Assembly (NCBI RefSeq): GCF_026676115.1
Contig: NZ_JAPONB010000011.1
Coordinates: forward strand, 1-64,000
Source of the DNA: Salinimicrobium sp. TH3
Lineage (GTDB): Bacteria; Bacteroidota; Bacteroidia; Flavobacteriales; Flavobacteriaceae
Reading direction: 5' to 3'
DNA: 64,000 nucleotides
Part shown: positions 1-64,000 of the stretch, one piece after another
Layout of the letters: every line of letters begins with the position of its first letter
Position numbering within the stretch: the stretch's first letter is position 1
The notes under the pieces: generated by a model
Databases searched by the model: none
What the model was told of the DNA's origin: nothing
Seen by the model: only the letters and a program-made list of their open reading frames with translations
Position numbers and translations under genes: made by a program

Positions 1-825
1 TCTGTAACTACTGAAATGTCGGGGTTAGGAACATCAGCCGGGCACTGCACATTTATGCCTGCAGGATTACTGGCAGTTGGAACTGTAGTATCATTGACAG
101 TTATAGTTTGAGTTACATTTATAGAATTTCCTGCCTCATCGGTTACACTATATGTTCTTGTAATGACTTCTGGATTGGATTGTCCATTGCTTGAATCAGA
201 AACGAAAGTCACGGTTGGATTTGCAGTACAGTTATCCGCTTCGCTTGTGACTACAGTAATATCAGCTGCAGGGACGTCAGCTGAGCATTGTACGCTTATA
301 GCTGCAGGATTACTTGCGGTAGGATCTGTGGTGTCGTCCACAATTATTGTTTGAGTAACATTAATGGAGTTCCCTGCCTGATCTTTGACGTTATATGTTC
401 TTATAATGATCTCCGGATTGGATTGTCCATTGCTTGAATCAGAAACAAATTCCACGGTAGGATTTGCAGTACAGTTATCTGCTTCGTCTGTAACTACTGA
501 AATGTCTGGGTTAGGAACATCAGCCGAGCACTGCACATTTATGCCTGCAGGATTGCTGGCAGTAGGATCTGTGGTATCGTCCACAGTTATAGTTTGGACA
601 ACATCAATTGAATTTCCTGCCTGATCTTTGACACTATATGTTCTTGTAATGACTTCCGGGTTGGATTGTCCATTGCTTGAATCAGAAACGAAAGTCACGG
701 TAGGATTTGCAGTACAGTTATCCGCTTCGTCTGTAACTACTGAAATGTCTGGGTTAGGAACATCAGCCGGGCACTGCGCATTTATGCCTGCAGGATTGCT
801 GGCAGTAGGATCGGTGGTATCACTA
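1..825 (-). repeat. Tandem 243-bp coding repeats (HYR units)
   Basis: The same sequence block recurs with a period of 243 bp: the stretch beginning tctgtaactactgaaatgtc at position 1 reappears at 487 and 730, with a more diverged copy at about 244. The units are in frame and encode 81-residue HYR-like domains. The high identity between copies suggests recent expansion or ongoing homogenisation by recombination. Confidence 0.9.
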
Positions 826-1013
826 TTACAGTCATCAAAAGCAACTGCAAAAATGCCATTAGGAGACTCATACCAGGCGACAGAAATTTCGGGATGTTCC
901 TGAGGGTAATCGTAGCTTTCCAGTGCTGGATAACTCCAATAGGAAGCAAGGGCTGAAGAGGTCAGCAGTAGAAAGAAAATCGAAATTTTAAGAGGAGTAA
1001 AGTTTTTCTTCAT
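1..1013 (-). CDS. Exported HYR-like repeat protein (partial, C-terminus off the left edge)
   Basis: The gene starts with ATG at 1011-1013 and reads leftward off the window, so only about 337 residues are visible. The N-terminus is basic (MKKN) followed by a hydrophobic run ending at LLLTSSALA, a typical signal peptide. After a short unique segment (about residues 25-60) the protein consists of near-identical 81-residue units, each with NPAGIN-x-QC-x-ADVP, a DNCTANPT segment, RTY-x-VKDQAGN and a closing DDTTDP. This matches the HYR/HYR-like beta-sandwich family common in secreted flavobacterial adhesins and enzymes. The repeat family and export signal are read from sequence; a cell-surface or adhesive role is inferred. 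A T9SS sorting tail would be expected at the unseen C-terminus. The next gene upstream on the same strand is separated by a terminator. Confidence 0.85.
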   Translation of the reverse strand, partial: MKKNFTPLKISIFFLLLTSSALASYWSYPALESYDYPQEHPEISVAWYESPNGIFAVAFDDCNSDTTDPTASNPAGINAQCPADVPNPDISVVTDEADNCTANPTVTFVSDSSNGQSNPEVITRTYSVKDQAGNSIDVVQTITVDDTTDPTASNPAGINVQCSADVPNPDISVVTDEADNCTANPTVEFVSDSSNGQSNPEIIIRTYNVKDQAGNSINVTQTIIVDDTTDPTASNPAAISVQCSADVPAADITVVTSEADNCTANPTVTFVSDSSNGQSNPEVITRTYSVTDEAGNSINVTQTITVNDTTVPTASNPAGINVQCPADVPNPDISVVT

Positions 1014-1150
1014 ACCAAACCGTTAGAAATCAGGGGGTAAAAGTAGGAAAAAAAAGCACATTTTTTCTTATTTATGTTTTTTTTTGGAGGTAAAGTGCAT
1101 GTTTTATAGGATTAAGTGTATATAGGAGTCAAATCAGATAGTGGGTTGTT

Positions 1151-1181
1151 AAAACAAAAAAAGCTGCAAAATGCAGCCTTT
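1151..1181 (-). terminator. Rho-independent terminator of the 3,599-residue protein gene
   Basis: On the minus strand the stem gctgca/tgcagc (1163-1168 with 1172-1177) is followed by a run of T residues (aaaaaaa and aaaa on the plus strand at 1151-1162). It lies just past the stop codon at 1207 of the large upstream gene. Confidence 0.7.
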
Positions 1182-1206
1182 TAATTGGTTAGTGAGTTTT
1201 AAGGAG

Positions 1207-4200
1207 TTATTCCAGAATCACCTTTTTGACAATAATTCCCTGCTCGGTATGCACTTTCACAACATAAACTCCCGCGCTGAATCTTTGGACTGGAAGAGGA
1301 ATTCTTCTTTCCAGAGGAATATTGTAATATACATGCACCTGTTGCCCCAGCATGTTATTCAGATAGACTCTCGAAATTTCCAGCAATTCCGGATTTTTAA
1401 TTATAATTTCCCTGGTGCCGTTTACGTAGATCACCTCAATGGGACCTTCTTCTATGATTGGTTCTTCGGGTTCCTGAACAGCCCACCTGTCATGGAAGAC
1501 AATTTGGAACCTGTTAGTGAAAGTTCCAGCCTCCGATTCTGTAACATAATCTTCCTCTCTTAGATCGTGTGTTATCTGTAAAAGGCTATCTCTTAAAAGA
1601 ATATTCATTTCATCGGGAATATTTCTTAATTCGTCAATGGTTATAGTAAGTTCTCCTTTTTCTTTAACTTTTAACTCTAAATTAAGTTCCTGATCAAGAT
1701 CAAAATTATTTACTCCCTGGATGACAAACTTATAATTATCAGGAGACCAATACATATCTTCTTCTATGTCCTCTATGAGTGGTGCATCATAACCCAGGTC
1801 AAAGCCGCTACTTGCATTAGGATCTGCTGTAACAAGAAGTTGACGATGATACTTCATGGGAGATTTAAATTTTAACCAGATTTTCTTTTGGTCATTTAAT
1901 GTATTATTAGAAGCCAAACTTTTAATAGTTTTTTTCTCCTGAGTTTGAAAAACAGATCTTCCTTCAGTTTCTGTTTCAAAAGCTCTTTGTGTATTTCTAA
2001 GAATTATATTGTCTCCACCTGTCTTCGTGACCACATCTAATTCTCCGTCTTCCCCTAAGGTTGTGCTCATTACTTTGTTTACAAAAAATCCCTGACCTAC
2101 AGGTATGAACTGTTCTGGTTTAGGCTCTGTGGAAATTTCTCCGGTATTGTTAATTCGTTGATCGACCGAGGAAGCCGCCTGTACTCCTCCAGAGAGGTTA
2201 TAAGCTGCGTAACCACCAACATACTGTTGAAGATAGTGGCTTTTACCCGCAAAATGAGACCAGAAATAAATGGTGCCATTAAAGTTAGCATTTTCTACAG
2301 AAATATTTCCGATATTCATCTCCCCCTCGAGGTTTTCTCGAATGAATTTGTCTGCATCCAAAGCTGAGGGATAGGGATTTCCAATTAGATAGTTGTGATT
2401 AAGAGCACCACTAAAGTCTAAGGTAATGTTACCGTTGTGAGGTTTACCTCTAAAGGTGTAATTCTGAGTATTGTCCCATATATCCACTGTGCCATCTGTA
2501 CCTTTCATGGTATAGCCTTCTCCTGTTTCTATATCACCGGTAGCTCCTATCCACTCCCAATCTGCATATAAACTGGCATAGCCTTTAAACTTCCACATCC
2601 AATAAGTGCTTAAAGTCATAGGATTTGTCAGAGGACCATCAGCTGCGGCATATTGGTCTGAGAATTTGATTGCGTCTGGATCATTTTTATGCCTAAAATC
2701 CCGTAACACATCGTAAATAGAATATGAAGCATTATTTGGTGTTGAACCCTGAGCACTAACTGGGCTGGACCAATAATTATAATTAAAACTTAGCTTTTTC
2801 CCTTGCTGATCCCTTTGCAGCCAACCACCACTGGCATTGTCCAGGATGCTGCCATGATCCTGTAAAAGCTGGGATTCACCTACGAGGTCTATGTTTCCGT
2901 TTAAAAGTAGATAATGAGTGATGGTTAATGGATTGTCCTTATTTATACTTAATAATCCTGAATCAGATAACAAACCAAGCATAATGATATTTTTACTCTC
3001 CGAAGTAATATTATGTTGAGTTCTGGCAATATTCCAGGTTATTGGTGTACCATCAAAAGTACTATTAGGATAATCCCAAACATCGGGTCGTGCCCAAGTA
3101 TCTTTATCTGCCCAGATTCCGTCTGCCCCGGAACAATAGGGAGTAGGGGAAGTGTTTTCCTGGTCTGTTGTAATATTCACTAATCTACCAGGGACTTTGT
3201 TTATAGCATGGTCTGGTGTTACCCCTCCCGAAGGCTTTAAATTGTCATCAAAGGTTAGGCATTCTACAAGGTTGTCTGGATCAGGATTATCTGAAATTAA
3301 TCTGTAATATCCGGCCAGGTCACCCCAGGTTTGATTATAAAACTCGACTCCGTCCTGATCCAGGTTGTGAGTATTAGTAGCAGTATCAGTATGGTAACTA
3401 CTTATACCATCAGGAAGAGTCAAGTTAGGAACTACCTCTCCTTCTATCAGGGAACCGGTCGTTGCGACATCGTTTAGTTTGATACGCTGGTTCATCATAA
3501 ACCGTAATTCTTTCAAAGTTGGAGGATTGGTCCAGATTCTTAGTTCATCGATCCATCCAGAGAAATGATTTGAAGTAGTTTTGGTGTTAGCATTGTAGCG
3601 AGCTCCTATACTGGTATTATTGATACCTGAACCATTCGTGCTAATACCGCCTGGTACACTTACACCATCAACCCATAGATCACCACCATTGGAAACTGCA
3701 ATATGATACCAGCGAGTATTTTTAGCAATGGCTGCAGAAAGATCTTCCATTTTTATTTCGAATCCTGAGCTACTAAAAATAACACCTTTATTAGCATCGG
3801 TTGTGCCTCCTCCATCAATAGCTCTGTCGAAAGGTCTAATCCAGGCTTCAATAAAATAATTACCGTTATAATTGTTTCCCAGATCAACATAATCATCCAC
3901 TCCATCAAAATCAAGGGTAGTACAGTCTGGGAGGTTGACTTCCACTGGATTAATAATAGGAGGACAACCTGTGTTTTCAATGAGTACATCATTTTCATCT
4001 ACGACGCTTGGGGTTAGTTCCCATGTGAATGTATAATTGCCGATCTCTGCGCCTTCAAAAATAATGTTGGGGTTATTTACAGGGTTTAATTCGCTTTCAG
4101 AATCTGCATTAATAAGAGAATAATCTTCATTAGGTCCTGTGATCACCCATTTTCCGGAATACCCATCTATCGTCTTGAATCCACCTTTAGTAAATTCTTC

Positions 4201-7200
4201 AGTTACATCTCCCTGAAAAGCTCCTGTTATAGTAGCTACTAAATTCACGATAGTATTTCCACATTCCCCCGTTTCGGCAACTACATCTGTTGTATACTGA
4301 TCGAAAACAAACACTCTAATAGTCTCCGAATTGTTAATGTCTTCACAAGGATCCCCGTTACTATCTAATATTAATGCCGTTTTAACTTCGAAATCGTTCC
4401 ATCCTATCTTTCTTGGTGTAAAAGAGACAGTGCTCTCGTTGTCTAACCCTATTTGTTCTAATTCTGTAGTATTAGGATCTTTATCATCATAAAACCATTG
4501 TAATAATACATTTTGAGGTCCTTCCGGTACTTTAATATTGTCTACCGCCCATATATCTCCTAATCGTACTCCTCTATATTCAAATCGAACTCGCAGGTTG
4601 GACTCCCCAATGTAGCTACCCAAATCAAAGGTCATTTGATTGACCTGCTTCTCACCATAGCCAAAGTGATCCTGAGCACCACTTTTTGCCGGCCCCACCA
4701 CTTTGTAAAGCTCTTTGTATTCCGATCCATTTTTAAGCAATACTACTCTTATTGAAGCATCGGTGGTTAGATTGTACGCCTGATCAAAAGTTAGCACGGC
4801 TTCATCGGTTGCCAATAAATTAAATGGAGGAGTATCCATGTTGGAGTCATAAGTACTCTGTGCAATTGCAAAATGTTCATTCTGTTGACCATCATTACGA
4901 GGATTCCACCATTGTTCGCTTGTATTGTAGGGAGAATTTATATCAGCAGTGATAAATTTCCACTTTGGCTGCGTTTTATGCCAGTGAATAGGAGTTCCTG
5001 AATCTGCATTTGCATTATAATTGATTTCGTTGCCATTAGGATCTGTAAAATCCCATCCATTATTTTTAATTCCGGCACTTGTAAAATCTCCACCTTCAAA
5101 TTTTCCAAATTCTGATACATATTTAATTTCAGAACTCAAAGTGATCTCGTTTCCATAACAAAGGACTTCGGGTGTAACTTCAACCGGCTCAGGTTTAATA
5201 TCTGAGGGGATCACACTTAAAATTGCTGTTTGAGAATAAACACCATTTTCGCAAGCTCCATTAACAATTTTAGCTCTAAAAATTGTTGTTTCCACATTGT
5301 TTTCTAAAATCGTTAAAAAATCTGAATTCGATAAAGTGGAACTTTGACTGTCATAAATTTCCCAGGTGAGAGTGGAAGCAGTTCTATATTCCCATTCCAG
5401 GATATTCCCGCTAAAATCCTCTAATTTTAAAGATTGCTCTAAATCGTTAGTCTGAATTTCACAGGTTAAAAAGATTCTTTGATACTCTTCCTGAGACCAT
5501 GATAAAACACCTCCCTCTGGTAAAGCATCAATTGTGACATCAATGTTATTCGAGGACATTTCATCACACACACCGCTTTTTACTATGGCTCTAAATTTTG
5601 TAGCGGTTGTTAAATTAGTAAAATCGTAGGTTCCGGACGTATTATTAATAGAAATCCAATTCGTTCCGCCATCTTCAGATTTTTCCCAATATTGCACGTC
5701 ACCTGTATGTCCGGATAATGTTAATGTACCATTTGGAGAGGTAACACAGACACTTTCCGGACCTGTTAGGGTACCGGGCACCGTTGGTTCATCAACTTCT
5801 ATAGTAATGTTTCGGGTAGTTGTACAGCCACTTTCAAAACTTCCCGTCAAAATGTAGGTAGAAGCAGAAGTTGGATTGACAGTTAGCTCTGCGGAAGTGC
5901 CAATTTCCTGCCCATTTTCATCTTTCCAACTATATGAAGTAGCCCCATTTCCTGTAAGGACAATACTGCTTCCCGAACAGATCAAGGGATTTCCTGCATC
6001 TGAAACAGCTGTGGATTCATCAAACGTAATAGATAAGTCAGGAAGAGGATTTATTGTGAGCTTAATTTCCACTCTTTCACTTTCACATCCCTCCGTTGAG
6101 ATCTGGCTTACCCAATATGAAATAGGGGTTTCAGTGACAGTCTCCGTGTTTGGAACGGGAGCGGATTCTAATGAAGTTGCAGCATCAGCACTGGGATACC
6201 AGTTTAAAGTTGCTCCGGTGTCTGCAGTGGCAGTTAAAGCAGGTGCCCCTTCTGCATTATGACAGTAAGCAACATCTGTAACGCCTGGGGCAGCCGGTCT
6301 TTGGTTTATGGTAATAGTTGATGGTGCTATAACTTCTGCACAACCGTTGGCCGCGGCAATAGTGTTTGTAACAGTATAAGTTCCAGGAGTACTTCCTGCT
6401 ATGTCAATCTCTCCTGTTGTGCTATCCACAAAGGTCAATCCAGCAGGACTAGAGGTAAAATTACCTTTTATTGCATTTGCAGCCATTAATGGAAGAGGAT
6501 TTACGGCATTACTGCAAAATGGAGTCTCTTCATAGGAAAAATCTGCTATTGGTTTTTCTCCTATAGTGAAGGTGAATTTCTTTTCTGCTACAGTACAACC
6601 TGCTGTTTGAGGATTTACTGTATATCTATAGGTAATTACATAATCGCCAGGAGTAGTTCCATTTGGTGTAATTGCCCCGGTTGAAGAATTAACCGTTAGT
6701 GCTGAATTATCTACTGAAAACACTCCTGTACCATTGGTCAAATTGTCACCGTTAGTATGAGGAGTGTAGGTGGTGTCATCAGTTTCACAAAATTCTCCTG
6801 TAGTTGCACTGTTATCTGTTGTGATGTAACTAAACTCAGTTATTACCGGTTGGGGAACAATAGTAACTGTTTTGCTATCTGTAGCTGCAGTACAAATTTG
6901 CTCTCCGTCAACTTTAAAAAACGTAGTAAGTGTAAATTCCAACACTTTACCATGATCTCCTTCAACCGGAGCATAGGTTGCAGCAGTTGGACTATTACCG
7001 TTCGTAATAGTTCCAAAACCATTACTTGTTGTCCATTCAAAGGAGCTAAAGTTTTCTGCTGTCGCGCCAGTGCCAATTGATATGGAGGTTGCTGTACTGC
7101 AAGCCTCAAAATCGTCTCCTGCACCTGCAGTTGGCGGTTCAAATGTGGCAACATTTACAATTTGAGAATATCCGGTATCGCAGGAAAAACCATCCGGACC

Positions 7201-10200
7201 GTCAATACGTGCACGATACTCTCCTGCCTGGCCAGTTGAAATTTCAGAAAAAAGTTCACCTGTCTCTGTAGCTCCGAAGTTGCTCCAGGCATCTTGTGAA
7301 GTGGCTCTGTATTCCCACTGGTATTGTATTGCAGTGTTATCTCCAGACGCCGTAGCCGCAACTCTTAAAATTGTTTCATCACCTGCACATATATTCTGAC
7401 TTTGCGGCTGATCGTCTTCAGCGATTACAATATTTTCGTCTACAGTCACAGTCACCACCTCAGATGTGACCGGAGAACAGGCACTGTCTCCACTAACAAT
7501 TACATAATAACTACCTCCGGTAGAAGAAGTTGCGTTGTTGAGTTGCAGGATTGGAGAATCTGTTCCCACTTGAGAATCTGAAGTTGCTCCAACCTTGAAC
7601 CACTGGTAACTCAAGTTATCTCCCGAAGCTGCCATTTCAAGCTGAGTGGAATTGGCTGTACAAACCGCCACGGGAAAAGGTTCAGAAGTTATTTCTACAC
7701 TGGTAACAATTGTTATAGGGAGGGTGGCAGCAAGTTCAGAACAACCTCCGGCTTCTCCTAAATAGTAATTCAAAGTATATTCACCAGCAGTAGCATTTGC
7801 AGGAGTAAAAGCTCCTGTTTCTTCATTGACGGTTAAACCCTGGGATGAAAACTGTCCCCCGGTGAAGGCTCCAGAACCTGTGAGTGTAGGTGTAAAGGTT
7901 CCCTGATAGGTATCATTACAAAAAGTCACCTGATCATTTTCAAAAGAAATGTCAACATCGGGTGTCGGATTCACAATGATCTCAGTAGAACCCGTAATGG
8001 TATTTGAACACTCCGGAGCATCAGGATATTCTATACTTACCAGTTCATAGGTGTAGGTTGTAACCTGATCGTTATTCACACTTAAGGCACCAGTTGATAA
8101 AGTAACTTCCCCGGCAGCATCCAGTGCTATTGTTTGGTGGCTTCCGCCATTTATGGTGTAGGTAACTATAGCATTAGGAGTTCCATTGGTAAAGAATATA
8201 TCAGTCATCCCTGCATCACAGATTTCTGTAGTTCCAGAGATCGCTACTGTTGGTATGTTTCTTACTGTGAGAACAGCGGTTTGTGAAGTTACAGGGGAAC
8301 ATATAAAACTTTCGGGTCCGCTAATCACTACGTAGTAATTTCCCGCATCATTCAGAGTTGCTGCGTTGATGTCAAGAGAGGCTGAATTTGTGCCTACTGC
8401 AGTACCTGAGCCCGGTGTTCCTTTGAACCACTCATAGTTCAATATCTCATTACCCGATGATGCCTCGACAGATAAAGTTGCGTTTCCACCCACACAAATT
8501 GAGGTATTAGCCGGTTGTGCAGTAATAGCGATATCCTCATTGACAGTCAAAGCTACAGCTTGGGAGGATTTCATTGCGCAGGGAGATGTTCCGCCGACTT
8601 CTACATAATAATTTCCTGCAACTGCAGGAGAAACATTGTTAAGAGTTAAAGTCGCTGTGGTTCCATTCGCTACAGGAGTTCCGGCTCCGACAGCACCCTT
8701 AAACCATTGGTATTTAAGTCCATCACCGGTAGCTGAAACTGAAAACTGAGCATTTTCTCCTTCGCAGACTCTTATATTTGAGGGTTCGGTAGTAATTTGA
8801 ACCTGCTCATATATGGTAACTTCTGTGGTGCTGATCTCTTCCCCGCACCCTCCATTAGCATCAATGGTATAGGTGACGGTATACGTTCCGGGAGTGACAT
8901 TTGCAGGACTAAAAGCCCCACTCTCAGCATTAATTTCACCAGATAAAGCCCCACTCGCAGTGAATACCCCTTCATCCCATTCCCCTATACCATCTGTAAA
9001 GGAAACTTCTGCAACTGAAACAGAATTACAGTAGGCATCGTCATAGCTGATATCGACGGAAGGAGTAGGAGTAACAGTAATGGTTGCCGAATTATTAATT
9101 GTAACCGCTTGCTCACAGCCTAATTCATCAGCGTATTTTACTTTAGTTATTGTATAAATAAAATCAGTGTCAATATTGCTGACAGCATTTAATGTGCCGG
9201 TGTTTAATGTTGCTGTACCGCTGCCTCCTACTAAAATAGTTTGTTCTGAGCCATTATTGATGGTGTAAGTTACTGTTGTGTTTGGAGTTGAAGTGATAGT
9301 GAGATCAGCAGAATTGCCGTCACAGATTGCTGTTGTACCGACAATTGTAGCTGTGGGGTCAGGTCTGAAAAAGATGATCATTTCATCTTCTCCAGTTCCA
9401 CAGGCATTTTTACCATTTGGTTTTGGTACTGTCATTTTAATAGTAACACTACCTCTATCAAGATCTGCTTGTAAAGGTGTATAGAAAAAATTAAAAGATC
9501 CTGAAACACCACTATTGCCTGGTAGGCCTTGGAAACCTGCATTTGCTGCCCGTCCGGTGGCCGTAAGAGTAGGTGTGAATTTGGAATTTCCAAATTCAAC
9601 ATTCGCGTCTATTCTCACCTGAGCCAGAGTGCTGCAATAAGTTTGATCAGCTCCGACATCGGTAATGATATAATTGTCAATATTAATTGCAAAAGAAGAA
9701 GTAAAATCACTCCAGTAGCACCCATTGCCTGCTCTTACCTGAACAATTTCAGTATCATTGTAATTATTTGTTGCACTGGCACTAACCATAACTGAGGTTC
9801 CTGCCGTATTAGTATTGGTGATGTTCCAACCGACAGGTACCTTCCACTCATATACCGTAGCGCCATCAACTGGATCAATTTCAAACTGCATCCCCTCATA
9901 AGGTGGACAAACATTTGGATTATTTGTAAAATCTTCTGATGACCTTATAATTGCTGGCGCATCCGGAGCCTCGTCTGTACTAACAACAGAGATTTCGATT
10001 GGTTCACCACTGTCTCCGCATTCATTCAGAGTATAAACGGAAATTAAGACATCATCTGAGCCTGCATTAACAGTTATCCTATTGGTGTTGGTTCCGCTAA
10101 TGATGTTCCAGTTTCCCGGTACATTCCAAACGTAATCATCAGCATAATCTACAGCGGGAATTTCATACACGATTCCTGTATCAGTAGCACAAACTTTCTC

Positions 10201-12006
10201 CGGACCGGAAATAGAGATTCCGGCTGTTGATGGCGCCGGATTCTTAACGGTAACAAAAAAAGAAGCAGAAACTTCACCGCAGTGATCGCTTTTTGCAGTA
10301 ACTGTGATGTTCCCATCCTGATTAAGGTTTCCGGAAGTGACAGTTAGTTCATTCGTATTCTGACCACTGGTAATTGTCCATCCGCTGGGGACTGTCCAGG
10401 TGAAAGTATCAACTTTTGAATCCACAGGAACAGAAAAAACTATTTGGGGAGTCTGTGGACAGAATTCAGAATCATCTGAGGCACTAGTTATAGTAATGTC
10501 ATCGGGTGAACCATTATCAACATCTATTGACTTTGCGTTGGAAGGACCACTCTCACCGCATTCATTGACTGCAATCACACTTAACAATTTATCGTTGCCC
10601 GGTGCACCACTGTTAAAGGTGACTTGAGTAGTTTGCGTAGTTACCTCTGTACCATTTGGAAGGGTCCAAATATACGAGTCTGCATAAGTCACGGATGAAA
10701 TGGTATAGGTCACATCTGTGTTTGGGCAAACCACAGATTCACCCGATATCGCACTTGGTGTTGCGGGGATAGGATCATGGATTGATAGTGTTACGTTACG
10801 AGCATCACTATCCAGACATGCATTTCTTGCAATGACAGAAGCTGTACCATTCTGACCGAAGTTTCCTGCTGTAGCTATAATTTGGTTGGTGCCCGCACCG
10901 GAAGCAATACTCCAGCCCGTAGGTAGTGTCCAAAGATATTCATCAACAGAAATATCACTAGGTACACTCAATGTTACTGATCCGCCTTCACAAATAAAAT
11001 CATTTTCCTGAGAAGTGTCAACAGTGACTGCTCCGGGAGTAGCAGGTTTTCCCGGACCAACATTTATACTAGTCGAATTTTCTGTTGTACCGCAGTCGTT
11101 AATTGCTTGAACCTTAACAACCTTTTCATTGCCTATAGCACCTGTAGTTACAGTTACTTGAGTTCCCGTCGTCTGACCTGTCCAACCTGAAGGCAAAGTC
11201 CATTTATAAGAGGATGCCCTCGCCACATCTGATATGGACAAAGTAACAGAGGAATTGGGGCAGACCATTCCATCTTCATTTAAACCGTTCGTAATATTAA
11301 TGGTTCCGGGAACATCTGGAGTTCCCGGTTTTTCTATGAATGTGATTGTATTTGTGCTATAAACAGGATCCACACACGGTACACTGGAGGTAACTAAAAG
11401 GCGGATTTGATCTCCTCCTTGTAAGGTGTTATTTGAAAAAGACGCGGCAGTACTGATTGTAGTGGTATTACCGTTTCTGGTCAGCTGCCAGTCGTATTTC
11501 GGAGTTGCTCCAAGATTGCCTGGATTTGAAGTAGTGAAGGTGACATTTTCACCAGGGCAAATGTCTGTATTACTTGCGGAAATAGTAATTTTTCCTTCCT
11601 TCTTTTCGTAAACTGAAATTATTCCCGATGGGTTGCTGGTTGTTGTTTTATCAATATCAGGCTCCGAGGTGAGACAGTAGGTTACTTTCAACCGAATTCT
11701 ATTGCTCCCTAATGCCGGATTGTTGTATGACAGAGTAGATTCAATTGCATTGGCGATATCATTCCATTCTCCACTTCCAATTTGTACCTGCCATTGATAT
11801 GACTTTACAGTATTGGATGGAATAGAAGAGGTGAAAGTAATAGGAGAACTGGTGGTCGTACCATTCTTGCACAAAGTAGATGAGCCGGTGGTATTGGTTA
11901 TCGTTACTGCGGGTGCGGTAGCAACACATTCCTGCCCCCACCCCACAGCAGAGGTCAGTAATAAAGCCCAAAAAGTAAATACTTTTAGAAGTAATTTTTT
12001 TGCCAT
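1207..12006 (-). CDS. Giant exported Ig/PKD-like repeat protein with LamG-like domain and T9SS sorting tail
   Basis: A 3,599-residue protein if started at the ATG at 12004-12006, chosen because it gives a clean signal peptide (MAKKLLLKVFTFWALLLTSA); an in-frame ATG 48 nt upstream would put hydrophilic residues before it. Residues about 30-2,000 are a long series of Ig- and PKD-like units with recurring patterns such as YxWTLPxGW, CEGGSVTLSV and YQWFKG. About 2,690-2,840 resembles a LamG/concanavalin-like domain (LDFDGVDDYVDLG through WIDELRIW). The last 75 or so residues form a type A T9SS sorting domain ending in SAGVYVVKVHTEQGIIVKK. Export through the Sec system and T9SS, then surface attachment or release, is established for this tail type; an adhesin or glycan-binding role is inferred. 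No catalytic domain was recognised. Confidence 0.9.
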   Translation of the reverse strand: MAKKLLLKVFTFWALLLTSAVGWGQECVATAPAVTITNTTGSSTLCKNGTTTSSPITFTSSIPSNTVKSYQWQVQIGSGEWNDIANAIESTLSYNNPALGSNRIRLKVTYCLTSEPDIDKTTTSNPSGIISVYEKKEGKITISASNTDICPGENVTFTTSNPGNLGATPKYDWQLTRNGNTTTISTAASFSNNTLQGGDQIRLLVTSSVPCVDPVYSTNTITFIEKPGTPDVPGTINITNGLNEDGMVCPNSSVTLSISDVARASSYKWTLPSGWTGQTTGTQVTVTTGAIGNEKVVKVQAINDCGTTENSTSINVGPGKPATPGAVTVDTSQENDFICEGGSVTLSVPSDISVDEYLWTLPTGWSIASGAGTNQIIATAGNFGQNGTASVIARNACLDSDARNVTLSIHDPIPATPSAISGESVVCPNTDVTYTISSVTYADSYIWTLPNGTEVTTQTTQVTFNSGAPGNDKLLSVIAVNECGESGPSNAKSIDVDNGSPDDITITSASDDSEFCPQTPQIVFSVPVDSKVDTFTWTVPSGWTITSGQNTNELTVTSGNLNQDGNITVTAKSDHCGEVSASFFVTVKNPAPSTAGISISGPEKVCATDTGIVYEIPAVDYADDYVWNVPGNWNIISGTNTNRITVNAGSDDVLISVYTLNECGDSGEPIEISVVSTDEAPDAPAIIRSSEDFTNNPNVCPPYEGMQFEIDPVDGATVYEWKVPVGWNITNTNTAGTSVMVSASATNNYNDTEIVQVRAGNGCYWSDFTSSFAINIDNYIITDVGADQTYCSTLAQVRIDANVEFGNSKFTPTLTATGRAANAGFQGLPGNSGVSGSFNFFYTPLQADLDRGSVTIKMTVPKPNGKNACGTGEDEMIIFFRPDPTATIVGTTAICDGNSADLTITSTPNTTVTYTINNGSEQTILVGGSGTATLNTGTLNAVSNIDTDFIYTITKVKYADELGCEQAVTINNSATITVTPTPSVDISYDDAYCNSVSVAEVSFTDGIGEWDEGVFTASGALSGEINAESGAFSPANVTPGTYTVTYTIDANGGCGEEISTTEVTIYEQVQITTEPSNIRVCEGENAQFSVSATGDGLKYQWFKGAVGAGTPVANGTTATLTLNNVSPAVAGNYYVEVGGTSPCAMKSSQAVALTVNEDIAITAQPANTSICVGGNATLSVEASSGNEILNYEWFKGTPGSGTAVGTNSASLDINAATLNDAGNYYVVISGPESFICSPVTSQTAVLTVRNIPTVAISGTTEICDAGMTDIFFTNGTPNAIVTYTINGGSHQTIALDAAGEVTLSTGALSVNNDQVTTYTYELVSIEYPDAPECSNTITGSTEIIVNPTPDVDISFENDQVTFCNDTYQGTFTPTLTGSGAFTGGQFSSQGLTVNEETGAFTPANATAGEYTLNYYLGEAGGCSELAATLPITIVTSVEITSEPFPVAVCTANSTQLEMAASGDNLSYQWFKVGATSDSQVGTDSPILQLNNATSSTGGSYYVIVSGDSACSPVTSEVVTVTVDENIVIAEDDQPQSQNICAGDETILRVAATASGDNTAIQYQWEYRATSQDAWSNFGATETGELFSEISTGQAGEYRARIDGPDGFSCDTGYSQIVNVATFEPPTAGAGDDFEACSTATSISIGTGATAENFSSFEWTTSNGFGTITNGNSPTAATYAPVEGDHGKVLEFTLTTFFKVDGEQICTAATDSKTVTIVPQPVITEFSYITTDNSATTGEFCETDDTTYTPHTNGDNLTNGTGVFSVDNSALTVNSSTGAITPNGTTPGDYVITYRYTVNPQTAGCTVAEKKFTFTIGEKPIADFSYEETPFCSNAVNPLPLMAANAIKGNFTSSPAGLTFVDSTTGEIDIAGSTPGTYTVTNTIAAANGCAEVIAPSTITINQRPAAPGVTDVAYCHNAEGAPALTATADTGATLNWYPSADAATSLESAPVPNTETVTETPISYWVSQISTEGCESERVEIKLTINPLPDLSITFDESTAVSDAGNPLICSGSSIVLTGNGATSYSWKDENGQEIGTSAELTVNPTSASTYILTGSFESGCTTTRNITIEVDEPTVPGTLTGPESVCVTSPNGTLTLSGHTGDVQYWEKSEDGGTNWISINNTSGTYDFTNLTTATKFRAIVKSGVCDEMSSNNIDVTIDALPEGGVLSWSQEEYQRIFLTCEIQTNDLEQSLKLEDFSGNILEWEYRTASTLTWEIYDSQSSTLSNSDFLTILENNVETTIFRAKIVNGACENGVYSQTAILSVIPSDIKPEPVEVTPEVLCYGNEITLSSEIKYVSEFGKFEGGDFTSAGIKNNGWDFTDPNGNEINYNANADSGTPIHWHKTQPKWKFITADINSPYNTSEQWWNPRNDGQQNEHFAIAQSTYDSNMDTPPFNLLATDEAVLTFDQAYNLTTDASIRVVLLKNGSEYKELYKVVGPAKSGAQDHFGYGEKQVNQMTFDLGSYIGESNLRVRFEYRGVRLGDIWAVDNIKVPEGPQNVLLQWFYDDKDPNTTELEQIGLDNESTVSFTPRKIGWNDFEVKTALILDSNGDPCEDINNSETIRVFVFDQYTTDVVAETGECGNTIVNLVATITGAFQGDVTEEFTKGGFKTIDGYSGKWVITGPNEDYSLINADSESELNPVNNPNIIFEGAEIGNYTFTWELTPSVVDENDVLIENTGCPPIINPVEVNLPDCTTLDFDGVDDYVDLGNNYNGNYFIEAWIRPFDRAIDGGGTTDANKGVIFSSSGFEIKMEDLSAAIAKNTRWYHIAVSNGGDLWVDGVSVPGGISTNGSGINNTSIGARYNANTKTTSNHFSGWIDELRIWTNPPTLKELRFMMNQRIKLNDVATTGSLIEGEVVPNLTLPDGISSYHTDTATNTHNLDQDGVEFYNQTWGDLAGYYRLISDNPDPDNLVECLTFDDNLKPSGGVTPDHAINKVPGRLVNITTDQENTSPTPYCSGADGIWADKDTWARPDVWDYPNSTFDGTPITWNIARTQHNITSESKNIIMLGLLSDSGLLSINKDNPLTITHYLLLNGNIDLVGESQLLQDHGSILDNASGGWLQRDQQGKKLSFNYNYWSSPVSAQGSTPNNASYSIYDVLRDFRHKNDPDAIKFSDQYAAADGPLTNPMTLSTYWMWKFKGYASLYADWEWIGATGDIETGEGYTMKGTDGTVDIWDNTQNYTFRGKPHNGNITLDFSGALNHNYLIGNPYPSALDADKFIRENLEGEMNIGNISVENANFNGTIYFWSHFAGKSHYLQQYVGGYAAYNLSGGVQAASSVDQRINNTGEISTEPKPEQFIPVGQGFFVNKVMSTTLGEDGELDVVTKTGGDNIILRNTQRAFETETEGRSVFQTQEKKTIKSLASNNTLNDQKKIWLKFKSPMKYHRQLLVTADPNASSGFDLGYDAPLIEDIEEDMYWSPDNYKFVIQGVNNFDLDQELNLELKVKEKGELTITIDELRNIPDEMNILLRDSLLQITHDLREEDYVTESEAGTFTNRFQIVFHDRWAVQEPEEPIIEEGPIEVIYVNGTREIIIKNPELLEISRVYLNNMLGQQVHVYYNIPLERRIPLPVQRFSAGVYVVKVHTEQGIIVKKVILE

Positions 12007-12201
12007 AAACAGCCTTGTTAGAGTAGGGGGAATTATAAAAAAGAACTCCTGCAAAGAGCTCAGTAACCAACTAATTTACAATATATAAGTCGTAAGATGC
12101 TGACTATTAGGTGAAAGTATGAAAAACATCGATTAGATTCTCCTTTTAAGAAAAAATTATGAGAAAATCTTTGTGAAGTGTAAGAAAAAGACTAATAAAA
12201 A

Positions 12202-12251
12202 AAGGAGCTGATTGTTAAAGAAATGTACATTTCTTTAACAATCAGCTCCTT
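12202..12251 (-). terminator. Perfect 50-bp palindrome, probable terminator of pruA
   Basis: The 50 bases are a perfect inverted repeat centred between 12226 and 12227 (outer arm aaggagctgattgttaaag, centre tgtaca). It lies 61 bp past the pruA stop, and on the minus strand it is followed by TTTTTATTAG, as expected for an intrinsic terminator. The 25-bp arms with no loop are unusually long. The rest of 12007-12312 holds no recognisable gene. Confidence 0.7.
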
Positions 12252-12312
12252 AAAATTCCAAATGGGAATCCTCATCCTGGAGAATACCCAATTTTTGTTA
12301 AACGATTATTGT

Positions 12313-13938
12313 CTATTCGCCCAGGAACGGATACCTGTAATCTGTCGCGGTTACAAAGGTTTCTTTTATTGTTCGTGGAGAGATCCAGCGGTACAGGTTT
12401 AAAATTGAACCCGCTTTGTCATTGGTTCCGCTTCCTCGGGCTCCACCAAATGGCTGCTGACCAACAACTGCACCTGTAGGCTTGTCATTGATGTAGAAGT
12501 TTCCTGCAGCATTCTGTAATGCCTTGGTAGCTTCAGCTGCGGCGTAACGGTCCTGTGAAAGTATCGCTCCTGTTAAAGCATATTCAGAATCATCAACCAG
12601 CTTTAATGTTTCCTCCCACTGGTTATCATCATATAAATAAACTGTTACTACAGGACCGAATAATTCGGTACACATGGTACTGTACTTAGGGTTATCTGTA
12701 AGGATCACTGTAGGCTCTATAAACCAACCTTTAGATTTGTCATAATTTCCACCCACTACGATTTCTGCATCGCTGTCATTCTTGGCGGCATCAATGAATT
12801 TTGCCAGTTTGTCAAATGAACCTTCGTGGATCACTGCTGTAATGAAGTTGCTCATATCCTCCGGAGATCCCATCTTAAAAGACTTCAGATCTTCAACGAC
12901 ATAGCCTTTTACTTCTTCCCACATGCTCTTTGGAATATAGACCCTGGAAGCAGCACTACATTTTTGACCCTGGAATTCAAAAGCTCCACGGGAAATGGCA
13001 GTTGCAACTTGTTTTGGTTTCGCACTTGGGTGAGCGAGAATGAAATCTTTACCTCCGGTTTCTCCAACGATCCTTGGATAAGATCTGTAGTTGTGGATAT
13101 TATCTCCAATTTGTTTCCAAAGGTTTTTGAATACAGTAGTACTTCCGGTAAAATGAAGTCCGGCGAAATCTCTGTGTTCAAGAACCACATCAGAGATCAT
13201 TTTTGGATCTCCCATCACCATGTTAATAACACCATCTGGCATTCCGGCTTCCTTGAAAACTTCCATGATCACCTGTGCAGAATACACCTGGGAATCACTT
13301 GGTTTCCAAATTGCCACGTTGCCCATTAATGCGGGTGCAGATGGCAGGTTTCCGGCTATTGCCGTAAAATTGAAAGGAGTCACAGCGTAGACAAAACCTT
13401 CCAATGGACGATATTCAAGCCTGTTCCATGCTTCCGAAGAAGACTCCGGTTGCTCTTCGTAAATGCGAGTCATGTATTCCACATTAAAACGAAGGAAATC
13501 GATCAGTTCACAAGCCGCATCGATTTCAGCCTGAAATATATTCTTTGACTGCCCAATCATGGTTGCAGCATTGATCTTGTAACGATAAGGACCTGCAATA
13601 AGCTCGGCAGCCTTAAGGAAAACAGCAGCTCGCTGTTCCCATTCAAGGTTCGCCCATTTCTTACGGGCTTCCAGGGCTGCATCTATAGCTTTTTCCACAT
13701 GCTCTTTCGAAGCCTTGTGATAGTCTCCAAGATGGTGCTGGTGATCGTGCGGCGGATTCATTGGTGCCGTGTTACCGGTTTTGATCTCTTTGCCTCCAAT
13801 ATAAAGCGGCACCTCTACTTTGCTGTTGTACAATTCTTTATAAGCCTTTAAGACGGCCTCTCTTTCGGGGGTTCCCGGAGCATATGACTTTACTGGTTCA
13901 TTTACTGCCTGCGGAACCTGGAATACACCTTTTCCCAT
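12313..13938 (-). CDS. pruA: L-glutamate gamma-semialdehyde dehydrogenase (1-pyrroline-5-carboxylate dehydrogenase)
   Basis: A 541-residue member of the aldehyde dehydrogenase superfamily, in the P5C dehydrogenase branch (EC 1.2.1.88). It oxidises glutamate semialdehyde to glutamate with NAD+ in the second step of proline catabolism, in the cytoplasm. Visible features are the family N-terminus (residues 1-60), the cofactor-binding region around TPFNFTAIAGNLP and FTGSTTVF (residues 187-270), the general base Glu293 in VGETGGKD and the catalytic Cys327 in GQKCSAASR. Length is normal for the single-function enzyme of Bacteroidota. No proline dehydrogenase gene is adjacent, and the gene appears monocistronic, with a palindromic terminator behind it and a divergent NRDE gene in front. 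Confidence 0.95.
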   Translation of the reverse strand: MGKGVFQVPQAVNEPVKSYAPGTPEREAVLKAYKELYNSKVEVPLYIGGKEIKTGNTAPMNPPHDHQHHLGDYHKASKEHVEKAIDAALEARKKWANLEWEQRAAVFLKAAELIAGPYRYKINAATMIGQSKNIFQAEIDAACELIDFLRFNVEYMTRIYEEQPESSSEAWNRLEYRPLEGFVYAVTPFNFTAIAGNLPSAPALMGNVAIWKPSDSQVYSAQVIMEVFKEAGMPDGVINMVMGDPKMISDVVLEHRDFAGLHFTGSTTVFKNLWKQIGDNIHNYRSYPRIVGETGGKDFILAHPSAKPKQVATAISRGAFEFQGQKCSAASRVYIPKSMWEEVKGYVVEDLKSFKMGSPEDMSNFITAVIHEGSFDKLAKFIDAAKNDSDAEIVVGGNYDKSKGWFIEPTVILTDNPKYSTMCTELFGPVVTVYLYDDNQWEETLKLVDDSEYALTGAILSQDRYAAAEATKALQNAAGNFYINDKPTGAVVGQQPFGGARGSGTNDKAGSILNLYRWISPRTIKETFVTATDYRYPFLGE

Positions 13939-14075
13939 AGTTTTATCAGATTTTTTTGATTTCTAAATAAGTGTCGTAAAGGTAAAAAAATTAAAAGAAT
14001 TTTACTTCCCCTAATTTTTTCTGAACTTTACTCAAAATCAGGAGCTAAAAGCTAATAAATCTTAATATTTTCATA

Positions 14076-14780
14076 ATGTGCACCGTCAGCATAACCCCTT
14101 TAAAAGGCGATAAATTATTTGTTCTTACATCCAATCGGGATGAGGCACCCGGGCGGGAAACTTTGCCGCCAAAGATGTATGAAATAGAGGGCTTGAAAAT
14201 GGCATTTCCAAAGGATGTTCTTGCCGGTGGAACCTGGCTTGGCGTGAGTGAGCGAAAGAGAGTGATCTGTTTGCTTAATGGGGAATTTAAAAAACATGTG
14301 CGAAAACTGCCGTACGGGAAAAGCAGGGGAGTGGTGGTTAAGGATCTTCTCGCTGCTAAAGATTTTGCTGAAGCTGCGGAAGCTTATGATCTTTCGGAAG
14401 TTGAACCTTTTACCATAGTAGCTGCCGATTGGCAAAAGGAGCTTTTTTTTGCTGAATTTGTCTGGGATGGCAGTACAAAACATTTCCGAAAGTTATCTCT
14501 TAAGCCGCACATCTGGTCTTCAAGCCCTCTTTATTCAGCTGAAATGAAGCAGGTGCGGGAAGATTGGTTTTCAGAACTTCAGCAACAGCAGGAATTAACG
14601 CCTGAAGCATTGCTGAATTTCCATTTTTCTGCAGGAGAGGGAGACATGGAACAGGGAGTCGTTATGGACAGGGGGTTTGTAAGAACAGTGAGCATTTCCC
14701 AACTAATTGTTGCCCCGGAAAAAGTGGAATTCTATTATAAAGACCTGGCTGCAAAAGAGGAGTCCAAAATGACATTTTAA
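14076..14780 (+). CDS. NRDE/TANGO2 family protein
   Basis: A 234-residue protein starting MCTVS with the family signature TSNRDE at residues 18-23, followed by the LAGGTWLGV motif. These mark the NRDE (TANGO2) family, found in bacteria and eukaryotes and resembling Ntn-hydrolases, where the Cys at position 2 would be the nucleophile once Met is removed. The biochemical role in bacteria is not settled; eukaryotic homologues are linked to haem trafficking. No signal peptide or membrane segment is present, so it is probably cytoplasmic. It is divergent from pruA, separated by about 140 bp holding the promoters of both. Confidence 0.85.
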   Translation: MCTVSITPLKGDKLFVLTSNRDEAPGRETLPPKMYEIEGLKMAFPKDVLAGGTWLGVSERKRVICLLNGEFKKHVRKLPYGKSRGVVVKDLLAAKDFAEAAEAYDLSEVEPFTIVAADWQKELFFAEFVWDGSTKHFRKLSLKPHIWSSSPLYSAEMKQVREDWFSELQQQQELTPEALLNFHFSAGEGDMEQGVVMDRGFVRTVSISQLIVAPEKVEFYYKDLAAKEESKMTF

Positions 14781-14964
14781 AGGATAAGTTCAAGGTTAGG
14801 TTCGCCCTTAGGTCCAAAACCTGCCAGATCTTAACCAGAGATTTCCAGGTAATTTAATAAATTAAAACCTCAAAGGGCTTCAAAAAAGACATTTTAGGGA
14901 GGTAAATAAATTGTTATTTCTCATTTTGCCTTGAACAACAATCTGTTATCAAACCCAGATCGAA

Positions 14965-15351
14965 TCAATTTAGTGCAAATGGAGCACTTAATTTAAAGGA
15001 AGGAATTGTAACCCTGAATTTTCGGGTAGTTGTGAAGTTGATCATGCTGTAAAAACCACTCATGGCACCAAAGGGGGAGGTGAGGAGGCATCCACTTTTG
15101 TAAGTGTGGGATTCTCCCGGCTTTATTACCGGTTTCTTGCCAATAACACCTTCGCCTTCTACAATTTCAGTTCGGTTTAAGGCATCTTTGATCTTCCAGA
15201 ATCGCGAGGTAAGCTGCACAGAGTCTTTGCTTTGGTTTTCAATCGTTATCTGGTAGCCAAAGGCGAAGTGGACCCGGTAATTCTTGTAGAAGGTCCCCTC
15301 AAAATTAGTTTCTATTGAGATCTTAATGCCTCTGGTTACTTGTTGTATCAT
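14965..15351 (-). CDS. apaG: ApaG domain protein
   Basis: A 128-residue single-domain protein of the ApaG/F-box-associated family. The core runs through YQITIENQSKDSVQLTSRFW, then the GEGVIGKKPVIKPGE turn and SGCLLTSPFGAMSGFY, all conserved in ApaG. The fold is a small fibronectin-III-like beta sandwich. The name in databases (Co2+/Mg2+ efflux protein) comes from enterobacterial mutant phenotypes; the molecular function is not established. It begins one base after the DUF3667 gene ends, so the two are probably cotranscribed. The 184 bp beyond its stop (14781-14964) shows no gene. Confidence 0.9.
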   Translation of the reverse strand: MIQQVTRGIKISIETNFEGTFYKNYRVHFAFGYQITIENQSKDSVQLTSRFWKIKDALNRTEIVEGEGVIGKKPVIKPGESHTYKSGCLLTSPFGAMSGFYSMINFTTTRKFRVTIPSFKLSAPFALN

Positions 15352-15352
15352 C

Positions 15353-16447
15353 TTAGTAAATCGCGAATGATGCCAGTACTGAAAATAATGCAGCCACTAC
15401 CGCTAAAATAAAGAATATTATATTGATAATAATAAACTTTAAAATCGTTTTAACTCTTCCCTGACCATAAAATCTTCGAAAAGCTTTATACAGATAAAAG
15501 CCGAAGACGAGAGTCATTATTCCTGTAGCTGCATTGTTGCCTAAAATAGAATTTATTCCTACCGCTATTCCAAATAGTACAAACCATGTGGTTTGATTGT
15601 GGAAGGTGAAGATAAGGTGCTCCATATATGTGAATGGCCTTCGCAAGTATAACAACCATATAAAAAGTGCGAAAATGGGAAGATAGAAGAAAATGATAAA
15701 AGGTAATTTGCTGTAAAAATAATTCCAGAAAAGATCTGAATCTGAACTGAACCTTTCGGCATCAACAGTTTTTTTGTAGAACCACTGGTTGTAGCGGGTG
15801 TCCCGATAATTTAGACTGTCCATTGCCACATGCGGGTTGCGTGTTTCTGTTCTTTTGTAAAAATCGGAGAAGACCTTATACCTGGTTGTAATAGCTTCAG
15901 AAAAGTTCATGGTATCTAAAGCAGCTTCGGGTACATATCGGGAAGTTTGAACACTGTCCTCTACTGTTGATACTTCAGGAAGAATTATTCCGAGCTCGGG
16001 ATTTTCAGCTCTTGTTGCAGCCAGGAGCGAATCTGCTTCCCGGCGTTGTGCCTCTGTAACCTCTGTATCTATATTAACCGGCGGTTCAATTTCGTGAGTC
16101 ACACTCCAGAGGAGGAAAAATATTATAGAGGCACTCAGGTAGAACCGGTATGGATTGGCATATCGTACCCGCTTACCCTGTATATAATCTTTTGAAATTT
16201 TTCCAGGTTTAAAAAGCAGGACTCCTAAAGTTCTGTAGAACCTTGAGTCATAAGCAAAAATACCTGCAAAGAATTCATTGAAGAAGTCATTGAATGCAAG
16301 CTTTTTTGTGCTATTAAGCTGGCCGCAATTGGGGCAGTATTCATCACTTATGTCGAGTGGGTGATAGCAATTAAGGCACTCGGTGTTTCGGTATTTGAGC
16401 TTGTGACGCTCTTTATAGATGGTAGGCAGATTGTTTCCTTTTTCCAT
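15353..16447 (-). CDS. DUF3667 family membrane protein with N-terminal zinc ribbon
   Basis: A 364-residue protein. Residues 24-41 hold two Cys pairs (CLNC and CPNC) forming a zinc ribbon; next comes the DUF3667 hallmark (FFNEFFAGIFAYDSRFYRT, then LLFKPGKISKDYIQGKR), and hydrophobic segments at about residues 105-120, 250-270, 285-335 and 340-364 indicate several membrane spans. A charged region of about 130 residues between the first and second spans is probably extracytoplasmic or cytoplasmic loop. The family is nearly confined to Bacteroidota and has no known function. It sits between a T9SS plug gene (16 bp upstream) and apaG (1 bp downstream), which suggests one transcript. Confidence 0.85.
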   Translation of the reverse strand: MEKGNNLPTIYKERHKLKYRNTECLNCYHPLDISDEYCPNCGQLNSTKKLAFNDFFNEFFAGIFAYDSRFYRTLGVLLFKPGKISKDYIQGKRVRYANPYRFYLSASIIFFLLWSVTHEIEPPVNIDTEVTEAQRREADSLLAATRAENPELGIILPEVSTVEDSVQTSRYVPEAALDTMNFSEAITTRYKVFSDFYKRTETRNPHVAMDSLNYRDTRYNQWFYKKTVDAERFSSDSDLFWNYFYSKLPFIIFFYLPIFALFIWLLYLRRPFTYMEHLIFTFHNQTTWFVLFGIAVGINSILGNNAATGIMTLVFGFYLYKAFRRFYGQGRVKTILKFIIINIIFFILAVVAALFSVLASFAIY

Positions 16448-16463
16448 GAGCTTTACGGAAAAA

Positions 16464-17717
16464 TTAGTTGCTGATATTTAATGATGTGGCACTGCCAACG
16501 CCAATGACCCTGGTATATCTTCCGCCGGGAGGCAGGTAATAAATTATGACAGTATAATTATTTTCGGTGCTAACAAAATTTCCGCTAATAAATCCTTCGT
16601 CAAGTATCCCGTCATTCCGCAGATATACATGTTTATAGTCATAATAACCTTGTTTAAAAAGCCGGGCATTTTCATAAGCACCAGTTTCAGGATTATATTT
16701 TAGCCTGGTACTCTCATCGAGAATGAAATTGTTAAACTCTCCATACAGATGTACCTCTCCGCCCTCAAGCGGTTCAGGAGTAAGAAGGGAAAAATGGGTC
16801 CAAACATAACCTGCTTCAATATCATCTTCCTCGGCCATAAATTTTCTCACCACAAATTTTCCATTGATATCCGGGTTGTAGGTGTAGGGTTCAAAGGCCC
16901 TAATTTTGTCGGGGAAAAGGTAATGATGGTAAAGATCCTGGACATCAATATACTGGATCTTTACTGTAGCAGAGCGCAGGTCTTTACTATCAAAATTTAG
17001 AAATTCATTACCTGCCCAAAAAGAGGTTAGCTCATCATATTTATAAATAAGGGTGGAGCCAATGTGGTATTGAGGGCGAATGTTGTAAATAGCAGTTTTT
17101 AAATTATTGTTTTGAAGAATAACAGCCCACACAGACTGTTCTGGTGTACGGATAATGAATTCCGGGGAATCGACTTCAAAATTTACTACTTGTTGACTAT
17201 GGATCAACTTTACTTCCCTGGATTTTCTTACGTCTACCTGCACCCTGGTAAGAGGTTCGTAAACAATGAACTTTCGGGAGAATACCAGTTCCTTATTATC
17301 GTTGAAGATCTTGAGCAGGTAATTTCCGCTTACTTTTAAGCCACGGGTATTTTCATTTGGTATGTTAAGTTCGTAATGGGAGTAAAGCTGAAGGGTATTG
17401 AATGAATTTTTATAATCTGTGATTCTTACATTATCAAAACCTTCCAGATATTCATTTTTTAATAATTCTGAAGGTGTCCAGTCGTAGTTAAAATGTTCAA
17501 TGGTATAATAATAGTTTGCTTCATCTCCCACAAGATCATCAAAAGAAAGGAATATTGGTTCTCCCAGACGAACAATGGGCACGCCACTGTATTCCTCGGC
17601 ACCGGTAAAGATCACGGTCCTTATATAGGTTGGCGGGTTAGTTTCAATTATTTGCTGGGCAGCAGCAAAGTAGATCCCGGAGAATATTATAAAGGAGAGG
17701 GTAAAGAATAACTTCAT
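16464..17717 (-). CDS. Type IX secretion system plug protein (DUF5103)
   Basis: A 417-residue protein with an N-terminal signal peptide (MKLFFTLSFIIFSGIYFAAA). The conserved DUF5103/T9SS plug region begins at NPPTYIRTVIF and includes YYYTIEHFNYDWTPSELLKNEY and RKFIVYEP, typical of the family. In Flavobacterium johnsoniae the plug protein closes the SprA translocon channel on its periplasmic face, so the predicted location is periplasm or outer membrane. Its presence agrees with the T9SS tail on the giant protein in this window. It is first of a probable plug-DUF3667-apaG operon and is divergent from nqrA. Confidence 0.85.
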   Translation of the reverse strand: MKLFFTLSFIIFSGIYFAAAQQIIETNPPTYIRTVIFTGAEEYSGVPIVRLGEPIFLSFDDLVGDEANYYYTIEHFNYDWTPSELLKNEYLEGFDNVRITDYKNSFNTLQLYSHYELNIPNENTRGLKVSGNYLLKIFNDNKELVFSRKFIVYEPLTRVQVDVRKSREVKLIHSQQVVNFEVDSPEFIIRTPEQSVWAVILQNNNLKTAIYNIRPQYHIGSTLIYKYDELTSFWAGNEFLNFDSKDLRSATVKIQYIDVQDLYHHYLFPDKIRAFEPYTYNPDINGKFVVRKFMAEEDDIEAGYVWTHFSLLTPEPLEGGEVHLYGEFNNFILDESTRLKYNPETGAYENARLFKQGYYDYKHVYLRNDGILDEGFISGNFVSTENNYTVIIYYLPPGGRYTRVIGVGSATSLNISN

Positions 17718-17808
17718 GCACCAAAAATAAATCTAAATATACTGAAAAACTGATTACAGTCATTATTTGTTCGATTTAACAATATGGAGCGGAATTAATT
17801 CAGTTTAA

Positions 17809-17842
17809 ATTGGGATTTATGGGTCGGAAATCTGTAAATTTG
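17809..17842 (+). promoter_or_regulatory. Candidate Bacteroidota promoter for the nqr operon
   Basis: A -7 box TAAATTTG (17835-17842) fits the Bacteroidota consensus TAnnTTTG. An ATTG at 17809-17812 could be the -33 element, although the 22-nt spacer is at the long end. It lies 36 bp before the nqrA start codon. Confidence 0.45.
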
Positions 17843-17877
17843 CCCGAATTTTAAATGAAATTTTAACACTTCGTCCT

Positions 17878-19224
17878 ATGTCCAACGACATTAGAATTAA
17901 AAGAGGGCTTACGCTTCGCCTTAAAGGAGAAGCCGAAAAGACCCTCGTTGACGCACCCCGCTCTAAGACCTATGCTGTAAAACCACCCGATTTTCATGCG
18001 GTGATACCAAAGATGGTTGTTAAGGAGGGTGCAAGAGTACAGGCAGGTGATGAGCTTTTCTTTTCGAAATATACCGAGAAGATTCGTTTTACTTCCCCTG
18101 TTAGTGGTACTTTAAAAGAAATATTAAGGGGTGATAAACGCCGTATCCTTGAGGTAGTGATTGAAGCCGATGCTTCTGATGAATTCCGGGAATTCGGAAT
18201 TCTTGATCCTCTTAAAGCCGATTCTGAGGCTGTAAAAGAGAGGATTCTTGAAAGCGGAAGTTGGGCTTTTATCAATCAACGACCTTACGATATTCCAGCC
18301 GATCCCAAAGATACTCCAAAAGCTATTTTCGTATCGGCAATGAACACTGCGCCCCTTTCTGCAGATGTTGAGTTTATACTTAAAGACCGTATGGAGGCAT
18401 TCCAGGCAGGGCTTGATGCTTTAACCAGGTTGACTCCTGGGAAAGTTCATGTCTCTGTATCCGGAAAAGGAGAAGGCATTTTTAATGGTCTTAAAAATGT
18501 CGAAATGCATAAAGTTTCTGGTCCTCATCCTGCGGCTAACGTAGGGGTCCAAATCCATAAAGTTGACCCTATCAATATTGGCGAGAGGGTATGGACAGTA
18601 CAACCAGAAGATGTTGCGAATATTGGAGATCTTTTCCTTACCGGAAAGTATACTGCGGTTCGTACTGTAGCTGTTTGTGGAAGTGAAGCCAAAGACAGAA
18701 AATATTTTAGAACTACCATTGGAACTCCTGTTTCCGATCTTGTAGGTGCTGTGGATACTAAAAATGTCAGGATTATTTCCGGAGATGTTTTAACTGGTGA
18801 GCAGGTAAATAATGAACAGTATATTGGCTTCTTTCCAAATGAACTTACTTTAATACCCGAGGGTAACAAGTATCGTATGTTCGGATGGTTGCCTTTCACG
18901 TACAACAATATTCCATCTAACTCCCGTACTTCTTTATCCTGGATGTTTCCTAAGAAAAAATTTGAGGTGAACACCAACCTTCACGGTGAAGAAAGAGCAC
19001 TTGTAGTGACAGGTGAAATGGAGGAGGTAATGCCAATGGATATTTATCCTATGCAGCTGTTAAAGGCCTGTATGGCAGCCGATATTGAAAAAATGGAAAA
19101 TCTTGGGATCTATGAAGTGGCTCCCGAAGATTTTGCACTTGTCGATTATGTGAACACTTCAAAAATAGAGGCGCAAGAAATAATACGCTTAGGATTGGAT
19201 CTTATGATCACCGAAGTTGGATAA
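17878..19224 (+). CDS. nqrA: Na+-translocating NADH:quinone reductase subunit A
   Basis: A 448-residue protein, the usual length for NqrA, starting at ATG 17878. The N-terminal region (IKRGLTLRLKGEAEK) and the VKEGARVQAGDELFFSK and FTSPVSGTL segments are family hallmarks. NqrA is a cytoplasm-facing peripheral subunit of the six-subunit sodium pump that oxidises NADH, reduces quinone and exports Na+; it contributes to quinone binding. It is the first gene of a complete nqrABCDEF operon. In flavobacteria this pump commonly supplies the sodium-motive force used by symporters such as those found later in this window. Confidence 0.97.
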   Translation: MSNDIRIKRGLTLRLKGEAEKTLVDAPRSKTYAVKPPDFHAVIPKMVVKEGARVQAGDELFFSKYTEKIRFTSPVSGTLKEILRGDKRRILEVVIEADASDEFREFGILDPLKADSEAVKERILESGSWAFINQRPYDIPADPKDTPKAIFVSAMNTAPLSADVEFILKDRMEAFQAGLDALTRLTPGKVHVSVSGKGEGIFNGLKNVEMHKVSGPHPAANVGVQIHKVDPINIGERVWTVQPEDVANIGDLFLTGKYTAVRTVAVCGSEAKDRKYFRTTIGTPVSDLVGAVDTKNVRIISGDVLTGEQVNNEQYIGFFPNELTLIPEGNKYRMFGWLPFTYNNIPSNSRTSLSWMFPKKKFEVNTNLHGEERALVVTGEMEEVMPMDIYPMQLLKACMAADIEKMENLGIYEVAPEDFALVDYVNTSKIEAQEIIRLGLDLMITEVG

Positions 19225-19234
19225 ACTGTTTACT

Positions 19235-20419
19235 ATGGAATGGATTAGACAAAAATTAGATAAATTTAAGGAGCCCTTTTCAAAGGGAAAGAAACTGGAA
19301 AAGTATTCCCCGGCAATCAATGCGCTGGATACCTTTCTTTTTACTCCAAATCATACTACTAAAAAAGGAGCCCATGTGAGAGATGCGGTGGACTTGAAAA
19401 GAGTGATGATTACAGTGGTGCTCGCTCTTGTTCCTGTGCTGCTCTTTAGTATGTGGAATGTTGGTTACCAGTACCTCAAACAAATCCAGCCCGAAGTTGA
19501 TTTTTGGGATGCATTTGGTCACGGTGCTCTAGAGATATTGCCAATGATCGTGGTTTCTTACGCGGTTGGGCTTGGAATAGAATTCGCTTTCGCCATTTTT
19601 AGAGGTCACGAGGTGAATGAAGGTTACCTGGTTACAGGGCTTTTGATTCCTATGATCATGCCTGTTGGCTTGCCATTGTGGATGCTTGCAATCTCTGTTG
19701 TTTTTGCTGTTATCATTGGTAAAGAAGCCTTTGGTGGAACCGGGATGAACATCCTTAACCCTGCGCTTACTGCACGTGCTTTTGCATTCTTTGCTTATCC
19801 TACATATATGTCGGGTAACCAGGTTTGGGTTATGAACGCTGCAGAAGTTGACGGTGTTTCGGGAGAAACTATCTTAGGGACTCTTGCTGCCGGTCAACCT
19901 GTTGAATACACTACTATGGATATGTTCTGGGGAATGATTCCGGGATCGGTTTCAGAAACTTCGGCAGCATTATGTCTGTTGGGAGCGCTATTCCTTATCT
20001 TTACTAAAGTAGGTAGCTGGAGGATCATGTTAAGTGCTGTGGTTGGTGCTTCTGTAATGGGCTTGATCTTTAATGCGCTTCCTGCAATGGGAATTGAGGG
20101 TAACGCCCTTACCAATTTCCCTTGGTACAACCACCTGGTTGCCGGAGGATTGGCTTTTGGTATAGTTTATATGGCAACAGATCCTGTTTCGGCCTCACAA
20201 ACTTATAAGGGGAAATGGATATATGGATTTCTTATAGGTTTCTTATCGGTAATGATCAGGGTGTTTAACCCTGCCTATCCCGAAGGAGTAATGCTGGCTA
20301 TTCTATTAATGAACGTTTTTGCTCCAACTATTGATCACTACGTGATACAGGGCAATATTAAACGAAGATTGAAAAGAAAGACAGCAGGAATTAACAAACA
20401 AGTTGAAACTGTAGTATAG
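19235..20419 (+). CDS. nqrB: Na+-translocating NADH:quinone reductase subunit B
   Basis: A 394-residue integral membrane subunit. The ATG at 19235 is preferred because it leaves a 10-bp gap after nqrA; an in-frame TTG at 19217 would overlap nqrA by 8 bp. About ten hydrophobic segments are visible. The motif SGET at residues 209-212 corresponds to the family's S-x-x-T flavinylation site, so Thr212 is the likely residue carrying covalent FMN. NqrB holds riboflavin and FMN and forms the main part of the sodium channel. The transferase that attaches the FMN (ApbE) is encoded downstream. Confidence 0.96.
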   Translation: MEWIRQKLDKFKEPFSKGKKLEKYSPAINALDTFLFTPNHTTKKGAHVRDAVDLKRVMITVVLALVPVLLFSMWNVGYQYLKQIQPEVDFWDAFGHGALEILPMIVVSYAVGLGIEFAFAIFRGHEVNEGYLVTGLLIPMIMPVGLPLWMLAISVVFAVIIGKEAFGGTGMNILNPALTARAFAFFAYPTYMSGNQVWVMNAAEVDGVSGETILGTLAAGQPVEYTTMDMFWGMIPGSVSETSAALCLLGALFLIFTKVGSWRIMLSAVVGASVMGLIFNALPAMGIEGNALTNFPWYNHLVAGGLAFGIVYMATDPVSASQTYKGKWIYGFLIGFLSVMIRVFNPAYPEGVMLAILLMNVFAPTIDHYVIQGNIKRRLKRKTAGINKQVETVV

Positions 20420-20421
20420 TT

Positions 20422-21165
20422 ATGGAAGAGAAAACTGTAAATAAAACGAACACCAACTCATATACCTTTATTTTCGCCATTGTTATGGTGGTAGTAGTTG
20501 GGGTGGTGCTTGCTTTTGCCGCTACTTCATTGCAGCCTATGCAATATGAGAACATGCGCCAGGAGAAGATGCAAAATATCCTTGCTACTGTAGGTGTTGA
20601 AACCGACAGGGCTGGAGCCGAGACTTTGTTTCAGGAATATATTAAAGAACAGCTTGTTCTTAATAATGCAGGTGAAGTTAAGGAAGGTGTAAATGCTTTT
20701 GATGTTGATCTTGCAAAGGAACTTAAGCGTACTCCCGAAGAACAGAATTATCCGCTTTATCTGGCAGAAGTAGAGGGGGAGACTTACTACATCATTCCTC
20801 TAAGGGGTGCAGGTCTTTGGAATGCTATTTTTGGATACATCGCTTTAAAGGATGATGTGAACACTATTAAAGGAGCCGTTTTCGATCACCTTGGAGAAAC
20901 ACCGGGTCTTGGAGCCGAGATCACCCAGGAGTGGTTTAGAGAGCGTTTTACAGATGAGAAGATCTTCAATGAGAATGGAGAGTTAATAGGAGTATCTGTG
21001 GTTAAAGGTAATGCCAGTACTTCTAAGGAGGATAATAAGGTTGATGCGATCTCGGGTGCAACTATTACCGGAGATGGTGTTTCAGATATGATTTCTGAAA
21101 GGCTTAAGCATTATCTGCCTTATTTCAAGAGCAAAACCGATATTAACGTTGCAAGTAATTTATAA
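20422..21165 (+). CDS. nqrC: Na+-translocating NADH:quinone reductase subunit C
   Basis: A 247-residue protein with one N-terminal membrane helix (about residues 14-35) and a large domain facing the periplasm. The flavinylation motif SGAT lies at residues 211-214, with Thr214 as the covalent FMN acceptor. It starts 2 bp after the nqrB stop codon. The [12 protein letters not shown] segment at 131-142 is also typical of NqrC/RnfG. In the complex it takes electrons from the NqrD/NqrE iron-sulphur centre and passes them to the FMN of NqrB. Confidence 0.96.
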
Positions 21166-21167
21166 TT

Positions 21168-21926
21168 ATGGCACAGGAAATAAAAAATAAGCCTGAGCAA
21201 TTGGCTGAGGTGGACAAGGAAAACAAGAAAGATGCGATGATCCTTTTCCTTTCAGATTCAGAGGAGAAAGAGCATTTTCTTTCACGAGCCAACAGAAGGC
21301 TGCTTACAGATCCTCTTGACGATGATAACCCTATTACCGTACAGGTATTGGGAATCTGTTCTGCACTGGCGATCACCGTGCAGTTAGAACCGGCTATTGT
21401 TATGGCAATTGCGGTAATGGCAGTAATGGCCTTTAGTAACATGATCATTTCGGCATTGAGGAATCTAATCCCAAACAGGATAAGGATCATCGTTCAGCTG
21501 GTTGTGGTTGCGTCCCTGGTGGCTTTAGTAGATCAGGTTCTTAGAGCATATGCTTATGATGTGAGTAAACAGCTTTCAGTATTTATTGGTCTTATTATTA
21601 CCAACTGTATAGTGATGGGGCGTCTGGAAGCTTTTGCCCTTGGAAATGGCATTTATAAGTCCTTTCTTGATGGGATAGGAAATGCAGCAGGATATGGTCT
21701 TATACTTATTATTGTTGCTTTCTTCCGTGAATTGTTAGGAGCCGGAAAATTATTCGGTTATGAAGTACTTGGGCACAAAGGAGTTACTCTTGCAGAGTCT
21801 ACTGGTCTTTATGCTCTGGGATATGAGAACAATGGATTAATGCTGTTATCACCCATGGCACTTATCGTGGTTGGGATTATAATTTGGGTACAGCGTGCAA
21901 GGAATAGAAAACTCATTGAAGCCTAA
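21168..21926 (+). CDS. nqrD: Na+-translocating NADH:quinone reductase subunit D, with N-terminal extension
   Basis: A 252-residue membrane subunit starting 2 bp after nqrC. The conserved part begins at about residue 44 ([19 protein letters not shown]) and includes [13 protein letters not shown] and [14 protein letters not shown], with about six membrane helices; the Cys residues in these motifs help hold the 2Fe-2S centre shared with NqrE. Typical NqrD is about 210 residues, so this one carries roughly 40 extra hydrophilic, charged residues at the N-terminus. An internal ATG at residue 24 (MILFLSD) would shorten but not remove the extension. The tight spacing to nqrC favours the long start. 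Confidence 0.95.
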
Positions 21927-21950
21927 TCACAAACCACAAAAAATTCGAAT

Positions 21951-22565
21951 ATGGATTATATAAATTTATTCGTACGAAGCATCTTCATAGAAAATATGAT
22001 CTTTGCTTATTTCCTCGGGATGTGTTCGTACCTGGCAGTTTCCAAAACAGTGAAGACTGGGGTTGGATTAGGAGCAGCGGTTATTTTCGTTCTTTCTATT
22101 ACCGTTCCTATTAACTTTTTACTGGATAAATATCTTCTAAGACCTGGAGCACTTACCTGGTTAAATGAAGAATATGCGACTATTGACCTTAGTTTCTTAA
22201 GCTTTATTATGTTCATTGCTGTTATTGCGGCCATGGTACAGCTTGTAGAAATGGTAGTGGAGAAATTTGCACCGGCTCTTTATGGAGCTTTGGGGATCTT
22301 TCTTCCTTTGATAGCGGTGAACTGTGCCATCCTTGGAGGTGCACTTTTCATGCAGCAAAAAGATTTCTCCGGGATTGGAGAAGCAGCTACTTATGGCTTT
22401 GGAAGTGGAATTGGCTGGTTCCTGGCAATTCTTGGAATTGCGGCCATTCGCGAAAAAATTGCCTATTCAAATGTTCCTGCCCCATTAAAGGGATTGGGAA
22501 TAACTTTTATCATCACCGGACTTATGGCTCTTGGATTCATGAGTTTTATGGGAATCAAAATATAG
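21951..22565 (+). CDS. nqrE: Na+-translocating NADH:quinone reductase subunit E
   Basis: A 204-residue membrane subunit of standard length with six hydrophobic helices. It opens with [20 protein letters not shown] and includes the conserved [12 protein letters not shown] segment; the Cys residues near [10 protein letters not shown] and AVNCAI match those that bind the intramembrane 2Fe-2S centre with NqrD. It starts 24 bp after nqrD. It is homologous to NqrD, RnfA and RnfE with inverted topology. Confidence 0.97.
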
Positions 22566-22575
22566 AGAGAAAGCA

Positions 22576-23865
22576 ATGGAAGTAATTATAGCAAGTGTTG
22601 TCGTATTTTTAGTCCTGATCTTAATTTTAGTGGCAGTTCTCCTGGGAGCAAAAGCAAAATTAGTTCCGTCGGGACCTGTAACGATCAATATTAACGGAGA
22701 AAAAGATTTGGAAGTTGGGTCCGGGGGAACCTTGCTTTCAACTCTGGGAGAGAACAAGCTGTTTCTGCCGTCTGCCTGTGGTGGTGGTGGAACCTGTATG
22801 CAGTGTAAGTGTATTGTTTCTGAAGGGGGGGGAAGTATCCTGCCTACCGAAGAACCAAACTTTACCAGAAAAGAAATTGCCGACGGTTGGCGCTTAGGTT
22901 GCCAGGTAAAGGTTAAGCAGGATATGAAGATCACGATTCCTGAAGAAGTCTTTGGAATTAAGAAATGGACTGCAACAGTAGTGAGTAACTATAACGTAGC
23001 ATCATTTATTAAGGAGTTCGTGGTAGAGATCCCTGAAGATATGGACTACAAAGCAGGAGGGTATATTCAGATAGAGATTCCTAAATGTGAGGTCAAGTAT
23101 GCAGATATGGACATCACTGCGCATCCCGAAGAGCACCCCGGCGATCCACAGAAATTTAAGACTGAATGGGATAACTTCAATTTGTGGCCATTAGTAATGA
23201 AGAACGTGGAAACTGTTGAACGTGCTTATTCGATGGCTTCTTATCCTGCCGAAGGTAGAAGGATCATGCTAAATGTGCGTATCGCTACTCCGCCATGGGA
23301 TCGTGCTAAGAATGACTGGATGAGTGTTAATCCAGGTATTGCATCTTCTTATATCTTTAATCAAAAAGAAGGAGATAAAGTTGTGATCTCAGGACCTTAC
23401 GGGGAGTTCTTTATCAACCACAGTGAGGCCGAAATGCTTTACGTTGGTGGTGGGGCCGGAATGGCGCCAATGCGTTCACACCTGTATCACCTGTTTAGAA
23501 CACTTCAAACCGATCGTAAAGTGACTTACTGGTATGGAGGTCGTTCTAAAAGAGAATTGTTCTATGTAGACCATTTCAGAGCACTTGAAAAAGATTTCCC
23601 TAACTTTAAATTTTACGTTGCTCTTTCTGAACCTTTAGAAGAAGACAACTGGAAAGTAAAAGACGGAATTGACGGGGAAGGCGATGGATTCGTTGGTTTT
23701 ATTCACCAGGTGGTGATCGATAATTACCTGTCCAAACATGATGAACCCGAAGATATTGAATTCTATTTTTGTGGACCGCCATTGATGAATAAGGCAGTAG
23801 AAAAAATGACCGATGACTTTGGTGTACCACCGGAGAATGTAAGATTTGATGATTTTGGAGGATAA
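22576..23865 (+). CDS. nqrF: Na+-translocating NADH:quinone reductase subunit F
   Basis: A 429-residue NADH-oxidising subunit. One N-terminal helix (residues 3-24) anchors it. A ferredoxin domain follows with 2Fe-2S ligands Cys68, Cys74, Cys77 and Cys109 ([11 protein letters not shown] and LGC). The FAD/NADH reductase domain shows RAYSMASYP (FAD), ISGPYGEFF and [12 protein letters not shown] (nucleotide binding), and the conserved end FDDFGG. It passes electrons from NADH through FAD and the iron-sulphur centre into the membrane part. The operon ends here, followed by a strong hairpin terminator. Confidence 0.97.
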
Positions 23866-23873
23866 TCCAAAAC

Positions 23874-23917
23874 TTAAAACAAAAACAGCTGCCTTTTGGC
23901 AGCTGTTTTTGTTTTAA
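23874..23917 (+). terminator. Intrinsic terminator of the nqr operon
   Basis: A stem of 20 pairs around a TTTT loop (core acagctgcc/ggcagctgt) with A and T tracts on either side, directly after the nqrF stop. The flanking runs would let it act in both directions. Confidence 0.9.
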
Positions 23918-23955
23918 AGCTAACTGTATTAATTGGAAATAGTTAAATTTGTTTC

Positions 23956-24312
23956 ATGTCGCAACTTACGAAGCAGGAACTGCATAATCTGGCTATGAAT
24001 ATAGTTGGCAAAGACCTCGAAGATCAGGGTTACGAATTTCTCGGGGTAAACAGTGATTTCAAAAAAGATCCCCAGTTCGTGGCATTGAAAGATAAGAAGA
24101 TTCATTTTGTTGTGGTAAGAGCTATAGATTATCCTTTTGATCCCCGGGAGATCGATATGATCTTTCTCGAGACCGTGAAGCAGCATGCGATTAAGTTCAA
24201 CGCACGTACTTTCTATGCAGGAGTAGGACTTGCCAATTCCAAAGATTATGATTTGCCTGTTTCCAGCACAGAAGATTATGTAGTCAATTACCCCGGATTA
24301 AAAGAGATCTAA
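23956..24312 (+). CDS. Small NQR-associated protein of unknown function
   Basis: A 118-residue soluble protein (MSQLTKQELHNLAMNIVGKDLEDQG) resembling a small family found next to nqr and apbE genes in flavobacteria and often labelled, misleadingly, subunit F. It has no Cys cluster, flavin motif or membrane helix. A mixed alpha/beta pattern with HFVVVRAIDYPFDPREID and FYAGVGLANSKDYDLP is visible. It begins about 40 bp after the nqr terminator and ends 2 bp before apbE, so it is probably cotranscribed with apbE. A role in assembly or flavinylation of the pump is possible from position only. Confidence 0.75.
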   Translation: MSQLTKQELHNLAMNIVGKDLEDQGYEFLGVNSDFKKDPQFVALKDKKIHFVVVRAIDYPFDPREIDMIFLETVKQHAIKFNARTFYAGVGLANSKDYDLPVSSTEDYVVNYPGLKEI

Positions 24313-24314
24313 AA

Positions 24315-25328
24315 ATGACATTTTCAAGACCTATAGCTGTATTTCTTTTATTTTTTCTTAGTCTTTCCTGTTCAGAGATCGATGAGCAAAGGAAGGCCAA
24401 TGGAGAAGCATTGGGCACTACCTATTCCATAACTTACTACTCTGAAGATATGATCCCCCTTGATAAAGCGCTGGATTCTATTTTTGAGAGGGTAAACCAT
24501 TCCATGAGTACCTACAGAGATTCATCTGACATCTCGAGAATCAACCGGGGAGATAGTCTCGTAAAAGTTGACAGTCTTTTCCAGGAGGTCTTTTTGATTT
24601 CTAAACAGGTGTGGGAGGATAGCAACAGGTACTTTGATCCTACTGTGGGAGATTTAGTTAACCAATACGGTTTTGGACCCGAAGCAGGCTCTAAAGAAAT
24701 AGATTCTATGGCAATTGATTCCCTTATGCGATATGTGGGTTTTGAAAAACTGGAGTTAAGAGGTGACAAACTTATTAAGGAATCTCCCGAGGTCTATCTC
24801 GACTTTAATGCCATTGCCAAAGGTTATGCAATTGACCTCATTGGTCATTATATGGACTCAAAAGAAATTGAGGATTATCTTATTGAACTGGGAGGAGAAC
24901 TTCTTGCAAAGGGGGTCAACAGGGAGAGAGGATCGTACTGGACTGTTGGTATTGATGATCCAATGCAGGAAGAAGGACAAAGGGAGCTAACAGCCACAAT
25001 AGAACTTCGCAATAGAGCCATGGCTACATCAGGTAATTACCGGAAACACAGAACAGATCCTGAAACAGGAGCTCTTTATGTTCATACTATAAACCCTCTT
25101 ACCGGCTTTGCTCAAAAAAGTGATCTTTTAAGTGTAACAGTTCTTGCTGAAAATTGTGCTTTAGCCGATGCTTATGCGACTGCTTTTATGGCTATGGGCT
25201 ATGATCTCTCAAAGCTGCTGCTTTCAAAAAATGACAAACTTGATGCTTTTCTTATTTACTCTACTCTGGAAGGGGAAATCAAGGAATTTGCCACACCCGG
25301 TTTTGAAGAGCTAATGGAGGATCTTTAA
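24315..25328 (+). CDS. apbE: FAD:protein FMN transferase (ApbE), lipoprotein
   Basis: A 337-residue ApbE-family protein with a lipoprotein signal (lipobox LSLSC, Cys19). It transfers FMN from FAD to Thr residues of S-x-x-T motifs, here most likely those in NqrB and NqrC, on the outer side of the cytoplasmic membrane, in a Mg2+-dependent reaction. Family motifs visible in order are GEALGTTYSI, FDPTVGDLVNQYGFG, DFNAIAKGYAID, ELGGELLAKG, TSGNYRKHR, HTINPLTG and LADAYATAFM. Its position behind nqrABCDEF and a small associated gene supports the assignment. Confidence 0.95.
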   Translation: MTFSRPIAVFLLFFLSLSCSEIDEQRKANGEALGTTYSITYYSEDMIPLDKALDSIFERVNHSMSTYRDSSDISRINRGDSLVKVDSLFQEVFLISKQVWEDSNRYFDPTVGDLVNQYGFGPEAGSKEIDSMAIDSLMRYVGFEKLELRGDKLIKESPEVYLDFNAIAKGYAIDLIGHYMDSKEIEDYLIELGGELLAKGVNRERGSYWTVGIDDPMQEEGQRELTATIELRNRAMATSGNYRKHRTDPETGALYVHTINPLTGFAQKSDLLSVTVLAENCALADAYATAFMAMGYDLSKLLLSKNDKLDAFLIYSTLEGEIKEFATPGFEELMEDL

Positions 25329-25467
25329 AAGGGTCCTTAGCTGGGAGACACCCCAAGGTTACCAAAATTTAAATTTGGGAAGTGAACCTGCTCTAATTTC
25401 TGTTAAGCTATAGTTTTAAGGAAGCGATCCTTACTCTCTTTTAAGGATTTATAGTAATATTACCGTT

Positions 25468-26235
25468 CTATTTTTTTGCCACGGGAATAATTTCCCCTTT
25501 GGCCAACCTGTATTTTTCGATAAGCTCTGGAGATAATGGGGAAGTGAGATCTACTTCTTCAACCTTAAAACCTATTCCTCTTAATTTTTCAAAATAATCC
25601 CGGCCGTAGACTCTTACATGATCATATTGGCCAAAGATCTTTGCCCGCTGCTTTGGATCCTTTATAGAATCATCTTCAAAGGTTTTTTCCCTTTTTAGAT
25701 CCTGGGGTATTTGTAAGATTGCCGTGCCACCGGGTTCTAAGATTCTGTACAGTTCCTGCATTGCTTTGGTGTCGTTGGGAATATGCTCCAGGACATGGTT
25801 GCACAAAATGAAATCAAAACTGTTGTCCTCGAATGGAAGGTCACAAATATCAGCTTTTACATCGGCGAGGGGGGAATTGAGATCTGTGGTTGTGTAATCC
25901 AGGTTCTTCAGTTTCCGAAAGCGCTTATAAAAAGCCTGTTCAGGTGCAAAATGCAAGACTTTGTGAGGGGCAGAGAAGAAAGTGGTATGATCCTTCAGGA
26001 AAAGCCAAAGGAGGCGGTGTCGCTCGAGAGAAAGGGTAGAGGGGGAAAGAACATTTTCCCGCTGCTCTTCATAACCGTAAGGCAAAAATTTTGAAAAACT
26101 ACGGCCATCGATGGGATCGGTATATTTGTTACCTCTTAAAGTGAATAGAAAAAATGGCTTCACAAAATAGCTAAGCCGAATGAGCACAGGACGGGGAATC
26201 TTGTTTAGAAAAAACTTAAAAGTCTTCCCGATCAT
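25468..26235 (-). CDS. Class I SAM-dependent methyltransferase
   Basis: A 255-residue protein with a Methyltransf_11-like core: the motif region VLHFAPEQ, an acidic D-x-K-x-D-x-x-DLPFEDNSFD segment, the post-motif ILCNHVLEHIPND and the proline-rich loop EPGGTAILQIP. The substrate is unknown. It overlaps the NUMOD4 gene by 4 bp (ATGA), so translation is coupled, and it is the last gene of the gpmI-map transcription unit. The N-terminal 70 residues are basic and may bind a substrate or membrane. About 140 bp between it and apbE show no gene. Confidence 0.85.
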   Translation of the reverse strand: MIGKTFKFFLNKIPRPVLIRLSYFVKPFFLFTLRGNKYTDPIDGRSFSKFLPYGYEEQRENVLSPSTLSLERHRLLWLFLKDHTTFFSAPHKVLHFAPEQAFYKRFRKLKNLDYTTTDLNSPLADVKADICDLPFEDNSFDFILCNHVLEHIPNDTKAMQELYRILEPGGTAILQIPQDLKREKTFEDDSIKDPKQRAKIFGQYDHVRVYGRDYFEKLRGIGFKVEEVDLTSPLSPELIEKYRLAKGEIIPVAKK

Positions 26236-26795
26236 ACCTTAATATCTCCCCAATTTTCTCCCGACTTGATCCTGTACAGTTGCATTTCTGAAACCCCAAA
26301 TTGCTTCGCCAGGATCCTAATGCGGGTCTTGCGGTTTGGATCAAGCAGCTTTTTCTTAAGGATGGTCGCCTGAGCGTAAGAAAGTTTAGAATAGCATTTG
26401 ATGGTGCCAAGCTTGCGCTTCAGCTTATTCTCTTTTACCTGCGGATTGTTTTGCTGGTGAGCGACCCATTCTTTTTTAGTGACCCAGGCAAGATTATTTA
26501 CCTTGTTCTCGGTTTTCTGGTAGTTCTTATGGATGACAAATTCATCTCCTTCTTTCTTTGGAATAAAAAGTTCAGCAACTACTCTATGAATGTAACAGGC
26601 TTGTTTTTTGCCACTTTTGAGAGTAGCTACAAAGGTGAGGAAGCCCTGTGATTTACCGCCTTTTAGAAGATCTCCGTCAGGGTTTTTAACGTAACTAACT
26701 ACTCTTCCATAATTTGAAATGGCATAGTGAAAACGTTCATGCCAGTTCTCTCTGGAATAAGGGAGCCACTTTTCTTGACGAAAATTCTTAATCAT
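26232..26795 (-). CDS. NUMOD4/HNH-like DNA-binding protein
   Basis: A 187-residue protein if started at ATG 26795, which overlaps the map stop by 8 bp; a start 39 nt upstream is possible but would lie deeper in map. The N-terminus (EKWLPYSRENWHERFHYAISNYG) matches NUMOD4, followed by an HNH-like segment (YIHRVVAELFIPKKEGDEF, VIHKNYQKTENKVNNLAW) in which the usual D/N after the first His is Tyr. The C-terminus (residues about 130-187) has a helix-turn-helix-like stretch, LAKQFGVSEMQLYRIKSG. NUMOD4 is usually found in homing endonucleases, but here the gene is locked between map and a methyltransferase, which suggests a domesticated role. Nuclease activity is doubtful. Confidence 0.75.
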   Translation of the reverse strand: MIKNFRQEKWLPYSRENWHERFHYAISNYGRVVSYVKNPDGDLLKGGKSQGFLTFVATLKSGKKQACYIHRVVAELFIPKKEGDEFVIHKNYQKTENKVNNLAWVTKKEWVAHQQNNPQVKENKLKRKLGTIKCYSKLSYAQATILKKKLLDPNRKTRIRILAKQFGVSEMQLYRIKSGENWGDIKV

Positions 26796-27612
26796 TGAAG
26801 TTGATGGTTTGGGCCCTGAATTCTTCTTCTTCATCGCTTTCTATTCCCAGAGCCTGATAAATGTAGTGAAAAGTTGATAATAGTTCCGGTTTTCCGTCGA
26901 TTAATGCAACATCATGTTCAAAGTGGGCACTGGGTTTATTATCTGCTGTTAAGATCGTCCAGCCGTCACGTAATTGTTTAATGCGGTGAGTACCTGCGTT
27001 GATCATTGGTTCAATGGCTACCACCATTCCTTCAACAAACTTTTTTCCGCGGCCGCGCTTCCCGTAATTCGGCATTTCAGGATCTTCGTGCATCTTGGCA
27101 CCAAGACCATGGCCAACCAACTCCCGTACCACTCCAAAGCCGTTCTTTTCTGCATATTGTTGTATTGCAAATCCCACGTCTCCAACCCGGTTTCCCATTT
27201 TGAACTCCCGGATCCCGACGTACAATGATTCCTTGGTTACATCCAGAAGCTTTTGAGTTTCCTTATCTATTTCGCCTACGCTAAAGGTATAGGCATGATC
27301 CCCGTAAAAGCCATTTTTGAAAGCTCCGCAATCTATAGAGATCACGTCTCCTTCTTGTAAAGGTTCATTATTTGGGATCCCGTGTACCACCTGTGCATTG
27401 GGGCTCATACATAAAGAATTGGGGAAATCATACATGCCAAGAAAACCCGGTTCGGCACCATGGTCGCGAATAAATTCTTCGGCCATTTTGTCCAGGTGCA
27501 GGGTGGTGACTCCGGGTTTAACTTCCGAAGCGAGCATGCCAAGGGTTTTCGACACAATCAAGGCACTGTGGCGTATGAGTTCAATTTCTTCTCTGGTCTT
27601 TGGTATGATCAT
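26788..27612 (-). CDS. map: Methionine aminopeptidase, type I
   Basis: A 274-residue enzyme that removes the N-terminal Met from nascent proteins. It shows the pita-bread fold signatures: the substrate pocket His in VVHGIPN, metal ligands in SIDCGAFKNGFYGDHA (two Asp), GHGLGAKMHEDPEMPNYG (His) and the two Glu ligands in AIEPMIN and HFEHDVAL. It is slightly longer than the E. coli enzyme because of an acidic C-terminal tail. Its start codon shares a base with the stop of the upstream HAD gene (TAATG), indicating translational coupling. Confidence 0.96.
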   Translation of the reverse strand: MIIPKTREEIELIRHSALIVSKTLGMLASEVKPGVTTLHLDKMAEEFIRDHGAEPGFLGMYDFPNSLCMSPNAQVVHGIPNNEPLQEGDVISIDCGAFKNGFYGDHAYTFSVGEIDKETQKLLDVTKESLYVGIREFKMGNRVGDVGFAIQQYAEKNGFGVVRELVGHGLGAKMHEDPEMPNYGKRGRGKKFVEGMVVAIEPMINAGTHRIKQLRDGWTILTADNKPSAHFEHDVALIDGKPELLSTFHYIYQALGIESDEEEEFRAQTINFND

Positions 27613-28028
27613 TATAACTTCTTAAAAATTTCAAGTAATCTATTGTTTTTCTTCCTTGGCTCTAAGGCTTTTGAAGAGGAGTTGGCGAGCTTATGATAGA
27701 TTTCTCCCCATGGAGGTAATCCATTGATGTTGCGGTCATCAATAAAAATATCTGCCAGGATCTTCCGGCTCATGACCTGGTCTTCATATTGCTCTTCGGG
27801 ATAACTCTTATTTATCGCATAAAATTTAATCCCTTTACTTTCGCAAAATTCTACTGCTTCTGTAAGTTTAATGCCGCTTCTATAGGTCCAAAGTATAATT
27901 TGATGTCCCTCCTGTTGAAGTTTCTTTAGGGTTTCAAAGGCAAACAACACCGGTTTTCCAATCTTTGGATAACGATTCTCCACCAATGTTCCGTCAAAAT
28001 CTACTGCTATAGTTAACAAATTGGGCAT
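27612..28028 (-). CDS. HAD-superfamily hydrolase of the BT0820 type
   Basis: A 138-residue small HAD protein starting at ATG 28028 (MPNLLTIAVDFDGT); an in-frame ATG 15 nt upstream is also possible. The catalytic DFDGT motif lies at the very N-terminus, motif II-like WTYRSG follows, and the acidic DIFIDDRN acts as motif IV. The protein has no large cap domain, as in the BT0820-like group of Bacteroidota, which are short phosphatases of unknown substrate. It overlaps map by one base and follows the thioredoxin lipoprotein gene by 34 bp. Confidence 0.85.
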   Translation of the reverse strand: MPNLLTIAVDFDGTLVENRYPKIGKPVLFAFETLKKLQQEGHQIILWTYRSGIKLTEAVEFCESKGIKFYAINKSYPEEQYEDQVMSRKILADIFIDDRNINGLPPWGEIYHKLANSSSKALEPRKKNNRLLEIFKKL

Positions 28029-28062
28029 ATGTAAAAACGACAATTAAACATAAAAAACCGTA

Positions 28063-28620
28063 TTATTGCTGGTAAGGATGCATATATTCCTGTCCAGACA
28101 CAATTTTCGCAATATCCTCTTCCAGTTCTTCATTTGAGTACTCAACGAACCTGCCTACTTCTTCTCCATCTTTTAAGAATATAATTGTGGGAACATATAT
28201 TACATCATATTCTTTTTGACCATCATTAGGAAGAGTTTTGTCTTCACTTACAGCTTTTACCTGCAGCCGGGACAGATCGTAATCACTTAACTCTAAAAGT
28301 TTATAGAACTTTGGAACTTCCCGCTGGCTATCTGCGCACCAGGTGCCCATGAACATAACGATCTCATAGTCATTGATATTCTCCTGAATCGTTTTTAGGG
28401 CTGCCTCATCTGGTGCATAAGATTTGTACATAGGATCAAACCAGGTGGAGAAAGGTGGCTGCTGAAAATCCTCCAGCTCTACTTCACCTATCAACAAATC
28501 ATTTTGAGCCTCCTGTGAAACAGTCTCTTTGGGAATATTTTTATTTTCAGTTTCTGGTGCTTTAGAGCTACCGCAATTGGCAGCTGTTATCAACAGCATT
28601 AAATAAAGAAAAATTTTCAT
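28063..28620 (-). CDS. Thioredoxin-fold lipoprotein with CxxS active site
   Basis: A 185-residue protein with a lipoprotein signal (MKIFLYLMLLITAANC, Cys16). The thioredoxin-like domain spans about residues 75-175 and contains MGTWCADSQREVPKF, in which the second active-site Cys is replaced by Ser (C-A-D-S), followed by the cis-Pro region VPTIIFLKDGEEVGR. Monothiol CxxS proteins cannot form the usual disulphide but may bind or isomerise thiols. It is probably anchored in the periplasm. It starts 2 bp after gpmI ends. Confidence 0.85.
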   Translation of the reverse strand: MKIFLYLMLLITAANCGSSKAPETENKNIPKETVSQEAQNDLLIGEVELEDFQQPPFSTWFDPMYKSYAPDEAALKTIQENINDYEIVMFMGTWCADSQREVPKFYKLLELSDYDLSRLQVKAVSEDKTLPNDGQKEYDVIYVPTIIFLKDGEEVGRFVEYSNEELEEDIAKIVSGQEYMHPYQQ

Positions 28621-28622
28621 TC

Positions 28623-30140
28623 TTAAAATAAAGGTTTTTGGGTCATTAACTGGGGTTTTTCTACGCCCATAAGTTTTAAGATAGTGGGTGCGATATCTCC
28701 TAAGATACCATCTTTGACCGCTTTTACATCCTTATCTACCAATATAAACGGTACGGGATTCGTAGTGTGGGCAGTATTAGCACTCCCATCACTATTTATC
28801 ATGAATTCACTGTTACCATGATCGGCTATTACAAGAACAGAGTAGTCGTTCTCAACAGCAGCATCCACAACTCTTTTAGCGCACTCGTCAACTGTTTCAC
28901 ATGCTTTTACCGCTGCTTCAAATACTCCCGTATGACCTACCATATCGGGATTTGCGAAATTGAGACAGATGAAATCGGCAGATTTCTTTTTAATCTCTGG
29001 CACTATTGCATCGGTTAATTCATACGCGCTCATTTCAGGTTGGAGGTCGTAAGTTGCTACCTTGGGAGAATTGATCATGATACGCTGTTCCCTCTTAAAT
29101 GGAGCTTCTCTCCCGCCGGAAAAGAAAAATGTTACGTGAGGATATTTTTCTGTTTCGGCAATACGAATCTGGGATTTACCCGCACGTTCAAGCACTTCAC
29201 CCAGAGTAGCCTTAATGTCTTCTTTATTAAATACTACATTAATATTTCTAAAGGTCTCATCATACCGTGTCATGGTAACAAAGTACAGAGGCAAAGTTTT
29301 CATATCCTGTTCAGGGAAATCTTTTTGAGTCAAAGCCTGGGTAAGTTGACGGCCGCGGTCGGTCCTAAAGTTAAAGAAGATCACTACTTCTTCCTCTTTT
29401 AAAGTGGCGACAGGATTGCCATTACTGTCTGTCATCACTATGGGTTTGATGAACTCATCGGTGATACCATTGTCATAACTCTGCTGAATGGCTTCAGCAG
29501 CATTTTGATGTTTTTCCCCTATGCCCTTGACGATAACATCATAGGCCATTTTAGTTCTTTCCCATCGTTTATCCCTGTCCATGGCGTAGTATCTGCCAAT
29601 CACAGAAGCAAGTTTCCCATTTGTTTTCTCCAGGTGCTCCTGTAAGTCCTCAATAAAACCTTTTCCGGAGTTTGGATCAACATCACGACCATCGGTAAAT
29701 GCATGGACGTATTTCTCTTTTATGCCATATTCTTCTGCGGCAAAGAGCAGTCCCTTTAAGTGGTTGATATGGGAATGTACCCCACCGTCACTTACAAGTC
29801 CCATAAAATGAACTGGTTTATTATTGGCTTTAGCGTAATCAAAAGCCTGTTCTAAAACCGGTTCTTTTCCGAGGGTATTATTTTGTACGGCCAAATTGAT
29901 CTTTGCCAGATCCTGGTAAACAATTCTTCCCGCACCAAGGTTCATGTGGCCTACTTCACTATTGCCCATTTGCCCTTCGGGCAGTCCCACGTTCATTCCG
30001 TCGGTTCTCAACCTGCTATGAGGATATTTTTTATAAAGGGAATCTATGAATGGGGTATTTGCTTTGTCAACGGCCGACGTATTAGGGTCATTGCTAATCC
30101 CCCAGCCGTCAAGGATCATCAATATTACTTTCTTATCCAT
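28623..30140 (-). CDS. gpmI: 2,3-bisphosphoglycerate-independent phosphoglycerate mutase
   Basis: A 505-residue glycolytic enzyme from the alkaline phosphatase superfamily that interconverts 3- and 2-phosphoglycerate using Mn2+. The start is set at MDKKVILMILDGWG, since the family always begins just before the metal-binding DGWG; a 25-residue upstream extension is open but unlikely. Other signatures are GNSEVGHMNLGAGR with the phosphorylated Ser, GLVSDGGVHSH, FTDGRDVDP and the metal-binding VIADHGNSEFM and NTAHTTNPVP. It heads a run of six tightly spaced minus-strand genes. Confidence 0.96.
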   Translation of the reverse strand: MDKKVILMILDGWGISNDPNTSAVDKANTPFIDSLYKKYPHSRLRTDGMNVGLPEGQMGNSEVGHMNLGAGRIVYQDLAKINLAVQNNTLGKEPVLEQAFDYAKANNKPVHFMGLVSDGGVHSHINHLKGLLFAAEEYGIKEKYVHAFTDGRDVDPNSGKGFIEDLQEHLEKTNGKLASVIGRYYAMDRDKRWERTKMAYDVIVKGIGEKHQNAAEAIQQSYDNGITDEFIKPIVMTDSNGNPVATLKEEEVVIFFNFRTDRGRQLTQALTQKDFPEQDMKTLPLYFVTMTRYDETFRNINVVFNKEDIKATLGEVLERAGKSQIRIAETEKYPHVTFFFSGGREAPFKREQRIMINSPKVATYDLQPEMSAYELTDAIVPEIKKKSADFICLNFANPDMVGHTGVFEAAVKACETVDECAKRVVDAAVENDYSVLVIADHGNSEFMINSDGSANTAHTTNPVPFILVDKDVKAVKDGILGDIAPTILKLMGVEKPQLMTQKPLF

Positions 30141-30409
30141 TAAAATAGGTATTTGCGCAAAGATACGAAATATGACTGGTGAAGAAAGTTTTAATAGGAG
30201 TATGTGATAGTACAAACAGGATGTTAGCTGTTAATAAAAATTTTAACAGTATTCAATTTACATTATATAATATTTTTACAATTAATGCGTTTATATTTGA
30301 CAACGAGAGGATTGTTAACATCCTCATTGTTACTGAATTATTCTCGCTTTTATGGTCTTTGGTACGACCTTTGAAACATATATGGCAACTAATCACTTAA
30401 CAAAAAAAT

Positions 30410-31165
30410 ATGATAAATAAAATAACTGTCTCTGTTCTCTTTTTGTCTTTAACCGCCACATTTGCCTTCACCACCTACGAACCTAATGCCGAGGCTGCCC
30501 TTGCCGCCAGCACTTCTGAGAAAGAAGAAGTGGAAGCAATAGCTGCACCAACCGCCGAAGAAAAAATTAACCTTCTTTATGAAGAATTTGCCACTGTAAA
30601 TGAAAATATGCCTTCCAGGGTTTCTTTCACTTATGCAATTACAGGGTATAACAAACTTGAAGACGAGGAAAAGATTGAAAATAGACTCCTAAGTATTGTA
30701 GATTTTAGCCTTCCTTCTACAGAAAAAAGATTGTGGATACTTGATATGGAAAACAATAAGGTTCTTTATCATACCTATGTCTCCCACGGAAAGAATACAG
30801 GAGGAAACATGGCCACAAAATTCTCTAATACACCAAATTCCCTGCAGAGTTCTCTTGGTTTTTATGTTACCGCTGAAACTTATTATGGAAAAAATGGTCT
30901 ATCCCTTTTTATCGACGGTATGGAGAAAGAATTTAACTCCAAGGCTCGTGAGCGATACGTTGTAATTCATGGAGCAGATTATGCTAAAGAGTCATCTATT
31001 CAAAGACTTGGAAGATTAGGTCGTAGCTATGGATGTCCTGCCGTGCCTACCGAAGTATCTAAGGAGATCATCAATAAAATCAAAGGTGGATCAGCGTTGT
31101 TTATCTACCACACAAATGATAATTACATCGCAAACTCCACTTATATTAATGACCAGACAGTATAA
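30410..31165 (+). CDS. Murein L,D-transpeptidase catalytic-domain protein (YkuD_2 family)
   Basis: A 251-residue protein with a signal peptide (MINKITVSVLFLSLTATFAF) and a low-complexity Ala/Glu stretch before the domain. The catalytic region includes LWILDMENNKVLYHTYVSHG, YVVIHGADYA and GRSYGCPAVP, where Cys is the nucleophile and His lies about 25 residues before it, the arrangement of the YkuD_2 group. Members are predicted to act on peptidoglycan peptides in the periplasm. The gene converges on a second L,D-transpeptidase with the stop codons one base apart. The 269 bp before it, shared with gpmI, hold both promoters. Confidence 0.9.
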   Translation: MINKITVSVLFLSLTATFAFTTYEPNAEAALAASTSEKEEVEAIAAPTAEEKINLLYEEFATVNENMPSRVSFTYAITGYNKLEDEEKIENRLLSIVDFSLPSTEKRLWILDMENNKVLYHTYVSHGKNTGGNMATKFSNTPNSLQSSLGFYVTAETYYGKNGLSLFIDGMEKEFNSKARERYVVIHGADYAKESSIQRLGRLGRSYGCPAVPTEVSKEIINKIKGGSALFIYHTNDNYIANSTYINDQTV

Positions 31166-31166
31166 T

Positions 31167-32783
31167 TTATTCTGCTGTTAATTTCGTGTAGATCTGTTTA
31201 TCGAGATCATATACATCATTAATCACTATAGTTTTATTACCGGCCCTCCAGGCAGTCCAATAGAAGTGATGGACCTGGATGGGCTGGTCTACTTCTACAG
31301 TAGTCGTTTCTCCTGAATTTATAATTTCCTTAATCCTGTCCTGGGTCCATTCATCCTGGTTTTCTACTACATAAGAAGCCAGATCAATGGCATTTTCTAC
31401 TCGTACACAACCCGAACTTTCTGCACGTTGTGTTTGGCTAAACAGGCTTTTGGCTGGGGTGTCGTGAAGGTATATTAAATATTTGTTGGGGTACATGATC
31501 TTCACTCTTCCCAGAGGATTAGAAGGTCCTGCACGTTGTGTAAAGGTGTAATTTTGGGCATCGGGGCTGTTCCAATTCACTTTGAACGGATCAATTTGTT
31601 CGCCCGTTGTGCTCGTGATCATCATGTTGTTCTTTTGAGAATAGGATTGATCGGCCGCCATTTTAGGAATTATATCCTTGGATTTAATAGTAGGTGGAAC
31701 CGTCCAGGTAGGATTGATCACCAGGTGATTAATGGTGTCCGAAAATATTGGTGTTTGACGTGCTTTCGCTCCAGCAATAACATTATGCTGCCTAATTATA
31801 TCTCCGTCTTTTACTACCGCCAGTTTAAAATTGGGAATGTTTATCAAAATATAGTGATCTCCCAAATCTCTTGGATACCAGCGCCACCTCTCCAGGTTTG
31901 CGAGAATCTGATTGTAAATATCCTTTGGTCCTTTATTTAGTTCATCAATGGTAGAGTTCCCTATAATACCATCGGTTTGAATACTTTTACTCTGCTGAAA
32001 TTTCTTTACTGCTTCCACCAGATCTTCTGAATAGACATTACCAGTTCCTGAAGTATCTGCTTCAAAGCCATTCAATTCCTGAAGCCTTTTTGTGATAGCA
32101 GCGACCCTGGGATCAGATTCACCCGGTTTTATGAGTTCTCCATGGGGAATTTTCTTAGAAGAGGCCTCTTCGGCCTGAACATCCTTAAATTCAGCAAGAC
32201 TTTTCTTTAAATTGCTATAAATCTGGTGAGACGGTTTTAAGTCTTCTAAAATGGCAGGGATTTCATTATTTTCGATCCCCTGTTGAAGCAGGGCCGCGAA
32301 ATCTTTCTCTTTTCGTGATATTCCCCAAAACTCATGTAGCTCTTCAGGATTAAGTTTTCCGTAATAGAGATCCCGGGCATAAGTAAGAAAAGCATCAGAT
32401 AATATTAAATCGAGCCGGGCTGCCTGCGTAGAGTTAAGATCTGTGGCCGAAAGTAACGAATCGATCTCTTCCCCGTGATAATCATTGAAGTTAAGCCCTT
32501 CTTTGTCTGCACTTTTTAAACTGTTGTAAAAAGCATGTAGCCTTTCACCGTCACGCCACAGGGATTTGTAATCGCGCTCACTGTAAATTTTTTCCAGTGA
32601 TTCCCCTTCAAAAATGTCATTACTGGCAGATATTTCTGTTTTAATTCCATCGGGGGAAGCTTCAGCTATTTGTTTTGAAGCCTCCATCGATGATGCCTTT
32701 GTTGCAGGATCACTTTTATCTCCCTCGCATGCGCTAAGGCTAATGAATAATATAAGAACTGGAACTAAAAGTATTCTTTTCAT
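31167..32783 (-). CDS. L,D-transpeptidase (YcbB/LdtD-like) lipoprotein
   Basis: A 538-residue protein with a lipoprotein signal (lipobox LSAC, Cys19). The start is fixed at ATG 32783, which overlaps the upstream GNAT stop as ATGA. Order of parts: an alpha-helical scaffold (about 60-215), a peptidoglycan-binding domain (KKFQQSKSIQTDGIIGNSTIDEL, about 265-295) and a YkuD catalytic domain with HDTPAKSLF and SSGCVRVENA, the Cys being the nucleophile. YcbB-type enzymes make 3-3 crosslinks in peptidoglycan and can support beta-lactam tolerance. It is the last gene of the clpP transcription unit. Confidence 0.92.
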   Translation of the reverse strand: MKRILLVPVLILFISLSACEGDKSDPATKASSMEASKQIAEASPDGIKTEISASNDIFEGESLEKIYSERDYKSLWRDGERLHAFYNSLKSADKEGLNFNDYHGEEIDSLLSATDLNSTQAARLDLILSDAFLTYARDLYYGKLNPEELHEFWGISRKEKDFAALLQQGIENNEIPAILEDLKPSHQIYSNLKKSLAEFKDVQAEEASSKKIPHGELIKPGESDPRVAAITKRLQELNGFEADTSGTGNVYSEDLVEAVKKFQQSKSIQTDGIIGNSTIDELNKGPKDIYNQILANLERWRWYPRDLGDHYILINIPNFKLAVVKDGDIIRQHNVIAGAKARQTPIFSDTINHLVINPTWTVPPTIKSKDIIPKMAADQSYSQKNNMMITSTTGEQIDPFKVNWNSPDAQNYTFTQRAGPSNPLGRVKIMYPNKYLIYLHDTPAKSLFSQTQRAESSGCVRVENAIDLASYVVENQDEWTQDRIKEIINSGETTTVEVDQPIQVHHFYWTAWRAGNKTIVINDVYDLDKQIYTKLTAE

Positions 32784-33223
32784 AACTCTGGGGGATTTTT
32801 GTACATCACAATATGCATACAAACATTGGGAATCATAAAAGCGGGGCCTGTAGTTTTATACCCGTACTTCTCATAGAAACCTACTGCGGTCTCTCGTGCA
32901 TTAAACCATAGAAGAATGTTGGGATTTTTCTTTTTCAGGAGTTTCTCCCCTTCTAAAAGGAGTTTTTGACCCAGCTTTTTTTGGCGATAGGCGTCCAAAA
33001 CGGCCATGCCCCTTAACTGGTACTGGTTTGGGTTTTCAAAAAGGGCATTTTTACGGGCTACATAAGTTGCAACTGCAACAAAATTTTCGCCGTCAAAATA
33101 ACCTAAGTGAATGGTGTCTTCTTCCAGGTCTCCTTCAAAAAAGCATTCTTTTAAAGGCCTTCCCGGGCGCAGGACTTCCTGCCGTACCGGGTAGGTTTCT
33201 TCGGCTGTAATCTTCCGGATCAA
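32780..33223 (-). CDS. GNAT family N-acetyltransferase (TTG start)
   Basis: A 147-residue protein with the GNAT core: QYQLRGMAVLDAYRQKKLGQKLLLEGE (acetyl-CoA loop RQKKLGQ) and NARETAVGFYEKYGYKTTGPAF. No ATG precedes the conserved N-terminus, and the TTG at 33221-33223 aligns with the expected family start (IRKITAEETYPVR), so TTG initiation is likely. Substrate unknown. It lies 8 bp after another small acetyltransferase gene and overlaps the downstream transpeptidase by 4 bp. Confidence 0.85.
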   Translation of the reverse strand: MIRKITAEETYPVRQEVLRPGRPLKECFFEGDLEEDTIHLGYFDGENFVAVATYVARKNALFENPNQYQLRGMAVLDAYRQKKLGQKLLLEGEKLLKKKNPNILLWFNARETAVGFYEKYGYKTTGPAFMIPNVCMHIVMYKNPPEL

Positions 33224-33231
33224 AGCTTTGG

Positions 33232-33528
33232 TTATTCTTCGGTAGCCTGTACCTCCTGGTATTCTTCGTGTCGCTCAAATTGTTTTGCGGCATATTTACA
33301 AAGTGGATCTATCTTCAGGTCTTTTTCCCTTGCATAATCCACGCTGTGCTTTACAAGATCGCTGGCTAAACCTTCCCCGGAGTGTTCGGGGTTGGTTTCT
33401 GTATGGTCCAGGGTCATGATATTATTATCCTGAAGGGTGTAGGTAAGTTCGGCAATAATGTCACCATCTTTTTCAATGTAGAACATTCCTTTCCCGTCTG
33501 TTTCTTTCTGCTGAATATCTTTTTTCAT
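33232..33528 (-). CDS. Small GNAT-like N-acetyltransferase (YjdJ type)
   Basis: A 98-residue protein of the minimal GNAT group with one conserved domain. FYIEKDGDIIAELTYTL, the DHTETNPEHSGEGLASDLV acetyl-CoA loop and CKYAAKQFERHEEYQ are typical of this family. The substrate is unknown. Spacing is 2 bp after clpP and 8 bp before the next acetyltransferase, consistent with one transcript. Confidence 0.88.
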   Translation of the reverse strand: MKKDIQQKETDGKGMFYIEKDGDIIAELTYTLQDNNIMTLDHTETNPEHSGEGLASDLVKHSVDYAREKDLKIDPLCKYAAKQFERHEEYQEVQATEE

Positions 33529-33530
33529 CT

Positions 33531-34091
33531 TTATTTTTTTTGGAGGATCTCGTCTACGATCCCGTATTCTACAGATTCTGATGCGTCCATCCAGTAATCA
33601 CGGTTGAAGTCTTTGTAAACACGTTCGTAAGACTGACCGCAATTTTCTGCCAGTATCCGTGCACTCTGTTCTTTGATCTTTAGGATCTCTGCGGCCTGTA
33701 TTTCTATATTGGAAGCCTGTCCCTGGGCACCGCCACTAGGCTGGTGGATCATAACTTTTGCATGAGGCTGCACAAACCTTCTGCCTTTGGCTCCTGCCGA
33801 AAGCAAAATTGACGCCATTGAAGCGGCAAGACCCGTACAAATTGTAGAGACCGGGCTGTTAAGGCTAAGCATGGTATCATAAATAGCAAAGCCGGCAGTA
33901 ACATACCCTCCGGGGCTGCTAATATAAAACTGTATCTCCTCGTTACCGGTAGCGTCAAGATACATCATCCTTTCAATAACATGTTTGGCTGTTTTTTCAT
34001 TTACCGTTCCCCAAATAAAGATTTTTCTATCGTTGAGCAGGGAGCGTTCTATTTGATCCTGAATTTTTCCGGTTTTATCTGTGTCTTTCAT
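33531..34091 (-). CDS. clpP: ClpP-family serine protease subunit
   Basis: A 186-residue ClpP homologue with a complete catalytic triad: Ser91 in GLAASMAS, His116 in MIHQPSGG and Asp165 in FNRDYWMDA. It also has the SSPGG oxyanion motif at residues 58-62. It is shorter than canonical ClpP and no clpX or tig gene is adjacent, so it may be a second ClpP paralogue rather than the housekeeping copy. It would form tetradecamers that degrade proteins delivered by an AAA+ unfoldase. It leads the clpP-GNAT-GNAT-ldt cluster. Confidence 0.9.
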   Translation of the reverse strand: MKDTDKTGKIQDQIERSLLNDRKIFIWGTVNEKTAKHVIERMMYLDATGNEEIQFYISSPGGYVTAGFAIYDTMLSLNSPVSTICTGLAASMASILLSAGAKGRRFVQPHAKVMIHQPSGGAQGQASNIEIQAAEILKIKEQSARILAENCGQSYERVYKDFNRDYWMDASESVEYGIVDEILQKK

Positions 34092-34148
34092 GTGGAATTT
34101 TAAATTATTCTAGCTAAAAATATGACTATTTTTGCAGAAAAGAAGGGG

Positions 34149-34574
34149 ATGAACCTTGCATTTAACAAGATTTTAAAGGAAGAAATTCCGCAAATACTGC
34201 CTATGATCCAGGAGTTGATGGGACATCAGTTTTCTAATGAGATCCTTACCCAAAGGTTTTCAGAAATGTTCGATCAAAATTATGAGTGCTTTGGAATTTT
34301 TCATGAGGGCAAACCTGTGGGAGTTTTTGGGATGTGGTTTATGACCCGGCACTATGCAGGTCGCTCCTGTGAACCAGATCATATATTCATTAAAGAGTCC
34401 TACAGGAGTAAAGGAGTAGGGAAAAAACTTTTTGAATTTATTTATGAATATGCCATAAAAAAGGGATGTGAAACATCTGAACTTAACAGCTATGTGAGCA
34501 ACTATCGTAGTCATAAATTTTACCTCAATGAGGGTTATGAGATCAAAGGTTATCATTTCCTGAAAAAGCTTTAA
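34149..34574 (+). CDS. GNAT family N-acetyltransferase
   Basis: A 141-residue acetyltransferase. The conserved acetyl-CoA loop SYRSKGVGKKLFEF and the end of the domain, NYRSHKFYLNEGYEIKGYHF, are clear. ATG 34149 (MNLAFNKI) is preferred because a promoter-like TATTTTTG lies at 34127-34134, inside the longer alternative that starts at 34122. Substrate unknown. Divergent from clpP, single gene, followed by the tRNA-Gly promoter. Confidence 0.82.
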   Translation: MNLAFNKILKEEIPQILPMIQELMGHQFSNEILTQRFSEMFDQNYECFGIFHEGKPVGVFGMWFMTRHYAGRSCEPDHIFIKESYRSKGVGKKLFEFIYEYAIKKGCETSELNSYVSNYRSHKFYLNEGYEIKGYHFLKKL

Positions 34575-34580
34575 AATTAT

Positions 34581-34612
34581 TTTGAGCAATAAAAACTTTC
34601 AGTATATATTTG
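34581..34612 (+). promoter_or_regulatory. Promoter of tRNA-Gly
   Basis: TTTG at 34581-34584 and TATATTTG at 34605-34612 with a 20-nt spacer match the Bacteroidota consensus closely. The tRNA begins 16 bp downstream. Confidence 0.75.
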
Positions 34613-34627
34613 CAGTGCAATACCAAC

Positions 34628-34700
34628 GCGGGAGTAGCTCAGTTGGTAGAGCGTCAGCCTTCCAAGCTGAATGTCGCCGGTTCGAACCCGGTCTCCCGCT
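34628..34700 (+). tRNA. tRNA-Gly(UCC)
   Basis: The 73-nt cloverleaf is complete: acceptor GCGGGAG pairs with CTCCCGC, D-arm GCTCAGTTGGTAGAGC, anticodon loop CTTCCAA (anticodon TCC) on stem TCAGC/GCTGA, and T-arm GCCGG-TTCGAAC-CCGGT. The discriminator is T and CCA is not encoded. Confidence 0.97.
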
Positions 34701-34701
34701 C

Positions 34702-34731
34702 AAAGCCTCGTTGAAAGACGGGGCTTTTTTT
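34702..34731 (+). terminator. Terminator of tRNA-Gly
   Basis: Stem aaagcctcg/cggggcttt with one G-U pair and a loop of 8 nt, followed by a T tract, begins 2 bp after the tRNA. Confidence 0.8.
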
Positions 34732-34744
34732 ATGGATTTGTGTC

Positions 34745-34767
34745 GGCACGGATTACAAATCCGCGCC
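34745..34767. repeat. REP-like palindrome
   Basis: A compact hairpin, ggcacggatt-aca-aatccgcgcc, with one mismatch in a 10-bp stem. It resembles the short GC-rich extragenic palindromes scattered in Bacteroidota genomes. No second copy was found in this window, so membership of a family is inferred. Confidence 0.5.
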
Positions 34768-34840
34768 AACTTCTAAAGCTGTCCGGAGAGTCGAGGGGGA
34801 ACCCCGGTCTGTCTGCCAAAATGTAATGAAGGTGGATAAT

Positions 34841-34866
34841 CTCCCGCTCAAAGCTTCGTCGAAGAT
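34841..34866 (+). repeat. Decayed copy of the tRNA-Gly 3' end and terminator
   Basis: The 14 bases ctcccgctcaaagc at 34841-34854 are identical to 34693-34706 (tRNA acceptor 3' arm plus flank), and similarity continues into the terminator stem (tcgt-gaa-ga). A T-arm-like scrap, gaaccccggtct, lies at 34799-34810. The pair looks like a relic tRNA copy or an attachment-site duplicate. Nothing else was recognised in 34732-34992. Confidence 0.65.
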
Positions 34867-34992
34867 CTTTGGGTATGTTGTCATCTCAAACTACATAGAA
34901 CTCCTTGAAACTGTTAATTGTTTCTTATTAACAATAGCGAATAGCCGGCATTATTTGTACATTAATAAAAGATTCAATTTAAATCTTCAAAA

Positions 34993-35190
34993 ATGAGACA
35001 AATCAACCTCTTTTTTCTTATCGGCACCCTCGGCATGCTTTTCACATCTATGTTACACGTTCTAATGGCAGCCATTACTTCTGAAGAAGCTGCTGCCGCA
35101 AATCTGGAGATATTGTATCCGGTTTTCGCCATATTTCTAATAGTGGGGACATGGATAATGATGAAAAGAAAACAGCCTCAAGAGGAATAA
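34993..35190 (+). CDS. Small two-helix membrane protein
   Basis: A 65-residue protein with hydrophobic segments at about residues 5-28 and 39-56, a short acidic/Ala loop (TSEEAAAAN) and a basic, hydrophilic C-terminus. No family was recognised. Its own ATG and composition argue for a real gene; no partner is evident. Confidence 0.6.
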   Translation: MRQINLFFLIGTLGMLFTSMLHVLMAAITSEEAAAANLEILYPVFAIFLIVGTWIMMKRKQPQEE

Positions 35191-35222
35191 TATTCCGTAA
35201 TTAGGACCATAAAACCTGGTTC

Positions 35223-36041
35223 ATGAAAATCCAAAATCTTGCTGCTACACCTTTCGAAGAGGTGATGTCCTGCTTCCTTTCTGCCTTTGAAGGTTACTTC
35301 GTGACCCTTCCGCAGAAGACCGAATACTGGAAAGAACGTTTTTTAAAAGCCCGGGTGGATTGGGAACTTTCTTTCGGGATGTTTGATGATGATCAACTTG
35401 TTGGATTTATTATTCATGGGGTGGATCTTCACAATGGAGTATTAACAGCATATAATACCGGGACCGGGACTATTCCTGAATATCGCGGAAAAAGAATCAT
35501 CGAAAAACTTTATGTTCATGCAATTCCTGCTTTTAAAAATAAGGGGGTTGTAAAATGCCTGCTGGAGGTGATCGTGGAAAACGAAAGGGCTCGTAAAGTT
35601 TATGAAAGGATTGGCTTTAGAGTGACGCGTACTTTAAGATCGTTTAAAGGAGTTCTGGATGCAGATGGGGGAGATGAGTATGAGATTGAGAATGTTTCAT
35701 ATCAAAGGGTTATCGACCTGGAACTTTATGATCATAAGTTCTATAGCTGGGATAATTTGGCAGAAGCAGTAAAAATAGCCGAAGAGAAAACCGAAACCCA
35801 CTTATTAATAGACGGTGAAAATGAGCCTTCAGGTTATTTTACCATTGATAATGATCAAAATATTCTTCAGCTCGATAGTGCAGACAGGCATTTTTCGGGG
35901 CTGCTTGACGCTATTTCCAAGGTGTACTTATCAATCCAGATAAAAAATGTTCCTGAAGAACGTACCGAGCTTGTCGAAGAAATACTCTCCAGGAAGTTTG
36001 AAAATACAATTAATCAATACGAGATGGAAATGTTCCTCTAA
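35223..36041 (+). CDS. GNAT family N-acetyltransferase, two-domain
   Basis: A 272-residue protein. The N-terminal GNAT domain (residues 1-150) has YNTGTGTIPEYRGKRIIEKLY as the acetyl-CoA loop region and VIVENERARKVYERIGF at its end. The C-terminal 120 residues are a degenerate second GNAT-like half without a clear CoA loop. Substrate unknown. It lies between a small membrane protein gene and a CPBP protease gene on the same strand. Confidence 0.85.
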   Translation: MKIQNLAATPFEEVMSCFLSAFEGYFVTLPQKTEYWKERFLKARVDWELSFGMFDDDQLVGFIIHGVDLHNGVLTAYNTGTGTIPEYRGKRIIEKLYVHAIPAFKNKGVVKCLLEVIVENERARKVYERIGFRVTRTLRSFKGVLDADGGDEYEIENVSYQRVIDLELYDHKFYSWDNLAEAVKIAEEKTETHLLIDGENEPSGYFTIDNDQNILQLDSADRHFSGLLDAISKVYLSIQIKNVPEERTELVEEILSRKFENTINQYEMEMFL

Positions 36042-36077
36042 ACTGTAACATTTGAATAATTGTTTTGTTATTCTGGT

Positions 36078-36902
36078 ATGAAAGCAACAGAGAACATTCG
36101 CAAATTTTTATTATTCACCTTTTTATTTTCATGGTTGGTGTGGGGTGCAATGATAATTTTCCCTCTATCCCAAAACTGGTTTATTCCTCTGCTTTTTCTG
36201 GGGGCATTCGGTCCTACATTAACAGCTGTATTAATGGTTCAGACCTCGTGGAGTATTAGGGAAAAACAAAAATTCTGGAAGCGTGTATTTGACATTCGCC
36301 TTATAGGGAGGAAATGGCTTCTCCTTATTTCTCTTATTTTTCCCGTAATTCTTTCTTTCGGATATTTTATTCTGTTTTTGATAGGAAAGGAAATTCCAGA
36401 TTTCTCCTTGTACTTTAGTGGTTTGGACAATTTTGAGGCTGTAGTTCTATTTCTGGTGTTTATGCTTTTGGGTGGCCCACTGGCTGAGGAATTGGGCTGG
36501 CGTGGATTTTTATTGGATCCACTTCAGGAAAAATGGGGAAGTTTAAAAGCAAGTTTGATTGTCGGATTTTTCTGGCTGATATGGCATCTGCCGCTATTTT
36601 TCATAGCAGGTACCTCTCAATCCCAGAAAGGCTTCGGCTTTTCCTTTTGGAGCTGGTCCCTGCAAATTATAGTACTGTCTGTGATCTTCACCTGGATACA
36701 TAACCACACCAAAAAAAGCATATTGGCAGCTGTTTTGCTGCACTTCATGGCAAACTTTTTCTATCCCCTGAATTTGGATGCACAGGGAGAGATTATTTTT
36801 TCAATAGTAAGAATATTGATCATCCTGCCAATTCTTATTTCCTGGACCAGGCAGTCTCGTTTTATTTCAAAGGTAATTACACCTAAGGTAGATCTTTCAT
36901 AA
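36078..36902 (+). CDS. CPBP family intramembrane metalloprotease
   Basis: A 274-residue membrane protein with about eight hydrophobic helices. The CPBP (Abi) motifs are EELGWRGF (EExxxR), FFWLIWHLPLF (FxxxH) and a final LHFMANFF (HxxxN/B), which supply metal and catalytic residues in the membrane. ATG 36078 is chosen over an upstream in-frame TTG. Roles in the family range from prenyl-protein processing to self-protection; which applies here is unknown. Its 3' end overlaps the convergent TraB-like gene by 20 bp. Confidence 0.85.
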   Translation: MKATENIRKFLLFTFLFSWLVWGAMIIFPLSQNWFIPLLFLGAFGPTLTAVLMVQTSWSIREKQKFWKRVFDIRLIGRKWLLLISLIFPVILSFGYFILFLIGKEIPDFSLYFSGLDNFEAVVLFLVFMLLGGPLAEELGWRGFLLDPLQEKWGSLKASLIVGFFWLIWHLPLFFIAGTSQSQKGFGFSFWSWSLQIIVLSVIFTWIHNHTKKSILAAVLLHFMANFFYPLNLDAQGEIIFSIVRILIILPILISWTRQSRFISKVITPKVDLS

Positions 36903-37644
36903 AGTTCAAATCCCTCACAAGCTCTACATTTTTGTTCATTAAAGAATCAACAAGGCGGTTGCGATGATTGGCGCCAACGAGGATCAATACTTTCTTCTTA
37001 GGGTTATCTTCAATAAGTCTCAGGGCATTTTTGGTGATCTGCAGGTCACGACGGTTGTTGAAAACCGGATATGCAGCGTAAATACTATTTTTAAAGAGGC
37101 TATCCTCGATATGGTACTGTAAACCGGTAATGCTGTCGTATTCTCCTTTCAGGAAATCTTCAGCCGAATAATTCATTGCCATTCTTCGCTGCTCCTCCTG
37201 GATCATGGGAATTCGGGTTTGTTGATATTGGGCAACAAAAGAAGAATCAAGCTTCATGGTTTGGGACAAACGTGTCATCCTGTAAATTTCAGAAACAGTG
37301 TCTAAAAACATTTCCCGACTCACCCTTATGTTCCGGGTATCTTCACTGTAGTAATCAATCCCGTGCACCTTATCCGGAAAAGAGTCCCGAATCATGATCA
37401 TCTCCAGCGGATAAAATAGATCCAGAGAATCTGATTGTATTTGGAAATCTTCTGGCCTAATTTCCACCCCAATTATTTCGGGACCATAGGCATTGACGAT
37501 TCGCAGGAGGTCGTCGTAAGTATAATTTGGGTTCATTTCATGTGCTCCGTGTATTACCGGAAGCACAAGGACTTCCTGCTTCTGCTCTTTGGTACATGCT
37601 GAAGCCAAAAGGACCAGCATGAAAATCCATATTAAAATTCTCAC
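36883..37644 (-). CDS. Putative TraB/TIKI-like lipoprotein (GTG start)
   Basis: A 253-residue protein with a lipoprotein signal (LLASAC, Cys17). Three short conserved pieces, PVIHGAHE near the N-terminus, PEIIGVEIRPED, and VLILVGANHRNRLV near the C-terminus, match the GxxH...E...GxxH layout of the TraB/TIKI/EreA-like metal-dependent hydrolase clan, but overall similarity is uncertain. The start is GTG at 37642-37644, overlapping the stop of the S41 protease gene (GTGA), which indicates coupling. Predicted periplasmic or outer-membrane location. Function unknown. Confidence 0.7.
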   Translation of the reverse strand: MRILIWIFMLVLLASACTKEQKQEVLVLPVIHGAHEMNPNYTYDDLLRIVNAYGPEIIGVEIRPEDFQIQSDSLDLFYPLEMIMIRDSFPDKVHGIDYYSEDTRNIRVSREMFLDTVSEIYRMTRLSQTMKLDSSFVAQYQQTRIPMIQEEQRRMAMNYSAEDFLKGEYDSITGLQYHIEDSLFKNSIYAAYPVFNNRRDLQITKNALRLIEDNPKKKVLILVGANHRNRLVDSLMNKNVELVRDLNFMKDLP

Positions 37645-38978
37645 TGTTTCAGAATGTTTAATGCAGTCTCCAGGGTTTCATCTATTCCTGCAATAAAGGC
37701 AGACAGGGTGGGTTGTACTTCAACATCTGGATGTATACCTACACCTACAAACTCTGTCCAGTCGGGCTGTACATCCCGCTTGGCGCACACCACTCCCAAA
37801 CCACCAAAGGGAAGGGGAAAAGTTAAAGGCTGCCCTGTGCTGCCGCCGGTAGTTTGGCCAATGATCGTTCCTCTTTTTATATGTTTGAAAGAGGAGAGAA
37901 AATCTTCGGCAGCCGAGTAGGTGTCGGGGCCGGCAAGTACGATGACTCTTCCCGTAAAAATATTTTTTTGATAAGGCATCCAGTCATATTCGCCAATTTC
38001 AAGAACGTCAGGTTCTCCACCCCAGGCCCGTTGCACCGGCTTGTACCTCCGCATTATTTGTTTGCTCATTGGGAAAGGTTCCGAGGTAAGATATCCAATA
38101 AGTTCAAATCCATTGTTGCCGTTTCCACCTCCGTTTTCTCTTAGATCAATTATTAAATTTTTGGGATGTGGGGCCTTAAAAATGCTGTCGTACAATTTGA
38201 TTACATCCGGCTGCATAAAGGTGTTTATCGTTAGGAGAGAAGTGCTCTCATCCAGTTTCTTGTAGCTATAATCATTAGTAGCAGGAAGTAATTGATCCAT
38301 TTTCTTCCGTGGGAAACTATGTGTGAAAAGCTTGCCTTCGGGAGTTTCCAATTCCAGGATGACCGGTTCAGAAAGTTTTCCGCGAGTGAAAAAGAAAGAG
38401 TAGAGCCGGGCGTTGAGATCATGAGGAGTGCTTGAATTGATCGATGGGGCAATATGTCTCTCGGTATATTGTTTTACCGGTTGGCCATTGATCTTATGGA
38501 TAACTGTTCGAGGTTGTAAAAGTTTATATACCTCCTCTGTGCTTTTAAGGCGGGTAATCACCACCTTACCATCAAGAAGTTTTGTCTTTATAGGAAGCGT
38601 GGCATACATCTCGTCCCAAAGCTCCCTTGGAGCAACAATAAGTGTGTGGCCGTCATTAAGAGGTTTGTAGAACTCCACCAGGACCTTGTAATATTCCTCT
38701 TTATTTTTAGTAGCCAAAACTCTGGGAATATAAGCATGATAAATACTGTCCCAATTGACTTGTGGGACAAGATCAAAATTCGCAAAATTATATTTTGCTT
38801 CGGCCCAGGCCCTGCTAAGGCCGGCAATCTTGTTTTCGGTGGTCAGGCTGTCTCCAAAAGCCGTTTTTTCGAAGAGATTTTTATAAGTTGATTTATAGGC
38901 GACAGTATCAAACTGCTGCTGGGCATTCCCAAAGCCGAAAAACATAAAGCTCAACAGGATAAGAATAACTTTTTTCAT
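37641..38978 (-). CDS. S41 family peptidase (C-terminal processing protease type)
   Basis: A 445-residue exported protease starting at ATG 38978 with signal peptide MKKVILILLSFMFFGFGNA; an upstream ATG in frame is less likely. A degenerate PDZ-like region (residues about 125-180, with TVIHKINGQPVKQYTER) precedes the tail-specific protease domain: LIIDLRENGGGNGNNGF and VLAGPDTYSAAEDFLSSF, in which Ser is the nucleophile. Long N-terminal helices are typical for flavobacterial S41 enzymes. It is cotranslated with the following lipoprotein gene. Confidence 0.9.
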   Translation of the reverse strand: MKKVILILLSFMFFGFGNAQQQFDTVAYKSTYKNLFEKTAFGDSLTTENKIAGLSRAWAEAKYNFANFDLVPQVNWDSIYHAYIPRVLATKNKEEYYKVLVEFYKPLNDGHTLIVAPRELWDEMYATLPIKTKLLDGKVVITRLKSTEEVYKLLQPRTVIHKINGQPVKQYTERHIAPSINSSTPHDLNARLYSFFFTRGKLSEPVILELETPEGKLFTHSFPRKKMDQLLPATNDYSYKKLDESTSLLTINTFMQPDVIKLYDSIFKAPHPKNLIIDLRENGGGNGNNGFELIGYLTSEPFPMSKQIMRRYKPVQRAWGGEPDVLEIGEYDWMPYQKNIFTGRVIVLAGPDTYSAAEDFLSSFKHIKRGTIIGQTTGGSTGQPLTFPLPFGGLGVVCAKRDVQPDWTEFVGVGIHPDVEVQPTLSAFIAGIDETLETALNILKQ

Positions 38979-39070
38979 ATATTTCAATAAAAGTGAATTA
39001 AAAATAAGCAAAAGAATCACTCGTTGATGTGTCTATTCATCTTCCTGAAAAAAATAAATTAGAACTGCTC

Positions 39071-39667
39071 ATGAAATCCATTAATTATCCTGCTAATTTG
39101 TTGCCTGCAGACGGGGAGAGTTATTACTTCGGAAGAATTCTTAGTGAGCAGGAAGAGAAAAAATTTTTTGAGATTTTGCTGAAAGAGGTAGATTGGAAGC
39201 AGGATGAGGTGATCATTTTCGGAAAAAGGATCGTGACCAAAAGAATGACAGGCTGGTATGGCGAAAAGGAATTTGAATACACCTACTCGAAAATCACCCG
39301 AAAAGCTAAAATCTGGACGCCAGAATTGATTGAACTAAAGAACCTGGTGGAGGAGAAAACGGGCCTCAAATTTAATTCCTGCCTGCTCAATCATTATCAT
39401 ACCGGCGAGGAGGGAATGTCCTGGCACAGTGATGCAGAAGCAGAATTGGGCAAACAGCCGGCAATTGCTTCAGTAAGTCTCGGGGCACAAAGAAGATTTG
39501 TTCTAAAGCATAAATCTTCCGGAGAAAAAATAGAGCTTCAGCTGGAACCGGGAAGCTTGCTGCTCATGGCAGGAGAAACTCAGAAATACTGGTTGCACAG
39601 CCTTCCGAAGTCAAAGAAAATAAAGGAGCCAAGGATCAACCTTACTTTCAGAAACATTAAAAAATAG
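39071..39667 (+). CDS. AlkB-like 2-oxoglutarate/Fe(II) dioxygenase
   Basis: A 198-residue protein from ATG 39071; an in-frame GTG at 39029 would add 14 residues not expected in the family. The iron ligands are His and Asp in WHSDAE and His in WLHSLPK, and the 2-oxoglutarate-binding Arg pair is in RINLTFR. NHYHTGEEGMSWH is the characteristic AlkB/ALKBH2-3-like stretch. These enzymes repair alkylated bases (1-methyladenine, 3-methylcytosine) by oxidative demethylation. The stop overlaps the convergent glutaminase gene by 11 bp. Confidence 0.88.
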   Translation: MKSINYPANLLPADGESYYFGRILSEQEEKKFFEILLKEVDWKQDEVIIFGKRIVTKRMTGWYGEKEFEYTYSKITRKAKIWTPELIELKNLVEEKTGLKFNSCLLNHYHTGEEGMSWHSDAEAELGKQPAIASVSLGAQRRFVLKHKSSGEKIELQLEPGSLLLMAGETQKYWLHSLPKSKKIKEPRINLTFRNIKK

Positions 39668-40586
39668 AAAAACCTGTTAGGGTGGTAAGTCGCTCGAGAG
39701 ATGCCATGCCTAAAGCCGAATTTCCTTTAGGGTTAAGCGGCGGACTCCATACAGCTACTGCAAACCTGTCGGGATGAACAGCAACAATACCACCACCTAC
39801 ACCACTTTTCCCCGGAAGGCCTACTTCAAAACTAAATTCCCCTGCCTCGTCGTAAAATCCGCAGGTTTGCATAAGTGCATTCACCCTTTTCACCTGTCTG
39901 CCGGTGAGAAATTCCCTTTCCGACCCTATAGTTGTTCCGTTATTGGCAAAAATAATGAACGCATTAGCCAGCTCTTTACAGGACATGGCGATGGAGCACT
40001 GGTGAAAATAAAAATCCAGGACTTCCTCCACATCATTCTCAATATTGCCAAAAGATTTGAGATAATTGACAATGGCGTAATTGCGATAACCTTCAGATTG
40101 CTCGGAAGCTGCCACTACGGGATCAAAATCAATTTCCTGATTTCCTGTGATTTCGCGTAAGAACGTAAGTAAGGCAGCTTTGGCATTGCTAAATGAAGAC
40201 ACCAAAACATCGGCTACTACAAGGGCACCAGCATTGATAAAAGGATTTCTGGGAATCCCCGAATCATTTTCCAGTTGCGAAAGCGAATTAAAAGGGTCGC
40301 CCGAGGGTTCTACGCCTACCCGGTTCCACAATTTGTCACCCATTGCTTTCATAGCAAGTGAAAGCGTAAAAACCTTTGAGATGGACTGTATTGAAAATCG
40401 CTCTTTGCTGTCCCCAAAACTGTAATTATTTCCCTCCAGATCATAAAGGTGCATCCCGTATTTTGTTGACGGCACCTTAGCAAGTTCGGGGATGTAGGAT
40501 GCCACCTTGCCCGATCTTGGCTGGTCTATATATTCCTGATTGATCTGGTTAAGGATCTTTTGGTAATCTACATTATGTGATGTCAT
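39657..40586 (-). CDS. glsA: Glutaminase
   Basis: A 309-residue enzyme that hydrolyses glutamine to glutamate and ammonia, of the beta-lactamase-fold glutaminase family. The catalytic S-x-x-K pair is Ser68 and Lys71 (FSIQSISKVFTL). GVEPSGDPFNS, PRNPFINAGALV and GLPGKSGVGGGI are conserved. The length is normal. The start overlaps pepE by 14 bp, so the two form a small operon. Confidence 0.95.
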   Translation of the reverse strand: MTSHNVDYQKILNQINQEYIDQPRSGKVASYIPELAKVPSTKYGMHLYDLEGNNYSFGDSKERFSIQSISKVFTLSLAMKAMGDKLWNRVGVEPSGDPFNSLSQLENDSGIPRNPFINAGALVVADVLVSSFSNAKAALLTFLREITGNQEIDFDPVVAASEQSEGYRNYAIVNYLKSFGNIENDVEEVLDFYFHQCSIAMSCKELANAFIIFANNGTTIGSEREFLTGRQVKRVNALMQTCGFYDEAGEFSFEVGLPGKSGVGGGIVAVHPDRFAVAVWSPPLNPKGNSALGMASLERLTTLTGFSIF

Positions 40587-41280
40587 TTAACAGGGTTTCC
40601 GGTTCTACTTCAAATGGTTCTTGATTTGCTTCAAAAATACGGGCTGTGAGGCTTCCTTTTAATCTTATATTCTTTCCCTTGACTTCCAGCCAGCTCCCCT
40701 CGCGGAGACCTACAACCGGCGGAGTGTTATGATGATGGAATTCTTTTATACGAGTCTCCCTTGTCTCTCCCTTATGGGTGGAATTAGGATCTGGATCCAG
40801 GTAATGGGGATTGATGTTGAATGGCACCAGTCCCAGTGCATTAAAAGAGGGAGGATATACAATAGGCATATCATTTGTTGTTTTTATGGTAAGACCGGCA
40901 ATGTTAGTGCCTGCACTTGTTCCCAGGTAAGGAGTTCCATTGTTCAGGGTTTCTTTTAGAACAGGGAGCAGGTCATATCTGTAAAGTTGTTGGACCAGGA
41001 GGAAGGTATTTCCTCCACCGGTAAATATTCCTTCAGCATTTTTCACAGCCTCATGAGGGGAATCATATTCATGTATGCCTTTAATCTCCAGGCCTGCTTT
41101 TTTAAAGGCTTTTTGTGCAGTGGCAGTGTAATCGTCATGCGAGACTCCACCGGGACGGGCATAGGGGATGAAAAGGATTTTATTACAGTTTAAAAAATGC
41201 CTTTTTAAAATGGGGATCAAATATTCAAGATATTCCTGACTGTGCAAGGTGGAAGTACTGGCAAGAATTAAGTTTTTCAT
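40573..41280 (-). CDS. pepE: Alpha-aspartyl dipeptidase (PepE)
   Basis: A 235-residue S51 serine peptidase that cleaves dipeptides with N-terminal Asp. The nucleophile Ser122 sits in GTSAGTNIAG, with Asp137 (TNDMP) and His159 (NINPHYLDP) completing the Ser-Asp/Glu-His set in positions matching E. coli PepE. It is cytoplasmic and has no signal. It lies directly upstream of glsA. The 255 bp before its start, shared with the next gene, hold no other gene. Confidence 0.95.
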   Translation of the reverse strand: MKNLILASTSTLHSQEYLEYLIPILKRHFLNCNKILFIPYARPGGVSHDDYTATAQKAFKKAGLEIKGIHEYDSPHEAVKNAEGIFTGGGNTFLLVQQLYRYDLLPVLKETLNNGTPYLGTSAGTNIAGLTIKTTNDMPIVYPPSFNALGLVPFNINPHYLDPDPNSTHKGETRETRIKEFHHHNTPPVVGLREGSWLEVKGKNIRLKGSLTARIFEANQEPFEVEPETLLNDIT

Positions 41281-41535
41281 GCGGTTTTATTAGCAGTTTG
41301 TGTAAAATTAAGAAATATGCCAGAGGCAGATTCTAAAATTTGGCTAATTCTCTCGCTGCGTGTTTAAAGTTTAATTTTCGGTAAACAAATTTCATTAAAG
41401 CTGAACCCCGGGATTTCAAATTTGAGCATTGAAACTTCTTTTCCTGTAGCTGTTTCCACAACCTTTAACTAAAGTTTAGTCGGAAATTAGATTTTTATAA
41501 AGATTAGATTTTGTTCCTTTAAGAAAAGCATAATT

Positions 41536-42327
41536 ATGAAACCCATTTTATCCTATTTTATATTCTTCATTTCCCTCACCGTTATTGCCCAGGACCGGGT
41601 ACAAATAGATGGAAAAGTCACTCCGCCAATGGGAGAGAGTCCCGAAGGAATTACTGTGTTTAACCGCACAGGAAAAAGTCTGACCGTAGTTAATGAAGAA
41701 GGAGAATTTTCAATGAGAGTAACTGCCGGCGATACCTTGCAGTTTTCTGCGATTCAATTTCAGGATTTTTCGGTTGTTGTGGATGACGGTGTAATTAACA
41801 ACAGGCAGCTTAATGTTTTTGTTTCTGAAGCGGTGAACACCCTGCCAGAAGTAGTGGTCTCACCTTACGACCTTTCCGGAAATGTACAGGTAGATGTAAA
41901 GATCATTCCAGTAGTGGAGGCAGAACTTCCCACAAAATCTGCAGCCGAAATTAATCCTTACGAAAATACTTTTCGTCCCGATTCCCTGGTTTCTCCCCCA
42001 AATGCTGCTATGCGCAGCGGAATGATCTACAGCGGTATGAACTTCGCCAATATCTTCAGGAATATTTTTACCACGCGTGATGTAATGACGACAGTGGGAG
42101 GTGAGGAAGATATTGATGACGAGATCCTGCAGTTACGCGAAGATGAATTCTTCAAAGAACAGCTAAACATTCCGCAGGAAAATATTCGTGAGTTTATATA
42201 TTTCGCTGAAGACAACGGCTTGACCCGCCAAATGCTGAAGCCGGAAAATGAAATGGAACTAATCGAATTTCTGGTGGCTCAAAGCCAAAAATATAAGCAG
42301 CGTAAAGCTGAAAGTGAACGAGAATAG
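41536..42327 (+). CDS. Exported CarboxypepD_reg-like protein (copy 1)
   Basis: A 263-residue protein with signal peptide MKPILSYFIFFISLTVIAQ. Residues about 22-110 form a carboxypeptidase-regulatory-like beta sandwich (VQIDGKVTPP, EGITVFNRTGKSLTVVNEEGEF, DTLQFSAIQF), a domain found at the N-terminus of TonB-dependent receptors but here with no barrel. The remainder is helical and acidic with no known family. It is a tandem paralogue of the next gene. Periplasmic or surface location is inferred. Confidence 0.85.
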   Translation: MKPILSYFIFFISLTVIAQDRVQIDGKVTPPMGESPEGITVFNRTGKSLTVVNEEGEFSMRVTAGDTLQFSAIQFQDFSVVVDDGVINNRQLNVFVSEAVNTLPEVVVSPYDLSGNVQVDVKIIPVVEAELPTKSAAEINPYENTFRPDSLVSPPNAAMRSGMIYSGMNFANIFRNIFTTRDVMTTVGGEEDIDDEILQLREDEFFKEQLNIPQENIREFIYFAEDNGLTRQMLKPENEMELIEFLVAQSQKYKQRKAESERE

Positions 42328-42450
42328 TTTTTTTGATAAACCTTAAAACTTTATTCGCATTTTGCCATTTTTCATGGTTTATTTCAATGTTACCTATAAA
42401 AATTTCACTAATCGCTATAATTATTTTTAATTTTTGGCGTTCTTTGAGAT

Positions 42451-43254
42451 ATGAAGCGCCTGCTACTCCTCTGCTTTTTGTTCTTTTCAATGACCACCAT
42501 AGCCCAAACTCTTGGAGAGGTTGAGATCAAAGGAAAAATCACAGTTCCTGCTGAAGCTGATGCTGAGGGAATAACCATTTATAATAAAAATTCCGGTAAA
42601 GGAAGTATCTCCAGCAAAAATGGAGAATTTGCTATTTCCGTAAGTTTGAAAGATTCCCTTTATTTTTCAGCTTTACAGTACAGCGACCTTCTGGTGGTGG
42701 TAGACGAGAACATCATTAAGACGGGTAGCCTTCACGTAGAAATCACCGAAAATATCAATGAACTGGCCGAGGTGGTGATAAGGCCGCATAACCTCACGGG
42801 AAATCTCACTGCCGATCTTAAAAATATTCCTGTTCAACAACTTGATCTGCCCACATGGTCGGCTGCCGAAATTAATAATATGGATTTTTCTTTTGCTCCC
42901 GATGTGCAATCTGGGGTTTCTAATGCCGCCATGGGTGGAGGCGGTGGTAAATATGGTTTTCAGCCCAAAAAGATCATTGGAGGACTGGTAGATATTTTAG
43001 CGCCTACTTCAAGTGCCAAGGCTGTAGATCCTTTTAGAAAAAAAGCCTCTTTCACCATGCTGGAAAGGGAGTTAACGAGCCGCTATGATCCCGAATTCTT
43101 TTTGGAAGTGTTACAAATTGAAAGGGAAAAGATCTCAGAGTATATTGCCTTTTTAAGTGAGCAGGGAGTGGCGCAGGTTCTTTTGGAAAAGGAAAACGAA
43201 TTGCAGCTGCTCGACCTTATGGTGCTTCAAAGTTTTGACTACCGGCAAAGATAG
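42451..43254 (+). CDS. Exported CarboxypepD_reg-like protein (copy 2)
   Basis: A 267-residue paralogue of the preceding gene sharing the same layout: signal peptide MKRLLLLCFLFFSMTTIAQ, regulatory-like domain (VEIKGKITVPAEADAEG, ITIYNKNSGKGSISSKNGEF, LYFSALQYSDL) and the ELAEVVIRPHNLTGNLTADLK segment parallel to VVVSPYDLSGNVQVDVK in copy 1. The C-terminal half is more diverged but also ends in helices with EFFLEVLQIEREKISEYIAF. Function unknown. Confidence 0.85.
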   Translation: MKRLLLLCFLFFSMTTIAQTLGEVEIKGKITVPAEADAEGITIYNKNSGKGSISSKNGEFAISVSLKDSLYFSALQYSDLLVVVDENIIKTGSLHVEITENINELAEVVIRPHNLTGNLTADLKNIPVQQLDLPTWSAAEINNMDFSFAPDVQSGVSNAAMGGGGGKYGFQPKKIIGGLVDILAPTSSAKAVDPFRKKASFTMLERELTSRYDPEFFLEVLQIEREKISEYIAFLSEQGVAQVLLEKENELQLLDLMVLQSFDYRQR

Positions 43255-43441
43255 GCGGCATCACCTGTTTCAGAATTTTTCTGTAGAACAGGGGGGCTGT
43301 GAATATCTTTCAGCAGCGCTTATACCAGGAAAACCAAATGTTTGCCATTGAGATGAAAGATTATTTTTATCACTCTGGCAGCCAGGATTCTTCAGAAAAT
43401 AGACTGTATTTTTACTGTAAATTTTTTAGAGGGAAAAATGA

Positions 43442-43470
43442 AGCTTCCGGAGTTTTAATTCCCGGAAGCT
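43442..43470 (-). terminator. Hairpin terminator after the NTF2-like gene
   Basis: Arms agcttccgg and ccggaagct separated by 11 nt, followed on the minus strand by TTCATTTTTCC, 8 bp beyond the stop codon of the convergent minus-strand gene. The rest of 43255-43478 holds no gene. Confidence 0.6.
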
Positions 43471-43478
43471 GTAAGAGA

Positions 43479-44669
43479 TTAGAAATTTCTTCCGCAGTAG
43501 AGGGCGAATTCATCTGCAGAGTGACTTACAGAATGCTCATAGATTTTTCCTTCCCGCCATTTATCACCATCGAGTTGGCGATTCTTCAGTTTTTTTGCAA
43601 TTAGAAGAGCAATGTTTTTATCTTCTGAAGCTACCTTGACATGTTGTATCTTTTTGTCTTTAGAAATAGAAAAGAAAACGGTAAGGTCATCTCCTTCATC
43701 AATTCTGAAATTGGCACTTTTTAGCAGAAATTCGATTTCCGGAGAAAAGGAGTCCAGATCAAAAAGTTTCGAGTTGGAAGTGGCATAAAAAGGTGCCCTT
43801 AATGCTTCATTTAATTGCTTTGTATCTGCATATTGTTGGAAGGCACTAATTTTGCCATTCTTTAATGTCCAAAGGTGAGCTGCCTGAGCATTGTATGCCT
43901 CACCATTTTGCTTCACTTTGGCATCATAACGCAGGGTAGCAAGAATTTGGTTGTTATTCATTTCGTGGAGTTTAATGTCCTGCAGATTGAAATATTCATG
44001 GTCTGCCCCTATGCGTGCAAAGACGCCATTCAGGATAGCCTCTGGTCCAATATAAGGATTACCCTTTGCATAAATATTGCCTTCGGCTTCATTCCATATA
44101 ATTTCGGGGTCCATATTCTCCAGAATCGAGGGAATATCACCTTTAGCAAAAGCTTTGTACAGGTTATCGATCACCTTAATGTTATTAGGATCTGATATTA
44201 GACCTATTTGTTTCAAAAAGGTCATATTGTCAACGAAATCCTGCTCCCGGGCTATTTTCCCATTCTTCATTTCCACAAGAGTGACGCCATTTATATCTAC
44301 CTGTTTTCCTGTGGCAGGTATTCCGAAGAAGTTCCCTGTATGTATCCCTTTAAAATTCCAGTGTTTTACGATGTTATTCCCGTGTCCAAAAGCCTGGGTG
44401 ATGGTAAAGGAAATATTCGAAAAACCGTTAAGATAATTTTGATAATATTCTTTAAAGGCATCGATGCCTACAATAGCTTCGGGTTCAAGCGGAATAGTGA
44501 TTTCTGCATCGAAATATTCTTCATTTATAAGGTCTATTTGACCTTTGTTGGTAATGTTATCCCATAACTGGATATACATTTGAAGATCTTTATCAATGTT
44601 GCTTTGTTGAGCAAACGTGCCTGAGGTACTTGTCAAGGCCAAGACGAATATTAAGATTAAATTTTTCAT
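43479..44669 (-). CDS. Exported protein with two NTF2/SnoaL-like domains
   Basis: A 396-residue protein with a signal peptide (MKNLILIFVLALTSTSGTFA). Residues about 28-155 and 160-285 are each NTF2-like/ester-cyclase-like: the first carries AFKEYYQNYLNGFSNISF and GIPATGKQVDINGVTLVEMKNG; the second carries NLYKAFAKGDIPSILENMDPEIIWNEAEG and LWTLKNGKISAFQQYAD, the SnoaL_2-like pattern. The last 110 residues are of unknown fold. SnoaL-type domains bind small hydrophobic molecules, but no substrate can be named. Neighbours are decayed genes and other exported unknowns. Confidence 0.8.
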   Translation of the reverse strand: MKNLILIFVLALTSTSGTFAQQSNIDKDLQMYIQLWDNITNKGQIDLINEEYFDAEITIPLEPEAIVGIDAFKEYYQNYLNGFSNISFTITQAFGHGNNIVKHWNFKGIHTGNFFGIPATGKQVDINGVTLVEMKNGKIAREQDFVDNMTFLKQIGLISDPNNIKVIDNLYKAFAKGDIPSILENMDPEIIWNEAEGNIYAKGNPYIGPEAILNGVFARIGADHEYFNLQDIKLHEMNNNQILATLRYDAKVKQNGEAYNAQAAHLWTLKNGKISAFQQYADTKQLNEALRAPFYATSNSKLFDLDSFSPEIEFLLKSANFRIDEGDDLTVFFSISKDKKIQHVKVASEDKNIALLIAKKLKNRQLDGDKWREGKIYEHSVSHSADEFALYCGRNF

Positions 44670-45122
44670 GATCCATAATTTTAGTCAACGAATTATTTCA
44701 GTTTCATTTCGGCTCTTTTGAGACGAATAAGGTTCTACTCATAAGCATATTAGAAGAATGCGATGCCTGTTGAGTATTGAAGATGGCTTGGGAAAAGTGA
44801 AAAGTACCAGGTTCCAACCGCCTTAAAAAGGACAATCTTCATATTCCTGAAGTTAAGATTTAGGGAATATGTAGTGCATTACGACCAGGGGTGATAGAGA
44901 GGCTCAGGTTTACCGGGAGAAAGACTCAGGACCGGCACTTTCACCTGTTCAACTTCACCATTCAAATGTATAATCTTCGGTGTGGTTACAGCTTATGGTT
45001 CAGCTATTTGATCGTATATTTTTTATGCCAAAATTTCGGTGGTAGTCCTTAAGCTGTACATTTTCTTCAAGCCGTAAGTTTTCCAATTAAAATTAAAATT
45101 GCTTTCATGTATTACGAATTTT
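44670..45122. other. Non-coding, probably decayed DNA
   Basis: About 450 bp without a supported gene. On the minus strand 44879-44992 is a 37-codon open stretch (NGEVEQVKVPVLSLSPGKPE followed by PLYHPWS and a stop) that reads like the C-terminus of a lost protein, but it has no start and no recognised family. Confidence 0.5.
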
Positions 45123-45362
45123 TTAAGTTGAATAATTATTCAAAGTTTCTTTGACAGGTCTAAAGTGGATTCCTAAATCCAGCTTCGCGAGCTCGTTTTT
45201 GTATGCCAGTTGTGCTTTTTCCCGTGGTTTCCGGTGATTCAGTATCTCATGCATATCCCATATTTTGTAGGCTTCACTTGTTAATTAGGTAATCTTTACC
45301 ATGAAGATGGTAATATAGCTTCGAATAAAACCTGAACCACCTGTAATTCCTACGGTTTTCAT
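45123..45362 (-). pseudogene. NAD-dependent epimerase/SDR remnant with a large internal deletion
   Basis: The ATG at 45360-45362 opens an N-terminal Rossmann start, MKTVGITGGSGFIRSYIT, with the GxxGxxG-type loop. The frame is then lost and, in another frame, the C-terminal part of an epimerase/reductase reads TSEAYKIWDMHEILNHRKPR then EKAQLAYKNELAKL, GIHFRPVKETLNNYST and a stop at 45123-45125. An intact protein of this family has about 300-350 residues; fewer than 80 codons remain, so roughly 250 codons were deleted. It lies directly after the stop of the next upstream gene. Confidence 0.75.
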
Positions 45363-45366
45363 AATT

Positions 45367-45792
45367 TTAATTTTGTGATCCTTCAGTAAAGCCTGCAATT
45401 TCCCCGGCGTTTAATGACCAGTGATGTATAAATCTTGTGGTGATAAATTCACAATCCAGGGGGCGACGTCCTTTAACTACCCCCGTAACAAATACCTCAT
45501 TCTCTACAGTTTTGAAATTGAGATCATCAAATTGAAGGCTTCCCCATTCATTTTGCATAATTGAGCTAAGGGAGATGTTGTATCGGCTATTTATTCCAGG
45601 CTGGTTTTCAAATAAGTTCCAGTTTATTCGTGGTGAAATAGCTGCAACATCTTGCGAAGTAGTATTTCTGTCCTGTAACATTTCATAAACCTGTTTTACC
45701 ACAGTATGGTTTTCTATCACCTGCCCCCGTAAATTGAGGGAAGCGGAAATTCCAATTATTAAAATGAGGCAATAACTATATGGGTTTTTCAT
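45367..45792 (-). CDS. Exported small protein, possibly NTF2-like
   Basis: A 141-residue protein starting at ATG 45792 (MKNPYSYCLILIIGISASL), the start that matches the neighbouring exported genes; an ATG 6 nt upstream is also in frame. It has a signal peptide. The C-terminal half (VFVTGVVKGRRPLDCEF, TTRFIHHWSLNAGEIAGF) resembles the last strands of NTF2/SnoaL-like proteins, similar to the gene at 43479-44669, but the match is weak. Function unknown. Confidence 0.7.
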   Translation of the reverse strand: MKNPYSYCLILIIGISASLNLRGQVIENHTVVKQVYEMLQDRNTTSQDVAAISPRINWNLFENQPGINSRYNISLSSIMQNEWGSLQFDDLNFKTVENEVFVTGVVKGRRPLDCEFITTRFIHHWSLNAGEIAGFTEGSQN

Positions 45793-45882
45793 GATCATAA
45801 TTTTTAATTGGTTCTTTCAATAAATTCCCCGAGATCCAATATTGCAGCGATCTTGAGTTATTTCCGGGCCTGTTTTAATTAA

Positions 45883-46653
45883 TCATTTCTTAGATAAATA
45901 CGCCAGGTCGGGACGCATGCGGCCTGTTTTTGATTCATATCTATAGACGTATTTCAACATTTCATCAAATAATTTTTCACCTTCCTCACCTAATAGAATA
46001 TCTGTTTCTTGAGATGTTTTTGCATAAGATTGGGCATCCTTTGCTGATATTACCACGAGATAATAATCTCCCGAGTTTCCGAAGCCATTGCGGTAAACCC
46101 TAAAATGTTGTTTGGCATCTTTTTTCTCATAAAGGGATTTGATATCTTTCATCTTGGTTCTAAGATTCGCAACATTTTCTGGAGTGACATGGAAAAAATG
46201 CCATTTTCGATAGTCTTCGCCAAGTGTGTTTGTGGTGAGGCCTCCCGGCATATAAGACATGTCATTTATTAAATGGACAACATAATCCCGGTGCGTATCA
46301 TAACATTTATTGAAGCGGCTGAAAATCTTTGTAAACTCTTCTTCTCCCATTTTTTCAGCTAAGGGCGCCATGGTGTTTTTGTCAAAATCGGCCATGCTTT
46401 TAATAGGGGAAATACTTAAATAGGTTCCATCGTCAATACTTGCAGTAGACCAATCTGAATCTTTAAGATCGTGTTTCTTACATTGATCAATAAAATCTTT
46501 TGTTACTGCTTCATATTCTTTAATCATTGAAGGTTTTACCTGGTCTTCGTGTACCCAAAAAGCTTGATTTACATTAGAATTTTGCGCGAAGAGTTCACTA
46601 GTTTGAAATACTACTATTGCCAAAAACAAAGTGATAAGGTTTACATTTTTCAT
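45883..46653 (-). CDS. Exported protein of unknown function
   Basis: A 256-residue protein with a signal peptide (MKNVNLITLFLAIVVFQTSELFA). The mature part, rich in charged and aromatic residues, suggests a pair of ferredoxin-like/EthD-NIPSNAP-type segments (AFWVHEDQVKPSMIKEYEAV; HFFHVTPENVANLRTKMKD), but this is a fold guess, not a family assignment. It is the gene directly downstream of the LytTR regulator on the same strand and might be under its control. Confidence 0.7.
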   Translation of the reverse strand: MKNVNLITLFLAIVVFQTSELFAQNSNVNQAFWVHEDQVKPSMIKEYEAVTKDFIDQCKKHDLKDSDWSTASIDDGTYLSISPIKSMADFDKNTMAPLAEKMGEEEFTKIFSRFNKCYDTHRDYVVHLINDMSYMPGGLTTNTLGEDYRKWHFFHVTPENVANLRTKMKDIKSLYEKKDAKQHFRVYRNGFGNSGDYYLVVISAKDAQSYAKTSQETDILLGEEGEKLFDEMLKYVYRYESKTGRMRPDLAYLSKK

Positions 46654-46772
46654 AATTTCCTGATTTATAATTTAATTTCAGGGGTAAATTACTTCTGTAA
46701 AAATCTGTAAACAAGAGGTTTAGGATGAATGGGGGTAAATACTGTCCTAAGTGACAATAAATTTACCGGGTA

Positions 46773-47519
46773 TTAAATGGTCTGTAATCTTTTAAGGAGC
46801 TCCTGTCGCATTCCCCTGGCCATGGGGATGGCCTTACGAGAAATAACTACATGAGTATTGGCAATCTCATCAATACGGGAAAGATTGATTATGTAAGATC
46901 TATGGATCCTTAAAAAATGCTTCTGAGGCAGTTTTTTTTCCATTTCCTTTAGTGTAGACACCAATAGATAATCCTTTTCGGTTGAAAAGATCCTGCAGTA
47001 ATTACGTTCTGCTTCAATGTAGCGAATAGCTTTGATATCTACCTTTACCATATTTTCCTGGTGTCTTACAAAAAGGCAATCCTTTAAAACTGAAGTAGCA
47101 TTCTCGTTTGGTGGCTCACTGGACGAAGTGATGATATTACATTTTAGTTGATTAACTGTAAGTTCAATACTGCGTTGCAGGTCCAGCTTTTTAAAAGGTT
47201 TTGGAATAAAAGCATAAGGATGTGTCACTTTTGCCCGGTTAAAATTGGCTTCATCGGCATTTGCCGTGAGATAAATGACGGCCAGGTTGCTTTGGAATTC
47301 CTGCATCTTTAAAGCGGTATCGATCCCGTCCCATTCGCCTTTTAGCTGGATATCGATCAACACTATATCGGGAAGATTTTGTTTTATGTAGGTCAATGCG
47401 TCTTCCCCCCTGGAAACAATACCCGAAACCTCATAACCCATTTCTGAAAGTTGCAGAGAAATATTGGCTGCAATGATCATTTCATCTTCAACTATCAATA
47501 TTTTAATGGGTTGAATCAT
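46773..47519 (-). CDS. LytTR-family response regulator (orphan)
   Basis: A 248-residue regulator with an N-terminal receiver domain (residues 5-125; acidic pocket EDE at 11-13, phosphoacceptor Asp56 in VLIDIQLKG, Lys of IPKPFKK near 108) and a C-terminal LytTR DNA-binding domain (about 140-246) with YIEAERNYCRIFS and FLRIHRSYIINLSRID. LytTR proteins bind direct repeats in promoters. The partner histidine kinase is usually adjacent in Bacteroidota, but none is present on either side. Confidence 0.92.
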   Translation of the reverse strand: MIQPIKILIVEDEMIIAANISLQLSEMGYEVSGIVSRGEDALTYIKQNLPDIVLIDIQLKGEWDGIDTALKMQEFQSNLAVIYLTANADEANFNRAKVTHPYAFIPKPFKKLDLQRSIELTVNQLKCNIITSSSEPPNENATSVLKDCLFVRHQENMVKVDIKAIRYIEAERNYCRIFSTEKDYLLVSTLKEMEKKLPQKHFLRIHRSYIINLSRIDEIANTHVVISRKAIPMARGMRQELLKRLQTI

Positions 47520-47953
47520 TGGCCATTCAAATTAAAACTTATGAGGTTATGGAATTATTACAGTATGGTCTTTTTCTAATGAAAACTCTCCAAATTTGAT
47601 GGAAAATTCAGCTGGTAAATGTTGACAAATTAACTCCTGCCTCAAAATTGGGGAAGAAATAAGTGGGGGAGTGGGATCATATCGTTTTCAATCATCGAAA
47701 GAAAACGGTAGATGCTAATTTAAAGAATAATTATCTCAAATCCGATTTTTATGCGGTAGATGGTATTTTGGAATTTGAAAAAATGATTACCCTTTTTAGG
47801 GAAGACAAATAAAGGTAATGAATTCAACTCCTAACCCCGGTCATAAATATTCGTCACAATTCCCCTCAATTTTGCATTTTGAGAATAATTAAGGTTACCT
47901 GTTCAAAATGAAAAAGATGAGCAGAACCTAATCCTGAATTTTAGAAATCAATT
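47520..47953. other. Intergenic stretch without a supported gene
   Basis: About 430 bp. A plus-strand open frame near 47664-47812 ends RKKTVDANLKNNYLKSDFYA...LFREDK but has no proper start and no recognised family; it may be a gene scrap. The promoter of the oxidoreductase fragment and that of the LytTR gene must lie here. Confidence 0.4.
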
Positions 47954-48601
47954 ATGGAGAAACAGAAGATAGTTATAGTTGGGGGAGTCGCGGGTGGCGC
48001 AACAGCTGCCGCGAGATTAAGACGGCTAAGCGAAAATAGTCATATAGTCCTGCTTGAAAGGGGAGAACATATCTCTTTTGCTAATTGTGGACTGCCATAT
48101 TACATAGGAGGTTCTATAGAAAAGCGGGAGAAGCTACTGGTGCAAACGGTAGAAGGAATGTCCAGAAGGTTCAGGCTCGATATTCGTAATTTGAACGAAG
48201 TGCTCTCGATAGATCGATTGGCCAAAACGGTTAGAATAATGGATTTAAGAACGGGAAAGGAGTACGAGGAATCCTATGACGTGCTGCTACTTTCCCCCGG
48301 TGCCAAACCTTTTCTTCCACCTATAAAAGGAATTGCTGAAGCTAAGAACCTTTTTAGCCTCAGGAATATCCCCGATACCGATAAACTCAAAACCTATGTG
48401 GATGATTTTGAGCCAAAAAGTGCAGTGATCGTTGGTGGTGGGTTTATTGGTCTGGAAATGGCAGAAAACCTGCATGATCTAGGAATAAGTGTGCGCCTGG
48501 TTGAAGTTTCGGAACAGGTTATGGAGGCCCTGGATTTTGAAATGGCTTCAATTCTTCAGGATCATCTTCGCAAGAAAAATATGGTGCCTGTGGTTTATTA
48601 A
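47954..48601 (+). pseudogene. Truncated CoA-disulfide-reductase-like flavoprotein
   Basis: The 215 codons encode the N-terminal FAD domain (VIVGGVAGGATAAARLRRL) with the redox Cys of the CoA-disulfide reductase group (ISFANCGLPYYIGG, Cys about 45), then the NAD-binding VIVGGGFIGLEMAENL. The protein stops at residue 215, after LRKKNMVPVVY. Intact relatives have 440-560 residues with an FAD-closing segment, dimerisation domain and often a rhodanese domain, all missing here. No continuation was found downstream in any frame, so this is probably a deletion remnant rather than a simple frameshift. Activity is very unlikely. Confidence 0.75.
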
Positions 48602-48662
48602 AACCGGGAAAGAAGGAGAGAGTCTGAAAAAGCACCAACACATAAGTCGGTACAAATAAAAA

Positions 48663-48702
48663 AATCCGCAACCACTTTTTATAAGTGTGTTGCGGATTAA
48701 TT
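48663..48702 (+). terminator. Hairpin terminator after the truncated flavoprotein
   Basis: Arms aatccgcaac and gttgcggatt, with a further cact/agtg pairing inside, followed by AATTTT on the plus strand. The right arm sequence tgttgcggatta recurs at 63287-63298. Confidence 0.6.
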
Positions 48703-48733
48703 TTAGGACGCAGTCCAATTAAAGAAAAGATTT

Positions 48734-48910
48734 TTACTTCTTCGATTCTGCGATAGAGACTTTTCTAAATTCTTTTAATAGCTTTTCCAATTCCAAAGAA
48801 GATTTTCTTGCTCTGGTTCCGGCACTTTTATTTCCATTTTCTAATTGTGTATTGGCATCAGCTTGAAAGGATTCAAAAGTGCTTTGGATGTTTTCAATAA
48901 GATCTTTCAT
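48734..48910 (-). CDS. Histone H1-like DNA-binding protein
   Basis: A 58-residue protein from ATG 48910 to the TAA at 48734-48736. It reads MKDLIENIQSTFESFQADAN, then TQLENGNKSAGTRARKSSLE and LEKLLKEFRKVSIAESKK. The helical layout and the KSAGTRARKSSLELEKLLKEFRK core match the short Hc1/histone H1-like proteins of Bacteroidota. These bind DNA without sequence preference and are thought to help compact the nucleoid. It is one of the few apparently intact genes in a decayed stretch. Confidence 0.85.
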   Translation of the reverse strand: MKDLIENIQSTFESFQADANTQLENGNKSAGTRARKSSLELEKLLKEFRKVSIAESKK

Positions 48911-49227
48911 GATATTTTTTTTAATGAAGTGCTAAAATAACAGAATATTCTTGGGCTGCCATAATTTTTATTTATTTAAAGGCTTCAAAAAAGAGTAGGA
49001 GAATATTGTCGCTTGTAACCCTGTCCCTTGCATAAAAGACGAATTAAACATTTTTCATAACTAATTATAAAAATATCTACTCGTTTATAAAAAAGAATAT
49101 TCAAAAGGGATCGATATTTAATTTACTGCCTTTTACCCTAATAAGGACACAAAACATGCCTAATAATTGTACAAAAAATCCACAACTACTTTATTTTAAG
49201 GGTGTTGAAAATTGATTCTGTGACCCC
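48911..49227. other. AT-rich intergenic DNA
   Basis: About 320 bp between the histone-like gene and the dispersed repeat; strongly AT-rich with no open frame of note on either strand. It must contain the promoter of the histone-like gene. Confidence 0.5.
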
Positions 49228-49377
49228 GACATGATGTTTTTCCTTGAGTCCCCGCCTGAAAATACAAATTCCGCCCCGCCTGTCGGTGTTACATTTTTTA
49301 TATTCCTACGAAGCTTCAGGCAGGCCTTGGCTCTCCGTAAAACGAAAAAAGTCCGCAGCTTTCGCTGCGGACTTTCT
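49228..49377 (+). repeat. 150-bp direct repeat, left copy
   Basis: This sequence, from gacatgatgtttttcc to ctgcggactttct, is about 85 percent identical by eye to 63312-63463 in the same orientation. Shared blocks include aatacaaa-tccgccccgcctgtc, cctacgaagcttcaggca and ctccgtaaaacgaaaaaagt, and a closing hairpin gtccgcagc-tttc-gctgcggac. The right copy is the 3' flank of tRNA-Arg(ACG); this left copy has no tRNA next to it. Confidence 0.8.
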
Positions 49378-49458
49378 GGAAATCTATATTGACAAACTTT
49401 TTTATGTTGCTGTTTAATTCTAGTACTTGTAAATTTGGACTGACTTTTTTTATCATAA

Positions 49459-49815
49459 ATGGAATCAAATAAAGATATAGTTACAGCTGCTGAAGTAGTT
49501 TTGTTAATTATAAAAAACGAAGGAGATCTGGAGGATGATTTTGAATACCCTGTGGAGTTTTCTGAAGCTTACAGGCTTCTTCTGGCTTTAGATGTAATTC
49601 AGTTATTGGAGGAAAAGTTTCTTCCCTCAAAAAATTTCGACGCTGCACATCGAGTTGGTGTGCAAAAGTTTTTAGAGGGTGAAAATTATAAAAAGGAGGC
49701 ATTAGAGAGGCGACGCAGTCAAAATAAAAAAGTCCGTGTTGCTGTTTTTTCAAGTGCAGCAATTGCTATAGCGGGATATTTAATTAGGAGAGCAAAAGCA
49801 AATACCCGAATATAG
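49459..49815 (+). CDS. Small protein of unknown function with C-terminal membrane segment
   Basis: A 118-residue protein. The first 70 residues are helical and acidic (AAEVVLLIIKNEGDLEDDFE), then a basic stretch (ERRRSQNKKVR) leads into a hydrophobic segment at about 92-109 (VAVFSSAAIAIAGYLI) followed by RRAKAN. It would be a tail-anchored protein with its bulk in the cytoplasm. No family recognised. It is the first gene inside the repeat-bounded segment. Confidence 0.6.
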   Translation: MESNKDIVTAAEVVLLIIKNEGDLEDDFEYPVEFSEAYRLLLALDVIQLLEEKFLPSKNFDAAHRVGVQKFLEGENYKKEALERRRSQNKKVRVAVFSSAAIAIAGYLIRRAKANTRI

Positions 49816-49835
49816 TTATTTACAGTTTTCATTTT

Positions 49836-50600
49836 TTAATGGTCCTCTACGATCGACTTTTTTGGCGGTATCTGGTAGAAAATTGACTTCTTCTTTAGAA
49901 TAATTTTATATCCAACCAATATTACAAGAGCAATTCCAGAACCCACTAATAGATATGTGAGGGTTTGGGTGCTTTCTCCAAAAAAAGCTATTATTAAGAT
50001 TAGAGGAGTTATGCCAGTAATGCTGGCAAAACTGAATTTCCAGTAGTCCATTTTAACCATTCCGCTAACCAGGCTCACCACATCATTTGACAGAAAAGGA
50101 TTTAGGCGTGTAATAAAAATTGCCCAAAAGCCATATTTCTCAAGAAAAACTGTAGTTCTGGCCTTTGCTGTACTTCCTAATAATTTTTCTACAGTAAATG
50201 ATCCAAAAACACGGCCTATGAAATAACCTGCCGATGAAGCACTATAAATAGCAAATAAAGCTAAAGCGCTGCCCCAGATTGGACCATACGCCACTATACA
50301 TACTATTAATAATAATGTGGTTGGTATTACCATTAGAAACATTTGGCCTATCATAGCCAGCACCAGGAGGATAGGACCGAACCAGCCAAAATTTGTGACC
50401 CAACTTCGAATATTCTCTTGGTCATTACTGATAAGTACTCGGATGGCGTCATGCATCCAAAGTTGGACTTCTGGAATAAAAACATAAGTCAGGAATGTGA
50501 GAGCTACAATAATAAAGGTGATAAAGAGAGAAAATTTGATTTTTGGTTTTAAAGGTTTAATGGCGTTTCTATTGCCGTCTGCCAAGACTTCTTCTGTCAT
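49836..50600 (-). CDS. TVP38/TMEM64 (VTT/DedA) family membrane protein
   Basis: A 254-residue protein with about six hydrophobic segments and a VTT-domain core: MIGQMFLMVIPTTLLLIVC, YGPIWGSALALFAIYSASSA, YFIGRVFGS and FWAIFITRLNPFLSNDVVSL, the last containing the conserved F-x-x-R-x-x-P. DedA/VTT proteins are scramblases or proton-coupled lipid transporters of the cytoplasmic membrane. Convergent with the preceding small gene. Confidence 0.88.
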   Translation of the reverse strand: MTEEVLADGNRNAIKPLKPKIKFSLFITFIIVALTFLTYVFIPEVQLWMHDAIRVLISNDQENIRSWVTNFGWFGPILLVLAMIGQMFLMVIPTTLLLIVCIVAYGPIWGSALALFAIYSASSAGYFIGRVFGSFTVEKLLGSTAKARTTVFLEKYGFWAIFITRLNPFLSNDVVSLVSGMVKMDYWKFSFASITGITPLILIIAFFGESTQTLTYLLVGSGIALVILVGYKIILKKKSIFYQIPPKKSIVEDH

Positions 50601-50641
50601 ATATTTCTTAATCTAAAAATTGATTCTATTGCGATAAAAGG

Positions 50642-50667
50642 AGGGCCAGTTAAAAAAAACTGGCCCT
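50642..50667 (-). terminator. Hairpin terminator
   Basis: Arms agggccagtt and aactggccct around an A-rich loop, 8 bp past the stop at 50675 of the minus-strand gene; on the minus strand the hairpin is followed by CCTTTTATCG. Confidence 0.65.
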
Positions 50668-50674
50668 GATAAGT

Positions 50675-51178
50675 TTAAGCGGCTGACTGCACCAGCGGCC
50701 GAAAGCTGATAGATTCTTTGATGATCTGGCTCCATTTTTCTGCATTTTTCATCTCATAATCCTGGTAATAGGTCATGTCACAGTCAAAGAAGCTGATGGT
50801 CTGAATATCTCCGTTATACATGGATAGCTCCAACTCCACCTTTTGAAGAACCTCCTCCTTCTTTTTGTCGATCTTGACAGTAGCGGTCTCATGAAGCAGC
50901 ACACTACTTTTAATAATTTTTAGATCTATGACCTGTACTACGATCTCCTCTCTTCTTCGTTGCACAAAAACAACCTTTTGACGGGTTTTGTCAATCCCGA
51001 TAATGTTGGAATTCCACCTGTCAACCCAGTCTAACTTAAGATCGAGCGCTATTGCTTCGCTGTTGAATCTGGATCTTAAGTCTTTTCTTTGCCTGGCTGC
51101 AGCGAGGACGAATAAAATATATGGTACGGCCACTGCGGCCACTACCGCAAAATGGACAATTAGGATGTCAATTTTCAT
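50675..51178 (-). CDS. Membrane-anchored protein of unknown function
   Basis: A 167-residue protein with one N-terminal hydrophobic segment (residues about 5-28, ILIVHFAVVAAVAVPYILFV) and a cytoplasmic mixed beta/alpha domain rich in charged residues (RQKVVFVQRRREEIVVQVI, KIDKKKEEVLQKVELELSM). The pattern of strands resembles PH- or GRAM-like domains but no family was recognised. Transcribed alone, with a hairpin terminator. Confidence 0.65.
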   Translation of the reverse strand: MKIDILIVHFAVVAAVAVPYILFVLAAARQRKDLRSRFNSEAIALDLKLDWVDRWNSNIIGIDKTRQKVVFVQRRREEIVVQVIDLKIIKSSVLLHETATVKIDKKKEEVLQKVELELSMYNGDIQTISFFDCDMTYYQDYEMKNAEKWSQIIKESISFRPLVQSAA

Positions 51179-51280
51179 GATGAATAATATTAAAATATAA
51201 AACTGATTTTTGGTCCCGCCATAGAACGGCTGTGGGAAAGACGAAAATTCTACTCCCTCAAAAAAGGGAGAAGGCCGGAA

Positions 51281-51613
51281 TCACAGAAAAACGTGGAAAG
51301 GGAAAATAATGGCCGGCGTGTCAAGTCCGGGGTCGATCTCTTTTGAACGCCTAATGTAATCGTTGTGAGAACGGGTTTCAAAAGAGCTCTGAAGTAAAAA
51401 ACTTTTGCTGCCTGTAAATGAATAGGCCTGAAAGACATTCGTCTTTAAGAATGGAACTGTTCCCTGGTAGAGATCAGCAGTTTCTTCTTCAAATTCAAAA
51501 TCGTTTACTGAAATTTCCTCCTTATCAAAAGGCAGGCTCTCATGTGAAAATGAAAAGGAGGTACCGCAGGAGAGCAGTAGAAGTAAAAACAAAAAGACCC
51601 CTTTGGCAGTCAT
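51281..51613 (-). CDS. Small exported protein of unknown function (divergent pair, left member)
   Basis: A 110-residue protein from ATG 51613 (MTAKGVFLFLLLLLSCGTSF); an in-frame ATG 24 nt upstream is less likely because it precedes the signal peptide. The mature part is acidic then basic, with no known domain, and ends TPAIIFPFHVFL. The last residues resemble those of the divergent gene at 51812-52135 (TAKIIYPFHSFP). About 200 bp of AT-rich DNA separates the two. Export is clear; function is not. Confidence 0.6.
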   Translation of the reverse strand: MTAKGVFLFLLLLLSCGTSFSFSHESLPFDKEEISVNDFEFEEETADLYQGTVPFLKTNVFQAYSFTGSKSFLLQSSFETRSHNDYIRRSKEIDPGLDTPAIIFPFHVFL

Positions 51614-51811
51614 TTTACTTTTGATATTACAGAGCAAATGTATATGATTAGTATGTTAAAATTACAAATATATTTCAGCTTATAAGTTAAATTTTACACC
51701 CCATTGCATAGCTTCGGTTTGACTACTAAAAATATTTTATTTCCAGAACATTTATTTTTTAAAAATTAACATTGCGTTGTACTACATTTACCCGAAATTC
51801 TACATACTAAA

Positions 51812-52135
51812 ATGATAAAAATTCTGTGCACTTTTTTCCTCCTGTTTTTAGGTCAGAGTGTGTTTCCATCTCCATTAGATTTTTCAGCTCTTTCTGAAGA
51901 CAATGAGACTTTATTATTATTAGAGAACCCTGAAGAAATAACTGCAGGCTCTGAAGTAGAATTTGCACCCGGGCTTTTAAAGGAACTTCACAAAACAAAG
52001 ATCATCCTAAAGGCAGATTTTAGCTCTTTTTGCGGGAGCTTCAGGCCGGCGGATAGGATTACAGTAAAGTTCCGGGAGAACATCCTCAATCTTAACACTG
52101 CCAAGATCATCTATCCTTTCCATTCCTTTCCGTAG
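51812..52135 (+). CDS. Small exported protein of unknown function (divergent pair, right member)
   Basis: A 107-residue protein with a signal peptide (MIKILCTFFLLFLGQSVFPS), an acidic region (SALSEDNETLLLLENPEEI) and a C-terminal half with basic and hydrophobic alternation ending IIYPFHSFP. No family recognised. Shares length, architecture and C-terminal motif with the divergent gene on the left, suggesting distant paralogy or a common partner. A small hairpin (cacgg-cttcg-ccgtg type) follows at about 52149-52165. Confidence 0.6.
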   Translation: MIKILCTFFLLFLGQSVFPSPLDFSALSEDNETLLLLENPEEITAGSEVEFAPGLLKELHKTKIILKADFSSFCGSFRPADRITVKFRENILNLNTAKIIYPFHSFP

Positions 52136-52220
52136 AAGATAATTTCCCACGGCTTCGCTCCGTGCCATAAAAGGCTGCGGAAGCATTTATTATTTTGATC
52201 CAGTTTAACCTTCTGCACTA

Positions 52221-53879
52221 ATGGATGTACAGAAAGAACAATGGGGCAGCCGTCTGGGCCTCATTCTCGCTATGGCGGGCAATTCAGTCGGGTTGGGTAA
52301 CTTTCTTCGGTTTCCTGTGCAGGCGGTACAGAACGGCGGGGGTACATTTATCATCCCCTACCTAATTTGTTTCGTGCTCATGGGGCTGCCGCTGCTTTGG
52401 ATTGAATGGTCTATGGGACGTTTTGGCGGTCGAAAAGGCCATCATTCCACGCCTTTTATACTTGGCTCTATGGGAAAAGCCAGCCTCTGGAAATATTTAG
52501 GTGTTTTTGGAATTTTCACAAACCTTGCGGTGGCAGCCTACTACTGCTACATCGAATCCTGGACCCTCTCCTATGCGCTGCACAGTTTGATGGGCACATT
52601 TCAAAGCCTATCTCAGTCTGAGATCGCACAATATTTCAACACATATGTCCTCATGGGCACTTCCTTCCTCGGAATTCCTAATGAAGCTCTCTTATTCTTC
52701 ATTATTTGTATCCTCATTAACACCTTTATCTTAAGCAAAGGCCTGTCGGGAATCGAAAAAGTGGCAAAAATTGGAATGCCGTTGCTTATTCTTTTTGGAA
52801 TCTTTCTGGCTATAAGAGGACTGACCTTAGGAACAAGTGCTGCTTCTGCGGAATTTCCTTTAGCCAATGCCTGGGACGGCCTGAATTATCTCTGGACCCC
52901 CGATTATTCTTCCTTGTACAGCCCCAAAGTGTGGTTGGCTGCTGCGGGGCAGATATTCTTTACGCTCTCGGTGGGAATGGGAACAATCCACTGCTATGCA
53001 GCTTATCTCGACAGTAAAGATGATATCGCCCTGAATTCCACCTCCGCCGGGTTCACCAATGAATTTGTGGAGGTTGTACTGGGAAGTCTTATTGTAATTC
53101 CCATTGCTGCCGGATATTTCGGGCTTGACTGGATCATTGAGAATATGAGCTTTGGAACCGCTTTTCAAACCATGCCTTTTCTATTTAATCAGTGGGGAAC
53201 TGTACTGGCGGCTTTTGCCGGCGTCTTCTGGTTCGGCCTGCTTTTCTTCGCCGGAATCACCTCTTCGCTGGCCATGGGCACGCCATGGATTGGTTTTATG
53301 CGGGATGAATTTGGGTGGAGCGCAAACAAAGGAGCCTATTCCTTCGGATTTTTGACCTTTTGTTTAGGTCTCCCCTGTATACTTTTTTATCAATACGGCT
53401 TTTTTGACCAGTACGATTATTGGGCGGGAACTGTATCGCTCGTGGTTTTTGCACTGGCGGAAACCATTTTGTTCTCCTGGTTCTTCGGAATTGGTCCCGG
53501 CTGGAAAGAGATCAATCTGGGTGCAGATATGAAGATCCCCGGTTTCTTTAAATGGGTGATTAAATACGTCACCCCTGCATTATTGGTAGCCGTATTTTTG
53601 GGAGCTCTTATTACGCCTGAGGGCAACCTGTGGATTGAGGCTTTTTCTTCACTGCTTAATGGCGGCATCTGGCCGCTGGATAACAACTCCCTGATCCTGC
53701 AGATCTCGAATACGAAACTGCTCGAGGACCTCGCGGGTTCAACAGATCCTGGAAGAACAGATTTTCTTGAAAAACAGATTTTTTACACGAACATGGCGAG
53801 ACTGGTACTTCTAAGTCTTTTCCTCTTCATTTGTACCCTTGTTTTTATAGCGCATAAAAAGAGAAAAAACGCGAACTAA
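52221..53879 (+). CDS. Sodium-dependent amino acid transporter (NSS/SNF family)
   Basis: A 552-residue transporter with about twelve membrane helices. The start of helix 1 (WGSRLGLILAMAGNSVGLGNFLRFP) carries the unwound Na+/substrate site of the LeuT fold, followed by NGGGTFIIPYLICFVLMGLP and the conserved E of WIEWSMGR. It couples uptake of an amino acid or related compound to Na+. The substrate cannot be told from sequence. It is followed after 1 bp by a 31-codon gene for a MetS-like single-helix subunit, as in NSS transporters of the MetP type. Confidence 0.92.
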   Translation: MDVQKEQWGSRLGLILAMAGNSVGLGNFLRFPVQAVQNGGGTFIIPYLICFVLMGLPLLWIEWSMGRFGGRKGHHSTPFILGSMGKASLWKYLGVFGIFTNLAVAAYYCYIESWTLSYALHSLMGTFQSLSQSEIAQYFNTYVLMGTSFLGIPNEALLFFIICILINTFILSKGLSGIEKVAKIGMPLLILFGIFLAIRGLTLGTSAASAEFPLANAWDGLNYLWTPDYSSLYSPKVWLAAAGQIFFTLSVGMGTIHCYAAYLDSKDDIALNSTSAGFTNEFVEVVLGSLIVIPIAAGYFGLDWIIENMSFGTAFQTMPFLFNQWGTVLAAFAGVFWFGLLFFAGITSSLAMGTPWIGFMRDEFGWSANKGAYSFGFLTFCLGLPCILFYQYGFFDQYDYWAGTVSLVVFALAETILFSWFFGIGPGWKEINLGADMKIPGFFKWVIKYVTPALLVAVFLGALITPEGNLWIEAFSSLLNGGIWPLDNNSLILQISNTKLLEDLAGSTDPGRTDFLEKQIFYTNMARLVLLSLFLFICTLVFIAHKKRKNAN

Positions 53880-53880
53880 T

Positions 53881-53976
53881 ATGGAAACTGAACCACTTAT
53901 CATCATGCTGCTTGTCCAGATTTCGGTCACCGCTTTTATGGTCTACTGTTTCTGGAAAGTATTGCGCAAAAAATAG
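53881..53976 (+). CDS. MetS-like small subunit of the NSS transporter
   Basis: A 31-residue protein (METEPLIIMLLVQISVTAFM, then VYCFWKVLRKK) made of one membrane helix with a short basic tail. Its ATG lies one base after the stop of the NSS transporter gene. In Corynebacterium the MetP transporter requires a similar single-helix partner, MetS. Assignment rests on position and topology, because such a short protein carries little sequence signal. Confidence 0.75.
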   Translation: METEPLIIMLLVQISVTAFMVYCFWKVLRKK

Positions 53977-54049
53977 AGGAGCCGGAGTATAAACTTCGAC
54001 CTCTGAACTTTAACTAAACCTGAATTCTAATACCTAAATTTAAAATATA

Positions 54050-55039
54050 ATGATCGTTTGGATTTTATTTTCTGTTGCAATTTTGTTCTTCCTGGCTTTA
54101 GATCTGGGAGTTTTTAACAGGGAAGCTCATGTCATAAAGACTAAGGGAGCTGCTATTTGGACCAGCATCTGGGTATCCCTCGCCCTTGGCTTTTCGGCAG
54201 TTATCTGGTGGCTTTTTGAAAATGGGCAGGTAGCCAACCCCACCGGTCTTACGCCGGGAGATGCTGTGTTAAAATATATCACCGGCTATCTCATTGAATT
54301 GTCTTTGAGTATAGATAACGTTTTTGTCATTGCCGTGATCTTTAGCTCCTTTAGCATTCCGAAAATGTATCAGCACCGGGTCTTGTTCTGGGGAATACTC
54401 GGCGCCATTGTTTTCAGGGCATTAATGATCGTGTTTGGGGTCGCTTTGATCAATAAGTTTGACTGGATCGTCTACGTCTTTGGTGTCTTCCTTATTTACA
54501 CTGCCTACAAAATGCTGAAGTCCGACAACACGCAGTTCAATCCAAAGAATTCCTGGATCTTTAAGAGAACCCGAAGATTTCTCCCGTTTACTGCCTTCTT
54601 CTATGGTGACAATTTCTTTATCCGCCGAATGGGTAAATTGATCGCAACGCCACTTTTTATGGCGCTGCTCATGGTAGAGTTGACAGATGTTCTTTTTGCA
54701 CTTGACAGCATCCCCGCTATTCTGGCCATTACGGCAGATCCATTCATTGTTTTCAGCTCAAACATCCTGGCGATTCTCGGCCTTAGGTCAATGTATTTCC
54801 TAATTTCACAAATGCTGGACAAGTTCCGCTTCATCAGTTACAGTCTAGTAGGTATCCTTACGTTCGTAGGTTTGAAGATGATCTTTTCGCACCACATCGA
54901 ACTACCGGAATGGTTATCCTTGATCGTTATAGCTGGAGCTCTTGCTTCGGGAATTTTAGCTTCTGTTCTAATGAAACCGAAAATGGATCACGAGGTGAAA
55001 GAGGAAGAACTTCATGAAAGTAGTTCCATTAGCAAATAA
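54050..55039 (+). CDS. TerC/Alx family integral membrane protein
   Basis: A 329-residue protein with about nine hydrophobic helices. TerC signatures are YLIELSLSIDNVFVIAVIF with the conserved acidic residue in the membrane, VLFWGILGAIVFRALMI, and MVELTDVLFALDSIPAILAI. Members of the family act in metal (often manganese) export or in tellurite resistance. The gene is single, with a 73-bp gap after the MetS-like gene, and no ter operon is near. Confidence 0.92.
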   Translation: MIVWILFSVAILFFLALDLGVFNREAHVIKTKGAAIWTSIWVSLALGFSAVIWWLFENGQVANPTGLTPGDAVLKYITGYLIELSLSIDNVFVIAVIFSSFSIPKMYQHRVLFWGILGAIVFRALMIVFGVALINKFDWIVYVFGVFLIYTAYKMLKSDNTQFNPKNSWIFKRTRRFLPFTAFFYGDNFFIRRMGKLIATPLFMALLMVELTDVLFALDSIPAILAITADPFIVFSSNILAILGLRSMYFLISQMLDKFRFISYSLVGILTFVGLKMIFSHHIELPEWLSLIVIAGALASGILASVLMKPKMDHEVKEEELHESSSISK

Positions 55040-55095
55040 TGCTCTGGGAAGAAGAGAAAGTTTTACTAACTTAGAAACAAATAAAAAAGATCAAT

Positions 55096-55350
55096 ATGAA
55101 ATGTCCGAATGATAATACCACCTTAGTGATGACTGATCGTAATGGTGTAGAAATTGATTATTGTCCAGAATGTCGGGGTGTCTGGCTGGACAGGGGAGAG
55201 TTGGATAAGATCATTGAACGATCCTCAGCTCCCATGCAAGGAAACCAGGCTTCACAGCACCGGAGTGATAGATATTCAAACCCAGGAGAAAATAAGTACC
55301 AAAAACCGCGAAAAAAAGATTCCTTTCTTGGGGACTTATTTGACTTCTAA
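55096..55350 (+). CDS. zf-TFIIB domain protein (copy 1)
   Basis: An 84-residue protein with a zinc-ribbon: Cys at MKCPNDN is incomplete as a pair, then CPECRGVWLDRGEL, followed by a disordered Ser/Gln/Arg-rich linker and a conserved end KKDSFLGDLFDF. The family (zf-TFIIB) is widespread in bacteria and of unknown function. Nearly identical to the gene at 62209-62463, with the same length, so the two are recent duplicates. Confidence 0.9.
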   Translation: MKCPNDNTTLVMTDRNGVEIDYCPECRGVWLDRGELDKIIERSSAPMQGNQASQHRSDRYSNPGENKYQKPRKKDSFLGDLFDF

Positions 55351-55422
55351 AAATTAGAACCTAATTGCTAATCTTTAATTCAAAAGCTATAATTTTTTGA
55401 ATAGATAATTCTTTTCCATTTA

Positions 55423-56388
55423 ATGATCATAACTGTTTTACTGTTAATCGCGGGTTTTGTAGCGCTCATTTTTGGCGCTTCCAAATTGGTAGACGCAGCT
55501 TCGAGTATAGCTGTCGGTATGGGTATTCCTAACATAGTTATTGGACTAACAATAGTAGCTTTTGGAACATCGGCGCCAGAACTTGTAGTAAATTTAATGG
55601 CGGCCGTTTCTGAAAATACGGAAATGGTTGTAGGGAATGTATTAGGGAGTAACATCTTTAATATTCTGGGCATACTTGGAATCTGTGCTTTAATCTCACC
55701 TCTTACTGTTAAATCCAGCACAACCTGGTTGGAAATACCTCTCAGCTTTTTAGCTGCGGTCTGTGTTCTATTTATAGGTGCGGATCAATATTTAAACGGG
55801 GCTTTAGACAACGTTCTTACAAGATCCGAAGGTCTGACATTGCTTCTTTTCTTTCTGATCTTTCTTGTCTACAATTTAACCGTGGCGAAAAGTGCAGGAA
55901 CAGATGAGAAAATAGAGACGAAAAAATACGGGACCTGGAAAGCAATCCTTTTTATTGTTCTTGGATTGGCAGGTCTTGTTTTAGGAGGGAAATTGATTGT
56001 CGACAGTGCAGTGGAGATCGCTCAAGTATTTGGAATGACTGAAAGAGTAATCGGTTTGACAATTGTGTCAATTGGTACTTCCCTTCCCGAACTTGCCACT
56101 TCCATTGTAGCAGTTCGTCGTAAAAATGTAGACATCGCTATTGGAAATGTTGTTGGCTCCAATATCTTTAATATATTCTTTATTCTTGGTCTTTCAACAG
56201 CAATAACTCCTGTTCCTCTTTCCTCCGGATCTTTCTTTGATATAATTGTATGTATAACTGCAAGCCTCCTACTTTTCATGTTCGTATTTACCGATAAAGG
56301 AAATAGAATTCAACGTTGGGAAGGAGGTGTTTTTTTGTTGTTGTATATTCTATACGTTGGTGAACTTATTACGGGAACTGCTCTATAA
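55423..56388 (+). CDS. Calcium/sodium antiporter (CaCA superfamily, YrbG type)
   Basis: A 321-residue transporter with ten hydrophobic helices arranged as two halves. Each half carries an alpha-repeat: FGTSAPELVVNLMAAV then GNVLGSNIFNILGI in the first, and IGTSLPELATSIVAVRR then GNVVGSNIFNIFFI in the second, with the paired acidic residues that bind Ca2+ and Na+. It exchanges Na+ for Ca2+ across the cytoplasmic membrane, most likely for Ca2+ export. It lies between zf-TFIIB copy 1 and a fragment of a small-multidrug-export gene. Confidence 0.93.
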   Translation: MIITVLLLIAGFVALIFGASKLVDAASSIAVGMGIPNIVIGLTIVAFGTSAPELVVNLMAAVSENTEMVVGNVLGSNIFNILGILGICALISPLTVKSSTTWLEIPLSFLAAVCVLFIGADQYLNGALDNVLTRSEGLTLLLFFLIFLVYNLTVAKSAGTDEKIETKKYGTWKAILFIVLGLAGLVLGGKLIVDSAVEIAQVFGMTERVIGLTIVSIGTSLPELATSIVAVRRKNVDIAIGNVVGSNIFNIFFILGLSTAITPVPLSSGSFFDIIVCITASLLLFMFVFTDKGNRIQRWEGGVFLLLYILYVGELITGTAL

Positions 56389-56469
56389 ACTCTTGAATTG
56401 TAAAAGGTCATTAAACATCTGTTGTGCATCAAAGAATTATCTGCATTTGCGGCATCAGGTAGATAGGAG

Positions 56470-56580
56470 ATGGTGGAGATAATCAATGGAATGCTGTGGG
56501 GTATATCTCCTTTCGGAGAGACAAACAAAGCCCTGCTGGAAATAAAAAATAAAAAAATCAGAGGAGCCAAGATGTTATGA
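56470..56580 (+). pseudogene. 5' fragment of a small-multidrug-export gene
   Basis: The first 17 codons (MVEIINGMLWGISPFGE) match the start of the intact gene at 62603-63061 (MVEIINGMLWSISPFGE) and the similarity extends about 35 bp upstream. Then homology stops, and the frame runs into unrelated residues and a stop at 56580. It is a truncated duplicate of that gene. Confidence 0.8.
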
Positions 56581-56864
56581 ATTAGCGATTAAGTGAGGGG
56601 CTTTTTATTACTAAAAAAACATCAGTTACTAACAAATCTAACACCTAAAAGAAGCTTTTGTACCAATGCTTATAAAGCAGATATGTGAATTATCAATATT
56701 ACGGCAATAAGCGGACATACTTCCGAAAAGGTTTTTTATTATTATATAAAAGCTTCACCAATGGAGCGGTTGGAAAAGATTTGAAGTATTCCTTTTGGAG
56801 AGGAGAATGTATGCTTCCGGAGATTCCGTTTTTTTGAACATTAAATAAATATATTTGGACCTTC
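56581..56864. other. Intergenic stretch without a gene
   Basis: About 280 bp, AT-rich, with no recognisable gene. It lies between the small-multidrug-export fragment and the convergent sbtA stop. The total non-coding span including the fragment is 56389-56864. Confidence 0.5.
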
Positions 56865-57824
56865 TTATATGACAATCAACGCCATGTAAAGCGGCATCCC
56901 AAAAGTAATATTGAAGGGAAACGTAACGGCCAGAGCCATGGGCAGGTAAAGACCGGGATTTGCTTTTGGTACTGCCATCTTCATTGCAGCCGGTACAGCA
57001 ATATATGAAGCACTGGCGGCCAAGATTGCCAGCATGAATCTATCTCCAACATTTCCTGTTACGAGACCGCTGGCCCAGGCAACAGTACATCCATTTATTA
57101 CCGGTATGATTATAGCAAAAAGAGTAGTGAACCAGCCGCTTTTTATAAAATCTGTCAATTTTCTTCCGCTAATGATACCCATATCCAGGAGAAAAATAGC
57201 CAGAAAGCCTTTAAAAATGTCATTAGTAAAAGGGGCTATTCCCTGAGCCTGACTTTCACTTGCTACAAAACCTATAATTAAACTTCCCAGGATCATCAGT
57301 ACACTTCCGTTAGAAAATGAATGACCTATTAAACTGGACATTTTAGGTGATGTATTATCTTTCTTTCCATACAGTGAAATAAGTGCCACGCCAACAATGA
57401 TTGCAGGAGCTTCCATTAAAGCCATTAATGCCACCATATGGCCACTGTAAGAAATCTGCTGAATTTCCAGAAAGGAAACGGCGGTGACAAAGGTTACGGC
57501 ACTAATTGAGCCATATGCGGCGGCGATGGCTCCAGAGTTTTCTGTACTTAATTTTCTTCTAAGGAGGTAAAAAGTATAAATTGGTATAACGAGGGCTGTA
57601 ATAACACCGAACAAAATTGTCCAAATGATTTCCATAGAGAATTGACTATGTGCCAATTCCCGGCCTCCATTAAATCCTATTGAAAATAAAAGGTAAAGAG
57701 ATATAAATTTCGATGAGCTTTTAGGAATCTCAAGATCACTTTTAAGCTGGACTGCCAGAATACCCATTACGAAGAAAAGTAAGGCTGGGCTTGTCAAATT
57801 TTCTATTAAAAGATTTAAATTCAT
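56865..57824 (-). CDS. sbtA: Sodium-dependent bicarbonate permease (SbtA family)
   Basis: A 319-residue membrane protein with about ten helices. SbtA-family features are the N-terminal LTSPALLFFVMGILAVQLKSDLEIP, the LYLLFSIGFNGGREL segment, AAAYGSISAVTFVTAVSFLE and the C-terminal GNVGDRFMLAILAASASYIA and VPAAMKMAVPKANPG. In cyanobacteria SbtA imports HCO3- with Na+. Flavobacterial homologues probably feed anaplerotic carboxylation. It is the last gene of a three-gene operon (unknown 96-residue protein, Sua5, SbtA) divergent from a LysR regulator, with a carbonic anhydrase nearby. No SbtB-like PII protein is seen. Confidence 0.88.
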   Translation of the reverse strand: MNLNLLIENLTSPALLFFVMGILAVQLKSDLEIPKSSSKFISLYLLFSIGFNGGRELAHSQFSMEIIWTILFGVITALVIPIYTFYLLRRKLSTENSGAIAAAYGSISAVTFVTAVSFLEIQQISYSGHMVALMALMEAPAIIVGVALISLYGKKDNTSPKMSSLIGHSFSNGSVLMILGSLIIGFVASESQAQGIAPFTNDIFKGFLAIFLLDMGIISGRKLTDFIKSGWFTTLFAIIIPVINGCTVAWASGLVTGNVGDRFMLAILAASASYIAVPAAMKMAVPKANPGLYLPMALAVTFPFNITFGMPLYMALIVI

Positions 57825-57867
57825 AAAAATTGCTGTTATAAGAGTTTAAGGTGCTGTTCCAGTTTTT

Positions 57868-58821
57868 TTAATCTTTAGCAGCTCTTCGAAGTTTATCGTT
57901 AATGGTTATTCCCAATCCTTTGTCAGGTAGCTGTTCAAAAATAATTATGTCTAAATTCTTTTGATCCAGCCGATGCATTGCAGCATAGACATTTTTTGCA
58001 GCCACTTTTAAATCACCTGATTCTGATAAAATTTCCTGGTGGTCTAATGGTAAATCACCTAAAGGGTTTTGAAAAAGAAGAGCGCCAATTTTCTTTCCTT
58101 CAAAGAATTGCAGTGTAGTTTTTAAATTGTTTGTTAAACAACTTTTGGTTTTAGGAGAATAATGTTTAGATAACATTCCCGGCGCTTTAGGTCTTTGATC
58201 CTCGTGAGTACAAAAATGAAGTTTGCCGGTGATTTTCTCAATTTCCTCTGCAGTTATAGCACCCTGCCTAAATATTATCGGGTTTTGGGATTTGTCAAAT
58301 CCCACTATAGTCGATTCAATTCCCCTTTGACATTCCCCGCCATCTATAATAAGGTTCAGCTGATTCTTGAAGTACTTTAAAACATGATCAGGTTTTGTGG
58401 GACTAATAGATCCAAATGGATTTGCACTGGGCGCAGCTAAAGGAAACGGGAGTTTTTTCAGAAGTTCCAGGGTCAACCAGTGATCAGGAATTCTTACAGC
58501 TACAGTATCTAATCCTGCAGTAACTATAGAAGGTATAATTTCCTTTTTCTTCAAAATTAGAGTTAAAGGACCCGGCCAGAAGGTATGTGCTAACCTATAA
58601 GCTACATCAGGAATATTCTTTGCTAATTTTTCTAGCTCGTCCACCGAGGCAATATGTACAATTAAAGGATTGTGAAGAGGCCTATTCTTTAAATCAAATA
58701 TTTTTTTTACTGCAGCTTCACTTAATGCATTCCCGCCTAATCCATAAACTGTTTCCGTAGGAATAGCTATAATTCCTCCATCTTTTAATTCGGAAATAGC
58801 AGTATCAATAATTTCACTCAT
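57868..58821 (-). CDS. L-threonylcarbamoyladenylate synthase (Sua5/TsaC)
   Basis: A 317-residue Sua5-type protein. The YrdC domain (residues about 5-195) shows PTETVYGLGG, the K-x-R phosphate-binding stretch FDLKNRPLHNPLIVHI, PFPLAAPSANPFGSISPT and GGECQRGIESTIVGF. The C-terminal Sua5 domain follows (KAPGMLSKHYSPKT). It makes threonylcarbamoyl-AMP from Thr, bicarbonate and ATP for tRNA t6A. It uses bicarbonate, which may explain its place before sbtA in the operon. A housekeeping paralogue may exist elsewhere in the genome. Confidence 0.92.
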   Translation of the reverse strand: MSEIIDTAISELKDGGIIAIPTETVYGLGGNALSEAAVKKIFDLKNRPLHNPLIVHIASVDELEKLAKNIPDVAYRLAHTFWPGPLTLILKKKEIIPSIVTAGLDTVAVRIPDHWLTLELLKKLPFPLAAPSANPFGSISPTKPDHVLKYFKNQLNLIIDGGECQRGIESTIVGFDKSQNPIIFRQGAITAEEIEKITGKLHFCTHEDQRPKAPGMLSKHYSPKTKSCLTNNLKTTLQFFEGKKIGALLFQNPLGDLPLDHQEILSESGDLKVAAKNVYAAMHRLDQKNLDIIIFEQLPDKGLGITINDKLRRAAKD

Positions 58822-58827
58822 CGAATT

Positions 58828-59118
58828 TTAAAGTTTCTCAGCCTGTTCTTCTGTTGAACAGGAAAGGATTATGGATGATTTAATACTTACAGTCGAACCT
58901 TCCCTTTCAGCCTTCTCCAAAAAAGAAATAATATGTTCCCTTGTCTCCCGTAGTTCGTCCAGTCTCACCCGTGAGCTCCTATCGGAACTCCCTATGCGAA
59001 TTTTTGAACTGAAGTCTCTCTTGTTATGAAAGTGAATTTTGCTGCCAATCATGTTAAGCAAAATATCTCTTGCCTCTGCAGGACTAAAGGTTCCGTCAAT
59101 CAACTTTAAATTTTTCAT
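58828..59118 (-). CDS. Small protein of unknown function, first gene of the sbtA operon
   Basis: A 96-residue protein from ATG 59118 (MKNLKLIDGTFSPAEARDIL); an upstream in-frame ATG gives a longer, less natural N-terminus. Mixed strands and helices with SKIHFHNKRDFSSKIRIGSSD and a helix ELRETREHIISFLEKAEREG. No signal, no metal motif, no family recognised. The stop lies 6 bp before the sua5 start, so it belongs to the same transcript. Confidence 0.7.
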   Translation of the reverse strand: MKNLKLIDGTFSPAEARDILLNMIGSKIHFHNKRDFSSKIRIGSSDRSSRVRLDELRETREHIISFLEKAEREGSTVSIKSSIILSCSTEEQAEKL

Positions 59119-59196
59119 GATGTAGAAATTATAAGATTTTCCTGAATTAGTTTTAGAATCGACCAGGCGATTTTTTTTCCGGTGCAAATTTGAAAC

Positions 59197-59228
59197 ATTG
59201 TATATATAACGGAAAATTTATATTTTTG
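59197..59228 (+). promoter_or_regulatory. Promoter of the LysR-type regulator
   Basis: ATTG at 59197-59200, a 20-nt spacer and TATTTTTG at 59221-59228 fit the Bacteroidota promoter consensus, 22 bp before the start codon of the LysR gene. Confidence 0.6.
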
Positions 59229-59236
59229 ATAAAAAA

Positions 59237-59253
59237 CATAAGAACTTCTTATG
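59237..59253. promoter_or_regulatory. LysR-type operator candidate overlapping the start codon
   Basis: cataagaacttcttatg is a perfect dyad around a central base and contains the T-N11-A pattern of LysR boxes. It overlaps the regulator's own ATG, suggesting autorepression. Confidence 0.5.
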
Positions 59254-60174
59254 AATTATACTTTACATCAGCTAAAGATCTTTCTGGAGATTACCAGAAC
59301 TCAAAGTATTACTAAGGCTTCTGCAGAACTACATCTCTCGCAACCGGCTGTATCCATGCAGCTTAAGAACTTTCAGGAACAATTCGATTTTCCACTGACA
59401 GAAGTTATAGGTAGAAAGATTTATATCACAGACTTTGGAAAGGAAATAGCTATGGCGGCTAAAAATATCCTGGAACAGACTGAAACAATAAGCGCAAAGA
59501 ATGCTGCTTATAAAGGAGAACTTATTGGAAGGCTTACAGTTGCTGTTGTCTCTACCGGAAAATATGTAATGCCTCATTTTCTCTCCGGTTTTATGCGGAA
59601 TCATTCAGCCGTAAATTTGTCTTTAGATGTTACGAATAAGGCTGCGGTTATAGAAAATCTGGAAAAAAATGAAATTGACTTTGCTTTGGTCTCTGTTCTT
59701 CCTGAACATTTACAGATCGAAAGAATTCAACTTATGGAAAACAAGTTATTTCTTGTAGGGGGAAGAGAACAGACTTTGGAAAACAAACATCACAGTAGAG
59801 ATATTTTAAAAGAGATTCCCTTGATATATCGAGAAGCAGGATCTGGTACGAGACATGTCATGGAAAGTTTTATGAAGCAGTATAACCTTCCTGTATTAAA
59901 AAAAATGGAGTTAACTTCAAATGAGGCAGTTAAACAAGCAGTAATAGCAGGATTAGGCTATTCAATTATGCCGATCATAGGAATTAAAAATGAACTGAAA
60001 AACGGCGAGTTGGAAATCATACCTGTTGGAGGATTCCCTATACGGTCAAATTGGCAAATTATATGGATGAAAGGCAAAAAGTTTTCACCTGCGGCTGCCT
60101 CCTATTTGGAATATCTAAAAAAAGAGCGGTTAAAAATAATAAAGGACAAGTTCGACTGGTACGAGAAATATTAA
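59251..60174 (+). CDS. LysR-family transcriptional regulator
   Basis: A 307-residue LysR protein. The N-terminal winged helix-turn-helix (residues 1-60) has TLHQLKIFLEITRTQSITKA and ASAELHLSQPAVSMQLKNFQ; the effector domain (about 90-295) shows GELIGRLTVAVVSTG and YREAGSGTRHVMES. The last motif is shared with CbbR/CmpR-type regulators of carbon fixation and bicarbonate uptake. Divergent orientation to the sbtA operon, in the classic LysR layout, supports control of sbtA and perhaps of the carbonic anhydrase on the other side. The effector molecule is unknown. Confidence 0.9.
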   Translation: MNYTLHQLKIFLEITRTQSITKASAELHLSQPAVSMQLKNFQEQFDFPLTEVIGRKIYITDFGKEIAMAAKNILEQTETISAKNAAYKGELIGRLTVAVVSTGKYVMPHFLSGFMRNHSAVNLSLDVTNKAAVIENLEKNEIDFALVSVLPEHLQIERIQLMENKLFLVGGREQTLENKHHSRDILKEIPLIYREAGSGTRHVMESFMKQYNLPVLKKMELTSNEAVKQAVIAGLGYSIMPIIGIKNELKNGELEIIPVGGFPIRSNWQIIWMKGKKFSPAAASYLEYLKKERLKIIKDKFDWYEKY

Positions 60175-60480
60175 TAATAAACCTTAAAATGAGAGTGGAA
60201 AAAAAATAATTAATAGCTGTAATAAGTTATTGTTATAACTACTGAATAGATCAAATTTTTCTTCTCCCCCTCTGCAAAATCAAAAATCTGGCAATAAGAG
60301 AAATGTAATATCCGGTGTCTTAAAAAAGGTAGTATCAACAATCCTGCAGAGTTCGGGTGCGTGTTCTGGGAGTAGAGTTGGCCAGCGCCTGGCAGAATTA
60401 TTATCTTTTACGGAGGGAAAGGTTCTGGCTTTTCTTTATACCTTGAGCTGAATACATGTCCCCGAAATCATTAAAAAAAG
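60175..60480. other. Intergenic stretch without a gene
   Basis: Between the LysR stop and the terminator of the convergent carbonic anhydrase gene no coding sequence is supported on either strand. A GC-richer patch at about 60350-60400 (gttggccagcgcctggcag) stands out but was not identified. Confidence 0.5.
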
Positions 60481-60509
60481 AACCGGCTCGAAGAGATCTT
60501 GAGCCGGTT
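60481..60509 (-). terminator. Terminator of the carbonic anhydrase gene
   Basis: Arms aaccggctc and gagccggtt with an 11-nt loop, followed on the minus strand by CTTTTTTTAATG, 22 bp after the stop at 60532. Confidence 0.85.
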
Positions 60510-60531
60510 GTAATCTGAGTGAAAAATTTTA

Positions 60532-61299
60532 TTATTCCAGCCACTCTACAGCTCCGGTATCCACATTATAATAGGCCCCTACTATATTAATTTCTCCATT
60601 TTCTGCCATTTCTGCAATTATAGGACTGTCAGTCTTGATTTTGTCGATTGTATGTTTTACGTTATTTTTAATAACTGCATTCAGATATTCTTCGTTCTTA
60701 ATAGTTCTCTGATCTTCAGCGAAATTATTTGTCATTTCGATAGCGGGATCAATGTGGGCAAGCATTGCAGTAATATTTCCCAGTTCCACGTTTTCTATAG
60801 CAGATTTTATGGCACCACAACTTTCATGTCCCATAACCACAATGACCTTTGATCCTGCAACCTTGGTGGCAAATTCCATACTTCCCAACATTTCTTCATC
60901 TGCAAAGTTACCTGCAATACGACCCACAAAAAGATCTCCCAGTCCCTGGTCAAAGATTTCTTCAACAGGTACTCTGCTGTCTATACAGGATAATACCATT
61001 GCCTTTGGATACTGAGCGCCGGCTGTGGCCTCAATTCTCGCCTGACGATTTCTCGGGGTGAGGCTGTCTTTTATAAATCTTTTGTTACCTCCCTTGAATT
61101 CGGCGACGACATCTGCAGGCATAAGGGCATCACGTTCCTGTTGGGTTAAAGTGACATCAGCATCCCATTCTGCTCTTTGATTTGTCATCTCCATGTCTTC
61201 AGTCCCAGTGACGGGCTCATTCCTTTCTTCAGCCTCCCCACATGATGCCAGGATTAGGGAAACACCTAAAATCGTACTTAAATAATTTAATTTTTTCAT
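60532..61299 (-). CDS. Beta-class carbonic anhydrase, lipoprotein
   Basis: A 255-residue protein with a lipoprotein signal (MKKLNYLSTILGVSLILASC, Cys20). The catalytic domain (about 60-255) carries the beta-carbonic anhydrase zinc site: Cys105, Asp107 and Arg109 in SCIDSRVP, and His158 and Cys161 in GHESCGAI. It interconverts CO2 and bicarbonate outside the cytoplasm, anchored to a membrane in or facing the periplasm, and would supply HCO3- to the nearby SbtA-type permease. No other lipoprotein in the window has this domain. Monocistronic with its own terminator. Confidence 0.93.
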   Translation of the reverse strand: MKKLNYLSTILGVSLILASCGEAEERNEPVTGTEDMEMTNQRAEWDADVTLTQQERDALMPADVVAEFKGGNKRFIKDSLTPRNRQARIEATAGAQYPKAMVLSCIDSRVPVEEIFDQGLGDLFVGRIAGNFADEEMLGSMEFATKVAGSKVIVVMGHESCGAIKSAIENVELGNITAMLAHIDPAIEMTNNFAEDQRTIKNEEYLNAVIKNNVKHTIDKIKTDSPIIAEMAENGEINIVGAYYNVDTGAVEWLE

Positions 61300-61433
61300 T
61301 GTTCTCTTTATTTGGTTTGTTGTTGTTTAATAATTTAAAGAATTGTGTATAGAAATTTATTTCTTGTTAAACTTATTCATATTTTAACCCACAGATGTTT
61401 AATCAGTCCTCTGACATTGATTAAATTCCTCTT

Positions 61434-61904
61434 TTAATCCAGAGATTTTTCCTTTATTTTTAAAAAGTTGAGATAATTTTCTTCATTTTTAAAGTACGCA
61501 ACTTCCCTCTGCTCACCAGTAAGAACAATAAATGCAGTAGCTTTATCTACTTCCTCTGAGGTCATGGGATCAATAGCAATACGAACATCTTCATCTTGTG
61601 GGATACGCTCTACGCACATTTCACAGCAACCGTAATACATCCTTCCATCATAGGGAACTTCCAGCTGCAGCCTCCCCATGTATGCATTGTTTACCATGCA
61701 CACCTCATTATTAGGTACTTGATCCCATAGCTTATATTTTGCCCCTGTATTGGCTGACTTTAATACTTTGTTATTTCCCTGCTCTGTGGGTGTATTACCA
61801 TGAGAAATTGCAGTCTCATGGCCTTCGGCTGATTTTCTCTCAACTCTCTCTTCACACGCGGTAATGAGCGTAAAACCAAATAGGAATATTACTTTTTTTA
61901 GCAT
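61434..61904 (-). CDS. Lipoprotein with a TRASH/YHS-like metal-binding motif
   Basis: A 156-residue protein starting at ATG 61904 (MLKKVIFLFGFTLITAC, lipid Cys17); an upstream in-frame ATG is unlikely because it precedes the signal. After a Ser/Glu-rich linker, residues about 70-115 hold Cys in VCMVNNAYMG and then YYGCCEMCVER, giving C-x23-C-x3-C, close to the TRASH/YHS-type zinc or copper site. Similar proteins in Flavobacteria occur with metal-handling genes. The 230-bp gap to the carbonic anhydrase gene includes promoter sequence. Confidence 0.75.
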   Translation of the reverse strand: MLKKVIFLFGFTLITACEERVERKSAEGHETAISHGNTPTEQGNNKVLKSANTGAKYKLWDQVPNNEVCMVNNAYMGRLQLEVPYDGRMYYGCCEMCVERIPQDEDVRIAIDPMTSEEVDKATAFIVLTGEQREVAYFKNEENYLNFLKIKEKSLD

Positions 61905-62208
61905 TTTCACAATTATCTTTAAACTTCCACCTTCCGGGAAATTAGGACTAGTTCTATGATTTATGGTCTGCAAAACTAAGGGAACAGACATAATAATTCA
62001 ACCACGACATAACTGAAAAAACTTATGAGAATGATAAGAGAAATTTAGGATGAAAATGAGCATCCAATGAAATGGACAACCTTATTTGTTCTAATTTTAT
62101 AAAAATCAACCTTAAGGATTAATAACACCGCACAGGAAGTGTAGAGTAGTTCAAAGATTGCAGATAAAACCAACCTTTTCAGAAATTAGAAACGCTAAAA
62201 ACGAAAAT

Positions 62209-62463
62209 ATGAAATGTCCGAATGATAGTACAACCTTAGTAATGACTGATCGTAACGGTGTAGAAATTGATTACTGCCCAGAATGTCGGGGGGTCTGGCT
62301 GGACAGGGGAGAATTGGATAAGATCATCGAACGATCCTCAGCTACTGTACAGGGAAACCAGGCTTCACAACCCCGAAATGATAGATATTCGAGCACGGGA
62401 GAATATAAGAATCAAAAACATCGAAAAAAAGATTCTTTTCTTGGGGATCTATTTGATTTTTAA
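62209..62463 (+). CDS. zf-TFIIB domain protein (copy 2)
   Basis: An 84-residue zinc-ribbon protein from ATG 62209. It differs from the copy at 55096-55350 in about a dozen residues, mostly in the linker, and shares the CPECRGVWLDRGEL core and KKDSFLGDLFDF end. An upstream in-frame ATG at 62158 would add 17 residues with no counterpart in copy 1. Followed after 140 bp by the intact small-multidrug-export gene, a fragment of which follows copy 1 at a distance. The 304 bp before it hold no gene. Confidence 0.9.
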   Translation: MKCPNDSTTLVMTDRNGVEIDYCPECRGVWLDRGELDKIIERSSATVQGNQASQPRNDRYSSTGEYKNQKHRKKDSFLGDLFDF

Positions 62464-62602
62464 AACTCATTTTAGGTAGTCGTCAAGAAGTTGACATTTC
62501 TATAAGAAACCTTGTTGGTCAATTTTTTGAAATCATCTGCAATAAAATTTTTGGATGCCGTTGAGAAAAATATCTACTTTTGGGGCATTAGGAGGATAGA
62601 AG

Positions 62603-63061
62603 ATGGTGGAGATTATTAATGGAATGCTGTGGAGCATTTCTCCTTTTGGAGAGGCCAAGGTGGGTATACCCTATGCTATATTAAACGGTGTTAATCCTAT
62701 TTTAGCCTTTCTTTTTTGTTTTATTGCAAATGTGCTCGTATTTCCGGTAATGCACTTTTTCCTGCACTTTATTAATAAGCATTTGCTAGGCTGGAGGTTG
62801 TATAAAATTGGAGCTATAAAAATAGCTAAAAGAGCAAAAAAGGGTGCCGGCAAGAATGTTCTGAAATATGGCTTTTGGGGATTGTTGATCTTTGTAATGG
62901 TACCCATACCCGGCACCGGCGTTTATGCAGGTACTATTGCAGCCTATCTCTTCAGAATTCCAAAGGGTCGGGCTTTTGCTGCAAATTCTATTGGTATATT
63001 TTTCTCCTGTGTTATTGTATGGGTTGCGACGATAGCGGCTTCTGGAGAATTGGTACTTTAA
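62603..63061 (+). CDS. Small multidrug export family protein
   Basis: A 152-residue membrane protein with four hydrophobic helices (about 20-45, 60-75, 90-120 and 130-150). Conserved pieces are SPFGEAKVGIPYAI and the glycine/proline-rich loop MVPIPGTGVYAGTIAAYLF. This is the Sm_multidrug_ex family (PF06695-like), named from weak drug-export evidence; the true substrate is unclear. An incomplete duplicate of its 5' end lies at 56470-56580. Confidence 0.88.
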   Translation: MVEIINGMLWSISPFGEAKVGIPYAILNGVNPILAFLFCFIANVLVFPVMHFFLHFINKHLLGWRLYKIGAIKIAKRAKKGAGKNVLKYGFWGLLIFVMVPIPGTGVYAGTIAAYLFRIPKGRAFAANSIGIFFSCVIVWVATIAASGELVL

Positions 63062-63224
63062 TTATATGTTCTGTTTCAACAGATTTATTATATCATATCT
63101 AAAGGTCATTTATTAACTATAGGGAATCGTATGTATATTTGAGAAATTATCACACAACGCTTTAAGTAACAGAATTTTGGGCTAATATTGTATAATTTAT
63201 AATTTGAAAGGCGTTAAATTATTC

Positions 63225-63258
63225 AGGGGATGTAGAGTTGTGACTTCATCCCCTTTTT
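63225..63258 (+). terminator. Terminator downstream of the small-multidrug-export gene
   Basis: Arms aggggatg and catcccct with a 14-nt loop, followed by TTTTT on the plus strand. It is about 165 bp after the stop at 63061. Confidence 0.6.
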
Positions 63259-63311
63259 CAAATATCCAACTAATTTATTGTCAATGTGTTGCGGATTAAC
63301 TCTGTAGCCTT

Positions 63312-63463
63312 GACAAGATGTTTTTCCTTTGAGTCCCCGTCTGAAAATACAAAGTCCGCCCCGCCTGTCCGCGTTGCGTTTTTTCATTTTCCTACGAAGC
63401 TTCAGGCAAGCCTGGCTTCTCCGTAAAACGAAAAAAGTCCCCAGCTTTCGCTGCGGACTTTCT
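63312..63463 (+). repeat. 150-bp direct repeat, right copy (3' flank of tRNA-Arg)
   Basis: Same sequence as 49228-49377, same orientation, with about 20 differences. Its right end, agtcc-cc-agc-tttc-gctg-cggact, is the terminator hairpin of the minus-strand tRNA-Arg. The copy therefore sits exactly at the 3' side of a tRNA gene, the usual place for integration of mobile elements. Confidence 0.8.
63431..63459 (-). terminator. Terminator of tRNA-Arg
   Basis: On the minus strand AGTCCGCAGC-GAAA-GCTGGGGACT with one mismatch and a GAAA tetraloop, followed by TTTTTT. It begins 12 bp after the tRNA 3' end. Confidence 0.8.
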
Positions 63464-63471
63464 ACTTTAAG

Positions 63472-63545
63472 TGACCTCGACAGGATTCAAACCTGTAACC
63501 TTCTGAGCCGTAATCAGATGCGCTATTCAGTTGCGCCACGAGGCC
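63472..63545 (-). tRNA. tRNA-Arg(ACG)
   Basis: A 74-nt cloverleaf read on the minus strand: acceptor GGCCTCG pairs with CGAGGTC (one G-U), anticodon loop TTACGGC (anticodon ACG) on stem TCTGA/TCAGA, T-loop TTTGAAT region closed by ACAGG/CCTGT, discriminator A, no encoded CCA. The ACG anticodon is normally modified to ICG by TadA. Confidence 0.96.
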
Positions 63546-63780
63546 TTTTTGCGGGTGCAAATATAGGCCATTTTATAAAAAACGAAAAGATTTTTGACTT
63601 AAATAAATTATTTTTCCTCTTGGCCATGATTTTCTCTTCACCGGTGTGGAATTTTAGTTCTTCTTTGTGAGGGGAATAACTCATTTATCCGGAAATTTTT
63701 TTTGTTTAAAATTTAAAAATTGGATGTTACTTGCTGCTTCCTCACCTTGCATAGAACCCTGCAAGTACTATATTTGCTTT

Positions 63781-64000
63781 ATGGCTGAACTAGATGAGTT
63801 TGTAGCTGAATTTGCCTCCTTCGTTTGGGGCCTTCCGCTTTTAATTTTACTTACAGGAGGTGGATTATATCTACTTATACTTTCCAGATTTCTTCCTTTT
63901 CGATATTTACGACATTCCATAGAAGTGCTGCGGGGAAAATATGACGACCCCAATGATCCAGGGGAAATCAATCACTTTAAAGCACTTTCTACTGCTTTAT
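63781..64000 (+). CDS. Alanine/glycine:cation symporter (AGCS family), 5' part
   Basis: Starts at ATG 63781 and runs off the right edge after 73 codons. The visible N-terminus, with VWGLPLLILLTGGGLYLLIL as helix 1, then SRFLPFRYLRHSIEVLRGKY and PGEINHFKALSTAL, is the conserved beginning of AGCS Na+/alanine symporters. It would import alanine or glycine with sodium. Another Na+-dependent transporter in this sodium-rich neighbourhood. Confidence 0.9.
   Translation, partial: MAELDEFVAEFASFVWGLPLLILLTGGGLYLLILSRFLPFRYLRHSIEVLRGKYDDPNDPGEINHFKALSTAL

Follow-up and report, generated by a model that had tools for sequence, protein, structure and literature searches.

In SecM, VemP, MifM and CutF, the ribosome is stalled near the C-terminus of a nascent chain until export pulls on that chain, and while it is stalled there it opens an RNA stem in which the start of the next gene is otherwise concealed (excerpts of PMC10987492 and PMC9973294). 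Substrates that monitor Sec and YidC are recognised, in the excerpted text of PMC10987492 (Fujiwara et al. 2024), by four properties: (i) an upstream ORF position relative to secA, secDF or yidC, (ii) an N-terminal secretion signal or membrane segment, (iii) a conserved C-terminus and (iv) a spacer of more than 30 residues. The same excerpts describe arrest peptides as usually narrow in distribution, and the NSP-stop and NAP-stop peptides of Bacteroidota as having a fixed last residue before the stop codon, which varies in the leaders described here.

We analysed two divergent small exported ORFs, A and B, in a 64,000-nucleotide stretch of DNA (hereafter, the window). Like SecM, MifM, VemP and the Sec/YidC monitoring substrates as excerpted in PMC10987492, each is a short ORF for an exported product that lies ahead of a membrane-related gene; further shared features are a conserved C-terminus, a spacer of more than 30 aa and RNA able to hide the next start. 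Properties (ii) to (iv) were all found in the leaders, whereas in place of secA, secDF or yidC they precede a PH-like partner gene or a gene of the SNF, SDF or CitMHS family. They also differ from SecM, MifM and VemP, to the extent that the excerpts of PMC10987492 describe these, in that their motif, IFPFHxF, is not RAPP-like, NSP-stop or NAP-stop, and in that one motif extends over several classes, against the usual narrow spread.

CutF of Rhodobacter capsulatus, an exported regulator that responds to copper as a nascent chain, resembles the leaders in being a nascent exported protein with a C-terminal stalling-like motif, a stem-loop over the next gene's start and targets that handle metals or ions, yet A and B differ from CutF as excerpted in PMC9973294 by lacking DUF2946, a CxxxC copper motif and a proline-rich end, and by a leader body that is not conserved. 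No match of A or B to DUF2946 appeared among Pfam families up to an E-value of 10, and neither sequence contains CxxxC or a PP near its C-terminus. Since the leader body is not conserved, ligand sensing is unlikely here, unlike in CutF. We propose that A and B are probably cis-acting exported leader peptides, in which a ribosome stalled by the C-terminal motif would switch on the next gene.

Two proposed exported leaders and their conserved C-terminus

Leader A is a 110-aa exported ORF on the minus strand (51281..51613; ATG at 51613, TGA at 51281-51283), made up of a signal peptide, a variable body and a conserved C-terminus, and leader B is a 107-aa exported ORF on the plus strand (51812..52135; stop TAG). 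The divergent arrangement of two exported small proteins with near-identical ends, noticed in the first-pass annotation, was confirmed: A ends in IIFPFHVFL, the final nine codons ahead of its stop (51284..51310, minus strand), and B in IIYPFHSFP. Neither has a recognised domain, as had also been noted, with no Pfam cut-off reached and no meaningful NCBIfam match. Direct comparison of A with B by BLASTP returned one 14-residue match, which is the C-terminal motif (E 0.001); the pair may possibly descend from an inverted duplication, as had been suggested, their likeness being limited to these 14 residues. Just upstream of A, on the same strand, lies the TAnnTTTG element TACATTTG (51635..51642), which we take to be a Bacteroidota -7 box. 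Such elements were found close to where the leader begins at 41 of 56 loci (e.g., L061, L064, L065 and the window), which makes the leader the probable first gene of its operon, with a short 5' end.

A loose DNA pattern for PFHxxF has two sites in the window, exactly those of A and B, with 0.41 expected. Because 8 of 100 shuffles also reached two sites, the pair alone is only mildly surprising. The window's own genome holds 15 matches to the motif pattern, compared with 8 for a reversed control pattern, and among those 15 only A, B and G000:C11:450815-451141 are ORFs of ≥30 aa that end in the motif. What takes the motif beyond chance is that relatives keep it. Relatives of A were found at E ≤1.8e-5 in 7 of the 11 other genomes of the genus and in A's own genome; those that are named belong to Salinimicrobium, and every aligned one ends in the motif. 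Conservation in orthologues, the point on which the first-pass annotation had made its claim depend, therefore holds for A. A search of 149 genomes for B yielded no convincing orthologue: the two best matches other than B itself, at E 0.006 and 0.007, were in frames unlikely to be genes.

The search for further small proteins with this motif, proposed in the same annotation, uncovered a whole leader family in several classes of the phylum, and added two features to those first noted: the gene at 50675-51178 (minus strand) as the regular companion of A, and a fixed spacing of the motif from the stop codon. The family consensus is a signal peptide, a fast-evolving body and the C-terminus [IL]I[FY]PFHxFx-stop. 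Of 58 operon loci, 55 carry the strict C-terminal motif; the set comes to 57 distinct loci (L122 and L163 share a contig) and overlaps the 30-locus partner set below. The three exceptions are a variant at L164, FPKHFFL at L194, which is the third partner locus of the window's own genome, and L167, where there is none. Among 30 partner loci from a profile search, 28 are preceded by a frame whose product closes with P[FY]H and three more residues, the other two showing a variant (L101) and no such frame (L106). Partner relatives also occur elsewhere in the phylum, in further families, orders and classes. Outside the window's family, 9 of the 14 partner loci read carry the strict motif upstream, two have near variants (YPFYFYF and FPHHHFW), two have diverged ends (L229 and L231) and one has none (L243).

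An independent search with the DNA motif pattern covered 397 genomes, for which match totals are to be read as "at least". Among the 150 matches listed, 62 sit 57-240 nt upstream of a same-strand partner, a count that leaves out 10 partner matches with E-values of 4e-4 or weaker, and no other close arrangement of motif and partner was found among these 150. The remaining 88 of the 150 matches listed have no detected partner adjoining and represent the background of the pattern. Inspection of 50 partnerless or neighbouring loci revealed real leaders with a divergent partner (L199, L200, L203, L204 and L209), leaders with a transporter (L127, identical to L215, and L201) and four short chance frames (L130, L143, L148 and L207).

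When 56 leaders were counted back from the C-terminal end, His was fourth in 56 of 56, Pro sixth and Phe fifth in 55 of 56 each, and the second residue from the end was aromatic or His in all 56; the final residue ahead of the stop differs (L, W, T, P, S, F, I or Y). The codons of the motif vary synonymously, Pro being encoded by CCT (22), CCC (16), CCG (9) and CCA (7), and His by CAT (44) and CAC (11). Across 16 pairs of relatives, with similar pS throughout, pN/pS was 0.47 in the body but 0.16 over the C-terminal 25 codons and 0.06 over the final 9. This drop towards the C-terminus, together with the synonymous variation, indicates that selection acts on the peptide. The "common recognition signal" of the first-pass annotation is upheld in kind, as a motif under strong protein-level selection, but we think that its reader would be the ribosome tunnel rather than another protein. 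A Kyte-Doolittle rule placed a hydrophobic, signal-peptide-like core close to the N-terminus of 55 of the 56 leaders, and the spacer behind this core is ≥93 aa in the 55 leaders scored.

The PH-like partner and neighbouring transporter genes

Each aligned relative of A is adjoined by a downstream same-strand gene of ~167-190 aa, and a profile of this partner, applied at E 0.01, matched in 123 of 397 genomes of the window's family. The partner gene in the window (50675..51178, minus strand) encodes a 167-aa protein with one N-terminal membrane helix and a PH-like domain. AlphaFold2, given the same number of sequences for both proteins, modelled the partner as a membrane helix, seven strands and a helix with a mean pLDDT of 83.5, compared with 53.3 for A. 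The fold is closest to PH domains by VIA (Z 9.2 for 4tyz, 8.9 for 3dcx and 8.8 for 3hsa). The partner is predicted to have the seven-stranded PH fold and C-terminal helix by which the superfamily is recognised, a match that is moderate because the best Foldseek hit had an E-value of 0.018 and none lay at ≤0.001. A scan of 38 partner members at the Pfam and NCBIfam cut-offs found no family shared among them. The bacterial PH-domain proteins 3dcx and 3hsa (DUF1696 family) share the PH-like fold predicted for the partner, which differs from them by its N-terminal membrane helix and by having no Pfam match. Positive residues behind the membrane helix suggest, at the level of sequence, that the PH-like domain is cytoplasmic, away from exported A. 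The partner ends in AA, VA, AS or SA in 44 of the 58 loci, which we presume to resemble an ssrA-type degron; this would fit a short-lived regulator.

The first-pass annotation had also suggested modelling A and B as a heterodimer, a docking pair that we set aside and that found no support: A is predicted to be disordered except for its signal-peptide helix, with pLDDT values of 45-52 in the motif region, and A-type genes accompany the downstream PH-like partner, not divergent B.

A transporter-type membrane protein gene lies directly behind the partner, on the same strand, in 22 of the 58 loci. These comprise a cluster of 12 (Na_Ca_ex in the representative), a cluster of 5 (CitMHS), three VTT genes including that of the window, one SDF and one CNNM, with families assigned by Pfam on representatives. 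The VTT-domain membrane protein gene of the window (49836..50600, minus strand), which we take to be DedA-type, is next behind the partner at a distance of 78 nt. NhaD, DctA and DedA are names that we presume for transporters here, the family assignments being those of Pfam. Our impression is that transporters may be enriched beside the operon, 22 of 58 being a raw count.

Three leaders without a partner directly precede transporter genes. Leader B lies 85 nt ahead of a gene of the sodium:neurotransmitter symporter family (SNF; 52221..53879, plus strand), its proposed target; L215 lies 91 nt ahead of an SDF symporter gene that starts with GTG, and L201 lies ~203 nt ahead of a CitMHS-type antiporter gene. 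With leaders standing before SDF, CitMHS and SNF genes, the target appears to change while the leader stays.

Other features of these neighbourhoods may be recorded here. Around A and B, positions 49836-57824 form a run of membrane transporters of the VTT, SNF, TerC, Na_Ca_ex and Sbt_1 families. A 215-aa frame at 47954-48601 matches only the front of pyridine nucleotide-disulphide oxidoreductases (Pyr_redox_2, 1-197 of 291), and this gene may therefore be cut short. At L180, the gene of an 1128-aa protein lies behind the leader-partner operon on the same strand; its start presumably resembles Cas9.

The constant pairing of A with the partner gene would also be expected if A were simply exported and used its C-terminal motif to dock onto the PH-like partner, or onto some general factor for export or assembly, with the RNA stem merely coupling translation of both genes. 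At the protein level, a variable body with a conserved docking tag at its C-terminus would look alike, and the membrane helix of the partner could serve as the contact site. We regard this account as unlikely, while giving it real weight. Leaders also stand alone before SNF, SDF and CitMHS genes; A has no predicted fold, its motif included; the PH-like domain is probably cytoplasmic and so apart from exported A; and a docking tag leaves the pairing between the leader stop and the next start, described below, unexplained.

Predicted pairing of the intergenic RNA

Leader A and the PH-like gene are separated by 102 nt of intergenic RNA (51179..51280, minus strand), in which an arm after the stop is predicted to pair with an arm before the start. 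Across the family, 104 nt is the median distance between the stop of the leader and the start of the partner (interquartile range 93-110, range 62-242). We predicted pairing between the 22 nt that begin with the stop codon and the last 45 nt before the start. The expected number of pairs in 55 loci was 8.17, compared with 3.83 in dinucleotide shuffles (Fisher 2e-8), whereas 72 control same-strand gene pairs from the same loci gave 3.85 compared with 4.10 in shuffles (Fisher 0.87; 3 pairs at p <0.05). Taken singly, 13 of the 55 loci had p <0.05 and 42 lay above, window A among them (p 0.39).

Arm swaps gave a similar picture. Native arms paired at -7.58 kcal/mol and swapped arms at -5.20 kcal/mol (n = 54; 0 of 100000 permutations as low), and the test was also run on 44 loci after similar arms had been dropped. 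In a second set, for which 34 loci were entered and 30 yielded a leader-partner pair, native arms reached -8.83 kcal/mol and swapped arms -5.90 kcal/mol with the same permutation result; after removal of similar arms (24 loci), the values were -8.35 and -5.67 kcal/mol. The duplex between A and its partner in the window (-11.4 kcal/mol) was the best of 54 possible partners.

The 85-nt RNA between leader B and SNF (52136..52220, plus strand) shows the same arm-to-arm pairing, at -9.8 kcal/mol against mismatched means of -5.3 and -6.3 kcal/mol, with modest ranks of 0.07 and 0.11; the arms between L201 and its CitMHS gene pair at -9.1 kcal/mol against -5.5 and -6.0 kcal/mol. A PFH frame upstream of SNF was absent at L248, a relative that is 69% identical and comes from another family, and at nine more distant SNF loci. 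With no orthologue, modest arm ranks and a leaderless nearest SNF relative, the evidence for B as a leader is thinner.

Masking the RNA as a ribosome at the leader stop would do left more of the start region unpaired (a fraction of 0.623, up from 0.469), compared with 0.485 for a mask placed further on; the gain at the stop was 0.154 in leaders and 0.008 in controls. When the intergenic RNA was folded alone, with no leader codons, the mask gain was 0.062 compared with 0.004 in controls (p 1e-4), so part of the effect comes from the codons for Phe and His. In this RNA, the start regions behind leaders were not more closed than those of controls (0.557 and 0.521 unpaired, respectively). RNAalifold found no common RNA structure in a MAFFT alignment of 8 loci, and an Rfam scan of 20 loci found no known RNA family, the only hit being one unrelated tRNA. 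As a class, the leaders are followed by RNA that is predicted to hide the downstream start and to be opened by a ribosome at the putative arrest site, with pairing that is not significant at every locus.

The stem sits exactly where a terminating ribosome would disturb it, and a terminating or re-initiating ribosome might open it by translational coupling without nascent-chain arrest, the motif just slowing termination. This reading is improbable: coupling by itself could do without a signal peptide and without conservation of ~25 motif residues, and the intergenic gaps, at ~100 nt, are long for translational coupling.

A model of leader action

A variable pro-region ahead of 25 conserved C-terminal residues, encoded by a small gene that adjoins a membrane protein gene, could also describe a secreted signal or antimicrobial peptide cut from the C-terminus, with the partner as its receptor or immunity protein. 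We hold this to be very unlikely, as the bulk of the partner is predicted to be cytoplasmic, no recurrent exporter or processing gene was found in the leader neighbourhoods, and the motif stays uniform from one class of the phylum to another, where a signal or toxin would usually have diversified. Conservation at the RNA level only, with TTYCAY (Phe-His codons) kept to pair with an ATGAAR partner start, has in its favour that TTTCAT is complementary to ATGAAA, the start of 20 of 55 partners, and that predicted pairing peaks at the partner start codon, but is scarcely credible given the synonymous variation in the Phe and His codons (TTC in 22 of 55, CAC in 11 of 55), the 31 of 55 partners that start otherwise than ATGAA plus a purine or the T/C runs would need (e.g., ATGGAA and ATGGAT), and the conservation of Pro, the second Phe and the upstream hydrophobic positions as well.

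We return to the leader peptide as a cis-acting regulator. The motif, with its selection and constant distance from the stop, the signal peptides, the order of the genes and the RNA pairing are computational findings; that the ribosome is arrested, that export relieves this arrest, and which physiological signal is sensed are our inferences. Each leader would combine a Sec-type signal peptide, a fast-evolving spacer and an arrest-like C-terminus, [IL]I[FY]PFHxFx-stop. During translation and export, its conserved last ~25 residues would occupy the ribosome tunnel. A chain that is not pulled on by export would hold the ribosome at or near the stop codon, where it would cover the RNA arm that would otherwise close over the start of the following gene, and that gene would be translated; under brisk export, the ribosome would depart, the stem would close and the next gene would stay low. 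The stall site itself is uncertain because the last residue varies, unlike that of the NSP-stop and NAP-stop peptides of Bacteroidota. In the window, the gene under the control of A would be that of the PH-like membrane protein, perhaps along with the VTT gene behind it, and B would control the SNF symporter gene.

As the leader body has no conserved ligand motif, we think that the leader would sense not a ligand but export itself (pulling force, and thus membrane energy or an ion gradient). A weak hint that ion gradients are what matters comes from the cation-coupled transporters often encoded behind it. More tentatively still, and as a possibility that we would not favour on present grounds, IFPFHxFx-stop may define an arrest-peptide class, present in several classes of one phylum, that gauges membrane ion gradients via Sec export and switches on the PH-like protein and neighbouring, mostly cation-coupled transporters, as a module that could be moved to a place ahead of new transporter genes, as B would have been ahead of SNF.

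Searches of an open-access library found no description of the motif or of the operon. We rate the principle as already known, and the motif, the targets and the breadth of distribution as new. Most exported arrest peptides known so far monitor copper or the Sec/YidC machinery, and their taxonomic distribution is patchy. If our reading is true, the leaders would represent a new arrest sequence, with a stop-anchored motif that extends across classes, a hypervariable body and RNA that hides the next start, and they would give a first handle on an uncharacterised family of PH-like membrane proteins. They would also place ion-transport genes under nascent-chain control in bacteria whose ribosomes, according to excerpts of PMC9976891, hardly use Shine-Dalgarno pairing.
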